DNA from: Cliona cf. orientalis
Lineage: Eukaryota; Porifera; Demospongiae; Clionaida; Clionaidae
Assembly (NCBI GenBank): GCA_963930775.1
Contig: OZ005701.1
Coordinates: 310,001-374,000, forward strand
Direction: 5' to 3'
Length of the DNA stretch: 64,000 nucleotides
Both the position numbers and the translations under genes were made by a program. Below are positions 1 to 64,000 of this stretch, piece after piece (position 1 is the stretch's first letter; each line of letters starts with the position of its first letter). Under the pieces are notes generated by a model. The model ran no database searches, was not told the DNA's origin, and saw nothing but the letters and a program-made list of their open reading frames with translations.

Positions 1-1628
1 GCCTCGGTGCATTTCTATTATTCATTACTCAGTCCAATTATACAGTGAAGTGCACCTCTGTGCTTGAAAGAGCAGGAAAGATGCGCAAGTGTATGTGTTG
101 AACACTAGCTGACTTTGATCATGCACTAGGTGAATGCATGCATGTTGACACGGCCAAGGAAGGAAGGCCAATCAATGCTTGTCACTAGTAAGGATGCTGC
201 AACTTAAGAGGAAATTGAGGACATTCAAGTAAGCAGATCATCTCAAGATTGCAGGTATATGGACCAGACCACAACAGGACATGCAGACGAGATGAGGATT
301 CATATTATGCATGAATACTTACAAATGCACTACGATATCTACATAATCAGGTTACAGTGAGTGGTATGTAATAAAAGTATTCTGTATAAAATCTAGTGGC
401 AGACAAGATATTCAATTAAGATGAGTATATATAATATAAAATTGCTATTCACTGTGGATCAGGGATTGTTTGTTAGACTCTGGAATACGATCTATCAACA
501 ATCTACACCAGCAAAATCCATACAAGTTGCTCAGTGCCACTGTCACAGTCCCCCGCATATCCAGGCATATTCAAACTTAATTCTTAGAAATCTGTTTGAA
601 ACAGTTCGGTATTAGTTACTGCTGATCAAAGGGCCCTGGATGGCCACTAACGTACCACTATCCACTTCCTAGTATCAGTAGTAGCTACCCCATTTAGTAC
701 TAAACATAACAACATCAAAGGTATATACATTATGATCTGTACAATTCAATGCTAGCGAGTGCTCCAGGCAGTGAAAGACGTGACCCAACTACATGCAGAG
801 ATGTGCGGGTTCTAAATTGCCAAACACCTTCTATTTCAGCATAGAGTGGACCATTTAATGCAGACACACTGGTACTTATTCTGAAGTGTCCTAGCTGATA
901 AAAGAGGCTTACTCGGATCTATTCGGTGAAGGTCGAGGTGAGGTGAAGATAGCTCAGTTTTATCATAAACTGGCTTCTCTAATTATACCAAGTTAGTTGG
1001 GACAACAGGCAGTATCCTGTCAGGAGTCCTAAAATTTATTATGGAGGTTCCCCTGTAGATTTGCCTTCGGAGTTCATGAAATAATATTTTTAGTAGTGAT
1101 CGGAATAAAGTCCTACCTCGATGATAAAAAAAAAGTATTACTGAGCTAATCAATTTATCTCACCTTTCACGGAGGTATCTAGATTTCTGTGTACTATTAA
1201 GAATGGTGGATGAACCTCGGGATGAGCAGAGAGGAGTGGAGAGTTTAGCTCGAAACAGATCACTCAACGCAGTACGTACAGCGAGAACACAGCTGACCAA
1301 TATTGACGTATATTAAATATACGTTGTGTGAACATACCACATGCAGACCGGAAGACAAGCCACGCCTACGTGCGTGGGCGGGCTGTGCAAAAGGAATGCA
1401 GGGTGCACAACCTAATAACGACCAAAGCTAATGACCCAAGTGATAATGAGCCGAGCAATGCATCCTTGGATGTGACAGACTTTGAACCCAGCAAGCAGCA
1501 TGCTGATGGAGTCAGAGAGTGTGATAATAAAGTGTATGATCAAAATTCAAGCAAGGAAACAACATAAAAGAGTCAGCTACGGTACAGTGCTCATCTCAGA
1601 CAGACAGTATCAGTGAACCAAACTGTGG
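1..1628. other. Left-edge region without a supported gene
   Basis: I see no recognisable coding exon here. The longest open stretches (421-615 and 1328-1567, plus strand) are short, unrelated to anything I know and lack a clear splice context; the second begins with GTG rather than ATG. The region lies downstream of the first 7-TM-like gene, so it may hold its 3' untranslated sequence near 1600 and intergenic DNA further left. Confidence 0.4.
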
Positions 1629-3603
1629 CTAAACACTTGTTTCGGTATCTATGGTGATGACCTGAATTCCACCCGACTCCGGATCAGCAATGCTCACTCT
1701 CTTCTTCGTCACACCTCTTTCTGAATCACTGCCCGACTTTCGATTCCTCCCACCACTGTGCCTCAAGCATGGCTCCTTGACAAAATTTACTTCCTGTAGC
1801 TCTTCGTTGAGAATCAGCCTGGGACTAGCACTTTGGTCACTCTCCTGAAGTCGATCCTCTGGCTCGGGGGACGGTGCAAGGTCTTCCCGGTGCCTCAACA
1901 CATAAGTGATGAGACAAGCAAATTTCTCCTCGTCCGTGAACTTGTTCCAGTTTGGATAGTGGCGAGGAAGACGAAGATCCTTACCGATCTTCTCTGCCGC
2001 CTTGGAGAGAGAGAAGGGGCTCGGATTTAGAACGATGCTGTACGTCAAGAGAACCACAATTATCAGACCCATGCCGTAGATTGAGAAGAAATTAGTAGGG
2101 ACAGCCTCGAGGGATTTGGAGATGGGGAGAGAGAGGAAGAGCATGACGATCATAAACTCATAGAGCACCAGGACTGGACCGATGAGGATGAGACCCAGAA
2201 CCACTGCCTGGGTGTTGAAGGGAACGCGAAGAATTCTACGTCTCGGTTTCACTTTGAGAGGCTGAGGTTCCATTCCACTCTCGGTGAACATCTGATAAGC
2301 GTCTTCATCACCTTTCTCTTTGGCGACCTGGGCCAATCGATAGCGAAGATCCAGCTGGGAGGTGGCTACGTTCACTGCTATCTTCTCCTTCTCCCAAATC
2401 TCCTGCCTGTGATTGCTACGAAGCACCACTCGACCGTAAAACTGTCGGAACACAAAATAAAACAAAAAGAAGGTGATACCGTAAGCATACGTGATGAATC
2501 CAGCATGAATAGGATCTGAGATGAACGCTAGAATGATGTAATAAAGATGATTGCTTATGCAGAGAAAGGCTGCCACCATGATTGTGGACATCAGCTTCTT
2601 CGTGTGTCCAGGGCATTCGCGTTTTTCGTGCACGTCACGATTCCACAGTGCCCTCAAATCCCAGTGACAGATGCTAATGAGCACGTACACCACCCAGCCA
2701 AAAGCACAGAGGTCAATCAGTAGACCAGTGGCAGTGCTGAGATAAAAGGCAGCATTTTTATCACTAGCTAGAAAATCTCCGGTAATGGTTTGCCCAAAGG
2801 CAATCCAGTCAAGGATGAAGACGAAGAAAGTGAAGAGAGCAGAGATTTGAATGAGAGCAGCCATGATTGGATGAGAGTTTTCGTCGTCTAACTTCTGCCA
2901 AGTCTTGTCTCCGAGAAGCAGATTGACTGGATCACAGAGGTAGAGCATCAGCCATGTTAGTAGTGGAAACAGCACCAGGACAAGGTGAAGCCACACTTTG
3001 GTGAAGTCAGAGATGATGTCGTCATTATGTACGTTTGACCAACTGGCAGCAAAGGCTATGTAGCCATCACTGATGCTCTTACTACCAGCAGAGGGAGATG
3101 CAGTAGCAGATTGGGCATAGAGGGCAAGCTGAAGAAAAAAAAACAGAAATAAATACAAAGCTAGGCAAATTGTATGGAATATTCACCTTTTGGGTCAATA
3201 TTCTCATGTAGAACTCTTGAGCGTCCAAGCAGTCAGGGCTTAGCTCCAGAGTGAGGGAGCTCTGGCGGTATGGCTGATTAGCAAAGAACAGTGAGGTATA
3301 GAGAAATATCTCCAGTGGTTGGATGAAGTAGAACTCAGACTCAGACCAGAACCAAACATTGGTCATATTGGAGTCCTCGTACACATATTCCACTTTAATA
3401 ATGACAGGGTTGGCGTCCCTTGGGGGGAAGAACTTTGTGGAGAGAAGGAAGCGGTTTTGAGGCCGAGAGAGGAGGTCTGCTTCAAGAAGATGGAAGCTGC
3501 TAGAACACCCTGGCTCTGTGGTGGTTGAACTCTGTCCAGCTCCAGGAGATATTTGGAGAAGTAGAGCCACCATTGAAAGAGAGATGACGAGTGATCCTAG
3601 CAT
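1629..3603 (-). CDS. Putative secreted-ectodomain/7-TM membrane protein, tandem copy 1
   Basis: Two exons, 3603-3187 and 3128-1629, joined in phase 0 by a 58-bp GT-AG intron (donor GTGAAT, acceptor CTTCAG), give about 638 residues. A signal peptide (first 23 or so residues) precedes a roughly 150-residue ectodomain with an N-M-T glycosylation sequon. About seven hydrophobic segments follow, the first near FTKVWLHLVLVLFPLL, with a charged 90-residue loop between the fifth and sixth. A charged cytosolic tail ends in E-T-S-V, which fits a class I PDZ ligand. I do not recognise the family. The topology resembles a receptor, but no GPCR signature is visible. It is the first of three head-to-tail paralogues; the ectodomain and first TM block are nearly identical across copies while the tails differ. 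Confidence 0.75.
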
Positions 3604-4192
3604 CTTGATTTTTGATATAGGGTTGTGATTCTAGACTTTCTAACTTTCTGTGCTTGAAGTTGAGTGAGATATTAAATTTATGTAGCTAGTCTAAGCCTTG
3701 TGCACTGCGTGGTGACCTGAAGGAAGAAATAAGCTTGGCATGAGGCCACAAACATTGGCAACTTTTGGTAACAGTCAGCAAACTTACCCACCATCATAAG
3801 ATCAGAAACCGGTAGCTATAGCTAATAATCATTACACATCTAGAATCTTCCTGCACAAACATAAAGCATTAATTAGATAAACCATTCAAGTCAATGGACA
3901 CTTTCTCGTGTTGCATGTGACAACAGCTACTTGGCGTGTTAGCTACCCAACTATATATACTTGTCAAATTTTATTGAAAAGCAGGATTGTACATAATAAT
4001 TATTATATTTCTTGAGCTATTCAATGAAATCAGTAGCCAAAATTACAAATTAATTGAGTCAGCAAACAAAATAGTGCACACATAATCAAAACACCACAGA
4101 AAATTTAGAACCACAAAGTGTGATAGCAATCATTCATGCATGAGTTGATCAACTATTTAATATTCATTAGAAACTGCAAGTTCAACTGTTGG
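3604..4192. other. Intergenic spacer between 7-TM copies 1 and 2
   Basis: This stretch of about 590 bases holds the promoter side of copy 1 and the 3' side of copy 2. It is AT-rich and I see no open reading frame or repeat of note. Confidence 0.5.
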
Positions 4193-6137
4193 CTACACAC
4201 TGGATTCAGCGCTCAAGGTAATGACTTGAATGGCTGATGATGTAAGTACTGCACTTGCTTGTTGTGTTCCTTCATCGTTCCTCTTTCTGCATACTGGTTC
4301 TTCCTTGCGGCGGTCATCAGCTGTCTCCTCCTCCCTACTTTGCTCTGGTTCTTCCAGTAGCCTATCACTATCATTTTCTCCCTCTTCACTACTGAACTGT
4401 GGCTCTGGAGATGGTGCCAAATCTTCTCTGTGTCTCAATAGATACGTCACTAAAATGGCAAACTTCTCCTCGTCCGTGAACTTGTGCCAGTTGACGTAGC
4501 GTCTTGGAAGATGGAGTTCTATACTGATCTTCTCAGTTGCTTTCGGAACAGAAAAGGGACTTGGATTGAGTACGATGCTGTATGCTAATAGAGCAACGAT
4601 GATTATCCCTGTACCATAGATCGAATAGAGACTGGCTGGGACGGCTTCAAGAGATTTGGAGATCGGAAGAGACAGGAAGACAGTGATGAACATGAACTTG
4701 TAAAAGACCAAGATGGGACCAATCAGAACGAGACCGAAAACCACCACCTGGGTGTTGAAGGGAACACGAAGGATTCTACGTCGTTTCGGTTTCACTTTCG
4801 GAGGCTTTGGTTCTGTTCTGCTCTCGATTAATGCTTCTTCATCTCCCGATATCTCCTTAGCTTCCTGGGACAACTCAATCTCTGAAGTTGCTACGTTCAC
4901 TGCTAGTTTGTCTCTCTCCCAGGGCGCTAGACGTCGGTTGCTGTGTAGCACCACTCGACTGTAGACTTGTCGGAAAATGAAGTAAAAGAGGAAGAATGTG
5001 ACAACATAATCAACTATGATAAAACCAGCATGGAATGGATCCAAAACAAATGCCAAAATGATATAGTAGAGATGGTTACTGATGCAGAGAATGGGTGCCA
5101 CTGTTATGGTGTACATCAACTTTTTGATGCGTTCAGGGCGCTCCTCCTTCACTGGATTGTGGCCTTTCCAGTATTGCCAGAAGTGTTTCAAGTCCCAGTG
5201 ACAGATGCTGATTAGTACATACACCACCCAGCCAAATGCACCAAAGTCAATCAGTAGCCCAGTGGCAGTACTGAGGTAGAAGGCAGCATTTCTATTGTAA
5301 GCTAAGAATTCTCCTTTAAGCGTCTGTGCAAATGCTACCCAATCCAGGATAAACACAAAGAACGTAAAGAGAGCAGAGATTTGGATGAGAGCTGCGATGA
5401 CTGGATGGGAGCGTCTGTCATCTAATTTCTGCCAAGTCTTGTCTCCGAGAAGCAGGTTGACTGGATCACAGAGGTAGAGCATCAGCCATGTTAGTAGTGG
5501 AAACAGCACCAGGACAAGGTGAAGCCACACTTTGGTGAAGTTGGAGATGATGTCATCCTCTTGTATCTCGGCCAAACTGGCAGCTACAGCAATGTAATCT
5601 TCACCAATGCTCTTACTACCAGCAGAGGGAGATGTGACAGCAGACTGGGCATAGAGGGCAAGCTAAAGAAAAAAAAAATAATATTCTCAAGAGGCTATAT
5701 TTAATAAGGTATATAATAGCTATACTTTCCTTTTGTGTTAGAACTCTCATGTAGAGTTCTTCGGCATCCAAGCAGTCAGGGCTTAGCTCCAGAGTGAGGG
5801 AGCTCTGGCGGTATGGCTGATTAGCAAAGAACAGTGAGGTATAGAGAAATATCTCCAGTGGTTGGATGAAGTAGAACTCAGACTCAGACCAGAACCACAC
5901 GCTGGTCATATTATTGGAGTCCTCGTACACATAGTCCACTTTAATAACGACAGGGTTGGCGTCCCTTGGGGGGAAAAACTTTGTGGAGAGAAGGAAGCGG
6001 TTTTGAGGCCGAGAGAGGAGGTCTGCTTCAAGGAGATGGAAACTGCTAGAACACGCGACCGGCTGAGCTTCAGATGAAGGGGAGATGAAGAGAAGGAGAG
6101 AGAATGACAGAATGATGATCAGATAACCACTCCTCAT
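4193..6137 (-). CDS. Putative secreted-ectodomain/7-TM membrane protein, tandem copy 2 (odd splice donor)
   Basis: By alignment with its neighbours the exons are 6137-5730 and 5662-4193, giving about 625 residues. I start at the methionine at 6137 because it yields a signal peptide that aligns with copy 3; an in-frame methionine lies 19 codons upstream. Architecture matches copy 1: signal peptide, conserved ectodomain with an N-M-T sequon, about seven TM segments, charged tail and C-terminal E-S-S-V. The oddity is the exon 1 donor. Where copies 1 and 3 have GTGAAT and GTAAGT after the homologous codon, this copy has GAAAGT. The nearest GT (three bases inside the expected intron) shifts the frame and leads to a stop. 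The gene either uses a rare GA-AG intron or is impaired. Confidence 0.65.
5724..5732 (-). other. Non-canonical 5' splice site (AAG|GAAAGT)
   Basis: On the minus strand the exon 1 boundary reads AAG|GAAAGT where paralogues read AAG|GTGAAT and CGG|GTAAGT. A T-to-A change of the invariant donor T explains it. The matching acceptor (CTTTAG, exon resuming at 5662) is intact and keeps the phase. Confidence 0.6.
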
Positions 6138-7146
6138 TTTCTTGATATGTGGAAAAATTATAATCACGAAGAAGTACACACATACATGTAGCACTGACTC
6201 TTAGCTATTTAGCTAATATACTAGTGCGCTACACAGGCCTAGGATCATTTCGGTAGAGTACATGGTTTGGACCAATCAGATTACAGTACCTGTTATTGTT
6301 CATGTGCAGCCCTAAAACAGTTGATTCCTTAGTATCAATGCACTATCCATGTCTCAGCATGTACCAATCGGATCATAGTATTTGTTACAACTATAATATG
6401 GTAATGTAGGTATCGTATAGTTATTGTAAGGTATTGTACGGTAAAGTAGGTCAGGAATCTGATTGGTTAATTCAAATTTACGATAATTATGGAGCTTTAT
6501 GTTTATGTGAAAATCCCTTCAATAGGCTGAAATAGTATAATAATATTATTACTAGTGGTGACATACATAAACATACATGATATTGTACTTACATTCTGAA
6601 GAAAAATATTCCTAGAAATGGCATAATTATGGCAGGCTACAATGAGGGATTGACTGATGGAATGAAAAAAAAATAACCCCATCCTCCCGTCGACCTTCCA
6701 AGCTCTAGGCTGGAACGCTGGTCAGGGTACACTGCAGACATTACTGCAGCCAGTTAGGCTTCTGTGTCACAGCCACAGGGGACCGAAGTAAGCCTATGGT
6801 GGATTAACAGGCTTTATCCAGGATGGGGGGTATTCGAGGGAGGAACCTGGGCGACCCCTAAGCCATATATGCCCAGGACCATGTGCAGTTTTCAGCTGTG
6901 GATGCATATTATATACACTAAGTAAATGATTTGCATCATCAAAATAATCATTTGCGTAAATAATTCAAATTCACCACTGCACAAGTGAATAATTATTAAT
7001 ATTTCAACCGTTACCCGTTAAGCATGATCAAATTTAAAGGTATAATAGAACTACCTTGATCATATATAATAATATTATTATCAATATTGGTATGCATGAA
7101 TTATACATAATATTATTATCATATATCCATGGATACTGCTGTACAA
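6138..7146. other. Intergenic spacer between 7-TM copies 2 and 3
   Basis: I see no coding exon. A GC-richer block at about 6690-6900 (CCGTCGACC... through ...GTGCAGTTTTCAGC) differs from its AT-rich surroundings and may be an inserted repeat, but I find no terminal inverted repeats for it. Confidence 0.4.
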
Positions 7147-9214
7147 CTACACACTGGTTTCAGCGTTCAATGTGATGATTTGATTGGTTACCGATGTCTG
7201 TGAAGGCACAGGAGCTGCTGTTCCCTCTAGCTCTCTGAGTTGTGAATCACTCTCATCATTCCTCTTCCTGCGCACCAGTCCATCACTGCGCTGGTCATTC
7301 CCTTCGACCTCGCTTCGCTCCAGTTCATTCTCTGATCCCTCTCCACTGCTGGACTCCGGCTCTGGGGATGGTGCCAGGTCTTCTCGGTGTCTCAATAGAT
7401 ACGTCACTAAAGTAGCAAATTTCTCCTCGTCTGTGAACTTGTGCCAGTTGACGTAGCGTCTTGGGAGATGAAGATCCTTACCAATCTTCTCGGCTGCTTT
7501 CGGGAGAGAAAAGGGACTTGGATTGAGAACAATGTTGTACGTTAAGAGAGCGACAATGATTATCCCCGTGCCATAGATAGAATAAAGACTGGCTGGGACG
7601 GCTTCGAGAGATTTGGAAATCGGAAGAGAGATAAAGAGAGTGATAAAAATGAACTCGTAAAGCACTAAGATTGGACCGATCAAAATGAGTCCGAAAACCA
7701 CCACCTGGGTGTTGAAGGGAACGCGAAGGATACGGCGTCTCGGTTTCACCTTGAGAGGCTGAGGTTCCATTCCACTCTTGGTGAACATCTGATAAGCCTC
7801 CTCATCCCCTTTCTCCTTGGCAACCTGGGCCAACTGATAACGAATGTCGATCTGCGAAGTAGCTACATTCACTGCTATCTTCTCCTTCTCCCAAGCTTCT
7901 TGTCGATGATTGCTGCGCAGCACCACTCGACCGTAAAACTGACGAAAGATGAAGTAAAAGAGAAAGAAGGTGACGGCATAGCCAATCACGATGAACCCAG
8001 CATGGAATGGATCCGAAATAAAAGCGAGAATGATATAGTGGAGGTGGTTACCAATACATAGAATAGGTGCCACCATAATAGTGTACATTAATTTTTTAAC
8101 GTGTTCCGGGCATTCTTTCCTGACTGTACTTTGACCTTTCCAGTATTGCCAGAAGTGTTTCAGGTCCCAGTGGCAGATGCTGATTAGTACGTACACCACC
8201 CAGCCAAATGCACCAAAGTCAATCAGTAGCCCAGTAGCAGTACTGAGGTAGAAGGCAGCGTTTCTGTCGTAAGCTAAGAATTCTCCTTTAAGAGTCTGTG
8301 CAAATGCAACCCAGTCCAGGATGAACACAAAGAACGTGAAGAGAGCAGAGATTTGTATGAGAGCTGCGATGACTGGATGGGAGTGCTCATCACCTAACTT
8401 CTGCCAAGTCTTGTCTCCGAGAAGCAGGTTGACTGGATCACAGAGATAGAGCATCAGCCATGTTAGTAGCGGAAACAGCACCAGGACAAGGTGAAGCCAC
8501 ACTTTGGTGAAGTCAGAGATGAGGGAATCTTTTTGGATTTCTTCCCATTTGGCAGAAAAGGCAATGTAATCTTGTCCAATGCTCTTAGTGCCAGCAGTGG
8601 GAGAAGTAGTTGCAGACTGGGCATAAAGCGCAAGCTGCAAAACAAAAAAAAACACACAACATAATTTGATATTAAATTTTAATTTTTTTTAGTCATTTGG
8701 ATAGGCCATGAATGAGGTGTCCTCATCCCCAGATTCCCTGATGTTTTAATATACCTAGCATGCAATATTGAAAGCTGGCTGTGAATAGGGTCTGGCAACT
8801 ACGACTTACCCGCTGTGTTAATACTTTCATGTAGAGTTCTTGAGCGTCCAAGCAGTCAGGGCTTAGCTCCAGAGTGAGGAAGCTCTGGCGGTATGGCTGA
8901 TTAGCAAAGAACAGTGAGGTATAGAGAAATATCTCCAGCGGTTGGATGAAGTAGAACTCAGATTTAGACCAGAACCAAACATTGGTCATATTGGAGTCCT
9001 CATACACATAGTCCACTTTAATAATGATAGGGTTGGCATCTCTTGGGGGGAAGAACTTTGTGGAGAGAAGGAAGCGGTTTTGAGGACGAGAGAGGAGGTC
9101 TGCTTCAAGGAGATGGAAACTGCTAGAACACGTGGCCGGCTGAGCTTCTGACGAAGGGGAGATGGAGAGAAGGAGAGATAATGACAGAATGATGGTCAAG
9201 ATCTCTCTGGTCAT
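7147..9214 (-). CDS. Putative secreted-ectodomain/7-TM membrane protein, tandem copy 3
   Basis: Exons 9214-8810 and 8634-7147, joined in phase 0 by a GTAAGT...TTGCAG intron of 175 bp, encode about 630 residues. A signal peptide ending near SSEAQP is followed by the ectodomain seen in copies 1 and 2 (with an N-M-T sequon), about seven hydrophobic segments, the long charged loop between segments five and six, and a tail ending E-T-S-V. Tail sequence between the last TM and the terminal PDZ-ligand-like residues is poorly conserved, so retention of the last four residues in all three copies looks selected. The family is unknown to me. It is the intact reference copy for the splice site that is altered in copy 2. 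Confidence 0.75.
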
Positions 9215-10333
9215 TTTCAGTGCTGGATAGCTAGCTAGAAAATAAAAAAATTAATTGAGAATCTATAGAAATCACAAGCAATTCCACTTCTTACTCCCGT
9301 ACATGCTACAATCATTAAATTTGTAACAGTGCTATAGACTGCACCAGGCAGTAAAATCTATACTCTAATATTGCTATTGCTACCACCATACAGACTAAAT
9401 ATCATGATATCATCATCGGCACGCATAATAATAATAGTACAAGTCATCTTGTGCTATAGTTGTGTAGCTTCCATAGAGGAAAGCAGAACCCATACAATCG
9501 GCATGATCTCACTCTCTCTACATACATGATACTGTCACTGTATGAGCCTGTATCCTCAATATCCACGGTTCATTTAGCAATAATAATATTATTAATTATG
9601 ATGGTATGATTGATCTATAGTACAGTACAGTCACCAAATTTGGTAAGAGACCCTTAGTCATATACAATTTATATAAAATTATGATTTCAAGGGCTGCAGA
9701 CCGTTGGATTTTATACAGATTTTTTTTTATCAGTATTCATAGTAGGTGGGCTATCATTAGCACACCGGCTATTGGCGAGGCTCTGCTATTGTTTACAAAT
9801 CATACTTCTTGAAGTTGCCAATACTGTGAAAAACCCGCCCCGCCCACCGCTCGCGCTACGGTCACGGGGGACCACAAGCGGAATTTTCGTGGCCTATATC
9901 TAGCTGCTCACCTGGATATTTATTAGTCCTTGACGATGTCGCAATTCAGAGCCAGACTGACACAGTACAGGGCCACCGTACCGATATCATGTCGGCAGAG
10001 AAACATGAATACAGTAATGCACCCACGCAAAGAGGAAATTAACTCAGGCGCGCGGTGGGCGCGGCATTAATTAAATACGCATGCGCATCAGTGGATTGCG
10101 TTGGCGACCTTTACCTAATAGCATTGGATGTCCTGTCACAACAATAAAGTGTTAAGACCTGAAATAATGGCAGCTGCAACAACGATATATAAATAGTGCA
10201 TAATAATAATATGATGTGACATGTGTGATCCCAGTACAACAAAAAAATTATTAAATAATGCAACTCATAAAAGAATGTTACTGCCTAGGATTGTGAGGTA
10301 CACATTGTGCTGCTGAAGAAGCCAGTTAGCTAG
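9215..10333. other. Intergenic region between 7-TM array and CPT1
   Basis: No coding exon is visible. There is an ACGCATGCGCAT palindrome near 10077-10088 resembling an NRF-1 site and a GC-rich patch at about 10045-10070. The CPT1 3' untranslated region should occupy the right end. Confidence 0.4.
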
Positions 10334-13300
10334 CTACTTGGCCATATCGAGGCACAGTGCCCTCAACTCTTTCATACACTGGACAATTCGGTTGGCATAG
10401 CGATGGCAGTCGGTGTGAGGGGAACTCTTGAAGCTGGAGATGTGGAAAATTATGACATAGTCGCCCTGAATGATGTAAGATACACCATAGCCGTCCTTGG
10501 TCACCTGAAGGAGGAACAGAGAAAATTTAATAAAATTAATTAAAATGTCTCTCTCCCTCTCACCCCCTCTCTCCCTCTTCTCCCCATCTCTCTCTCCCTC
10601 CCTCCCTCTCTCTCTCCCTCCCTCCCTCTCTCTCTCACTCACTGGTCCAAATCCTCCACCAACAGATATCTTTTCCTTCTCATTATCATAGTCCATTTTT
10701 CCGGTTTGCTGAGCTGGCGTTTGGCTCGTGGACAGCCTCCATGGCTCCGAGAGGACCTTATCGAGGAATGGGCTCTCGATCTTCAGGTACTTTGACATCA
10801 CGTAGAGACAGAATAGATGTCTGTCGATACCCTTGCCCGTCATGGCTAGCTTATAGCCGAGGGCGTGGCGTTCCACCGCTTTACTCAGTAGCTTCTTCCT
10901 CTCTTCACACTAAATAAGGGAAAGAGATAATAATAATATAATAATATTATGTAAAATTACAGACCTTGAAATAGTAATATTAGTGGCACTAACAATCGAA
11001 AATCAACAGGGACACCCCTTTTATCACGACACTGTCGAAGGTTACCCCTGATAGGAGAATGCAAAATTTTTTATTTTCCAGAATCTGATATCTATAGTGT
11101 GCATGGTTCATTCCGATCATGCATGCAGTGTTTTGAACATTTAAAATTTAATAAGCCTCAATTTAGTCAGGGACTTACCGTTGAGTTTGGGTCGACCATG
11201 GCTTTGATGAAGGCAGCAGACTCGATGGTGACAGGCCTGACAGTCTCCGTCCTGCCCTCGAGGTAGAGCCGGGTCATAGACGCCTCATACGTCAGACAGA
11301 ACTTGTGACCAGAGTCCTACGATGAAAGAAACACAATATCAAATGACGATATCATCACACAATGAAACCATGTATAATATGTACGTATCACACAAATTAT
11401 GGGAAGATGTCATTATGTACAGGACATTGTACAAGTGCTACTGCTTATGAATGGGAAAGCGTTATATCACTTTTTCAGGGAAATCCTGCATGAGGTAGAA
11501 TACATAAGAGATTATTATTATAGTGCCAGACCATCCTTAGGTAGTTTATGAATAATATCAGATTCTGGTATGGGCTGTTGTACATTCATACATTCATACA
11601 GGATGGAGTGGGTACATCTATTAGAGTTGCTTCCAGTTTCTGATGCAAGAGTTGGGAATGTTGGTTAACATGTCAACATGACTCTCTGACTCCGGACATC
11701 AAAGACAAAGGTGTGGCAAAGGGTTAACTATATTCATTTGGACAAATATTTTGGAGTACAGAGTGCAGAGAGAGTTCACCTATGATTATTAATAATAATT
11801 AGCAGATTGTGGGTGGAGCAAAGGGTGGAGCTTAATTGGGTATGCAATAAACTAGGCACCCAGGCATCGTAACAGTACATGTGGCTAGTACCAATCTCAC
11901 CTTGTAGTAAGCCAGCTGAATGGCCATCTGTATGAAGGCATCCGGGCTGATCTTACACCTCTTGATGTCTCCCTTCCCGAAGTCCCTGTGCTGGAGAATG
12001 TGAAGGTCCAGGTCGTCGATCTGTTCACGGGCAAAACTGAGAGCTGCCTCAATACGAGATACAGCCTGCATGGGGTAGTGTAGAAATATCATATAGCTGG
12101 AAATATTGGCAGGTAAATTTGGTGGTTGAGCCCAAAATCGCTATAGCAAGAATATTGGCAGATTTAAATTTGGCGGTTTGGTATGGGATCCGGATCGCCA
12201 TACAGTAGGAAATTTTGGCGGATTTTAATTTGGCAGTTGTAAAATTATAGACCACCAAACTGCCAAATTTTCCGGCTATATGGTAATATCACAGACAGTA
12301 TTTTTCATCAATTATTTAGCACCAAATCGACACCAAGGGGAGGGGGAGGGGGAGAGAGACTACTCACAGGTTCTGGTATATCCCACTTGAGTCTCTGTGG
12401 TTTTGGCAGTGGTCCTTTGATAGTTCCCTTGCAGTGTCCGTTGGGCAGGTAGCCTCGGCTGTGCTCCAGGTTACAGCAGTACTCCAGCAGGTACCCAATG
12501 ATAGGAGCATCAGCCCACGAGTGCTCAGCATTCACACCAAACTGGAAAAAATAATACATGTAAGAACGTGAATCTCAAGGAATACAACTTCAGGATGGGA
12601 TTTTCCACAAAATCCAAAGGGTCCCCCCTTGCTCCGACTAGCAGTCTAAGATGATAATTACATGTACAGGGATTTCCCTAACTAGCCAAACTAAAATGAT
12701 CATCGTTATTACAGGGATTCCCCCTACAGCTAACCTTTCCATTTTCGTAGATGACACACGTCAGTGACTTGTCGAACCATCTTGTGCATCCGTTGCCATG
12801 GAGAAGGTCCTTACAGTAGAAGGCCATATTCTCATCACAGTCAGCACCCTCATCCTCAACAGTGGGCCGGTTCTCGTCTAAGAACAGGACATAGGCAGAC
12901 TGGGAGGGAGGGAGGAAGAGAGAAAGTGAGAGGGAGAGAGAGGGGGGGGGGGGGGAGAGAATGTCTATCACACTTATAGATACATCAGATAAGTGTGTGA
13001 TTCCATAAGCGCCCCCCTCCCTTTCCCTCTCTCTCTCTCTCTCCCTCTCACCTTGTCAATGGTCTCCAGTGACTCTTTATTGATTCCTGAGGAGAAGTAG
13101 AGTTGCCTGGCCTCAGCCCATGACTTGCGGTCGTGGGCAGTCAGTGCTGCTAGATGCTCCTCTCCTGGGCCAACCGGGGGACCCTCCGTGTCATCTAGAA
13201 TCTAATAAGATGACAATAATAATAATTTTTATCTAAAGTATACAAAATTTGGAAAAATTTTTTTCGGAAAGGGAGAGAGAGAGAGAGGGAGTGAGAAAGA

Positions 13301-16300
13301 GAGATTTACCTGTTGGAAGGTCTGCTCTAACTCAGCTGCAGTGAGCAACCTCTTTCCCTTGTAGAGGTCGACCTTGTACCAGCGACCTCGGCGGTAGACT
13401 ACAATGTACTGAGATTCCTCCTCCTTGTAGTGCACCAACTTATCTGCAGGGGAAGGAAAGAAAAATAAACACGCTACTAATTAATAGCACAGGAGTAAAT
13501 TTTTTTGTATGGGGGGGGGCTTATTTATGGGACAAAAAAAATAAATATCTATACTGTACATGTACGCAAGAATTTTAGCAAAAAATGGGGAGGGGGGGGG
13601 AACCATAATATACATGAGGGTGTGTTCATAAGACTCTATACAATACGACCATAGTGCTATTAGAATTAAATAGAAAATTATTATTTCAGATAGTATCGTA
13701 TTTTCTCAGACCGCATGCACTAGCTGCTGACCTGCTTCCAGTCCTGGAATCCTGGTCGTCCCAAACAGTCTCTCGTACTGAGCGGAGCAGAGCGGTATGA
13801 GTCCCATGATGATCAGTGGCTTCAAGTGGCCACTCTCTATCTCCCTCCTCAGCCTCATGGAGGTGTGGACCACCATGCCAGCTCTTGCCGCCTGGATGTT
13901 CGTCAGCTTGAAGCTAATGTTGTCCTGGAAAAACAATCATGAATATAACACGTTTACTAGTTTGCTTTTTATCGACTATAATTGAGATACCCCTCCCCCC
14001 TCCCAATAATTGACAAGGTTGGGGGCTCCTTTAATTAGGGCCAAGATTAATAATGTGTGGCAACGTTTCAATAGTGTTAGAAAATATTAAGAGGTTGGAA
14101 TAGTTCGTTACTGGCAACTCTTTGGGGGGGGGGGGTACATAATATGATTTTTACCAAGAGTACGTTTGGCTCGAAAGTCTTTATAAAATGTACATGTACA
14201 TGAACATGCAGACATCTGTTCCATAACTGATGGACAAAAGTGAATTTATTGCTTAACAGTGTAGAGATCTTACATAAGGAGAGAGGGAGAGGGAGATTTG
14301 GATATCAGCAAGCAATCGACCAATCAACAGTAATTACCACAGCCAGCACTAAAACACTTAACTAGACACTAAAAAGGTCATAATTATGATGATGCAACCA
14401 ACCAAGGAGGATGAAAGTAAAGGACACCTTTTAATCAACACTTCGTGACTAATGTAAGTCGGAACCTGACTCCACTCTATACTGTACATGCGTAAATGTG
14501 ACAGAGTACAGAGTGCATTGTGCACAGGGTGTGGGTAGCTGTGTAGGGAGGGGGGAGGGAGAAGGAGAGAGAGGGGGAGGGACGAGGAGGTAGAGGCATG
14601 TGACTTCCTATCATGTGCCCATAACATGTATCAACAAACACAGCCAGCTACCTTGATACTGGCCAGCCTCCCACTGACTATACCCACCTTATTTGCCAAC
14701 AGTCAATTTTAGCCCATCATCCAGCCTAGGTCTGCTGGCTTGCTGTGGGTGGCCCCCTGTGAAGCCAATAGTGGCCTATTTAGCCAACAAGGTCTGGCTA
14801 GGGGGCAAAATTTATTGCCAACATGCATAGTTCTAGAGAGAGATGATTATTGCTTAAAGGTGACCCTTTCGGAAATATTTCAGCCAGAAATCTGCTAAAA
14901 TTTGTTGTGCATAAGACTATCCAGTGTCAGTATTTTGTTTACAATTTCGTCATTACTGATAAATTCAGAATAATTCGGGGCGAGCCTGAGCGAGCCCCGA
15001 ATACAAGAGTAACATATGGCGAATTCGCTGTACCTATGTATGTATGTAGCGATACGTTGTCCACGTGCTCATAGCGCATGCGCAATATGCTTGTGCATTA
15101 CATCATCACTATGAACGATTTAGCGCGCGTATTAATGTTAGATCGTGACCTCTCTAAAGGTCGTCATTTATGCAGAGGAATGAAGCTAGGCTCGGCACGC
15201 CAGAATCGTTAGCCATGGTGCTCGCGCTGACTGACTGCAGTGCGCTAGCGTGGGCTCAAAGACTGCTTCATTGAGCACACTATCGAGTAGTCTCGCGGAG
15301 CCAGACCCTCCCCGCGCATAGGGGTCTTGCTCCACGAGACTAACTATTGAGCAGCATACGACCAGAGTCACTTGTTCATGTTGAGTTGGAGCCATAGACT
15401 CGCAGTAAGAGATAGCTAAAATGACGTATATAAAGAATGATGCTGTGATCAGACAGAGAGCCTGTGCTAACTGCTCCAGTTTATAGATGCTTGGCCAACT
15501 ACTGTACTGAGATCATGGCACAAAAAGAATTGAACTGTAATGCTAGATAGGCAAGAATTGTGCCATGATCTCAGACAAGAGCCTGAAACTCTGTGTGCTT
15601 TAATTGGCACTGCTACTGGGCTAGAGTGGCATCTAAATGGCATACAGTAGGGTGGTAGAGTTTGCAGTCACTTAAAATTTAAATGTTTAATACAGTAACA
15701 CCTGATCGTGCCATGAGCGAAGGCTCGCCCCGCATGATGATTATCATCTTTCTAGTATTATGTACATTATATGGCCCGAGGGGTAAACTGATACTCCCTG
15801 GATTCCATATCTCCTACTGAAGGCACCGGCTATCTTAGAGCTACCCAATCTATATCTTCAGACGCTAAAATAATACAAGAACTGCAACTCTATACCCAGC
15901 AACCTCACAGCTAGAACAAGAAGTAGGCTGTGAGCATTTTACGGTATTCACCTCAGAATCTTAGCAACATAATATTACGTGTATATCAAACACTGCCATA
16001 ACAGTTCTGTTTGTCAATTTTTCCAACGCCACCTACAGGTATCCCCTCACCCTCCCCCTCCTTCTCTCCCCCTGTCTCTCCCTCTTCCTCTACTTACCCC
16101 TGCGTAGTAGTTGCTGTTGATCATGATGGACGACCTGCCATAGAGGTAGACATACTGCTCCCACCAATCGGTGACGTAGTTTGACGCCCACCATGACTTC
16201 AGCAACAGGTACCGCTGCATCTTCTTGCCTGGACCATTCTGCAACCATAAAAATAGCGATCTCATAACTGAGAATGTTTTTAATATTTTCATCACCATAG

Positions 16301-18264
16301 TTAATACAGTGCCATGATGGCAGCATTACCTTGAAATCTTTAACAAGTCTCTCCATCTCTTCATAGTCCTTGTCATCAAGAAGTGGTCGAACAGAATCTA
16401 GATACTACAAACATGTAACATAGAAAATGTAAATATTATTATTGTCATTAGATGGGGACTTACTCTTTTGCAGGTGCCTGCCAGAGATGGAACTGGTAAC
16501 CGTGGCAACGAGTTCTGGTAGCTATAGAGACCAGGTCGAAATGGACCAGCCACAACTCGAACAGCCATCGCCCAAATCTTAGTCGTCAATGACTGCTTCC
16601 TGGAGGGAGAGAGAGAGAGAGAGAAATTAAGGCTCATTCCATCCTCTCAGACAGACTTTCAACGCCACCTACCCCCTGGGGTCGAACATCCATCCCTTAT
16701 AGATGAGCAGCGCCTTGAGCAGGTATCTCTGAAGATAGCAGAGAATGATCCACAGCACGACAGACTGCACCGCCAGGAGAACCCACGGCACGTAGGACAA
16801 ACCAAATCCCACAAAGCTAAAGGAACAAAAAAGAACATAATATACAGTATTAGTAGGTAAAGATACACGTACATGTAAAAATTGCAATATTATTAGGAGG
16901 ACATAATATGATTATGAACGGAGGGTATGGGATAATAGAGCCATGGAGTCGTCTTCTTAGAATGGACTAAAGGATTGCATATGTTAGCAGACATTTGCAC
17001 AGGGCTTTGATGAAGACCTGTAGAGCAAAGTCAACAACTGAGAGACAACCATCCACAAGCTGCTACTATAGTGCATTTGGTGCTTTCTGCCACATCGAAT
17101 TAGTTAATACCGTAAAATCATGAAATTTTTGTTGTCAAAATATTTATGGATAGCATGGACAATGTGAAAAGTTTACGATAATATTTTTGTTATTACGATA
17201 CTCTGAGTACCAAACCAGCTATTATGGAACCCCCCAATACCCAAATTTCAATGATTTACCAAACAGGGCAGCATTCCTATGACCTTTTGGCATACGGTGG
17301 AGCACCACCAGCCACCTATGGGGGCCAACATTCAGTGGCTGCCATAAGGAGGCGGCGCTTACACTGAGACTTATCTATCTAACATGTGGACTCATTACCA
17401 ACTTCTCTGAAAAGATCGGGACAAAGATAATAATATTAATATTATTGTAAAGGCTGTACAGTACAATTGTTACATTGAGGTTACACCCAAAATGTACCTC
17501 ATTCCATACTGCACTGATTTGTTAAATTAATGATGCCAGGAAGGAGCACTTTTGAGTATTCCACAAGAACAAGTAGGTATTCACTTCCTGGTATCGAGGG
17601 ACGACCCTGCAACCACTACTGAAAGAAAGGTCCACCTGCCCCAAGCCTCAAGAATGTTGTCACCAACACACACCTACATGCCATCTCCCTTACTATAGGC
17701 AAACAAAAATCCTTCTGTATTCTTGTTAGAGCTTTGATATGATAAGCCCTTGTCCCAAGGCCAATTCTGATCATCTGCATGCAAAGATTCCTGGGGACTA
17801 GGCTTCTTACCAATTTTACCTTGGTGTTACTAATAGGATGAAGCCAGGGAACAGAAAAAGATCCTCAGATACATGTATCTGAAATTTAGCACCCACTACA
17901 GAAAGGAACTACAAATTGGGGATAGTTTTATTACGTATCTACAACTAGTACGAGAATGGTATTGTATATCGACCAAAATATGTACTGACCTGGTCAATGT
18001 GGTAATCTTGGCGAGAGCTCCCCAGCTTGGATCGCCCCCACTCCAATGTACTCCCCACACAACCGCTAGTATGAGCAGGAGAGAGAAGGGAGAGGCGGGG
18101 AAGACGCCTTGTAGGATGGCGTTGCGAGCTCGCCAATATCTATACTTGAATAGCCCGAGGAAGGAGCGCAGGGCCTGTTTCACGGCGGCCCCGTCGAAGT
18201 GCACGTGGATACCCTGGTCCGTAACGGCGAACTGAAACGCCACGGCTTGATGGGCCTCCGCCAT
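10334..18264 (-). CDS. CPT1: Carnitine O-palmitoyltransferase 1 (CPT1)
   Basis: Transfers long-chain acyl groups from CoA to carnitine at the mitochondrial outer membrane, the gate for fatty-acid oxidation. Fourteen exons keep phase throughout: 18264-17990, 16816-16673, 16599-16464, 16404-16330, 16238-16098, 13924-13732, 13443-13310, 13201-13052, 12899-12735, 12541-12368, 12065-11901, 11316-11179, 10909-10643, 10504-10334. They give 775 residues against 773 in human CPT1A. The start [12 protein letters not shown] matches vertebrate CPT1 and keeps the Glu3 and His5 linked to malonyl-CoA sensitivity. Two TM segments (about 52-72 and 93-125) frame the outer-membrane loop. The catalytic His is about residue 478 in [10 protein letters not shown]. 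Other family landmarks are [41 protein letters not shown] and GGGFGPV. It is divergent from RAB3IP. Confidence 0.96.
13925..16097 (-). other. CPT1 intron 5, repeat-rich
   Basis: This 2.2-kb intron holds no exon I can support. It has CT/GA-rich tracts, a short inverted repeat around GAGATCATGGCACA / TGTGCCATGATCTC (about 15510-15575), a palindromic patch ATTCGGGGC...GCCCCGAAT at about 14970-15001, and an NRF-1-like GCGCATGCGCA near 15073. It may contain decayed mobile-element sequence. Confidence 0.4.
16817..17989 (-). other. CPT1 intron 1
   Basis: A 1.17-kb intron with GTCAGT donor and TTTAG acceptor. No coding signal is apparent. A segment starting with TACCGTAAAATCATGAAATTT near 17109 resembles one end of the small inverted-repeat elements found elsewhere in the window. 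Confidence 0.5.
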
Positions 18265-19403
18265 GATTCAGGCTTCTTAGCTTCTTGACTGGTAAACACA
18301 GCCAGGTGAGTGCCTTCGTTTTGGGAAGAAGTTTTATGAAGTCGATATCTCGACTGACTCTTCTCGCTCGAATTGGATAGAAGATTATCTGATACTGCGA
18401 GATCTAGTTCAGATATGTACTGGCTGGATAATAAGAAACTCGCTTTGTATTTACTGAGTTCTAGTTGTTGCATAACAGTTTTTGTATGCTCAGCGGCTAT
18501 AATATTATAGCGAGCTTTAATTGGAATCCCCGCCACCGCGGATGTGGTTATACGCATGCGCATAATAAAGTTCGCGTGCGTGAATATGTAATCTTAGCGC
18601 ACGCGCATCGCCCAAATAAGTGCACGTGCTCTTGGAATGCAAAATTAAACCACAAACTAATATTTAGGTTTTTGCAAGACCAGCACAAATATCAGACGAT
18701 CGGCCTCAGCAGCTAATATCTAAATAGAAACTGTGCAAGTACCGTACATATCAAGAAGTGTACAGTATATATCTACAACAAGATTTTTTTTCTGTGAGGG
18801 AATCGTCTATGGTGGCAGGGTTTTTCACCTTCCCACCTTTCAAGTGTTTTGGTGACAAGCCTCATTACCCCGGGCGATCAATGACACCATTTACTGCCGG
18901 CTAGCTAAACATAGCGGCGATCGGAGAGAGCTAACCAAACGAGAGACGAAGGGATAGCGAGGAGGTGCATCTGGGCGGAACGTGCTGCATTGATCGACCC
19001 CCCATCCCAGCTCGTGAATATTAAACCGTCAGAAACAAATCGTTTGAACGTGCCTCAGCAGATAGCGATACATCGAAGTAAGGATATTCACAGGTGGATT
19101 GAAAAACTGGTGACTGACTCGAGAAAGAAAGATACGATAGAGCTCCGAGTGTGTTTATTTATTCGGCTCATCCATTTACTACAACACTACGCTCTATTTG
19201 CTCTTCAAGAAACTCTGAGTAAATCTGAATTTAGCAGGTGTGCAAGCTCATCACAGTAAAGCAGCTCTTTAATACTTAGGCTGGATCTGTGAGTGTGCAA
19301 CCTCCAAATTTAATCATAATTGTTATTAGTTATGCAAACAGAGCATATACCGATCAACCAGCAGCACTGTTTGTGATATATCAGTACGCTTCTAAAAAAA
19401 GAA
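18265..19403. promoter_or_regulatory. Divergent CPT1 / RAB3IP upstream region with NRF-1-like and E-box sites
   Basis: CPT1 runs left and RAB3IP runs right from this 1.14-kb interval. It contains ACGCATGCGCAT at about 18552-18563 and GCGCACGCGCATC at about 18597-18609, both close to the NRF-1 consensus, and a CACGTG E-box at 18623-18628. NRF-1 controls many nuclear genes for mitochondria in animals, which would suit CPT1, but site function here is inferred from sequence only. Confidence 0.4.
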
Positions 19404-22004
19404 ATGTCAACTACAACTCCAAATTCATCGACGCCAAAATCCAAGGTGAAATCAAGTGTCTACGTGAGCCAAGTCACTCCCTCCCCCACCCCAGCCTCTG
19501 CCGTCTCCAACGGCAACGCTCAGAACGGCTGCCTGACCAGTAGTGGAAACTACGAGGAAGACAGAGTGAATGTCAGCTTCAAGATAGCTGGGAATGGAGA
19601 GATGAACGGAGGTGGCTTGGAGAATAGTGGATCTAGTCAAGATACAACAGAGGTGGAGAGAGATCGAAAAATGACTATGAAGGGAGAGAAGGGTGGTGCT
19701 GGGTCAGAGGAAGGAGCCAGCCAAGACAGCGGGAAGGGAGATGGTGGAGCCAGTTGGAGCGGTGAAGCAGCTGTGCCAAAGATTAATACAAGTAAGAGAG
19801 AAGGGAGGGAGGGAGAGAGAGAGAGGGGGGAGGGAGAGGGAGGGGGGAAGGAGGGGGTGAAGGGACAACACCAAGTTAGCACCAATTCTCGCTTGCTGAG
19901 TTGTATGATAATTAGTTTAACACCTTTTCTGGACTGACTGACATTATCTGGCTGGCTGCGTTTTCTCATGTTCTTAAGCTTGCCACCCCAGCCCACCCAT
20001 TTCTTGTCGAATATTGCCGTGCACCCCATAGCCTAGCCGAGCGTGTTACCTAGCCTATTGTTTTTCAATGCAAATATTTCAGCAATCCTGTTTATTGGTT
20101 ACCACAAGTAGAAACAGACTCCTGTAGCAAAGTATTAAAATTTTAATAGGTAGCTATAGTGAGTGAGTGTGTGTGGCCCAAAGTTGTCGAAATAAGCTAT
20201 TTCACCCATTTTTTCTATTCAACCCCAGCCCCCCCTTCTCTGTAGCGTACTAACTAGAGTACTTAAATTATTAAAAGTAATGTAGTTGACTTGTCTGGCT
20301 ATTAGCTGTGGAATGTTCCATGTCCCATTAAAGAGAGAGTATCTGGCAGCCACCACCATCACCCATCCTATAGCTAGACCCCCAACGCCTCTAAAGAAAG
20401 ACCGCTAGCCTATATTATAGCGAGCGCCCGAGCCAGACTCAAGTACATAGAGTTACCCAATCTGTTCACATGATAATATGGCAAGTAAGCCCCACCCCCT
20501 TACAAGTACATTGTAATTGAACGTATGTACATGCCCCTTATGTGTTGTAATCTTTGTACCCCCCTTACATGTAAGCCTCCCCCCTTATGTGTAATCCTTG
20601 TACCCCCCTTACAAGTAATTGAGCGTAATCCTCAATTGATCAAGTGTCCAATTCAGACTCAACCGTGTAATTATTGCCCAGAGTACAGAACTACTTGATA
20701 TTCTGTCTGTTTTTGCTATTGCTGGTGTAGAAGATAAACATTGTAGCTGGTGTTGGAATAACTGAAGGAGCTTGTTTTCTCATTTCAAAGACCATTTTTC
20801 AATAAACAGTTTATCAGTTCCTTTTCTTGGAACTAAGCAACTCTCTGTGTTGATGCAGCACCCATAAAAATATTTTCAAATTCAAAACAATAATAATTAT
20901 TATATGCACTTAAAACATACTCTTGTTTTCACCAAATATAGTATCGGCAAGTCCCCAGATTACATCATCGGGCAGCACCAATCCAAACCGGCGTCCGATT
21001 GGTCACACTCGAGCGAGCTCCGCCTCTTCCGTCGGCAGCCGGAATAACATGTACCCGGGCTCGAGCTCCTCCTCTTCCCTGTCACATGACTCATCCTTCG
21101 CATCAAGAGAGGCTCTCATCGAGGTGAGACAAAATTAATTGCTATAATAATATTATTATTATAAGCTTTGAAGTTTGTCATGATAGTGCATTTCACATGC
21201 TATAGAGAGTGATTCATGTGTGTGTGCGTGCGTTTGGTGTCTACTCGGGTTATACAAAAAAGTTTCTCGTTCAATACTCAATCTCTGGAAGGGTTGAGAA
21301 GCTAGGTTAAATGTCGGAAAGTGGGTCTATTGTTGAGCTGGGAAGACTCCTCTAGTGCATGATGTTATGCCAGTATTGTGCCTATTCATGTGTACTATTG
21401 TTGTATACCAGTTGCTACAAATATAGAGCCATTGGCGGTCATTGTGTTATTATCAAAGCACAAGACACAAGTCACTTACTATTCACGCGGCAGTTTTGTT
21501 ACAATGCAAAATTCGTTTAGTAAGGGCTGGGGGAGGGAGGGGAGGGATGGGGTACTGAGACTGCTCAATATGCGTACTCACACTTATGCATTCTCTATCG
21601 CTGTCTCTCTCTCTTTCTCCCTACCTCCTCCACTCTCTCTCTCTCTCTCTTGCAGCACCTCCAGTCTGAGTTGCAGATGGCGTCTTCCGACTCGAACCTG
21701 TCTGGAGGTGATGGTCGCAGCCAGACGTCCCCAGGGGCCAGGGACGGCAACGAAATCATCACTCAGCTACTGGAGCACATCGTAGCATTAAAATTGGTCA
21801 GTTATTAACAGAATGATCAAGACGTTGTTTTGGCACGATTTACACACACAACTACATGTGTGTGCTAAAATGAATGAAGAAAGGGTCATCTTGTGAAGCA
21901 TATGCTAGAATAATATTCGCAGCCTCGTTCTTAGGCATCTCCTGATCTTTATACTGAAATTACTTCGTGGTAGGAACCTGGGGAGCTGGAGGGGTTCACA
22001 TCAG

Positions 22005-22039
<35 letters not shown>

Positions 22040-23003
22040 AGTAAAGAAACCTTGCATGTAGCTATACTGTGTGCCCAGTGAAGTTACCTGGCTGGCTTCC
22101 ACACAACAAAGCAAATCTAATTTCAATGACTAGGCAGCTGGTCTCTGTCTCTCTCTCCTTCCCCTTCTGTGGACTCGTCCAGTCAATACATTTGTGAGCC
22201 ATTTCCTGGATATACCCAACCATCGTGTTGTCATGGTGATATATACTATGGGGTGATGTAATGATGATATCATTTAATGTACACAAACATGACATCCACC
22301 CACTCACACACATACATCACTCATACACACACCCCACACCCCTTCACACCTCCACCCCCACCCACACACACCCTCTTAGGATCTGGAAGCTTTGAAGATA
22401 GAAAACAGACAGCTGAAGAGCACTCGCTCTGAGATGGATAATGAGCTCCACACACTGACAGAGAACCTCTTCGAAGAGGCTTACAAAATGGTGGATGAGG
22501 CAAAGGGCAATAAGGTCGTCGCTGAGAAGAAGCTAGCGGATGCAGCTGGTAAGATAGAGGCCATGGAGACGGAGATGTTTGCCCTGAAGAGCCTCATCCA
22601 CAACCCGGAGGGAATGGAAAGCTCCGGTATCAGCGATGCCTCCGAAGATAAGCTCCGCCCATCATCTCCCCACAAGCACCATCACAAGAGACACTCCGTC
22701 AAAAAGGTGAGGCACATGAACTAGTACAGTATGTGTAGCCTTACCCCAGCCGGGCCCTCTCAGCTTTTCTCCAACATTAAAATGTGCTGGGGATGCACAC
22801 TGCACACATGTACAGTACTCTAGTACGTGGTGGCTGCGTATGTCAGCTGTTTGTTATTTTTTGCTGACTGTGCAAACATTCTGGTATGTAGACGTGGGCA
22901 GAAGTAATGTCAACAAGTCAACAAGAAGCCATACTACATGTAGTTAGGATAATAATGTTTATCAGCTAGGACACATGTACACACGTACACAGTATGCATG
23001 CCA

Positions 23004-23034
<31 letters not shown>

Positions 23035-24489
23035 CCCCTCCCTCCCTCTCTCCTTCCCTTTAGGCTCTGAAGAAGCTGACAAAGAAGGCGGCGTCTGGAG
23101 TTAGACTTGGTGGCTCCGGAGCTAGCAGTAGTAAACTGGAGTCTGAGAGCAAGCAGCTGCCACCTCCTGGCAAGGTGGTGCCCATCACTCTAGTCCAGCA
23201 CAAAGGAGTCGCTCTCAGAGGAGCCACTCTCAAGGAGGGACAGGTATGTAAGGAAATGTTACAGATAAAAAGAACAGCAGCTTGCAATGTACTGTACGTG
23301 ATATACGCTGGGGAATGTAGTCTGATATATTTCTCTCCTCTCCTCCCCCCCCCCCCCCCCCCCCCCCCCCCAAACAGCTGTTGCCAAGTGATTTTGCTGA
23401 GTTCAGTGAATGGTTGGGGGCGTTGTCCTCCCAGTCTGACCATGCCTACCTGGACAGGATCATCCAAACAGACCTAGTGCCCTGTCTCACATTCAACAAT
23501 AAGGAGGTACAGACAACCTTACTTTTTAACAAACAAGCTTAAGTTTCTAGCTGTGCTTTAATTAATTAAGCTACATAATATAATTCAAATTGACCAAATT
23601 TCCTTTCTTTCAGCTTTCTTCTCAGGTTCTAGAGGCTGTGAAAGAGAATAACTTAATAGTGGAATCAGTGACAAACTGTGAAAGGGGGTAAGTAGTCTCT
23701 ACTCTAATGGTGTACGGCACCATTGACGACCCTTTACCTACTACTAGACGGTGTGCTCTATCTGGAGATGAGGTGGTGTGCACTCATCGGCTGAAGTTTT
23801 GTGGTGATCATCATCATCATCAGGAGGAGCAGTGGTGTCCCATCTCACAGCCCTGCAGGGACAGGGTCAGCAAACACATGCACTAATACAAAATACTAGC
23901 CTCGTCCCTATGCTCTCCTGCACAGCTGGCTATCAATTGCACTGGTACCGTATAGCGGGAAACTTTCGCGGATCGCTGGGTAGGAAAAAGCATTTCATGG
24001 AATTCTAAACCAATTGATATGGCACGCCTAAAATTTCATTTCGCAAGGTGCCAATAGCTCTAAGATCATGAAATTTATCAAAGTTTTAATCTCGTTACAG
24101 TATTTTAAAAATTTCCTGCTATATACGGTATAGCGTCATAAAGCTGGGAGGGTCTGGGGATGAGGCCACTACATTATATATATGCCAGTATGCATGCACA
24201 TGTGCTAGTTCTGTAACTGATGAGACAGTACTAGTAAGCTTAAATCTTCTGCAATGATTTTGTTTACAGATTGTTGCTGCTTGTGATTTCTACATGTGTA
24301 TTGGTCACATTCAGAAGGGAATCATGAAATCTGACGGTGAGTGGGTGTGTCTGCTCTGTGTATTGTGGGCGTGTGTGATATCCCTTATTTATTGTTTCCA
24401 TAGCAACGGAGCTGTACTGGCGTGTGTCTCGGTTAAGAGCAATGATGTCACTCTCTCGTTTAAACCTACACTTTCCTGAAGAAGACTAA
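19404..24489 (+). CDS. RAB3IP: Rab-3A-interacting protein / Rabin8-like Rab guanine nucleotide exchange factor (Sec2 family)
   Basis: Sec2/Rabin8 proteins activate Rab8-type GTPases for exocytic and ciliary vesicle traffic. Ten exons keep phase: 19404-19791, 20942-21123, 21656-21796, 22380-22706, 23064-23243, 23378-23506, 23614-23687, 23748-23865, 24270-24336, 24404-24489; total 563 residues. The N-terminus is low-complexity and Ser/Thr/Gly-rich. Exons 3-4 encode the Sec2 coiled coil (LTENLFEEAYKMVDEAKGNK), close to the vertebrate LTASLFEEAHKMVREAN. The C-terminal half contains CALSG, CxHR, PCRDRIVAACDFYMCIGHI and a final LYWRVSRLRAMMSLSRLNL, as in RAB3IP/RAB3IL1. Reading exon 10 in the spliced frame ends at TAA 24487-24489. 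Vertebrates have two paralogues, so the symbol marks the family. A 27-base C run abuts the exon 6 acceptor. Confidence 0.93.
19792..20941 (+). other. RAB3IP intron 1
   Basis: A 1.15-kb intron (GTAAGA donor, ATATAG acceptor). It begins with a GA-rich tract and holds repeats of the type CCCCCTTACA(A/T)GTA at about 20490-20620. No exon is apparent. Confidence 0.5.
23345..23371 (+). repeat. Poly-C tract (27 bases) at a splice acceptor
   Basis: An uninterrupted run of C ends five bases before the AG acceptor of RAB3IP exon 6, so it forms the polypyrimidine tract. Such runs are prone to length error in sequencing and to slippage. Confidence 0.9.
23946..24130. mobile_element. Small inverted-repeat element (MITE-like, TACCGTATAGCGGGAAA family)
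   Basis: The left end TACCGTATAGCGGGAAA and the right end TTTCCTGCTATATACGGTA are near-complementary and bound about 185 bp in RAB3IP intron 8. Related ends recur near 34946-35121 and 38228-38437, so this is a dispersed family. It has no coding capacity and would need a transposase supplied elsewhere. Confidence 0.6.
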
Positions 24490-24783
24490 TCAACTAGTTC
24501 TCTCTCTCATTTTTGTTGACTCTTCAACCTTCTCCCACCCTCCCTCCTCTAAATCTCTTTCTCATCTCAAGATGATAATTATTATGACAGCATGGGTATA
24601 ACTTTATACAATGTCATCAGTGTGTATCAAATTTTGTGGTATGTTCAAATTTACAAGACAAATTTTAATGATGCATAAAGAATAACAAAATTAATTATTA
24701 CACAAAAGCAATAACAATAGATGACAAAATTGGTACACAAAAGAGCACAAACTATTGAGAGGGTATCACATGATCTTGTTTAT

Positions 24784-27700
24784 TCACTTAAGCTGTGGAT
24801 GAAGTGACTCTAAATATTTGACGACATGGTGGTGACCTTCGTGACGTGCTTGTTCAAGTGGTGTCATGTTGAGCTGTCCTCTAATGTCAGGAGGACAGTG
24901 AAGTGTTTCTATCATGAATCTGACCACTTCAAGGTGGCCAAGTCTGGCAGCATCACGAAGAGGAGTATTGTTCCTACTGTTAGTACACAGTGGGTCACAG
25001 TGCTGCTCCAAGGTGAGATACTGCACCACAGCTAAGTGTCCACGTTGAGCAGCTAGGTGCAGTGGAGTTACTTTCTCATAGTCGCAGTGTGATGGATCAC
25101 AGTGCTGATCCTCAACTAAGAATCTCACCACATGTAGATGTCCCATTTGAGCGGCAGCGTGAACAGCAATTCTACCACCACATTTAGTAGGTCTCCCGTG
25201 ATGCTCACCAGTTGCCTCAATGCTGGGGTCACAGTTCAACTCGGTGATAAAGTATTTGATGATTTTTAACTGTCCATACAAAGCCGCAACATGTAGTGGA
25301 GTTGTTCCATCTGTACCTCGGCAACTAACTACGTCCTTGAGTGGGAGGTGCTGACTCATGGCATTCACTAGGTAGACAACTACATCCATGTTATCATCAT
25401 CAGCACAAGCTTTATGAAGCGGAGTATCACCACGTTCAGTCTGACACATTGGGTCCACCTGTTGCTCAGCAATCAGATACCGTACTAGTTCAAGATGGTT
25501 GTGTCGTGCTGCAGTATGAAGTGGTGTAAATCCCGCATTCTTGCTACCGGTAGAACATGGACTTGCTGGATTATGTCGTTGGTCTTCGATAAGATATTTC
25601 AGCACAGCTAGCTGTCCTCCCTTGGCTGCACAATAAATGGCATTCCTTCCACTTTTATCTTCCTGTAGTGGGTTTAATCGTTTCTCCTCAGTCAGATATT
25701 TGACAGCTTTCAAGTCTCCTGTTTGTGATGCTCGACGTAGTTTATGTGCACTGCTGGAGTCGTGTCCCATTCCCATGTCTGGAAACTCTACATCTGGCCT
25801 GTGCAGTGTATCCTAGAGTGGGAATACATGTACACAAAGGGAAGGAATAGCAGTCAGTGAGATCAGTTGGTAGAGGGATAAAAGGCTGTTGACAACAAAG
25901 CTTAATGAGAAGAAAATTAAGTGCCATACACGTACTAATGCAATTTCCCACTTATGATATTGTAGTAAGGGGTCATTAATCACTTAGGAAATTGCTAAAG
26001 GTCGTCAATAAGCCTACATGTACGCAACATTATTATGACTGTATATCTCTGTGACTAGAGACTGACCTCAGAGGCCACTGTCACTGCTGCTGAAGTGCCA
26101 GTATACCTACTCCTCTCCGCAGTCAGGGCTGAGTCAGTTCTGATGGAGGGTGCATCCCTCAAAGTCAGTCCAGCAGCCATGGACGCCAACTCAGTGACAC
26201 CTGGGGGAAATGAAACACCAACATGAGGGTTGTAGTGGACTAGCCTATTGTTGGCTCACTGTCAGCATAGTCTGTGTATCCCTCATCATCAGAAGCACAG
26301 GGATCCTCTACCTCCTGCTGGCCAGACAGCCGGCCGGGACAGACAAAGGACAAAGGTCAACCAGTCATCCAATGATGTCATCAGCCATAGCTTACCTTAT
26401 TCTGTTGTCTAGTGAACTGGTAGTCCCCACAGGAGAGCTCCACAACACCTAGAGCAGCTAGTGATGCTTCTTGTTCAGGAGAGAGAGGAAAGATGTCTTG
26501 ACGGAGAGAGAGGGGGAGTTGAAAGGTCAGCTTTATGCTGCCATACATAATATCGCACAGTTTGAGATTAACATCTGATGATATCCCCAGAGCTCTTCGC
26601 AACCTCACTTTGAACTCGTTTAAATGACTTAGAGTGCAATTATCGAATGAATCGTCCAGCGTCACAAAGATATTTGAAAAGCCATCTTCACTCATTTCAC
26701 CAACTTTCATCGATCCCTCAATGACACAGCACTGAGCGTACTCTTCAAAGTCCTTCTTATAAGCCTCCAAGTTATCTTTGTCCTTTGGGGTGCCGAATTC
26801 TTCTGTAATATGCTCCAACATCTGATAATTAAAGAAGGAGCAGTAGTCCTTGACAACAGACATGACATCATCCACAGTTTCTGAAGTCTCTAGTTTTGGC
26901 AGCTGGTGTCGCAGTGGAGGTTTACCAGTGTCCTTGAAGGTTGGTTTTACAAAGCCCAAGCACACCAAATGACTGACTAGTTCTGAAACTGATACTTTTT
27001 CATCTCTTAAAGATTTTCTGGTTGCTGTGAAAAGTTTCTGAAACTTGTATATCATCTCTTGTGATTTGGAGCTGACTCTCTCATAGCGCCGCTGTTTCTG
27101 TTCTGGACTCAAAGCGATAGAGGGAGAGATGGGGGAGGAGGGAGCTCTGCCTAGTTCAGCTGTGTCTGGAGTACCTCCCTCAGCACCTGAGAGCAAGACA
27201 CAACCTCAAATCAACCCAATGTTGAAGAAGAAGCTACTCACCTTTGGACTCATTCAAACTGCTTTCAGTAGCACTTGCCTCCATTGGTTCAGGTAGTTTA
27301 TCTTTTACTGTGCAGAGAGAGCCAATCATAGAACTCATTTTACACCTGAATATGAAGAGGCATACCTGGGTGATCTGCTGCCAATTTTTTAAACTCTGAT
27401 TTGTTGACCAAAGCCACTGCCTTCAGGAATGTCCTCCATGATGGCTCACCAAACTTTTCCGTGTTGTAGTTCTCATTTATCCACTCTAGCAAGGCACTGT
27501 TCCAACAGCCAGTGCTATCACTGGGGTTGTCCCTTCTAATTTCAGCAATTTTGGATGGTTTAAGTCCAAGAAATCCAGCAATTGTAGACCACTGGGCAGA
27601 GAGCGAGTTGCTTTCAATAATCAGCATGTTCCAGTCACTCTCCTCTGTGAGATCAGTTGGAAATATCAGATTGCACACACAAAACAACACCTCATGCAAT

Positions 27701-28570
27701 ACACAGCTATACATACCAAAATAAGTGTTGTCAACTTCAGAAAGAATCTTTTCGATTTCTGTAAATTGGATAAAATTAATTATCCATCATAGCTAGCTGA
27801 TATCAGAGTTAATTTACCATGATCGAGAGGTCCAGGGTTGAGTTCCACGTCTCCAGACATGATCAGCAGTCGACGTATGACAAAATGGGACGGTCCAATC
27901 AGGAGTGACCTAAACCACGCCCACCCCGTCCCATAGCACAGGACCACTTCACACACGACGCAAACAACAGGCTCGTTGGTGACCTTTGACCTTCCCCTCC
28001 CCCTCCTTGGTCTAGCATTGTCTGGTTCTATGATACACAGCATGTACGTTATATGAATCTCGGTAGTTGGCCAGTATCTCTCTAGAAACAGCCACAGGTC
28101 AAGAATGAGTTCCCAGTACAGTCCTAACATCGCCACTCCGTCACACACCGCATCCGACTCCACAAACTCAGTCCAAAGTTCCTGGCAAATCTGAGCAGCT
28201 TCCCCACACAAAGCCATCGGCAAAGAGACGAAGCAATAATAGAGCACATCTGACAGCCCCAACGCCTTCCAAAGCTTCTTCCCGACTTTCCAACACAAAA
28301 CTACCGCAAAGAGACGAACCAGATCAGCACGGCATGCCTTCTCTTGAACGACCGCCATTGCTTGGAGTGAATCACGTGATGCAGGGAGCAGACGAGAAGG
28401 AGCAGTAGCACCCATACACTACACACATCCCCCTCGCTCATCTGCCTCTTGTAGTGACGGCTGGACAACCTCCTAATTGCAAGGACCCCGCTGATCCGGC
28501 GACGATCATACTTGTCAGGGAGAAGATCGGCGCGAGCCTGGGAAACGTCGAGATCAACTCCATCCATCAT
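24784..28570 (-). CDS. 2A-linked membrane leader / death domain / ankyrin protein, tandem copy A (frameshifted exon 1)
   Basis: Eight exons: 28570-27818, 27758-27717, 27644-27366, 27307-27242, 27186-26396, 26314-26260, 26200-26067, 25812-24784. Exon 1 encodes the hydrophobic leader and ends just past a 2A-like motif (core 27828-27854). Exon 3 is a death domain (LGL, CW, SWRTFLKA landmarks). Exon 5 is an unnamed helical module (DYCSFFNYQMLEHI). The last exon holds about nine ankyrin repeats (TPLHTAARHNHLELVRYL and similar). Relative to copy C, one base is missing at about 28305 (ACCGC for ACCGGC), so the MMDG frame stops after 89 codons. Exon 1 sums to 753 bases where 754 are needed. An ATG at 28415 is in frame with the 2A motif and could still give a leader. 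The 3' end converges on RAB3IP 295 bp away. Confidence 0.8.
27828..27854 (-). other. 2A-like ribosome-skipping motif, copy A
   Basis: The codons spell GDVELNPGP, which fits the consensus D-(V/I)-E-x-N-P-G|P for co-translational ribosome skipping between the last Gly and Pro. The preceding residues (HFVIRRLLIMS) are of the hydrophobic/basic type usual upstream of 2A. The motif lies four codons before the exon 1 donor, between the leader and the death domain. The reading frame is open from ATG 28415 but not from the homologous MMDG start. Confidence 0.85.
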
Positions 28571-29373
28571 CGGAGCACTGGTGACGGGACCTGCACTACA
28601 ACAACCAACAAAGTGGCGGATGTTTATCACACGCGCCCGAGTACGGTAGTACCTTTTCTAGTCGAGTTGACTGCAGATCAGTCGTGAAATAATAAAAGGA
28701 TATGGTTGATCCAACGGGAAAACGAGAGAGAATTTCACAGAGACGTCGATTATACTTGATACTGGGAGACGAAAATTAGTACCAATTTGCTTCGCTGGCA
28801 AGGGGGGCGTAACCTGGATTCCGCGATCGATCCGAGAGCGCGCGATCACGGGGGCACTTCCCCAAAAGGGTGGGGCTCGTTTTCTGTGCGGCGCTGGCCT
28901 ACATAAGGTACGGGGTCGATCAACGTATAAGTGCACTTGCTGGGACGTCGAACATCTACCTATGATCTACCTCAGATGCGGTGCTCCCCCACTAAATCAA
29001 TAGCGCTGAGTTTGAAAATTGCAACAATAGGATCAAGTGGCAAGAACGGCACCGCGAAAATTTTCAACCATGAAAGATACCAGTGACCTAAAACCCTGTC
29101 ACAATGGCACGCGAAAATTTGGGTGCCGTTTATGCCACTTGACCCCAACAAGATCCTCTAAAAACCTTCACGAAAGCCTATACTAGTAAATTAATTAGTG
29201 AACTATTAGCCAAAGGTCAAGCTTGTCCTACCTCCTCTGCCGGTCACCAGTCTATACTGGAAAATGTTCATTCCCATTTCCCATGACGCAGTCCCTGTGT
29301 CAGTTCTGCAGCAAGGTTCTTGAGTTGGAGATAGTTAAAAATTATCGGATCTGGCAATTATTTTAATTTGCAG
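28571..29373. other. Upstream region of copy A and duplication spacer
   Basis: About 370 bases next to the start (to about 28940) are closely repeated upstream of copies B and C, so they probably contain the shared promoter. A small inverted-repeat element occupies 29030-29146. The stretch at about 29250-29330 resembles 34020-34125 upstream of copy B, marking part of the duplicated unit. Confidence 0.5.
29030..29146. mobile_element. Small inverted-repeat element (GGATCAAGTGGCA family)
   Basis: The ends GGATCAAGTGGCA and TGCCACTTGACCCC are inverted repeats bounding about 117 bp. A second member with the same ends and internal sequence (GTCACAATGGCACGCGAAAA / TTTTCGTGTGCTATTGTGAC) lies inverted at 42983-43103. 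It is non-autonomous and non-coding. Confidence 0.65.
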
Positions 29374-29600
29374 ATTGTTGCGGCTTTTAATTTCTATAAT
29401 CATGTGCATTGGACACATTCAGAAGGGAATCATGAGATTAGATGGTGAGTGGCAAAGAAAGTCCGCTCTGTAGATGTGTCTGTGTGTACCATTATGTTTT
29501 TTTTATTGTTTCCATAGCAATGAGCTGTACTAGCGTGTATCTCGGTTAAGAGCGATGATGTCACTCTCGTTTAAACCTACACTTTCCTGAAGAAGACTAA
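29374..29600 (+). pseudogene. RAB3IP: Decayed copy of the last two RAB3IP exons
   Basis: Segments 29374-29444 and 29518-29600 match RAB3IP exons 9 and 10 at 24270-24336 and 24404-24489, including the acceptor, the donor GGTGAGTGG and the terminal GAAGAAGACTAA. The first has four inserted bases after TTCTAT. The second has lost a base near its start, has TGG changed to TAG, and has lost a CT pair. Upstream exons are absent. It sits in the same position relative to copy B as the real gene does to copy A, so it was carried along when the unit duplicated. Confidence 0.85.
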
Positions 29601-30047
29601 TCAACTAGTAATTTTTGTCTCCCTCTCTCTCTCCCCCTCCCCTCTTCTCTAGATCTCTCTTTCTCATCTCAAGATAATTATTGACAGCATGGGTAAAACA
29701 TTGGTGTGTATCAACATTAATTTTTGTGGTATGTTTCAAATTTTAATGAATAATGCAAAACAAAATTAATTAATCTCAGTCACAATGAACAACAAATGTT
29801 ACACAAAACAATAAAACTATATATTAATTATAACAAAACTTACACACACACAAAAAAGAGCACAAACTACTGACTGAGAGGGTATCACATGATCTTGCTT
29901 ATTCACTTAAGCTGTGGACGAAGTGACTCTAAATATTTGACGACATGGTGGTGACCCTCTCTACGTGCTCGTTCAAGTGGTGTCACGTTGAGCTGTCCTC
30001 TAACATCAGGAGGACAGTGGAGTGTCTCTATCATGAATCTGACCACT

Positions 30048-33000
30048 TCAAGGTGGCCATTCCTGGTCTTCGATAAAATACTTCAGCACAGCTAGCTGTC
30101 CTCCCCAAGCTGAATAGAAAAGGGCGTTCCTTCCATCTTTATCTTCCTGTAGTGGGTTTAATCGTTTCTCCTCAGTCAGATATTTGACAGCTTTCAAGTC
30201 TCCTGTTTGTGATGCTAGACGTAGTTCATGTGCACTGCTGGAGTCATGTCCCATTCCCATGTCTGGAAACTCTACATCTGGCCTGTGCAATAATACATCC
30301 TGGAATGGGAATACACAAACATGTGAACGGGTCAGAAGTAGTAACTTGGTAAGGGTTGTTAATCGCTTAGTGAATTGTAAAGGTCGTCAATAACATTACA
30401 TGTATTATAGTGCATTCTTATGACTTTACACAAAAGGGATCTCGTTATGTACAGAGATCCTATGAGAACCTAGAAAATTTCGAGAAATGAAAAAAAATCA
30501 AAGTATCAAGCGAGATTTGAACCTGCTACATGCATTCTTTTTGGTACACAAGAGCCCCAACCACTATACCACCACTGTTGTCGCTGTTACCAATCATTAT
30601 TTTATCCCTTTCATAGACAAACCCTAGAGACTAATCCTGTTACCATTGGCAACCCATCCCAAAATTCCCCCGCCGCAGCCCCTCCCGTATAATATTATAC
30701 ATTATACATTATACACGCACGTGATTGCATCATAACCACATGCCAATAATGATCGCTGTACATAAAGATTTCGACACAACCTCTCTGTGACTAGAGACTG
30801 ACCTCAGAGGCAACTGTCACTGCTGCTGAAGTGCCAGTATACCTACTCCTCTCAGCAGTCAGGGCTGAGTCAGTGCTGATGGAGGGTGCATCCCTCAAAG
30901 TCAGTCCAGTGGCCATGGACGCCAACTCAGTGACACCTGGGGGAAATGAAACACCAACATGAGGGTTGTAGCGGACTAGCCTATTGTTGGCTCACTGTCA
31001 GCATAGTCTGTGTATCCATCATCATCAGAAGCACAGGGATCCTCTACCTCCTGCTGGTCAGACAGCCGGCCGGGACAGACAAAGGATAAAGGTCAACCAG
31101 TCATCCAATGATGTCATTAGCCATAGCTTACCTTATTCTGTTGTCTAGTGAACTGGTAGTCCCCACAGGAGAGCTCCACAACACCTAGAGCAGCTAGTGA
31201 TGCTTCCTGTTTAGGAGAGAGAGGAAAGATGTCTTGACGGAGAGAGAGGGGGAGTTGAAAGGTCAGCTTTACGCTGCCAAGGTTGATGTAGCACAGTCTG
31301 AGATCGACATCTGATGATATGTTGAGAGCCTTTCGTATGTCAGTAATGAATACATTCAGGTACCTTAAAGTGCAATTATCAAATGAATCGTCCAATGTCA
31401 CAAACATATTTGAAAAGCCTTCTTCGCTCATTTCGCCAACTTTCATCGATCTCTCAATGACACAGCACTGAGCGTACTCTTCAAAGTCCTTCTTATAAGC
31501 TGCCAAGTTATCTTTGTCTTTTGGGGTGCCAAACTCTTCAATAATATGAGCCACGATGTGGTAATTAAAGAATGAGCAGTAGTCCTTGACGACAGACATG
31601 ACATCATCCACATGTTGTATATTTGCTAGTCCTGGTAGTTGGCGTCGCAATGGACTTTGACCTGCGTCCTTGTAAATCGGTTTAATCGACCCCAAGCACT
31701 CCAAATGACGAACCAGTTCCGTGACGGACACCTTTTCATCCCGGAGAGATCTTCTGGTAGCCGTGTAGAGCTTTTGAAATTTGTAAGTCATTTCCTCTGA
31801 CTTAGGGCTGACTTTCTCATAGAGCTTCTCTTTCACTGTGGGACTCAAATAGTCAGAGCTCGAGGGAGAGAGGGGGGAGGAGGGAGCTCTGCCTAGTTCA
31901 GCTGTGTCTGGAGTACCTCCCTCAGCACCTGAAACATGAGATAGCATCAAATTAATCACGAAAAAAATTGAATATATACGCTCACCTTTTGACTGTGTGT
32001 CTCTGACTGGAGTAGCACTGACCTCCATTTGCTGAGAATGGTGTTTTTCGGAGGATTCTACACAAATATATAATATCAAGTATAATATCTAGCAGCAGAT
32101 ACTAGTTGCTAAATTACCTTGAACCAAGTGTCCAGAAGCGAGATCTTTGAATCGTAGTTTGTCTACCTTAGCGACAGCAGCTAGTAGGCTCCTCCAAGAC
32201 GGCTCACCAAACTTCTTTGTGTTATAGTTTTGTTTGATCCAGTGCTTGAGGGCTTCACTCCAGCAGTGGTAGTTGTCACCAGAGCCCTTTTTCCACTCCC
32301 ACTTTTTCCACTCCCACTTTCCACTGAATTTCCCACTATACGATATTATTGTAACAGAGAGAGTGTACCTTGGTGTTGTGCTGCTAAATTGTTGAACATC
32401 AGCTTGTCTTCCTTAGCCACTGCTTTGAGGAGACTCCTCCAAGATGGCAACTCGTACTTCTTTGTGTTGTAGTTTTGTTTGATCCAGTGTTTGAGGGCTT
32501 CACTCCAGCAGTGGTAGTTGTCACCAGAGCCCTTGATGTTGTCGGTCACTTCAAAGGAGAGTCCGAGGTAGATGCTCAACTGCTCCCACTTGGCAGCCAG
32601 TGACTTGCACTCTATCACCACAATATTCCAGTCATCCACTCCTGTGCAGTGTGATAGTCGTAGCAATAAATTAGTACCGTACAGATGTTTGAAGGGTGAA
32701 ATTTTCACAGATAAGCGAGTTTTACTAGTTAGTTTTTGCAGTTGGTCGATTATCCATGAAAATTGGACCCCTCAAAATTCTATATTATGGTATTAATTAG
32801 GGACATACCTAAGACAGTATTGTCAATAGTTTCAAGTATTTCTTCAACCGTCTTATGATCTACACAAAAGATGGAGTTGATCATGAATATTATTATCCAT
32901 TGTGCATACACAGACACAGCTCCTTACCAGTGAGAGGTCCAGGGTTGAGTTCCACGTCTCCAGACATGATCAGCAGTCGATGTATGACAAAATGGGACGG

Positions 33001-33591
33001 TCCAATCAGGAATGACCTAAACCACACCCACCCCGTCCCATAGCACAGGACCACTTCACACACGATACAAATGACAGGCTCCTTGGTGACCTTTGACCAC
33101 CCCCTCCCCCTCCTTGGTCTAGCATTGTCCGGCTCTATGATACACAGCATGTACGTTATATGAATCTCGGTAGTCGGCCAGTATCTCTCAAGAAACAGCC
33201 ACAGGTCCAGAATGAGTTCCCAGTACAGTCCTAACATCGCCACTCCGTCACACACCGCATCCGACTCCACAAACTCATTCCAAAGTTCCTGGCAAATCTG
33301 AGCAGCTTCCCTACACAAAGCCATCGGCAAAGAGACAAACCAGATTAGCACGGCATGCCTTCTCTTGAACGACTGCCATTGCTTGGAGTGAATCACGTGA
33401 TGCAGGGAGCAGACGAGAAGGAGCAGTAGCACCCATACACTACACACGTCCCCCTCGCTCATCTGCCTCTTGTAGTGACGGCTGGACAACCTCCTAATTG
33501 CAAGGACCCCGCTGATCCGGCGACGATCATACTTGTCAGGGAGAAGATCGGCACGAGCCTGGGAAACGTCGAGATCAACTCCATCCATCAT
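30048..33591 (-). CDS. 2A-linked membrane leader / death domain protein with collapsed ankyrin exon, tandem copy B
   Basis: Exons in phase: 33591-32928, 32859-32809, 32641-32369, 32057-31986, 31928-31132, 31050-30996, 30936-30803, 30299-30048; about 765 residues. The leader is open from MMDG through the 2A motif (core 32935-32961) but lacks 28 codons present in A and C. The death domain (WNIVVIECKSL, LGLSFEVTDN, WIKQNYNTKKY) and helical module (DYCSFFNYHIVAHI) are intact. The ankyrin exon has lost about 640 bases between GGTGGCCA and GGTCTTCGATAAAAT. The join shifts the frame and stops after E-D-Q-E-W-P-P, leaving little more than one repeat. Remnants of the last ankyrin repeat and 3' end continue to about 29900. 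It may be a shortened functional protein or a pseudogene. Confidence 0.75.
30501..30577 (-). mobile_element. tRNA-derived (SINE-like) fragment
   Basis: On the minus strand GGTGGTATAGTGGTTGGGGC resembles a tRNA D-arm (A box) and GGTTCAAATCTC resembles a T-loop (B box) at tRNA-like spacing. I cannot fold a clean acceptor stem, so a tRNA-derived SINE head or tRNA pseudogene is more likely than a working tRNA. It lies in copy B between the ankyrin exon and the exon before it. Confidence 0.45.
32118..32287 (-). pseudogene. Partial second death-domain exon in copy B
   Basis: On the minus strand this segment encodes the C-terminal part of a death domain (DNYHCWSEALKHWIKQNYNT, then PSWRSLLAAVAK) and ends at a phase-1 donor CAAG|GTAATT exactly like the real exon 3. 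The 5' half is missing and is replaced by repeated CCACTCCCACTTT sequence and a piece of the TATAGCGGGAAA-type element. The only nearby AG would give an out-of-frame exon. It is therefore a relic of an extra death-domain exon. Confidence 0.65.
32935..32961 (-). other. 2A-like ribosome-skipping motif, copy B
   Basis: GDVELNPGP is encoded in frame after HFVIHRLLIMS and three codons before the exon 1 donor. Skipping would release a leader of about 218 residues and a downstream protein starting Pro-Leu-Thr-Gly. Confidence 0.88.
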
Positions 33592-34130
33592 CGGAGCACT
33601 GGTGATGGGACCTGCACTAGTGTACAACAAGCAACAAAATGGCGGATGTTTATCACACGCGCCTGAGTACGGTAGTACCTTTTCTAGTCGAGTTGACTGC
33701 AGATCAGTCGTGAAATAATAAAAGGATATGGTTGATCCAACGGGAAAACGAGAGAGAATTTTACAGAGACGTCGATTACACTTGATACTGGGAGACGAAA
33801 ATTAACACCAATTTGCTTCGCTGGCACAGCACCGCTGGTAAGCGCAAGGGGGTGTACCTGGAGTCAGTGGACAAAAAGATTACGGAGTTTGCATATTATT
33901 ACAAAAAAGGGTGGGGCTCGTTTCAGTGCGGCGCTGCGCCAATGGTAAGGTACGGGATCGATCAACTTATAAGTGCTATTAATTATTGCGCACTCGTCAC
34001 ATCTGCAGGCCTCCCTTTGGAAAATGTATTTCATCCCCATTCCCCATTAATCTCGCAAGACAGACCGCTCCCACTCTTTCCACAGTCCCCGTGCCAGTTC
34101 TGCAGCAAAGTTCTTGAGGAGCTGGAGATA
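33592..34130. promoter_or_regulatory. Upstream region of copy B
   Basis: The first 370 bases match the 5' flanks of copies A and C (for example AAAGGATATGGTTGATCCAA and ACTGATCTGCAGTCAACTCG on the opposite strand), so any shared promoter lies here. No TATA box is obvious. The remainder to 34130 resembles the spacer at 29200-29330. Confidence 0.45.
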
Positions 34131-34596
34131 TATAGACGGGTTGCCTTAATATGATTAGCATGGCAAGGTCATAAATTAGAAATATCAGTACCCTCAAGAC
34201 ATGTCGTTATGGCAATGATTTTTTTTTAGATAATGCTATTGACCCATGTAATCATCACACTGAAGTTTGAGACTTGTCTGATCTATTGCTGATTTTATAA
34301 AAATCTTAGAAGTGAGCAATTTTCCCATATGTTTGTATTGCGGTAGGGCACATTTTGCCCTACTGCCATACAAACATATGGAAAAATTGCTCACTTCTAG
34401 GATTTTTATAAAATCAGCAATAGATCAGACAAGTCTCAAAGTTGGTGTGATGATTACATGGGTCAATAGCATTACCTTAAAAAACATTCATTGCCATAGC
34501 AACAAGCCTTGACGGTATTGATTTCCTAATCATGGCCGCATGTTCATGTGGCTTGAACTTTCATGTTATGAATCACATTAAGGCAACCCGTCTATA
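34131..34596. mobile_element. 466-bp hairpin (foldback) element
   Basis: The left end TATAGACGGGTTGCCTTAAT and the right end ATTAAGGCAACCCGTCTATA are perfect inverted repeats. The similarity continues inward (GAGACTTGTCTGATCTATTG against its complement, then CATATGTTTGTAT...) to a palindromic centre at GTAGGGCA...TGCCCTAC, so nearly the whole element can fold on itself. The right arm carries about 35 extra bases. A TA target duplication is possible. It abuts the orphan parvin exons. Confidence 0.8.
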
Positions 34597-34599
34597 GTG

Positions 34600-35299
34600 A
34601 TCAATGATTTGGAGACACAGTTTCAGACTGGAGTCAACATGGTGCTGATGATGGGTCTCCTTGAGGGATACTACATACCTCACTACCTCTGGCACTACTC
34701 ACCCAAAAACTTCGAGGAAAGGGTACGTCAGTTGGGGGACTTGGGTGTGTGTGTGTGGATGGGGGGGGAGGATGGGAAACTTAGTGGATAAAAGAACTAG
34801 TTTTAGCCTGAATACCATGGTGCTCTCTCTCACCTGTGTAGCTGGACAATGTGAAGCTGGCTTTCAAACTGATGGAGGATGCCGGGATACCTCAGGAGAG
34901 GGCCAAGCCTGAAGGTACGTACCTACATAGGGAGATATATTACCATAATTATTATAGCGGGAAACATTCAAGGGAGAAATTTTGACTGATTAGTAGAAAG
35001 TGAGCTAAATCATGTATGGGTTGCCCAAATAATATTATTGTGAAGAAAACTTTCATGGGTGGCTTCAAACTATGAAATTCGTAAAGATTTTCTCCCTCGA
35101 AAATTTCCCGCTATGCAGTACGTATACGTACATGACTCATGCATTACATCACACTGGCTGCCATTTCTCTCTGCCTGCAGACATTGTCCACAAGGACCTG
35201 AAGAGCACTCTGAGAGTACTCTACTCCACATTTTGGCAAGTACAAGTCACATTTCCAACAGCAGCCACACCCACAAGCCAAGGAAATTCAGCTGTGTAA
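34600..35299 (+). CDS. PARV: Parvin C-terminal fragment (second calponin-homology domain), 5' end missing
   Basis: Parvins link integrin-linked kinase to actin at adhesions through two CH domains. Three exons (to 34722, 34842-34914, 35181-35299) join in phase and encode DLETQFQTGVNMVLMMGLLE, YYIPHYLWHYSPKNFEER, LDNVKLAFKLMEDAGIP and KDLKSTLRVLYSTFW, matching the end of the parvin CH2 domain (human LDTQFADGVYLVLLMGLLE..., DLKSTLRVLYNLF). A stop follows 18 residues later. No first CH domain or upstream parvin exon is visible before it; the hairpin element starts four bases away. It is probably a truncated relic stranded by the local duplications, although the surviving exons are open. Confidence 0.78.
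34946..35121. mobile_element. Small inverted-repeat element (TATAGCGGGAAA family)
   Basis: Left end ATTATAGCGGGAAACATTC and right end TTTCCCGCTATGCAGTA are inverted repeats in the last parvin intron. It is related to the elements at 23946 and 38228. Confidence 0.5.
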
Positions 35300-35458
35300 C
35301 TACCATATTATTATATTGATAATGTTTTTTAATAATATTATTGTTTTAGTCTTTAGCTTTCCAAGCATACAAAATTTTATTATTATATAATGTCATAGCC
35401 AATCAAAAATAATGTCATGTAATTGATGCGATAGAAAGGTGAAAAAAAGGCAAGGTAA

Positions 35459-38400
35459 TTAGGACATAATTGATTCTAGATATTTGACGACATGGTGGTG
35501 ACCTTGGCTACGTGCTTGTTCAAGTGGTGTCCTGTTGAGCCCTCCTATGATGTCAGTAGGACAGTGGAGTGTTTCTATCATGAATCTGACCACTTCAACT
35601 TGGCCACAACTGGCTGCATTATGAAGAGGAGTGTTGTTCCTACTGTCAGTACACAGTGGGTCACAGTGCTGCTTCAAGGTGAGATACTGCACCACAGCTA
35701 AGTATCCACATTGAGCAGCTAGGTGCAGTGGAGTTGCTTTCTGATAGTCGCAGTGTGATGGATCACAGTGCTGATCCTCAGTTAAGAACTTCACCACATG
35801 TAGATGGCCATTTTGAGCACCACTATGAAGGGCAATTCTACCACCACATTTAGTAGGTCTCCCGTGATGCTCACCAGTCTGAACAACACTGGGGTCACAG
35901 TTAAATTCGTTGATAAAGTATTTGATGATTTTCAACTGTCCATACAAAGCAGCACTGTGTAGTGGAGTTTGTCCATCTGTACCTCGGCAATTAGCTACAT
36001 CCTTGAGTGGGAGGTGCTGACTCATGGCATTCACTAGGTAGACAACTGCATCCATGTTATTATCATCAGCACAAGCTTTATGTAGCGGAGTATCACCACC
36101 TTCAGTCTGACACATTGGGTCTACCTGTTGCTCGGTAATCAGATACTGTACTAGTTCAAAATGGCTGTATCGTGCTGCCACATGAAGCGGTGTCCATCCA
36201 CTAGCACCTGCACTTGCTGGATTATGTCTTTGGTCTTCGATAAAATATTTCAGCACAGCTAGCTGTCCTCCCCAAGCAGCGTGGTGAATAGCGTTTATTC
36301 CCCGTTCATCTTCCTGTAGTGGGTTTAATCGTTTCATCTCAGTCAGATATTTGACAACTTTCAAGTCTCCTTTTTTGGATGCTAGACGTAGTTCATGTGC
36401 ACTGCTGGAGTCATGTCCCATTCCCATGTCTGGAAACTCTACATCTGGCCTGTGTAGTGTATCCTAGAGTGGAAATACATGTACACAAAGGGGAAGGAAT
36501 AGCAGTCAGTGAGATCAGTTGGTAGAGGGATACAGGGTTGTTGACAACAAAGCTTAATGAGAATAAATTGACTAAAAATTAAGTACCATACAAGTACTAA
36601 AGGCAATTTCCCATAGAACAAGCACCATATGCATAATAATTCTGCATAATTCTTGTGACTAAATAACATAGTGCATGAGTTGAGTGTGGCCCACCTCAGT
36701 GGCCACTGTGCCAGTGTGTCTACTCCTCCCCAGTCCAGAGTCAGTGATGATGACAGAGGGTTTGTCCTGCAAAGTCAGTCCAGCGGCCATGGACGCCAAC
36801 TCAGTGACACCTGGGGGAAATGAAACACCAACATGAGGGTTGTAGTGGACTAGCCTATTGTTGACTCACTGTCAGCATAGTCTGTGTATCCCTCATCATC
36901 AGAAGCACAGGGATCCTCTACCTCCTGCTGGCCAGACAGCCGGCCGGGACAGACAAAGGACAAAGGTCAACCAGTCATCTAATGATGTCATTAGCCATAG
37001 CTTACCTTATTCTGTTGTCTAGTGAACTGGTAGTCCCCACAGGAGAGCTCCACAACACCTAGAGCAGCTAGTGATGCTTCTTGTTCAGGAGAGAGAGGAA
37101 AGATGTCTTGACGGAGAGAGAGGGGGAGTTGAAAGGTCAGCTTTACGCTGCCAAGGTTGATGTAGCACAGCCTGAGATCGACATCTGATGATATGTTGAG
37201 AGCCTTTCGTACGTCAGCGATGAAGACGTTGAGGTGACTTAGAGTGCAATTGTCGAACGAATCGTCCAGTGTCACAAACATATTTGAAAAGCCTTCTTCG
37301 CTCATTTCGCCAACTTTCATCGATCCCTCAATGACACAGCACTGAGCGTACTCTTCAAAGTCCTTCTTATAAGCTGCCAAGTTGTCTTTGTCTTTTGGGG
37401 TACCAAATTCTTCTATAATATGTGCAATCATCTGGTAATTAAAGAAGGAGCAGTAGTCCTTGACGACAGACATCACATCCTCCACTGATTTAGCGCTAGC
37501 CAGTCCGGGAAATTGGTGTCGTAATGGATTTGATCCCAAATCTTTGTAGGTTTGTTTAATTGATCCTAAGCATTCCAAATTCTTTACAAGTTCTGAGACG
37601 GTCACTTTCTTTTCCCACAGAGATTTCCTCACTGATGAGAAAAGCTTCTGAAATTTGTAGGTCATTTCCTGTGATTTAGAGCTGACTATCTCGTAACGTC
37701 GCTGTTTCTCTTCAGGACTCAAATTGACAGAGGGTGGAACTCGAGGGAGAGATGGGGGAGATGGAGCTCTGCCTGGTTTAGCTGCATCTGGAGTATCTCC
37801 CTCTGCACCAGCATGCACATTAACAAGACCTTAAAAATTTGCAGTGATGAATTTAGCTATGTTCACCTTTGACTTCTTTTGGGCTCCTTGACTTTCTCCT
37901 TGCTTTGGATAACAGTTTAAAGACCCTTCCCAGTGACCTAGACCTGCCACTTCCTCTCCTCCTTGCAGGGTGAACTTGGCTCCGTGGAGAAGTTGTAAGA
38001 GACTCTGAGGGTGTTCTGCATAATTCAGTGGTATCTGGAGAACCGAATCCCTCAGCGCCTATGAAATAAGACACAATCTCAAATCAATACTATAATAATA
38101 TACAATCACCTAGCAGCTCACCTTTAGACTTGTGTAAACTACTTTCAGTGGCACCAGGCTCTATTTGTTCAGCGCCATCAGATTTTACTAAAATCAATAA
38201 TAGTAAACTCTAAACTCATTGGTAGAGTACTGTATAGCGGGAAAAATTTGAGGGAAAAAACCTTCATGAATTTCGTAATTTTACAACCACCCAAACAAGT
38301 TTTATCCATGAAATTTTAGGCATGCCACACTCATTATGCAATCAGTTTACCATTCCACGAAAGTTTTATCTGTGAAATGCTTCCTTCCTACCGATCCATG

Positions 38401-39759
38401 AAAATTTTCTCCCTCAAAAATTTCCCACTATACGATATTATTGTAACAGAGAGAGTGTACCTTGGTGTTGTGCTGCTAAATTGTTGAACATCAGCTTGTC
38501 TTCCTTAGCCACTGCTTTGAGGAGACTCCTCCAAGATGGCAACTCGTACTTCTTTGTGTTGTAGTTTTGTTTGATCCAGTGTTTGAGGGCTTCACTCCAG
38601 CAGTGGTAGTTGTCACCAGAGCCCTTGGTGTTGTCAGTCACTTCAAAGGAGAGTCCGAGGTAGATGCTCAACTGCTCCCACTTGGCAGCCAGTGACTTGC
38701 ACTCTATCACCACAATATTCCAGTCATCCACTCCTGTGCAGTGTGATAGTCGTAGCAATAAGATTACTGTACAAAGGGGAATTTTGAAGGGTTGAATTAT
38801 CGCAGATAGGCAATTTTGATTTTCAGTTGGTCAATTATCCGTGAAAATTAGACCCCTTGAAATTTCCTGCTATACAGTATTAATCAGGGACATACCTAAG
38901 ACAGTGTCATCAATAGTTTCAAGTATTTCTTCAACCGTCTTATGATCTACAAAGATGGAGTTGATCATGAATATTATTATCCATGCTGCATCCACAGACA
39001 CAGCTCCTTACCAGTGAGAGGTCCAGGGTTGAGTTCCACGTCTCCAGACATGATCAGCAGTCGACGTATGACAAAATGGGACGGTCCAATCAGGAGTGAC
39101 CTAAACCACGCCCACCCCGTCCCATAGCACAGAACCACTTCACATACGACACAAACGACAGGCTCCTTGGTGACCTTTGACCTCCTCCTCCTCCTTGGTC
39201 TAGCATTGTCCGGCTCTATGATACACAGCATGTACGTTATATGAATCTCGGTATTCGGCCAGTATCTCTCTAGAAACAGCCACAGGTCAAGAATGAGTTC
39301 CCAGTACAGTCCTAACATCGCCACTCCGTCACACACCGCATCCGACTCCACAAACTCATTCCAAAGTTTCCCAGGAATCTGACCAATTTCCCCACACAAA
39401 GCCATCGGCAAAGAGACGAAGCAATAATAGAGCACATCCGACAGCCCCAACACCTTCCAAAGCTTCTTCCCGACTTTCCAACACAAAACTACCGGCAAAG
39501 AGACGAACCAGATCAGCACGGCATGCCTTCTCTTGAACGACTGCCATTGCTTGGAGTGAATCACGTGATGCAGGGAGCAGACGAGAAGGAGCAGTAGCAC
39601 CCATACACTACACACGTCCCCCTCGCTCATCTGCCTCTTGTAGTGACGGCTGGACAACCTCCTAATTGCAAGGACCCCGCTGATCCGGCGACGATCATAC
39701 TTGTCAGGGAGAAGATCGGCGCGAGCCTGGGAAACGTCGAGATCAACTCCATCCATCAT
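35459..39759 (-). CDS. 2A-linked membrane leader / death domain / ankyrin protein, tandem copy C (intact)
   Basis: Nine exons in phase: 39759-39012, 38946-38896, 38733-38461, 38187-38122, 38058-37867, 37802-37006, 36924-36870, 36810-36695, 36463-35459; 1100 residues. Residues 1-246 are a leader with a hydrophobic helix at 49-66 and further hydrophobic stretches near 79-93, 143-166, 172-181 and 200-212. The 2A motif (GDVELNPG|P) puts the predicted break between 246 and 247. A death domain, a basic Arg/Ser-rich insert unique to this copy (exon 5), the unnamed helical module (DYCSFFNYQMIAHI, EEFGTPKDKD) and about nine ankyrin repeats follow. There is no NACHT or LRR, so it is not a standard NLR. 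It is the best reference for the family. The frame is also open upstream of MMDG, but that sequence is not conserved in A. Confidence 0.88.
38228..38437. mobile_element. Small inverted-repeat element in copy C
   Basis: TACTGTATAGCGGGAAA and TTTCCCACTATACGATA bound about 210 bp in the intron after the death-domain exon. Copy B keeps only the right end of the same insertion (about 32325-32345), beside its relic death-domain exon. Confidence 0.6.
39019..39045 (-). other. 2A-like ribosome-skipping motif, copy C
   Basis: Codons 239-247 of copy C spell GDVELNPGP after HFVIRRLLIMS. All eight core positions fit the 2A consensus. It separates the multi-hydrophobic leader from the death-domain/ankyrin part and lies three codons before the exon 1 donor. 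Confidence 0.9.
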
Positions 39760-40551
39760 CGGAGCACTGGTGATGGGACCTGCACTAGTGTACAACAAGC
39801 AACAAAATGGCGGATGTTTATCATACGCGCCCGAGTACGGTAGTACCTTTTCTAGTCGAGTTGACTGCAGATCAGTCGTGAAATAATAAAAGGATATGGT
39901 TGATCCAACGGGAAAACGAGAGAGAATTTCACAGAGAGGTCGATTACACTTGATACTTAGCCTCGAACCCAGGCTCACTTGATACTGGGAGACGAAAATT
40001 AACACCACGCTGGCAAGGGGGGCGTAACCAGGATTCAGCGAATCTAGAGCGATCACGGGCGCCGGGCCCGGGGATGCTTCCAAAAAGGGTGGGGCTCGTT
40101 TCAGTGGCGGCGCTGCGCACGCGGTAAGGTACGGGTCGATTAACTTACAAGTGAAAACTAGGTGAAAGTACCTGGGGACATACTGGCTATGTGCTGTGAC
40201 GTTGCAAATTGTCAATATGTAGACTGCAGTCAAGAAGTATCGATATCACTCCTGCTGCAGTGTATATTAGTCCATGTGCATAATAAGATCATATAAAGAC
40301 ACCATTAACATGATAATAATTATGGCCAGTGATAAAAATTACAATAACAGAGCTGGCCATCAAAGAAAACAAAAATTATTATGCGATCAAAATAAAACTG
40401 ACATGACGTAAGTACAATGTATTGGTGTCTTATGAGTCAACATGGAACAACTGCTGTTTCGATATCACATACACATGACTGTTGCTATGGTAGCAGTAAT
40501 AATTATGATGATGAGAGACTAGTACTGTTATTGGTCAGAGTCAGTGGAGCA
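39760..40551. other. Upstream region of copy C and spacer to the Bcl-2 cluster
   Basis: Bases to about 40140 resemble the 5' flanks of copies A and B and likely hold the promoter. The rest is AT-rich spacer leading to the 3' end of the BAX/BAK-like gene. No other exon is supported. Confidence 0.45.
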
Positions 40552-40784
40552 TCATTTACCAGAGAAGTGAAGGTAGAGCGCGATACCTGCCGAGGCAACG
40601 GCTGCAAAGCCAAAGAAGTACTTGGACGTTCCAAGTCTGTCAGTGGCAGCGCTCAGGGCCTTGGTGAAGGCAAGGCTGCCGGCTAGTTGAACCTGGGAGG
40701 GAGAGAGGGGAGGAGGGAGAGTTTTGTCATTCACTTTTTATTGAGAAAGATAGGGAGGGAGAGAAAGAGAGAGAGGGGGGGGGG

Positions 40785-40823
<39 letters not shown>

Positions 40824-41094
40824 AGGGAGATAGAAAGGGGGAGAGAGAGTGAAGAGAGAGCGAGATCGAGGAGAGAGGGAGAGAGAGCTTACCCATCCTC
40901 CCAGATTTTGCGTAATCTTCTCAAACCCAATCTTGAGGAGATGTTGGAGGAATACACTGGCTACACTGCACATGAGGTCCACAACTTCGCCGGGTAAGAA
41001 GTTATGCAGCACTCGAAGGAGAATCTTCTTACAGAAGTTGTAGCAGTAGGCAATGCCTGAGGCAAAACGGATCACCACCTTCATTGGCGTGGCT

Positions 41095-41132
<38 letters not shown>

Positions 41133-43400
41133 GCATGTCATGTATTTGAGGAGTTGTATAGGGTACACGTACTGGGTATATATAAATTATTACACACCCA
41201 CAAAGCAATAATATTCATCATACCACAGCACTTACATAAAGTACCGTAAATCGCGAATATTTCGTGTCTAAAATATTTCATGCGATAATTATTCGCGTTA
41301 AATAATTTTCGGACAAACGACCCTGTACCGCATTATCGTTAATATTGCGCATGTATTTAGTGCGTTTAATTTTCGCACAAGCCATGCTGTCCGAAAATAT
41401 TTTAACATCGAAATATTCGTGATTTACGGTATACAACATCATATGCAAAAATAGAAGCAAAATTGAATAGTTTATGAATTAGGGCCAACGTGTGTGTACC
41501 GTTTACTAGTTCGTCTCTGGATAGCAAATGTCCGAAGACCTTCACAAGGTGATCTTTGACCTGGGTGAGGTCGATGGGCGGGGCCCGGGTGGAAGGGGCG
41601 GAGTCAGTTTCCTCGGTCTGCTTCAGGCACGATTGAATGACCTCATCATCAGCGTCGGTAATCACCTACACAGGTCAAGAGGTCAAGTTAGCAAATATAG
41701 AAATATTATTATGATGAAAGATTATAGGAAAAAAAGAGCCTGAGACTAAGGCTGACTTTTATATCTAGTGGGAAACTTTTCAAGAGAGAAATTTATTTAG
41801 GAACCTAATTTCCTTTGTGAAGGGAATTTGTGTTTATCCATTACAGGGTGAATGGTTAATCTACACACTGACATATATAGAAAAGCAGATTAGTGCAAGT
41901 TTCCATCAAGAGAGTCAATTCATTAATTTAGTACTCCATCCCTCAACTGTTTACCAAGCAGTGTAGGTGAATTTATCAACAACTGATTCACCTTGGCAGC
42001 AAAACTAGTGTTTGTGTTTGAGCCAGCTGTGCTATTGGGTTGACTGAGGCGACCAATTAACCACACCCCCAGAACAGGATGTCAGGTATAACAGTTTACA
42101 TACCCCATAATACATACAAGCATAAAATCAAAAGTTGTACATGTATGCACTCAAATAAAAAGCTTCTCTGACAAGCACTAAGTGGGGTGTATTGTATTAC
42201 AAAGCACACTTAAGGGGAGGGCTTCCCCTCAAGCTGTTCTCAAGTGGCTAGCCGGGTCAGATAACTGACGGCAAATGGATACTCACTTGTCCCTAGCAAG
42301 AATAGATTCTTATGAGTGGGTGGGAATAAGCATAACCTACGTATGTATATGTACGCTCGTCCCAGGCTTACACTGAAAAATTTGGACAGACCAGGAGATG
42401 AGGCCATAACTATTACACTATACTTCAAGATGAAAGTTTGCTCACTGGAGGCCCTAAAATCCAAACCCTTAGGCATACTTGTGGCGAGACGATGACGATG
42501 GCTAGCAATGGCTCCTCTCAAGCCTCTATAACTACAAAGGTACATATATATCCTATGGATTGATGGATCCTTTGCCTAGTGTTTAAATGTTTCCATTCAC
42601 AACTTTTTATGTGTATTTAATAGAGACAGAGTACATAGCTAAGTTCAGTCAGCTACACCCCCTCCCTGAAGGGAAGCATTAATTTGCTTTCAACTCACGT
42701 CATCTTCGATGAGTTGCTTCTCGACGAGATCAGCGATCTCCTTGACTCGATTGGAGATGGTCAGCGTTGGATCGGACTGTATGAAGGAGTGATGCTCCTC
42801 CCCCTCCGGAACAAACCTCATGTTGGCCGCCTGCTCCTCCGTCAGTTCGCAGTCATCCCGAGCCGTCTCGTTAAACGATCTAATATAAGGAGTCAAAGAA
42901 AGAAGAGGGGTGGTTAAAACATCAAGGATCAATGAGCTCGAGACAGAGAGAGAGATTCATAAGATGTATCTAGGCCAATCTTGGGGTCAAGTGGCATAAA
43001 TGGCCCCCAAGTTTTCGTGTGCTATTGTGACAGGGTTTTAGGTCACCAGTATCTTCTATGGTTGAAAATTTCGCGGGGCCGTATAAAGTTGCCACTTGAT
43101 CCCAATCTTGAGTATACACCACGAATGATTTCAATTTAACTAGATCATGCCCAAAAGATTCTCAGTGAACAGTTTGTCTTATATATAGAAGGGAAGACCC
43201 AGCCCTAATCCTCTACACACAGGGATCTCTCCACTAATACTTCACCACGCCCTCCATATCTTGGCCTACCTGAAGAAGGTATGAACGGTCGTTCTATCGA
43301 TCTGATCTTCCGCTATGCCCTGGATCTGTCCGCAGTACTCGTTCCCTCCCACCGCTTGTTTCACCTTCACCTCCGTCGTAGCCGTCTGCTGCGACGCCAT
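40552..43400 (-). CDS. Bcl-2-family protein, BAX/BAK-like with degenerate BH1
   Basis: Bcl-2-family proteins govern mitochondrial outer-membrane permeability in apoptosis. Five exons in phase (43400-43270, 42879-42699, 41665-41500, 41092-40893, 40692-40552) give 272 residues. The helical core is seen in KVVIRFASGIAYCYNF and SVASVFLQHLLKIGFEKI. BH2 is ITQNLGGW, ending at residue 226 exactly at an exon boundary, which is the family's conserved intron position. A hydrophobic tail anchor (about 250-269, KYFFGFAAVASAGIALYL) follows. The NWGR of BH1 is replaced by a sequence around ATPMKVV, and BH3 is only weakly suggested (VKEIADLVEKQL). Pro- or anti-death activity cannot be decided. It lies upstream-to-tail with the BAK-like gene. 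Confidence 0.78.
41098..41130. repeat. (GT)n microsatellite
   Basis: An uninterrupted GT repeat of about 16 units lies just 5' (in gene orientation) of the exon 4 acceptor of the BAX/BAK-like gene. Confidence 0.9.
41242..41431. mobile_element. MITE-like element (TACCGTAAATCGCGAATAT ends)
   Basis: The left end TACCGTAAATCGCGAATAT and the right end ATATTCGTGATTTACGGTA are inverted repeats bounding about 190 bp in intron 3 of the BAX/BAK-like gene. Internal sequence is AT-rich with repeated ATTTTCG(G/C)ACA motifs and has no coding frame. Confidence 0.7.
42983..43103. mobile_element. Small inverted-repeat element (GGGGTCAAGTGGCA family)
   Basis: Ends GGGGTCAAGTGGCA and TGCCACTTGATCCC bound about 120 bp in intron 1 of the BAX/BAK-like gene. 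It is the second copy of the element at 29030-29146. Confidence 0.65.
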
Positions 43401-43768
43401 GACGATCTAGCTAGCTGTCTTTGGTTGGCCTTGAAGCTTCTAAGATCTTCACGACGCCCGCACTGCACTAGAACTGTGGATATGTTGTTAGGTAAAGGGT
43501 CGGTCACTCCTACGCAGACTAACGTCACAGGCTAGGGATTTTCCCTAAAAATCTCCCCTCCGCCTTCCACAAGAACGTAATTACAGCAGGAACATGACAA
43601 CCACAATAATTTATGCTCACCACAAAAAAGCACAATTGCACAGCTTTAAAAAGAGCACTTTGAGCTACAAATAATAGATGCAATATAAATAGTGTTATTA
43701 TTATTATTAAAAATAAGGTTTAAAAGTGATATTATTAATGTATAACGAGAGGGGGAGGGGTCGTTATG

Positions 43769-44258
43769 CTATCGTCCTCTAAACCAGGCTATTGCCCATA
43801 TCGCCAGAGAGGCCAGTCCAATCACAAGAAATGCGTTCACTGACCATCCACCAGCCACCGCTGACAATAATTGACCCTGAATAGAAAGAGGGGAAAAAAC
43901 TTATTATGCAACAGTAAGCAAAACAAGGGTACACATGTAACAGAAAATCTTTACAAGACACAAAAATTAATAATTATTTTGCCCAGCTATGAATTACTAT
44001 TAATACAGGATAAAGTTTGAGGGAGAGAAAGATAGCAGGCGGTGAAATTTTCAGGTAACTGAAGTTCAAAAATGGATTTTTTTCGTGTAGAGATGAGGGA
44101 ATTGAAAATAAGCTATGTTTACTCAGACTCACAACTGGTGGAGTACCCTCAGCTATGCTACAATGCACATGATATTACTATGGTACATTGAAAATGTGGA
44201 AAGCACAATTATTTCACCATAAAAGGCCAGAGTTATGAACTCCGATGTGCGCCAAGTA

Positions 44259-44301
<43 letters not shown>

Positions 44302-45612
44302 AATAACATTAAACATACACAGCCATCTCTTACCCATCCTCCCTGTTTTTCAAGCCACTCATAGACCCTCGCTCTGAGGAACACCTTGAAGAGCCAGCCA
44401 GCTATCATAGCCATGAAGGTCAGGAGACTCTTGGACCCAAAGTAAGTGTCGATGTAGGTCCGACAGAGACGATAGCAGTAGGCAAGAAGAGCAGCTATCC
44501 GACCAAGGTTGATGGTCGCTATAGGGAGGGAAGAAGAGAGGGAGGGGGGGGGGGAGAAGAGAGAGAGAGGAGGAGGAGGAGGAGGTGGAGAGAGAGAATG
44601 ATATTTCAAGCAGTCAGGAATCCTGCACATCACTATAGCACTGAGACTTGATGATCACATTAGACGTCTCTGTACCCACCCACCCATCCATACAGATCAT
44701 AATAAGCGCTACAGTATATAGCCGGCTTCTAGAGTAGAATATGCTAGCAATGTGCTTCCAACATGCATGTAATAATAATAAATGGTATCACTCAACGTTA
44801 TAAACATCCTCAAATTTTCCCAGGAAATCCCGAGGCCAATGCTGCCAGTCAATGACATTCATGATTGAGGGGCAGGATGCGTTACCATAAGATGATAACA
44901 CCGTATAGGACGGCTTCACTTCCTCTGAACATACTTGAGCCCAAAGAGGGCTTCATGAATTTGATAATTTTTTATCAGGAGCATTCATGATTATTCAGCT
45001 CTGATTCAGAATACTTAAGGTCAGAGGGCACGATTAAACCCATACAGTGTCAACACTTGAACATCTTCATAACTTTTACTAGAAGGTATCAGTTGTCGCT
45101 AGACACCCACCATATTTACAAATTATTACAAGCCATGAACATGTACATACCTGCGCCGGTATTTTCATCCCACTCAAAAACATTCTTGACCACATCATTG
45201 AATATTCTGAATGCTGATTCCGGAGAGCCCGTCATCTCCACCACCTCCTGGATCTCTTCCTGGTACGCCGCGTCTATCTCGTCTCCTGTGAATCGTGACA
45301 AAGAAAATACAGTGATAGATCTAGGTGGGCTTTAATTAGAACAACACCCCGTCTCTGATCGCTTTCCTTACCTAGTTGCGCTAGCCGCCTTCCTACTTCT
45401 ATGGCGGCGCCATCTCCCCCGCCAACTTCGCGGTTGGCGTGCTGGAAGACTTCTACCTGGTCGGCGCTGAGCGTTGAGTCGGCAGTAGAGCGGCTGAACA
45501 CGTAGCTGTAGAGAAAGTGCGTCGTTTCGTCTCTCTCCTCCTGTCGGTCTTCTCCGTCCACGCCGAGCCGCAAGGTCGACGAAGGAGGACCGACTGTCGT
45601 CTGTTGAGACAT
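43769..45612 (-). CDS. BAK1: BAK-like pro-apoptotic Bcl-2-family protein
   Basis: Four exons in phase (45612-45372, 45285-45151, 44518-44334, 43876-43769) give 222 residues, against 211 in human BAK. YSYVFSR near residue 35 matches the BAK RSYVFYR. BH3 is VGRRLAQLGDEIDAAY (about 73-88) with the canonical L...GDE core. BH1 is TINLGRIAALLAYCYRL (127-143; NLGR for NWGR), and BH2 is VYEWLEKQGGW (177-187), ending at the conserved intron. The last exon, read in the spliced frame, is a tail anchor (FLVIGLASLAIWAIAWFRGR). An upstream in-frame start at 45678 is possible. BAK oligomerises in the mitochondrial outer membrane to release cytochrome c. It is head to head with the Bcl-2-like gene. Confidence 0.88.
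44263..44298. repeat. (CT)n microsatellite
   Basis: A CT repeat lies about 36 bases beyond the 3' end of the third exon of the BAK-like gene, inside its last intron. Confidence 0.85.
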
Positions 45613-46055
45613 TGGTCGAAGGCTTAGGACTTTAATATAGGAAAAATTTAATGGTTCTGACCACTCCCCTGGCGCCATGGCCTGGGCCTGACCTAATATA
45701 ATCGCATGTGTGCGGCCGCGCCGCGCCCTAGGCGCAGGGCGCTAGCTAGGCCTAGCGCCTTGCGCCTATTACGTAGTATAGTATAGTATGCAGTACTATA
45801 ATATGTACTAGTTAGTTCTAGCACGTACTATAGTATATACTGCACTGCATGCACTGCACTGGTACTGGTTGGTTCTAGTCTCGATGCCCGCGTTGCGCCC
45901 TATGACATAATTGAAATAGCTGTACAGGGGATGTTTTTAAAAAGCAAGCTATATTTAAGGAGATCTCCTCCGTTTTGAAGCTCAAATTTATTATAGCAAA
46001 ACAGCTCTGAAACCTTGAAACCTTACCTTTTTGCCTAAACACAATCGTGGTGATC
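45613..46055. promoter_or_regulatory. Head-to-head intergenic region of the BAK-like and Bcl-2-like genes
   Basis: Only 443 bases separate the two start codons. The interval contains a GC-rich block (GCGGCCGCGCCGCGCCC near 45715) followed by imperfect TAGTATAGTATG/GTACTAG repeats near 45775-45850. A shared bidirectional promoter is inferred from spacing; no TATA box is obvious. Confidence 0.45.
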
Positions 46056-46751
46056 ATGAGCGGAGAGACGCAAGTCACAATACAGCGACCGATCCAGATC
46101 TCTGAGAACAACAGACGACCGAACTCTGGGCTCGAGAGACGCCAATCGGGCGAGGAAAGCGTTCATTCAGACGTCGATCTACCGCCAAACATGACGGTTG
46201 ATGTGACGCAACTCGAGGAGATTGCTAGACACTACCTAATGACCGTGCTGAGAGAGAACCAGTACCCCAAGCTTGCAAATCAGCTCCCCCCAGTCAGAGA
46301 CCCCGATCAAAACGTGCACAGACTAATCAACACCATCTGCTCGCAGCTAGAGAGAGAAAGAGCTCGGCAGTTTGATGAAATCATTTCATCTTTATCAATC
46401 ACCAGCGATTCCCTCGAAGATACCTACCGACAGCTAATGACCCACGTCTTCCAAGAGGGCATAAACTGGGGGAGAATAATAACTTTTTTGGTCTTCTCCA
46501 GCCGACTCTCCCTCCACTGTGCTCGGAGTGGAATGCAGAACCGAGTACAGGATATTGTGGAATGGACTGAGGACGAGATGCGTGAGAGAATCCATAGCTG
46601 GGTGATCGAGAGGGGAGGTTGGGCGGCATTTGTGCGCCATTACGACGACGACTCCTGGAAGATGTCCTTGTCTTCGTTTCTAGTTGTCACTGGAATGTTT
46701 GCAGCAGTACTAGCCTCTGGCGTCTTCATGGCTAAGAGATTTCTCTTTTGA
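46056..46751 (+). CDS. Bcl-2-like protein, intronless
   Basis: A single exon encodes 231 residues starting MSGETQ; the frame is open three codons upstream but with GTG. BH1 is VFQEGINWGRIITFLVF (about 131-147) with intact NWGR. BH2 is IHSWVIERGGWAAF (179-192), and a C-terminal membrane anchor (about 204-224) ends in KRFLF. A helix near 50-68 could serve as BH4. I see no clear BH3 with the L...GD core, so an anti-apoptotic role is favoured but not shown. Unlike its two neighbours it lacks the intron after the BH2 Trp, so it has lost introns or arose by retroposition. The Ser/Arg-rich N-terminus is likely disordered. Confidence 0.85.
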   Translation: MSGETQVTIQRPIQISENNRRPNSGLERRQSGEESVHSDVDLPPNMTVDVTQLEEIARHYLMTVLRENQYPKLANQLPPVRDPDQNVHRLINTICSQLERERARQFDEIISSLSITSDSLEDTYRQLMTHVFQEGINWGRIITFLVFSSRLSLHCARSGMQNRVQDIVEWTEDEMRERIHSWVIERGGWAAFVRHYDDDSWKMSLSSFLVVTGMFAAVLASGVFMAKRFLF

Positions 46752-49700
46752 CTGTAATGTATATACCTTCAACCACTTACCACTTCAAAAAACGTTTTTT
46801 TTTTCCCCTTATGCTGCATAGCTGAGCTGCTCATTTATCCAATTAATATCAGCACTGGCATAATGCAAGCTTATCCTGCTATTTATTTATACCATTTATC
46901 ACTGGTGTTTGTTGTTATAGTAACAGTTTTCCCATGTTATTTTATATTCATTTCATCGACACCCATGTTATAAGACTTTTGTGTGTGTGTGTGTGTTTAT
47001 CACTATGATTTGGTGAAATTGATTTGTGTGGTGTATAATAGCCTAGATGCTAGAAATTTCAAGATTTTTTTACAATTTGGCAGCCTATTATATGATTTTC
47101 AAATTAAAATTATTCTCAACAGCAAATATGATGCGAATATAATAAAACCACTGCTGAGCGCTAATGGCATCAGGCTATATACAAATTAGTTGCATGTAGA
47201 TGATTGCATGTTATGTAGCTAGCTTCTCAGTACAGTACTATCTTAGTTCTACTACGTCGTCTGTTTGCTGATAACATCTATAGTCAAAATTGACACTTCT
47301 TCACTGAAAGATGTCATGTGTGACTTTAAGTTTAACTTGCCTCAATAATATCATATCCTGTCCATCAGCTACATAGAAGCCTGAGGGTAGCTTCATGTCC
47401 TGACATTCTTTACATTGTCTATATATATTATAATAATATTATGCCTTTGCATTGTCTTCCTAAGTACATTGTGACGCCTGAACTCTCAGGATGCACGTGG
47501 ATCCGGGTGCATAATTATACACTCAGCTCAGATAGACATGCAATTAACATGCCAGGCATGCACATGAGCATGATGATAGTTGCATGCCTGCCTGTACTAT
47601 TATATATTCATCCTGAACTGCACTGCATACTATAAATTCAGAACTGTGCCAGACAAGTGGGTGCGCAGTGCAGGAGTCTGGAAGATTGGAATTGTCGTGG
47701 GAGGAGGAGGTGAAAGCTCAGAGTGCATGCATGTGATGTCTACCCTTCAACCATGCAGGAAGTGGCACACCCCCACCCCCCCATGTCGCCGTGCAGATGA
47801 TTAGCTCTACTGCGTGGGCTAGCTATATATAGTAGGCTTCCAGAATGACAATAGCTACAGTTATATAATATTATATCAGTATTTTATCAGTGATGTAATC
47901 ATAAATCAAATAGAGAGAAGAGGATATGAAATAATGGTGGACAGATTCAAGCTTTGGCAGTAGATACCTTGATCAGAGTCACTAAACACTGTTTCTCAGC
48001 CAGTTGGAATGAGACTAGTGGCTGTTGCTGACTTGTCAGTGTAGTGTAGTATGGTTTCAGACTCAATTAATTTTTGTGGTCACTATCAGCACCACAAGTG
48101 TGTTAGTGGTTAGACACAATCAATGTTGTATCAAGTGAGCTCATGAGCTGTGGTGTAACGTGACCTCATGCTAGGCCCATTCCCATTCCAAGCATGAGTG
48201 GCTGGGAATGGACCTTGGAGATGAGGTGAGCCATTGACTAGCTTTTATGTACCCACAGTGACATACAGCAAAGCGATGGTCACTTGTACAGTCATGTACA
48301 TGTATATGCAGGAAATGTAAATAAAAGTAATAATGTACATATATGGAATCAGCTGTTATCGTATAGTCCATATGTAGCTAGTTTATGTTATTCCATTCAT
48401 TGATCGGATGTTGTACCTTAACTTAACCTAATAAGCAGAAGCGATACATTATCATTAAATTTATCATCCAAACATCAATTTTTCCCCTTATCCCCCAGCT
48501 TGTATAATAATATGCAATGATTATTAATTTCGTTAGGAAGTTTATCTTTTCTGTTCTAAATATATAGCAGTACTGAATTACTACTGCTCTACCTATTTCC
48601 CCCTTCTCCTATCGTTAGAGAAAATATTATTCCGTCATTTCCTCGATCTGATGCCAACAATCTCTTGATATTATGGTAAACTTTGGGACTGCAGCTACAT
48701 AATACAGAGGAGATCTTATATAAAACTCAAACATAAATTATGTCCGAATTGTCAATTCATTAATTATCAATCTCTGTCAATATCCGGACAGATAATTACA
48801 TAGCAATCATGACTTTTTTAGGTTGCAAGATGTCAGCGCAAATTACCAGTAACAGTACAAAATTATAATGTCAACATAAAGTTTCAGTATCTAAAGCAAT
48901 ACTGTATTATTATGCACTACATGTGATGCACATAACTCACTCCTACCCCAGTCACTTAAATATACGTAACAAATAACAAATTCAGTCTATATTAAATACT
49001 ACTATGCTTAAGCGTACATACTGGGTAAATACGCACACACACACACACATAAGCCAATGCATGTACAAAATTTAATAATACTTACGTAATACTGTACACA
49101 AGAATAATTATGCAAGAGAATACTTTTCTCATACTGCTTCTGCTGAGTCATTGTGCACGACAATTTGTAATGAAGACAACAACCTTCGATTTGCATACCT
49201 AGCTCGCTGATCATAAGCTTATATAGCCATGCAGATAAACAGGTCTATACATGCAAGGCCACGCTATCTATCTCATGTACATTATAGGCTACAGTGGAAC
49301 CCCTCTAGCTGTTCAAGACACCCTATAGCTTATAGGGGGACCGCTTCAAGTGTTGAGGTATCCTGATTTCAGGGGGTACTTTTGAACACATTTCTGTGCA
49401 GCAGGGACCGTGGATGGCCGGTGTCCTGATTAAGGGAGATGTCCTCATTTCAGGGGTGTCCTTATAGATAGAGGGGTTCCACTGCACATAAATGGAGAAT
49501 GCTTACCTATGATTGTTTTGCAAACAATCATGTACTTGTGGGGCCATGCAAGATCAGTCAAAATTGGTTAGTATATGACTCTATACAGTCTAGTAGTCAC
49601 TCTAGGATTTCAGTTGCTTTGTTTACAGCAGTCAAAGGGTTAATTAACTTATTAATTGAGCTTGGCTGGCAGTGTGGGTCACTCAGGGGGACTGTCCCCA

Positions 49701-50044
49701 TATTTGGTGACACAAACAGTGTCAAAGTCTAAAAGAACAGTTGACAAGTTTTAAGCAGTAAATAACTTGGCTGGTCATATTGTTTACAACAGCTGCAGTG
49801 TCTATCTATAATTATGGGATATAGAATGACGTTACTTCCAAAATTTGTCAACTACCGAGCACTCTAGATACCAGACAAGTGTTATTGCACGTACTCATAA
49901 AAAGTGTGTGGTTTACAGCTAGGTCAACCGGTGTTTAAGTAATGACAAAGTTTAGTTTAATAAATAACATGCCCCGACCCCCTAAAATATTATAACTAAT
50001 CTTCTAAGTTTTGAAATTTACGATGCAACTATGATCACAGTGAT

Positions 50045-50076
<32 letters not shown>

Positions 50077-50190
50077 ATCATTACATGTAATAATATTATA
50101 CCAGAAAACAAACGTCAGGTGTATATACAGTAGAACATACACGTATAGGTCTTGATAATATTATTGTGTGCAATAGATAACATAATATTA
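46752..50190. other. Long non-coding interval between Bcl-2-like gene and THG1L
   Basis: I find no supported exon in 3.4 kb. It is AT-rich and contains a GT tract at about 46980-46997, a (CA)n repeat at 50045-50074 and the inverted-repeat element at 49292-49484. Distal regulatory DNA or a non-coding RNA cannot be excluded. Confidence 0.5.
49292..49484. mobile_element. MITE-like element (CAGTGGAACCCCTCT ends)
   Basis: CAGTGGAACCCCTCT at the left and AGAGGGGTTCCACTG at the right are perfect 15-base inverted repeats bounding 193 bp. CAGTG-type ends are reminiscent of hAT-derived MITEs, but I see no clear 8-bp target duplication. Fragments with similar words (GTCCTTATA, ATTTTAGGGGT) occur near 61450-61510. 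Confidence 0.7.
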
Positions 50191-53100
50191 TCAGTCACCT
50201 CTAAGTATGTCGGTGTGTTCTGTCCAAAACTTATCACCAATTATGTCAATGTGGAGTACCTTGACAACACGCTTCACTTTACCCTTGCTCCTCCCACTGC
50301 CCCTGTCGTCAGTGGCCGCTAATGAGGCTGCTGCCGCACCCGGTGCCGGTGATGAGGAGGAGTCATGTGACTTGCCATCATCGTTAAATTGTTCCTTTTC
50401 TATAACAGTAGATTGAGCTTGGTCGGTTTTTTTGTTCAAATCTTCACATTTTTTATTTCCAGCGCTAGCTTTTTCAGCAGGGGTCCATATCAACACAGAG
50501 CCTTTGCGATAGATCTCGGGCAGGTTGTTGTAATTGATGCCAAACTGTGAGAAGAGAAGCTCATTCTTGTCAGCAGATACTGTACCCTGAGAGAGAGAGA
50601 GAGAGTATAAGACGCCATGATGTGCTAACTTCAATACAGTCACAGCTGCAGAGTACAGTAAGGTGACAAAATCAATGAAACTTCACCCCTTTTCAAAACA
50701 TCAATTTACACACACCACACACACTTTAAGCTTAGAGAGCTGCAAATCTGTACAGATTGTGCAACAATGGAGGCAACTATTCCCACAGCTGCAACAATGG
50801 AGCCACAGCTGTTGGCCATTCAAGCTGCTAAGTAAGTGTACACTTGTAGCAGAAATTGAAAGAAGCAGAAAGGTCAAAAGGTCAAACATAGTGGTCAATT
50901 ATTATTAATTTTTATTACCACTTCACACCAACTTGTTAGTTTACACGCTTAAAGTGACATTTAGTTAACCAGATCGTCAAAATTAATTATTGCCTTCAGC
51001 AGAGATACATGTATACAATGCATGGTACATGTATTTGTATGAACGGAGGATTGATACTAAAAATACCGATGTGATGATATCATCAATACTGCACACACGG
51101 TATCTATTTTTATCATTGTTCAACCCCAACCCACTTTAATAAGGTGCATAATATCTTTTCTTGACTGTATCAAGGAAGTGTATAATACATGGCATATTGT
51201 ATTAACAACAGTATTATTGTAATGACCTCTATGTTATAGCTGACAGCGCATAAATCTGGGTGTTTGGAGGATCTTCAAAGGCACTGAACATCAACATCAC
51301 TTGTTCAAATTAAACTCAGTTTTGTATACTTAGCCTAGCTCGCAAACTGAATTCGAAATTTTATATAACGTCTTCGACCAGCTCAGCATAATAGGGACTT
51401 AAACCGGGGGGATGCTTGCGTGTGTCTGTTATTGCTGAGTAGAGCGCTAGAGAGAGAGAGGGAGGGAGAGAGGGATAAACTTTGCATGTTATTGTCCTCC
51501 TGGTCTGGCGGTGTATCCCCAGGACACTCCCCCTCTAAGGCTCGTACTATAATTAGCAACTCTTGCTATTCACGTAATCCCCGTTGTATATAATATTATT
51601 GGCATCAGTAACTATTATAGAAAAAGTGCATATATTCCTCACCATACCTGTATAGCTAGCTACATGTACAGAAACTATATAGCCACAACCAAACACATTA
51701 ATATTATTTTACTAATGGCTGCAGCTACACGTACTGTTCTACATTCACAGTCCAGTATAATATATCCAGCTACCCTTGATCCATACTGTGGGTAGCTATA
51801 TTTAGAGGGGACTTGTTTTGGAGAGGGAGAGAGAGACAGGGAGAGAGAGGTATACCCCCCACCCTATTGTGGTCCACATTCCTAAATAATTAGGGAGAGT
51901 ACAATCCTGAGTAGTGGAAGGGTACCTCCCAGGGACTGCACCTTACTCACCTCTTGCCCCCTCCCCCACCCCCTATGTCTATTCCTAGGTTATTTGTAGT
52001 TAAATATCCTATTACAATCACAAACGGGATCTCCCGGTTGACAGGATCACCTATGAATCTCATTATGTATACAATACTAGGATTTATGGCAATAACTTGT
52101 ATATAAACAATGCTTATAGTAATGATAATTATTAGGCAAGGTCAATATTATTCAAATTAGGAATGAAATTGATGAAGAAATTCACCAAAACTCATGATTA
52201 TGTTGAAATCGGTGATGACTACAGAGCTGACATGTTTACCTGGTTGAGCTATAAATAGGTATACCCCCATGAAGGCACAGATTGCTAATTAATTAGCATA
52301 ATTAGATTAAAGAGGTGTCTGCATTTCTACTGAGGAATGAAGACACCTCCTCGCGAAGCCCAGTCTATTTGATAACTATATAATAAAATGACTACCATTA
52401 AAATGCACTATCTCCAAGTGGATAGGAAAGACCATTTCTATGGAAAAAATTATTTTTCTTGTGATATTAAAGTTGCTACCATAACAAAACGAAGATATTT
52501 GGGAGATCAACAGTATATCACTTACACAGAGTTTTTTCTCCGCATCAGCTGTTTTCACTCCAGAGTGGACCAGAGACCAGAAGCAGGTGTTGTAGAGATT
52601 GTTGATGTGGCAGTCAGCTTGACGCCAGCTAAGGTAGTCACGGAGATTCTGATTGGTCGGATAGAGGACGATGCGGCCGTCAAAGGTGGGCGGGTACTTG
52701 AGGGGCATGTCCGGGAAGAACGTCGACCAATGAAATACGTAGGATGATGCGAAATAAGACACCATAGTCGTCGATATCTTACTGCGAGGGATTACAAATT
52801 TATATATAGAAGCATAAGCAACAGCAATAATTAAAGGAATTCGCACGATCATTCCAACATCGAGCAATATCGAAAACTAAGGGGCCAGGAATAGGGTTTG
52901 AAAAATATATACCGTACTTAATCTAATACAATGCATGGAAAAAAAAAAATTTCAATTTTGAAAAATGTACGTTTTTCTGGTAAAGGTCGTCAATCGCTCC
53001 ATATTACAATAAAAGAATTCGTAAAAATTTAATGCTAATTCCAAAAAACTGGATCATGCATTGTATTCGATTAACTACAGTACATGCTATATCCCTACCT

Positions 53101-53794
53101 AGTGAAATATAGCAAAGGGGGGAGTACATGTATATAGGGCCTGGGAATGAGATTATTGAAAAGCAAGGGAACAGGGTATGGGAATGAGGTTATAGAAAAG
53201 CAGGGAAATGTGGTATGGGAATGAGACTAATAAAATCAATATCCATACCTAGCTCTCCTGCTGAAGAGGGTTGTGTCCCTCCTGAGAACAAAGCTGTACT
53301 CATCGCTCTGGCCGTAAGCCATCATGATATCACTGAACTCCTTCATCACCGCACCAGCACACTTATTCATCAGATCAAGAGCTCGAGGGTCATTCGGCTT
53401 CTTAAAGCCATGCTCATCTGAGAACCTGAAAAAAATTAACGCCTGTGTTTAATAGTATAGCGGGAAAATAATATTATTTTCGAGGGATCCAATTTTCGTG
53501 GATAGGGTTATTAATATCCAATAATGTGCATGATTTGCGAAAATAAAAAAAGAAACCAATTAAATGGTAAAGATCGTCATATCTGTACCTCTATGATTTT
53601 TTGACAATTTGTACCGAAAATCACCTGTGGAAGCATCTTCCGTCCAGTCTGACGACCATCCAGGTGTTTGGTAGGCAGCTGTCATCACGCTCAAACTTCC
53701 TCACGTATTCATACTGCGATTTGGCCATTCGGCCGCTTAAGCTCAGATTCCTGCAATATCTGCTTCTAGTCCATCTTCTCACAAACACCAGCAT
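50191..53794 (-). CDS. THG1L: tRNA-His guanylyltransferase (THG1-like)
   Basis: Adds the extra G-1 to the 5' end of tRNA-His, needed for recognition by histidyl-tRNA synthetase. Four exons in phase (53794-53625, 53425-53249, 52781-52526, 50586-50191) give 332 residues, against 298 in human. The catalytic Asp lies in [23 protein letters not shown] carries the second metal-binding acidic residue, and [38 protein letters not shown] and [20 protein letters not shown] are family landmarks. A basic N-terminal extension ([15 protein letters not shown]) suggests a mitochondrial leader. The last exon carries a low-complexity insert (Lys/Gln/Ser/Ala-rich) before the conserved [12 protein letters not shown], which explains the extra length. 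Intron 3 is 1.9 kb. Confidence 0.93.
50587..52525 (-). other. THG1L intron 3
   Basis: A 1.9-kb intron (GTAAGT donor, CTCTCAG acceptor) with GA-rich and AT-rich tracts and no exon I can support. Confidence 0.6.
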
Positions 53795-54069
53795 CGCATG
53801 CGCACGTAAGGACGCATGATGCTCTTTATTTGGAAAATTGCTGCGCTAGCACTGCACTCTAGCTCTTGATCGTATCGACCCCGCCCCCTCTATTACTTGA
53901 GTAATCAGAAGACAGGTGTACACAAGTAATAAGCAAGGTACGTTTATTCAGCTGGCATCCATTGAATGATAGCTATATTATAGCTATCATGATTTTTTTA
54001 GTCAGGAAAATATCTTCCACAAGTGCATGTGACAGAGCTACCGGTATCAGATAGAGCAGGAGGCTGACC
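53795..54069. promoter_or_regulatory. Head-to-head region of THG1L and the coiled-coil gene
   Basis: The two start codons are 275 bases apart on opposite strands. An NRF-1-like CGCATGCGCAC lies at about 53795-53805, immediately 5' of the THG1L start codon. A bidirectional promoter is inferred from spacing. Confidence 0.45.
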
Positions 54070-57000
54070 ATGGAGACTACTAGTCAAGGTAAGCTGAATG
54101 TGCTTAATTTCTACCTCAAAAAACTGCTGACTCATCACCTCCTTTGATCCAGCTGCCGACAGCAGTGAGGGTATCGTCAAGTCCCCCACGGAGTCGATAT
54201 TCTCCGACGATGACGACATTTGGTTCGAGGCCAGTGATCAGCTGACCGATGAACTACGTGTACCCACCGCCAGCCCACCTTTGACCCCTACGACAGAGGA
54301 CAAAGGAAAACTAGAGGTACTGACGTTCATCGACCCTGGCCCCCCACCACCTTTGACCCCTCCCGAGGCAGAGAAGGGGACAGAGGGAGAGTTGCCTAAA
54401 CTCGAGCAAGAGCGGGAGCTGAACCCAGATCACGGCACAGAACAGCTTCTTGGCGGAGAAGATGAAAATGATAGAACCATAGGTTATCAAGATCGTACTG
54501 GAACGTCTACATGTACGTATACGGAGACTGAGAATGCTGAGTCAGACTTTAGACCGGTGATCGTTCAAGATGATGGTGGTCCTACTGAGCATGCTCAGAA
54601 CACTGATGACATCATTGAGGATGCCCCCCACGAAATTGATATCTTTCTGGACGTGCACCCAGACGAGGTTACGGTTGCAGCTGTAGAAATGATGGAAGAA
54701 GATAGTCAGTTTTTGGCGGCCCAGGATTCAAATAGTGTACCTATCAGCACCCAGGGCAACGAGGCTATAGTACATGTATTGTCTGTACAGAGTGAGGTGT
54801 ATCTAGCTGAAGCTTTGGTGAAGGAGCTGAGGAGACAGCAAAAAATGGCTGAAGCTTGCAAGATGGAGGCCAAGTATGTGGAGGTGTGCACAGCCGCCAT
54901 GATTAAGGATTCTGTTTCAGCAGAAGAGGAAGCAATCAGTATGGAAAATGATGGAATGGGAATGGGACCACCAGAGGTGGTGGAACCACCTGCAGACCGG
55001 GATGGAATTGGATCCGAACTCGATAAGATCCCACCAGTATCTACTGCACCCTTGGATGAGCCAACTCTACATGTACCTCTTCACTCAAAAAAGCAGCCAA
55101 AAGACAAGCAGCGTCAACAACAGTTAGATATTGATACCTCTGTTCCTGCTCACAACAGTGAGGTCTACCTTGCAGAATCGCTGGTACGAGAGCTGAAAAC
55201 GCAGCAAAGGCTGGTTGAATGTTGCAGGGCCCAGTCCAGGTACATGGAGATGATGTGTGCCACCAGTGTTGCCATGACGACCAGCAAGGAGCCTGTCGTA
55301 GCTAGTGTGGTACACGTAGTTAGTGAATTCACAGAAGAGAATGATTTTGTTGGAGCAGAAATGGAAGGAGGCAGAGAGAAAATGGAGTGTGATAGTTCAG
55401 AGGCTACAATGTTAACAGTTGCTACTGTGCTGGATTCGGAGCCCACTGAGCATGTGCAGAAAAATGTTGAATTGGAATCTAATTCAGATGAGCTACAGGT
55501 TTTCGAAATACCTCAGCAATTGGAATCCATTCCGGGAGCGTTTTTAGCTGGTCCTAAAGTTGCAGTATGCGATGCTAGCACTAATACAGACCCCACAGAC
55601 ACTTGCACACAGTCTACCAGTACGATCACGCCAGAATTCAGCTCACAAGGGGTTAATACGGATCCTCCCCCGGTTGCCAAGGAGATTGGTTGCAACACGA
55701 TGCTGAACTGTTTTGATGTTTTGCAGAGAGCTAAGGAGATGGATGAATTGCAATTTTTGAAGGTGGAGCATCAGATTGCTGTCAGGCAGATGAACGAAGC
55801 TAAGTCACAGAAGATGGTTGCCGAGCAACTGACGAAAATCGTCCAATCGGATTTGGCGGAGTTGCGGCAGCAGAATTTGACAGAGACCACAAGGAGGCTG
55901 CAGCTGGAGAATGACCTCAGTGATGCTAAGGTAGGTCTACTCTCCCTCTCTCTCTTCCTTCATCTCTCCCCCCTCTCTCTCTCCCTCCCTCTTGAATTTC
56001 CCAATCTCTCCAGATTGAACTGTCTCAAACTACTTCCGAGTTGAAGGAGAAGGCAGAGAGAGTCCAAGAACTAGAAGACAGTCTAAGTGGCACCGCTCTA
56101 TTGGTGAGTCAAGAGTAATCAAATTAAACAATGCATCTATGTCGTCATGATCGTACATGTAGGTTCGTAAACTTGAGGAGCAGAGTGCTGTTTCCCTCAT
56201 GAGCAGAGGGTAAGTATACAATGACATTCAGCGTGTGAGAGAGTGTGAAATAACGATTGCATGAAACGATCACAAATTTATTATTTTTTACCAAACTGCA
56301 GGGGTATTGACTATATGCTCCAGGCAAAGTTAGCTGATGGAAGGGCACAGGAGGCAGAGCAGAAGCTGGAAGGTGAGTGTGCATCTATTTGCACCATTTT
56401 GAGCACTATCTTGATACCTCGAATATCGGCCCACCCCCCTGTTTAAGCCTAATGTAAGATGCACTGCCCATGGGCCCTTTTTTGCGAGGCTGTGGTATGA
56501 TTATTACAAAATTTCGCATGCAAACTTTAATGTTTTGATTTCAATGATCGTTCATTCATTATGTGTATTTACATATTTGCTGTAGTTGTTCAGTCTGAGC
56601 TGCTCCAAGCCCAGGCCGAGGTTCGAAGGTTGCTGGACCGTGTAGCTGAGGCGTCCAGGGACAGATCAGAAATGGTCAGCAGCCGAGTTCACACTCAGCT
56701 CATCCAGATAGCAGACGAGAGGGCTCAGGCCGCGGAGAGAAGGAGTCTGCAGCTAGAGAGAGAGGTAAAAATGAGACCAATTAATAATTCATGTGTATAC
56801 ATGTACATGTACATGTAGATAGTCCCCTACTGGTACCATAGTAAAGTTTTATTTGATAGTGAATGCATACATGTACATGTACATGTATATGTACATGACA
56901 TTGTATAACTTTTAGATTCAGGATATGCGAGGAAGGCTCTCCGTGTATGAAGCAAGTGGCGTTATGGGTGGTGGTGCTTTGGGAGGTGGCGCTTTGGGTG

Positions 57001-58577
57001 GACAACTGACTGGATCATCTTTCTCTACTCTCTCTGGCCTTGGTGGTGGCAGCTACTCCACCTCCTCTGTGCTAGGCTCCACCTACTCCCCATTCTCATA
57101 CTCCACCACTGGCGCCATGACAACCAAGGTACATCAGAACTCAGTTTTATAATTATGAGTATTTTTTATAGTCGTTAACTCTCTCTCCTCTCTCTCTCTC
57201 CCTCCCTCCCTCCCTCAGCCTCTGAGTTTGTCCGAGCAGTACAACATTCACTCAGATTTAGCCCCTCCCACTTTCTCATCCTCAGCCACGCCCACTCCCT
57301 TCACTTCCTCGTTCCTAAGGGGCGAATCCAGTGGTGCCTCATCTAGACCACTCGGCAGCGATGGTATTTATAGTAACGACAACATCGGTGGTCTAAGTAA
57401 GGCATCAGGAATTAGTGGTATACTGAAGCCATCTCAGATGTTTAAGAAACATGGTGGCGGGTCACATGACCCAGCTGTGAATGGAAGCCACACCCATTCA
57501 AGTCATGTGATATCTAGTGAGGTATACACACAAAATTGAAATTTTTAGATGATACATTCTTTTTTCCATGAAATTACTTTTTTTTGTTCAGAGTGCTGAT
57601 GGGGAGAATATTAAGCTGCCGTCCTTTGAAGCCACGCCCACTAAGCCACCCTCACCCACCAAGGTCAAATTCAGCGAGGGGGTGGAGTCTAGCAAGCCAA
57701 TTAGCATCATTGCTAGGGGCAACGAGAACGATGGTGGCGGTTGTGGTGATAATGATTCCGAGTCGTCTGATTGGTCGTCCTCGGCGAGCGATGGTGAGGG
57801 TGGTGAGGAGCGTGAAGGGGGAGGGGGAGGGGGAGGGGGAGGAGGTGGAGGGATGAAGCCGTCTCATCATACCAACCTGATCGCTGAGTGGGAGTGGAGA
57901 ACTATGGCCGACACCTCTGATACAAGGTACGCACATGTGTATACGTTCTCGTCCCAGACCTTTCCATGTGAAATTTCAATATCTGGGCAAAACAGCTCAG
58001 TTAGTAATAATTAGTCAATTCTGAATACATGAAAATTTTGCTTATACTACTAGTTCCTAACCTAAGGGGCAACCATCCCATTGCCTGCTCAGGCAAACCT
58101 AATCCCAGATTGTACCCTTCACTTGTAAGAACACTACTCACATAAATGAACGTACATTGTACATGATTGTTTCTCCGTAGCTCCGCCCATCCTCCCTCCA
58201 GCGGCAGTCCGCTGACTAAGCGCCGTGTTCCCCCTCCCGTGGCCCCCAAACCTCACGGCATATTCAAGCCTTTGTCAATGACAGCTGCTCCTGGCGGCAG
58301 TGGTGGTGGTGCTACTATGGCAGCTGCTGCTCATTATGAGAGAGCGGTGCAGTTTGAACCAAGCAGTTCATTTGATTTGGTAGGCTATGTAGCTATCTTC
58401 ATAGGCTTCTCCTGTTTTCTATCAGAGAAAAATACTATTATTTTCCTCTCTCTCTCTCTTTCTCCCTCCTTCCAGCCTACTCATTCTGCTGCTATCCAGG
58501 GATTACGGAGACCCAGGGGACCTCGTGGGCGGAGCCTTCCCTCTCGTTACCATGGGCAACAACAACTGGTTATTTAA
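54070..58577 (+). CDS. Unrecognised acidic/coiled-coil protein with proline-rich C-terminus
   Basis: Eleven exons keep phase: 54070-54088, 54153-55930, 56014-56103, 56163-56209, 56302-56372, 56586-56764, 56916-57128, 57219-57521, 57592-57926, 58181-58379, 58476-58577; 1111 residues. The large second exon encodes an acidic, mostly disordered region (FSDDDDIWFEASDQL near the start) with two copies of a helical repeat of about 37 residues (SEVYLAEALVKELRRQQKMA and SEVYLAESLVRELKTQQRLV; 54791-54901 and 55157-55280). A long predicted coiled coil follows over exons 2-7. The C-terminal part is Gly/Ser-rich with short basic and PxxP stretches (RRVPPPVAPKP) that could bind SH3 domains. I do not recognise the family; a cytoskeletal or scaffold role is only a guess. 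Its exon 1 is 19 bases of coding sequence. Confidence 0.8.
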
Positions 58578-58894
58578 TGTTAATAACTAACTATAATTTT
58601 GAATTTTTGGGTTGTTCGAATGTAAATTTGGTGTGGAAAATATTTGATACTTGTGTGGCCTCTATTGCTTGTCATTTCTGTTATTAATTTTTTAATGATT
58701 ATCCACGGTGAAAATTACTGATAAAATAGACAAATTTTTAAAGCGGTTGTTCATAGCTTATTAAAACCAGTCGAAAGAATGCTTAAAACTGAATGAACAC
58801 ATACATGTACACATGTACATAGAAGTGAATCACTGAAAATAGTCCTCAAGTTTTTTTGTTTTTGTCATTTTTTTGATATCATCTCTCTGGGTCT
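58578..58894. other. Convergent 3' spacer
   Basis: This 317-base AT-rich interval lies between the stops of the coiled-coil gene and the glycosyltransferase-like gene and must contain both 3' ends. No exon is seen. Confidence 0.6.
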
Positions 58895-59214
58895 TCAAAA
58901 GTTGGTGAAGTTTGTGATGAGTTGCAGCCACTCCAGCCCGATCTTTCCACTGTTCTGGGCGGACAGCTCCTTCCAGTCGTCCCTCAGCCACCAGAGACCT
59001 CCAAACTGGGCACTCTCTTTCTTAGCGTCCGCTGTCTTGGCACAGCTGCCCTTGTGCCAGATGTAGTACTCATCTAGCAACGGTGCAAGCGTGCATGTCA
59101 GATGTGTACGTGCGTTTTGGGTGAGTGGTGCTATTGTTGGTACTAAAATTAATGGTGCTTTAAATTATTCCTCTCTCTCTCCCTCCCTGTCTCTCTCCTT
59201 CTATCTCTCTCTTT

Positions 59215-59260
<46 letters not shown>

Positions 59261-60627
59261 TATCGTCTCCTCCACGCAGAACCTCTGCCTGCAGATTGTC
59301 CTCAGTGGCAGTATCCTCACGGTCACATCTCCCTTTGCGAACCACTCCGTGTCAAGGTCGTACTGTTTCAGAGTACCTCCCACGATCGTCCAGTTGAGGC
59401 CCATGCGGTCAAAGGCAAAGTTCACCTTGCACTGGTCCATTCCTCTCTCGCAGCCCTCGTTGGGGGTCAGGCCAACGTTCTCCCAGAAGATCTCTGTGAG
59501 GGAGTGAGTGTGCATGTGTGCATGTTGGTACATGTACATGCACATGTATGTGGGGGGGGGGTACCGTGCAATGATCATTACCCCCTCCCTCCCCCTCCCT
59601 TTAAATTGGATTTTTATAAGCAAGCCAAGGAAACACATATATACATGTACTATAGTATTGCACCCTATTGTACATGTATAGATTTTTTTGTCTGCTCACC
59701 AGTTCTAGGATTGCTCCTGACAAGCCATGCTCCGTTGCAGAGAGTGGCCCCCCACTTTTTATGCAGCACTGGAGGGAACGAGATCGCAAACCCTGCAAAA
59801 ATATCGACGTTGGCATTATCGGGGTCGTCGTAGATCACCTGTGGATTGCGTAATATCACGGCGTCGGTGTCGTAATTAGCTGCGTCGTATCCCCAATGAT
59901 TGATCAGTCTCATCACCATCATACGCGACTGGTAGAATCCGTTGTGCATGTGGTAGACATCGGGAAAATCCTCCGTACGCATCATCAGGTCGGGGGTCAC
60001 CAGCAGCGAGGGGATGCCCCTGTTGATTAGCAGATTATGGAGGTCCTCGTCTAGCGATATCACCACGACGTCGATCATCGGCTCTTCTAGTCGAAGGAAC
60101 GAAGCGATTAGCCAATTTAGCAGGGGATCGGTGAAATTAGAGTTGGCGGCAATCATGTTCACGATGTGCTTGTCTTCATCGATGTTTTTCAAAAATCTCT
60201 GCAGATCACAAACCCAGTCCTGAGCGAGGATCTCCTTGAGCGATCGGCTGTAGTCATCCGGCAGTGTAAACGGTTGGCGCATCAGGAAATCGTACGAAGC
60301 TCCGATTGGTGAATTGAACTGAGAGTTGCATTCATTTCGCGGCTGAAGGTCCGTTCTATCTCCATCTTCATCTTCATTGTCGCTGTTGCCGGCAAAAAGG
60401 TGAAGATTCATCAAAGAAAGACTTCGCTCGTTCTTGCTCGAAGCGATCAGTGTTCCCATGTTCCAGCCAGAGTACTTCTCCAACGTATTTTCACTATCGG
60501 AGATATCTTTGATCCTCAGTATGCAGAATGCAAGCAGAACAGCCGCTAGAATACAGAGAGCGAATTTTCGACGAAAGCTAGAATCAAATATACCCCAAGA
60601 CTTGTAAATGGCCATGGTGTCCTGCAT
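58895..60627 (-). CDS. Type II membrane glycosyltransferase-like protein (nucleotide-diphospho-sugar transferase fold)
   Basis: Three exons in phase (60627-59700, 59493-59260, 59073-58895) give 446 residues. A short cytosolic N-terminus and one signal-anchor TM (ALCILAAVLLAFCIL) indicate Golgi/ER type II topology. The lumenal part has IDVVVISLDED, NGFYQSRMMVMRLINHWGYD, a DxD in NYDTDAVILRNP that would bind metal and the sugar nucleotide, and LCNGAWLVRSNPRT. These are features of the Nucleotid_trans (PF03407-type) family, which I infer from pattern rather than a search. Three N-x-S/T sites follow (NFT, NWT, NFT). I start at MQDT; MAIYK four codons on is equally possible. Substrate unknown. It is divergent from the sulfotransferase, another glycan-modifying gene. 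Confidence 0.72.
59218..59257. repeat. (CT)n microsatellite
   Basis: A CT repeat of about 20 units directly follows the exon 2 donor of the glycosyltransferase-like gene, two bases into its last intron. Confidence 0.85.
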
Positions 60628-61757
60628 CAATGGATGTCTTGGTAGATGGCAGAATTGTAGTAACTTCTTTTGCTGCAACACGAGAGACTGACGAACTATC
60701 GACACCACTGTTCTGGATTTATATAGCAAGCGGATTATAAATCAGCCCTGGAACTGCGATATGTGGCATTTTTTTGTTTGGCCGTCTGCCTATCATGAAA
60801 TTAGCGAGCCTATAGGAGGTACACATAGCGATTTTTATCAATGGTAAGTGGCAATTTTTTTTTCAAAAACAAACATTGGTCGATGGGGCTTTGCTGTAGT
60901 ATGCCCTCTGTGCTGCCCGGCACCAGTAGTAATAGACGTTTTATTGTGGACAGTAATTAGCGTAGACAGTCCAGTGTATGAATCTTAGGCACCTGTACTG
61001 TCTGTATTTGTGCATGCTGTGTCCTGTATGTGCACAGAAATTAGCATATCTATTGCTCACTAGTAATGCAGTATACAAATGGCAAGCCTATAGTCTAGAG
61101 TCGGCCAGTGAGCTCATGAGCTCAGGAGAGCCAGCCACCGGTTGCCATGGCTCGATCATGTGACCTCCCCATCTCCCTCTCCTATATAAGTGAGGCTGGA
61201 AGCGTTGAATGCCTCATAAAGCAAAAGTAGAATTACTATTTTTGATAGTTTCAAAAACAGAGAGTTATACCCTTTGAAATTTCACCCTCAAGTTTTAGGA
61301 CATCACTGTCTACTGTTTTCAAGATTCAAGATCTTATTGCAGTGCAATAGTTCTACAGGTGAGAGAAAGATTATACATGTATGTGTACTCCCTTATTATA
61401 TGGATGTGCTTTAGAAATGTAGCTACATGTAATTAGTGTCTTGATTTAGGAGTTGTCCTTATAATGGGACACCTTCAGTGGTGGTTAAAATTAAGAGTTG
61501 TTCTCATTTTAGGGGTAGTACCGTAATTTCTCAATGTAGCTGGGACTATGCATGGTGGTTTGATTTTGCCCTAATAAAGGTGGGCCCCCATTTCAATTGA
61601 GGAGCATTCTTTTAAATGAATTTCAATTTGCCTTTTTATGTCTGTTCACAGTTTGCAATTTTCTCTCCACAAATTAGAATTTAGGCCATCCTCATCTCAT
61701 CTAGCAAGGCTATCTATCTATCTATCTTATCTATCCGTGGTTCAAGCAAGCAGTATC
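60628..61757. promoter_or_regulatory. Divergent upstream region of the glycosyltransferase-like and sulfotransferase genes
   Basis: TATATAA at 61183-61189 is a plausible TATA box for the plus-strand gene, and ACAG|GTGAGA at about 61359 with TTCACAG at about 61655 could be a 5' untranslated intron. On the minus strand, TATATAA near 60719-60725 may serve the other gene. No coding exon is seen. Confidence 0.45.
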
Positions 61758-64000
61758 ATGGTTGTGATCATTCCCAAGAAGAGGCAGTGCAAGAAGTGCT
61801 TCAGCGTTGGTTACATTTCTCTCCTGCTCGGCGCAGCTCTGCTCATCTGCTACCTCACCGGAGTCAGAATGACGGCCTGGAACGACTTCATCGGACTAGG
61901 GGCGCAAGGACTGGAGGGAGGGAAGGCGTCGCTGTTCCCGCGCTCCCTCTCCCCACTCTACGACTACCAGAAGACCTTGTGGGGCAGCGGAGGAGTTGGG
62001 GGTGGAGCAAAGGAGGTGGTGGAGTCAGAGGTCAAAGGTGACGGAGCTAGAATGGTGCCGGGTGCAAAGGTCAAGCGTGGGGCCATGGTGGACGGTGGCG
62101 GCGACCATGCGGGTGTGGTCAATGCTAAGGGAAATTTCAATATCAACGATCTAAGTGGTAACCAAAAATTTTTAGTGTATGATATTCAATTTTATGTTTA
62201 CGAACTTTTTTCTCTACTTCAGCTTACAATAGTCATATTTTAGCTTGGTGGTGGAAAAAATTAATTTTTGTAAATTTTCAATTTCTCTTTCTTTCTTGCA
62301 GACCCTACAAAGATGGACACCATAATCAAGTCGCACCTCTCAATCTGCTCTCACCCCCAGGCTCAGCTTGAGCACGTCCTCCAAAATTCCACCCACCCCT
62401 ACCACGGCATGATCTCCACCAGTCTCAAAGCCATGCGAACCTACGTTCCCCAACAGTACCACCCGAAATTCACCAATCCTTGCTGGTTCGCTAGCATGCC
62501 AGGACTACCCCCAGCCCTGCACAAGAACTTCACCGAGTATCGAGGTTGCATGCCCAACGCCATGAGCACATACACGGAGCAGAGGGCCTACGAGATTGTC
62601 CGTCAGTCTGTCACAACGCCGGCGAACGGAGCTAAGAGGATTATGGATTCGCTAAATTTGTCGCATACGGCCGATATGGTTCCACCGCAGTGTCGGTCTC
62701 TTGCAGACCAAGTAGCCAATCCTCCGAGTGAAAACCCTCGCCGCCGCCGGCCTAAACGTTCGTTCACGAGCGTCAATGCTTCTAAGCTTTTCCGAGAGTG
62801 CACTCAGAGATACAAGCTCTACTGTATGCCACAAGTGCTGTTGGCTGGATTCCCAAAGTGCGCAACGTCGAGCATGTACTTCATGATGATCAAGCACCCC
62901 GAGCTAGCCGCCGCTCGCATGAAGGAACAACATCTCTGGCGCGATAGCTTCATTGATACGGACATTAAGCTGCCTCACAAGCAGATACAGATGCTCTACT
63001 ATATCTACCACTTTGAGAGGGCAAGCAACGAGATTTTGAAGAACCCAGGCCACCTCACGATCGACGGCAGTACCACTTCGATCGTCCCCGGACTCTACAT
63101 CCCTTACAACCAGGTCGAGGACATGTGTGTTCTACCGCGGATGGTCACAAAGCTTATCCCCAATGCCAAAATGATTATCATGATGAGAAACCCTGTGGAC
63201 AGGCTCTACTCGGACTACTGGTACCTCTGTGCGAAGTTTTCGTGGAAGAGCGGGCGAGTTGTGAGCATCCCCACGAGCCAGGCTAAGAATGCCACGAGGA
63301 TTTTTCATCAGATGAGTTCGGAAATGATTAATAATTTTCACCGCTGCCTAGAGACTGAATCAGTGTTTGAGTGTGTCAGACAAGCAGGTGAGTGGAAGTT
63401 ATGATCGCATAGGTGTTTCTCTTGTAGTATACCAGACACATGTCTGCCCTAGTTTACAAAAATAATGAAGCATAATAATTCTAATTTACAAAAATAATGA
63501 AGCATAATAATTATGGGGAGGGGGGGTGAATACGGTTGTACTTGTATTGATACATTTGTCTGGCATCAGATACAATATTATGTCAGATGTGTACAAGCTA
63601 GGGACAATGTGCATGTTGATTTTTAATCTCTTCCCCCTCCCCCCACCCTCCCCCCCTCTCTCTTTCTCTCTCCCTCTCTCTCCCTCTCTCTCCCTCTCCC
63701 TTTCCCTCCCTCCCTCTCCCCAGGTGTTGGCTATGCCCCGGAGGTTGCCTGCAAAGGTCCCCGTATTGGTCTCAGCCTCTACTACTTTCACATCGTCCGC
63801 TGGCTCAATATTCTTCCTCGCGATCACATCCTGTTCCTGAGAACCGAGGACTTCCTCACCGACCCCTACACTGCAATGAAGCAGGTACAACTCCAACAGT
63901 TCAACTATAATTATTCCTGAAAATGTGGTCTTGTTACAAAGTTGTGTAGGCACCCAAAGGTCTCTGCCTTTTGGTTTGCCTAATGGGATGGTTGCCCCTT
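61758..64000 (+). CDS. Golgi-type carbohydrate sulfotransferase, 3' end beyond the window
   Basis: Sulfotransferases move sulfate from PAPS to sugars. Three exons are visible (61758-62157, 62302-63387, 63724-63884) and the last ends at a GTACAA donor with no stop, so the gene continues off the right edge. The start MVVIIPKKRQCKKC precedes a signal-anchor TM (ISLLLGAALLICYL) and a Gly-rich stem. The catalytic domain has the 5'-phosphosulfate-binding motif in LLAGFPKCATSSMY and the 3'-phosphate-binding motif in MIIMMRNPVDRLYSDYW. Several N-glycosylation sequons and many cysteines suit a lumenal enzyme. It resembles CHST15-type (GalNAc4S-6ST) proteins as annotated in invertebrates, but I cannot fix the substrate. 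Confidence 0.82.

Follow-up and report, generated by a model that had tools for sequence, protein, structure and literature searches.

The closest described counterpart of the genes considered here is the N-terminal 2A sequence of an NLR of the sea urchin S. purpuratus. In the recoding assays reported by Roulston et al. (2016, PMC4981915) this 26-residue sequence gave about 80% recoding in reticulocyte lysate, a reporter carrying it was found mainly in the Golgi when recoding was blocked and otherwise in the cytoplasm, and R11A as well as changes at L13 and L14 lowered activity. 2A sequences are already known both in NLRs and in non-LTR elements (PMC11512398), and the use of StopGo in cellular genes is described in a passage of a 2026 paper (PMC12846837) as occurring 'only rarely'. 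As to the proteins, Kaur et al. (2021, PMC8195603) reported 357 TRADD-N proteins in the sponge Amphimedon, a large lineage-specific expansion. Most of these carry one to three death-like domains first, and ankyrin repeats or SH3-LRR are their commonest C-termini.

The window, i.e. the whole stretch of 64,000 nucleotides that was analysed (C13:310001-374000, in a genome of 216.8 Mb and 149 contigs), carries three tandem gene copies, A, B and C, in which a 2A-like core ends an N-terminal hydrophobic leader, as in the sea-urchin NLR. Our analysis leans towards the reading that the 2A-leader exon is a dual-targeting module, one that would yield a cytosolic adaptor plus a membrane-tethered fraction and would serve as the shared phase-1 first exon of several immune-type families; we consider this rather probable, with real room for the alternatives weighed below.

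Three tandem copies in the window

The core GDVELNPGP lies on the minus strand of the window at 39045 (copy C), 32961 (copy B) and 27854 (copy A). Each copy codes for (H)FVI(R/H)RLLIMSGDVELNPGP where the original prediction had placed it, in the 3'-terminal part of exon 1, and every core position fits D-(V/I)-E-x-N-P-G|P as had been claimed. The repeat blocks of the copies mostly show 82-99% identity to the reference copy, the lowest values being 65, 74 and 78%. Because they are duplicates of one another, A, B and C do not amount to three independent observations; the loci on C18, C3, C1 and C4 and the NLR loci are independent observations of the 2A exon.

In copy C, leader and 2A together take up 247 codons (39019-39759, minus strand) from the ATG at 39759. 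The core occupies 39019-39045, and the predicted downstream product begins at its Pro codon (39021-39019). Exon 1 continues to 39012, adding L-T after the core before a phase-1 donor, CTCACTG|GTAAGG. The remaining gene, all on the minus strand, was spliced by eye from genomic sequence, the model covering exon 1 to 37006. Exon 2 (38896-38946) is a linker in phase 1 at both ends, exon 3 (38461-38733) holds the death-like domain, exon 4 (38122-38187) and exon 5 (37867-38058) are phase-1 linkers, the latter basic, and exon 6 (37006-37802) comprises a helical part and a TRADD-N-like domain at approximately 37233-37048. Ankyrin repeats then run to the stop codon (35459-36427; Ank_2, E 3.2e-51). The order of parts is accordingly leader-2A, death-like domain, linkers, helical part, TRADD-N-like domain and ankyrin repeats. 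Exon 1 joined to exons 2-6, each of the latter entered in phase 1, forms an open frame in which leader-2A is followed by PLTDHKTVEEILETIDDTVLGVDDWNIVVIE..., leading into the death-like part; from exon 2 onward the splicing by eye gives DHKTVEEILETIDDTVLGVDDWNIVVIE, with which the death-like domain begins. Splicing at the phase-1 junctions is predicted to set this domain directly after the 2A. A 2A immediately ahead of the death domain of an ankyrin-repeat protein had been foreseen and agrees with the sequence, the domain being death-like. The expected downstream N-terminus of Pro-Leu-Thr-Gly has to be corrected, as spliced copy C predicts Pro-Leu-Thr-Asp.

Copy B uses the same ATG as copy C and has a leader shortened in frame, so that leader and 2A come to 219 codons (32935-33591, minus strand; core 32935-32961). 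Its helical and TRADD-N-like domain lies at 31120-31932 on the same strand, with 80% identity. Copy A carries a 1-nt deletion, so that the family's shared ATG is no longer in frame with the 2A (27828-27854); another ATG, at 28415, opens an in-frame leader and 2A of 196 residues (27828-28415, minus strand). The helical and TRADD-N-like domain of copy A lies at 26384-27190 on the minus strand, with PF20694 above cut-off at 26435-26623. Copy A thus has a frameshifted leader and is not equivalent to B and C. A leader of 190-250 residues, as first proposed, is therefore what the counts give in all three copies (247, 219 and 196), but in A only by way of the different ATG.

The 2A core and its leader across the genome

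Searched for as codons, D(V/I..)ExNPGP has 152 sites in the genome, its split forms 91 and 61, and the reversed control pattern none; the abundance of the core is not due to chance. About half of the 152 sites lie outside any assigned class, sites near Helitrons being counted as classed. When the leader was used as the genome query, 42 pieces at 36 loci were recovered, and the 2A core is present at 36/36. The long leader is found at 24 of the 36 (on C13, C1, C18, C6 and C3), and 12 match over the last 33-43 residues only. Ten long leaders on C18 retain 57-64% identity across nearly the entire query, and the one short C18-type leader that was read is 40 residues long, counted from Met through the final Pro.

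Six intact C13/C1 leaders, when pooled, gave pS 0.063 and pN 0.027 (pN/pS 0.43), and the indels of these six stay in frame; by this measure the leader evolves as coding sequence. The leader at C13:249271 is broken, as is that of copy A. Between C13 and C18, pN is 0 and pS 0.19 in the core, where synonymous sites number about 8; the leader middle has pS 0.63 and pN 0.41, and the first 79 residues have pS 0.096 and pN 0.035. So low a pS points to sequence exchange between loci, and the likeness of the leader N-termini is thus probably not due to selection alone. That the motif has been kept merely by recent duplication holds among A, B and C; for the wider family it is ruled out, since leader loci throughout the genome keep the core while the C13 and C18 leaders diverge.

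The donor that scores best behind NPGP was determined at 29 loci, and 28 of them have it in phase 1; this count leaves out a 30th locus, L069. Taken over distinct loci, a phase-1 donor is present in 22/23 (p = 5e-10 against 1/3), and the exception, L062, has a phase-1 GT too. Exon 1 ends in phase 1, and the module would therefore be swappable without breaking the frame.

Upstream of the core, the window tract RLLIMSGDVE keeps L13, L14, S10 and G9 in sea-urchin numbering and has Met at position 11, where the sea-urchin 2A has Arg. Long leaders read from C18 and C3 have Arg or Gln in place of L14. Skipping activity may vary among loci because residues 11 and 14 differ from the active sea-urchin sequence; chimeric 2A sequences are often inactive, according to a passage of PMC12846837. 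From the known-active sea-urchin relative we infer skipping at the window 2A.

Hydropathy of the copy C leader reaches 1.6 or more in five 19-residue windows, the first of which, VCSVWVLLLLLVCSLHHVI, scores 2.34, in line with the several hydrophobic stretches anticipated for it. Judged solely by this hydropathy, the leader may associate with the membrane. A Pfam scan of the leader gave no match, and its fold prediction (pLDDT 38.7) yielded an unusable model. Such a leader could also be a product in its own right, the 2A releasing two functional proteins, one of them the long leader, which would then act on membranes as an effector and be more than an address tag. The coding constraint on the long leader is consistent with this, as is its length relative to the 40-residue leader read in the family and the 26-residue leader of the sea urchin, and a C18 long leader has a net charge of +18 and a strongly amphipathic stretch with a hydrophobic moment of 0.63. 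The corresponding stretch of copy C is weaker, however (moment 0.46, net charge +7), the leader has neither a Pfam match nor a predicted fold, and short leaders exist at other loci, so the 2A does not need a long one. We regard two functional products as unlikely.

Downstream domains and other carriers of the 2A

By itself the death-like domain of copy C gave no Pfam match. It is 58% identical to the domain of locus L039, which scores 26.4 bits as Death against a cut-off of 22.6. PF20694 (TRADD-like_N) matches copy A above cut-off and copy C below it (E 0.0019), and 8/10 aligned relatives of the middle domain match it at E <= 0.1. A more fitting name for the window protein is death-like + TRADD-N + ankyrin. 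A structural model of the middle domain (pLDDT 72.3) displays helices and then alternating strand and helix, with moderate confidence. Foldseek searches with this model returned no match at E <= 0.001; weak ferredoxin-like matches were seen, which are merely compatible with TRADD-N.

The middle domain of copy C (query, window 36994-37818) gave at least 140 matching rows in the genome, 140 of 286 candidates having been scored. These were merged to 135 loci, each 2A being credited to its nearest locus only. Among the matches listed, 52 of the 152 2A sites are followed on their own strand, within 9 kb, by a middle domain, and the mirrored opposite-strand control has 0. Among the same matches, an own 2A lies within 9 kb upstream in 48 of the 63 loci whose identity is at least 42% and in just 4 of the 72 more distant loci. 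Genome-wide, PF20694 is hit above cut-off 24 times, copy A included, and 20 of these hits follow a 2A at a distance of no more than 9 kb.

For 15 of the 63 close relatives among the matches listed, an own 2A was not found within 9 kb upstream. In one of them, C13:551926, the leader has decayed and LLIMSG survives out of frame as a remnant; two others, C18:7125539 and C18:7119693, have no leader remnant in the 2.5-2.7 kb examined. These 15 must use another 5' end, as would be expected if the main transcripts of the family began downstream of exon 1 or bypassed it and the 2A exon were a rare isoform. The coding constraint on the leader, the constant phase-1 donor and the retention of the 2A at 48/63 loci (among the matches listed) argue against this, and we hold such alternative 5' ends to be quite unlikely as the general explanation.

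Carriers of the 2A are not confined to the TRADD-N-like family. A NACHT domain lies within 9 kb downstream of 11 2A sites, as judged from 103 of the 104 listed top-scoring NACHT rows, with 0 in the control. One of the 11, L061 on C10, combines a 2A, a death-like domain below cut-off and NACHT at E 7.6e-24. The 2A loci L044 and L060 also have NACHT (E 4e-22 and 4.8e-20), which brings the 2A sites before NACHT domains to at least 13. This kind of exon thus reaches beyond the death-domain/ankyrin family that lacks NACHT, which corrects the original view, since NACHT genes of the same genome carry it as well. The window holds none of the 104 top-scoring NACHT matches listed, and none of the four copy C stretches scanned is NACHT. 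Compared by sequence, the window leader-2A resembles the 2A signal sequence of NLRs, yet the gene is no NLR.

Each of the C3 loci L056-L058 has a 2A. In the two that were scanned, a GTPase-like part gives a Roc score (L056) or a COR-A score (L057) in Pfam, both below cut-off, and Roc/COR-like GTPases are perhaps a third 2A architecture. By eye, L058 resembles these two.

Mobile elements carry the core as well. Twelve 2A sites are near Helitron_like_N replication proteins, and L050, a non-LTR element with PHD, endonuclease and reverse transcriptase, has a 2A upstream. Helitron-type 2A sites are not confined to C1. As an identity for the window genes themselves, a retrotransposon fragment is ruled out by their spliced exons and host domains. 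The motif could still have been inherited in an exon derived from a mobile element, with skipping since lost and one fused protein made; the cores at the 12 Helitron sites and in L050 suit such an origin, and so does the variation of residues 11 and 14 ahead of it. An idle motif should decay, though, and the core is unchanged at 36/36 leader loci while the leader middle is widely divergent. At L063, moreover, loss of the 2A accompanies leader decay in the 2.3 kb read. We judge an inherited motif without skipping to be very unlikely.

The dual-targeting reading and known systems

The dual-targeting reading starts from the motif, its frame, the splice phase, the retention across the family and the coding constraint on the leader, all as read from the genome. 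Each gene would give one mRNA whose first exon encodes the hydrophobic leader ending in the 2A (StopGo) peptide. Many ribosomes would leave the Gly-Pro bond unformed, freeing the leader with NPG at its end, and translation would then continue, so that the death-like + TRADD-N + ankyrin protein, starting with Pro, would be free in the cytosol. In rounds without skipping, the protein would remain tethered to its leader and go to the membrane. In some constructs an upstream signal sequence can inhibit 2A, which increases the amount of fusion (PMC2978324), so the tethered form could predominate here. Proteins placed in this way would presumably have an immune role.

A wider proposal, which we put forward tentatively and which may well prove too broad, is that the exon-shuffled phase-1 2A-leader is a general translational switch of the death-fold immune repertoire. 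It might act in dozens to more than 100 genes that differ in architecture (death-like + TRADD-N + ankyrin, NLRs and perhaps Roc/COR-like GTPases), each with cytosolic and membrane-tethered forms, and the long-leader type might also free a membrane-active peptide as a second effector. In this one genome, 52 2A sites stand before TRADD-N-like relatives (among the matches listed) and at least 13 before NACHT, against the 'only rarely' of the passage in PMC12846837. If active, these sites would make translational recoding a routine control over the placement of immune signalling proteins in an early-branching animal. The natural variation of the leaders offers a ready-made test series.

2A sequences are reportedly present in APE-type non-LTR retrotransposons, as is said to have been described by Odon et al. 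in 2013. An N-terminal 2A core of that kind is found here at L050; the window genes differ from such elements in being spliced from phase-1 exons, and the stretches scanned hold no element domain.

Compared by architecture alone, the window genes are like the NCOA6-clade TRADD-N proteins of Amphimedon, which have death-like domains, TRADD-N and often ankyrin repeats (PMC8195603), a likeness that points to a sponge as the probable source of the genome. The architecture was thus known before; the term '2A-like' is absent from the main text of that account, and its passages on membranes and cleavage have no 2A leader. Among the literature matches listed, none reports a 2A in TRADD-N/ankyrin or sponge genes or as a shared phase-1 exon, and the survey of eukaryotic and viral 2A by Rao et al. 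(2025) could contain one. New here, with prior mention possible, are a non-NACHT family, leaders of about 200-250 residues and a shared phase-1 exon.

The activity of the sea-urchin NLR 2A was assayed (Roulston et al. 2016, PMC4981915), whereas the window 2A is known from sequence alone. The sea-urchin leader is given as 26 residues, against 196-247 in the window copies and 40 in the short C18 type. Unlike the sea-urchin NLRs, most carriers classed here as host genes belong to the TRADD-N-like family, with no NACHT detected in the copy scanned. In common with the sea-urchin sequence, as far as its published description goes, the window copies have the SGDVExNPGP core, the upstream LL and a place directly behind a hydrophobic leader at the N-terminus; they share with it an immune-type protein with a death domain, and the NACHT genes of this genome carry such an exon too.

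Long leaders in the tandem copies

Among the tandem copies, the long leader, i.e. the hydrophobic N-terminal stretch of about 200-250 residues ending in the 2A core, is broken in copy A (window position about 28307) by a 1-nt deletion and in the copy at C13:249271-250020 by an in-frame TAG. The 2A core and the middle domain, comprised of helical and TRADD-N-like parts, are still open in both. Between the C13 and C18 loci, synonymous divergence over leader residues 1-79 is 0.096, far below the 0.63 of the leader middle; this points to gene conversion between clusters that lie on different contigs, or to the exon having recently been copied from one such cluster to another.

2A cores at Helitron replication proteins and in close pairs

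A 2A core lies N-terminal to a Helitron replication protein at L052 (C1:22420000-22428000, minus strand) and at 11 further sites, e.g. C14:1726074 and C9:3682827, the core at these sites reading GDIEVNPGP. In L052 a single open frame holds 217 residues and then the 2A core, as well as HTH matches and Helitron_like_N (E 7.1e-27). Genome-wide, at least 12 of the 152 2A sites are followed by a Helitron_like_N match no more than 6 kb downstream, with 77 of the 150 Helitron_like_N matches compared. Helitrons are not mentioned in the best 12 of 279 literature matches; the occurrence of 2A in Helitrons may be new.

Closely spaced cores on the same strand occur at C1:18011878 / 18012826, part of a duplicated Helitron-type start, and twice on C10, at 760125 / 760495 (370 bases apart) and 773803 / 774007 (204 bases, the only one of these two spacings that is a multiple of three). 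The C10 pairs could represent double-2A leaders.

2A in a non-LTR retrotransposon

At L050 (C1:21872500-21880500, minus strand), a non-LTR retrotransposon carries 2A ahead of a PHD finger, endonuclease and reverse transcriptase (RVT_1 E 3.1e-42). This arrangement is of an already known kind for 2A in non-LTR retrotransposons.
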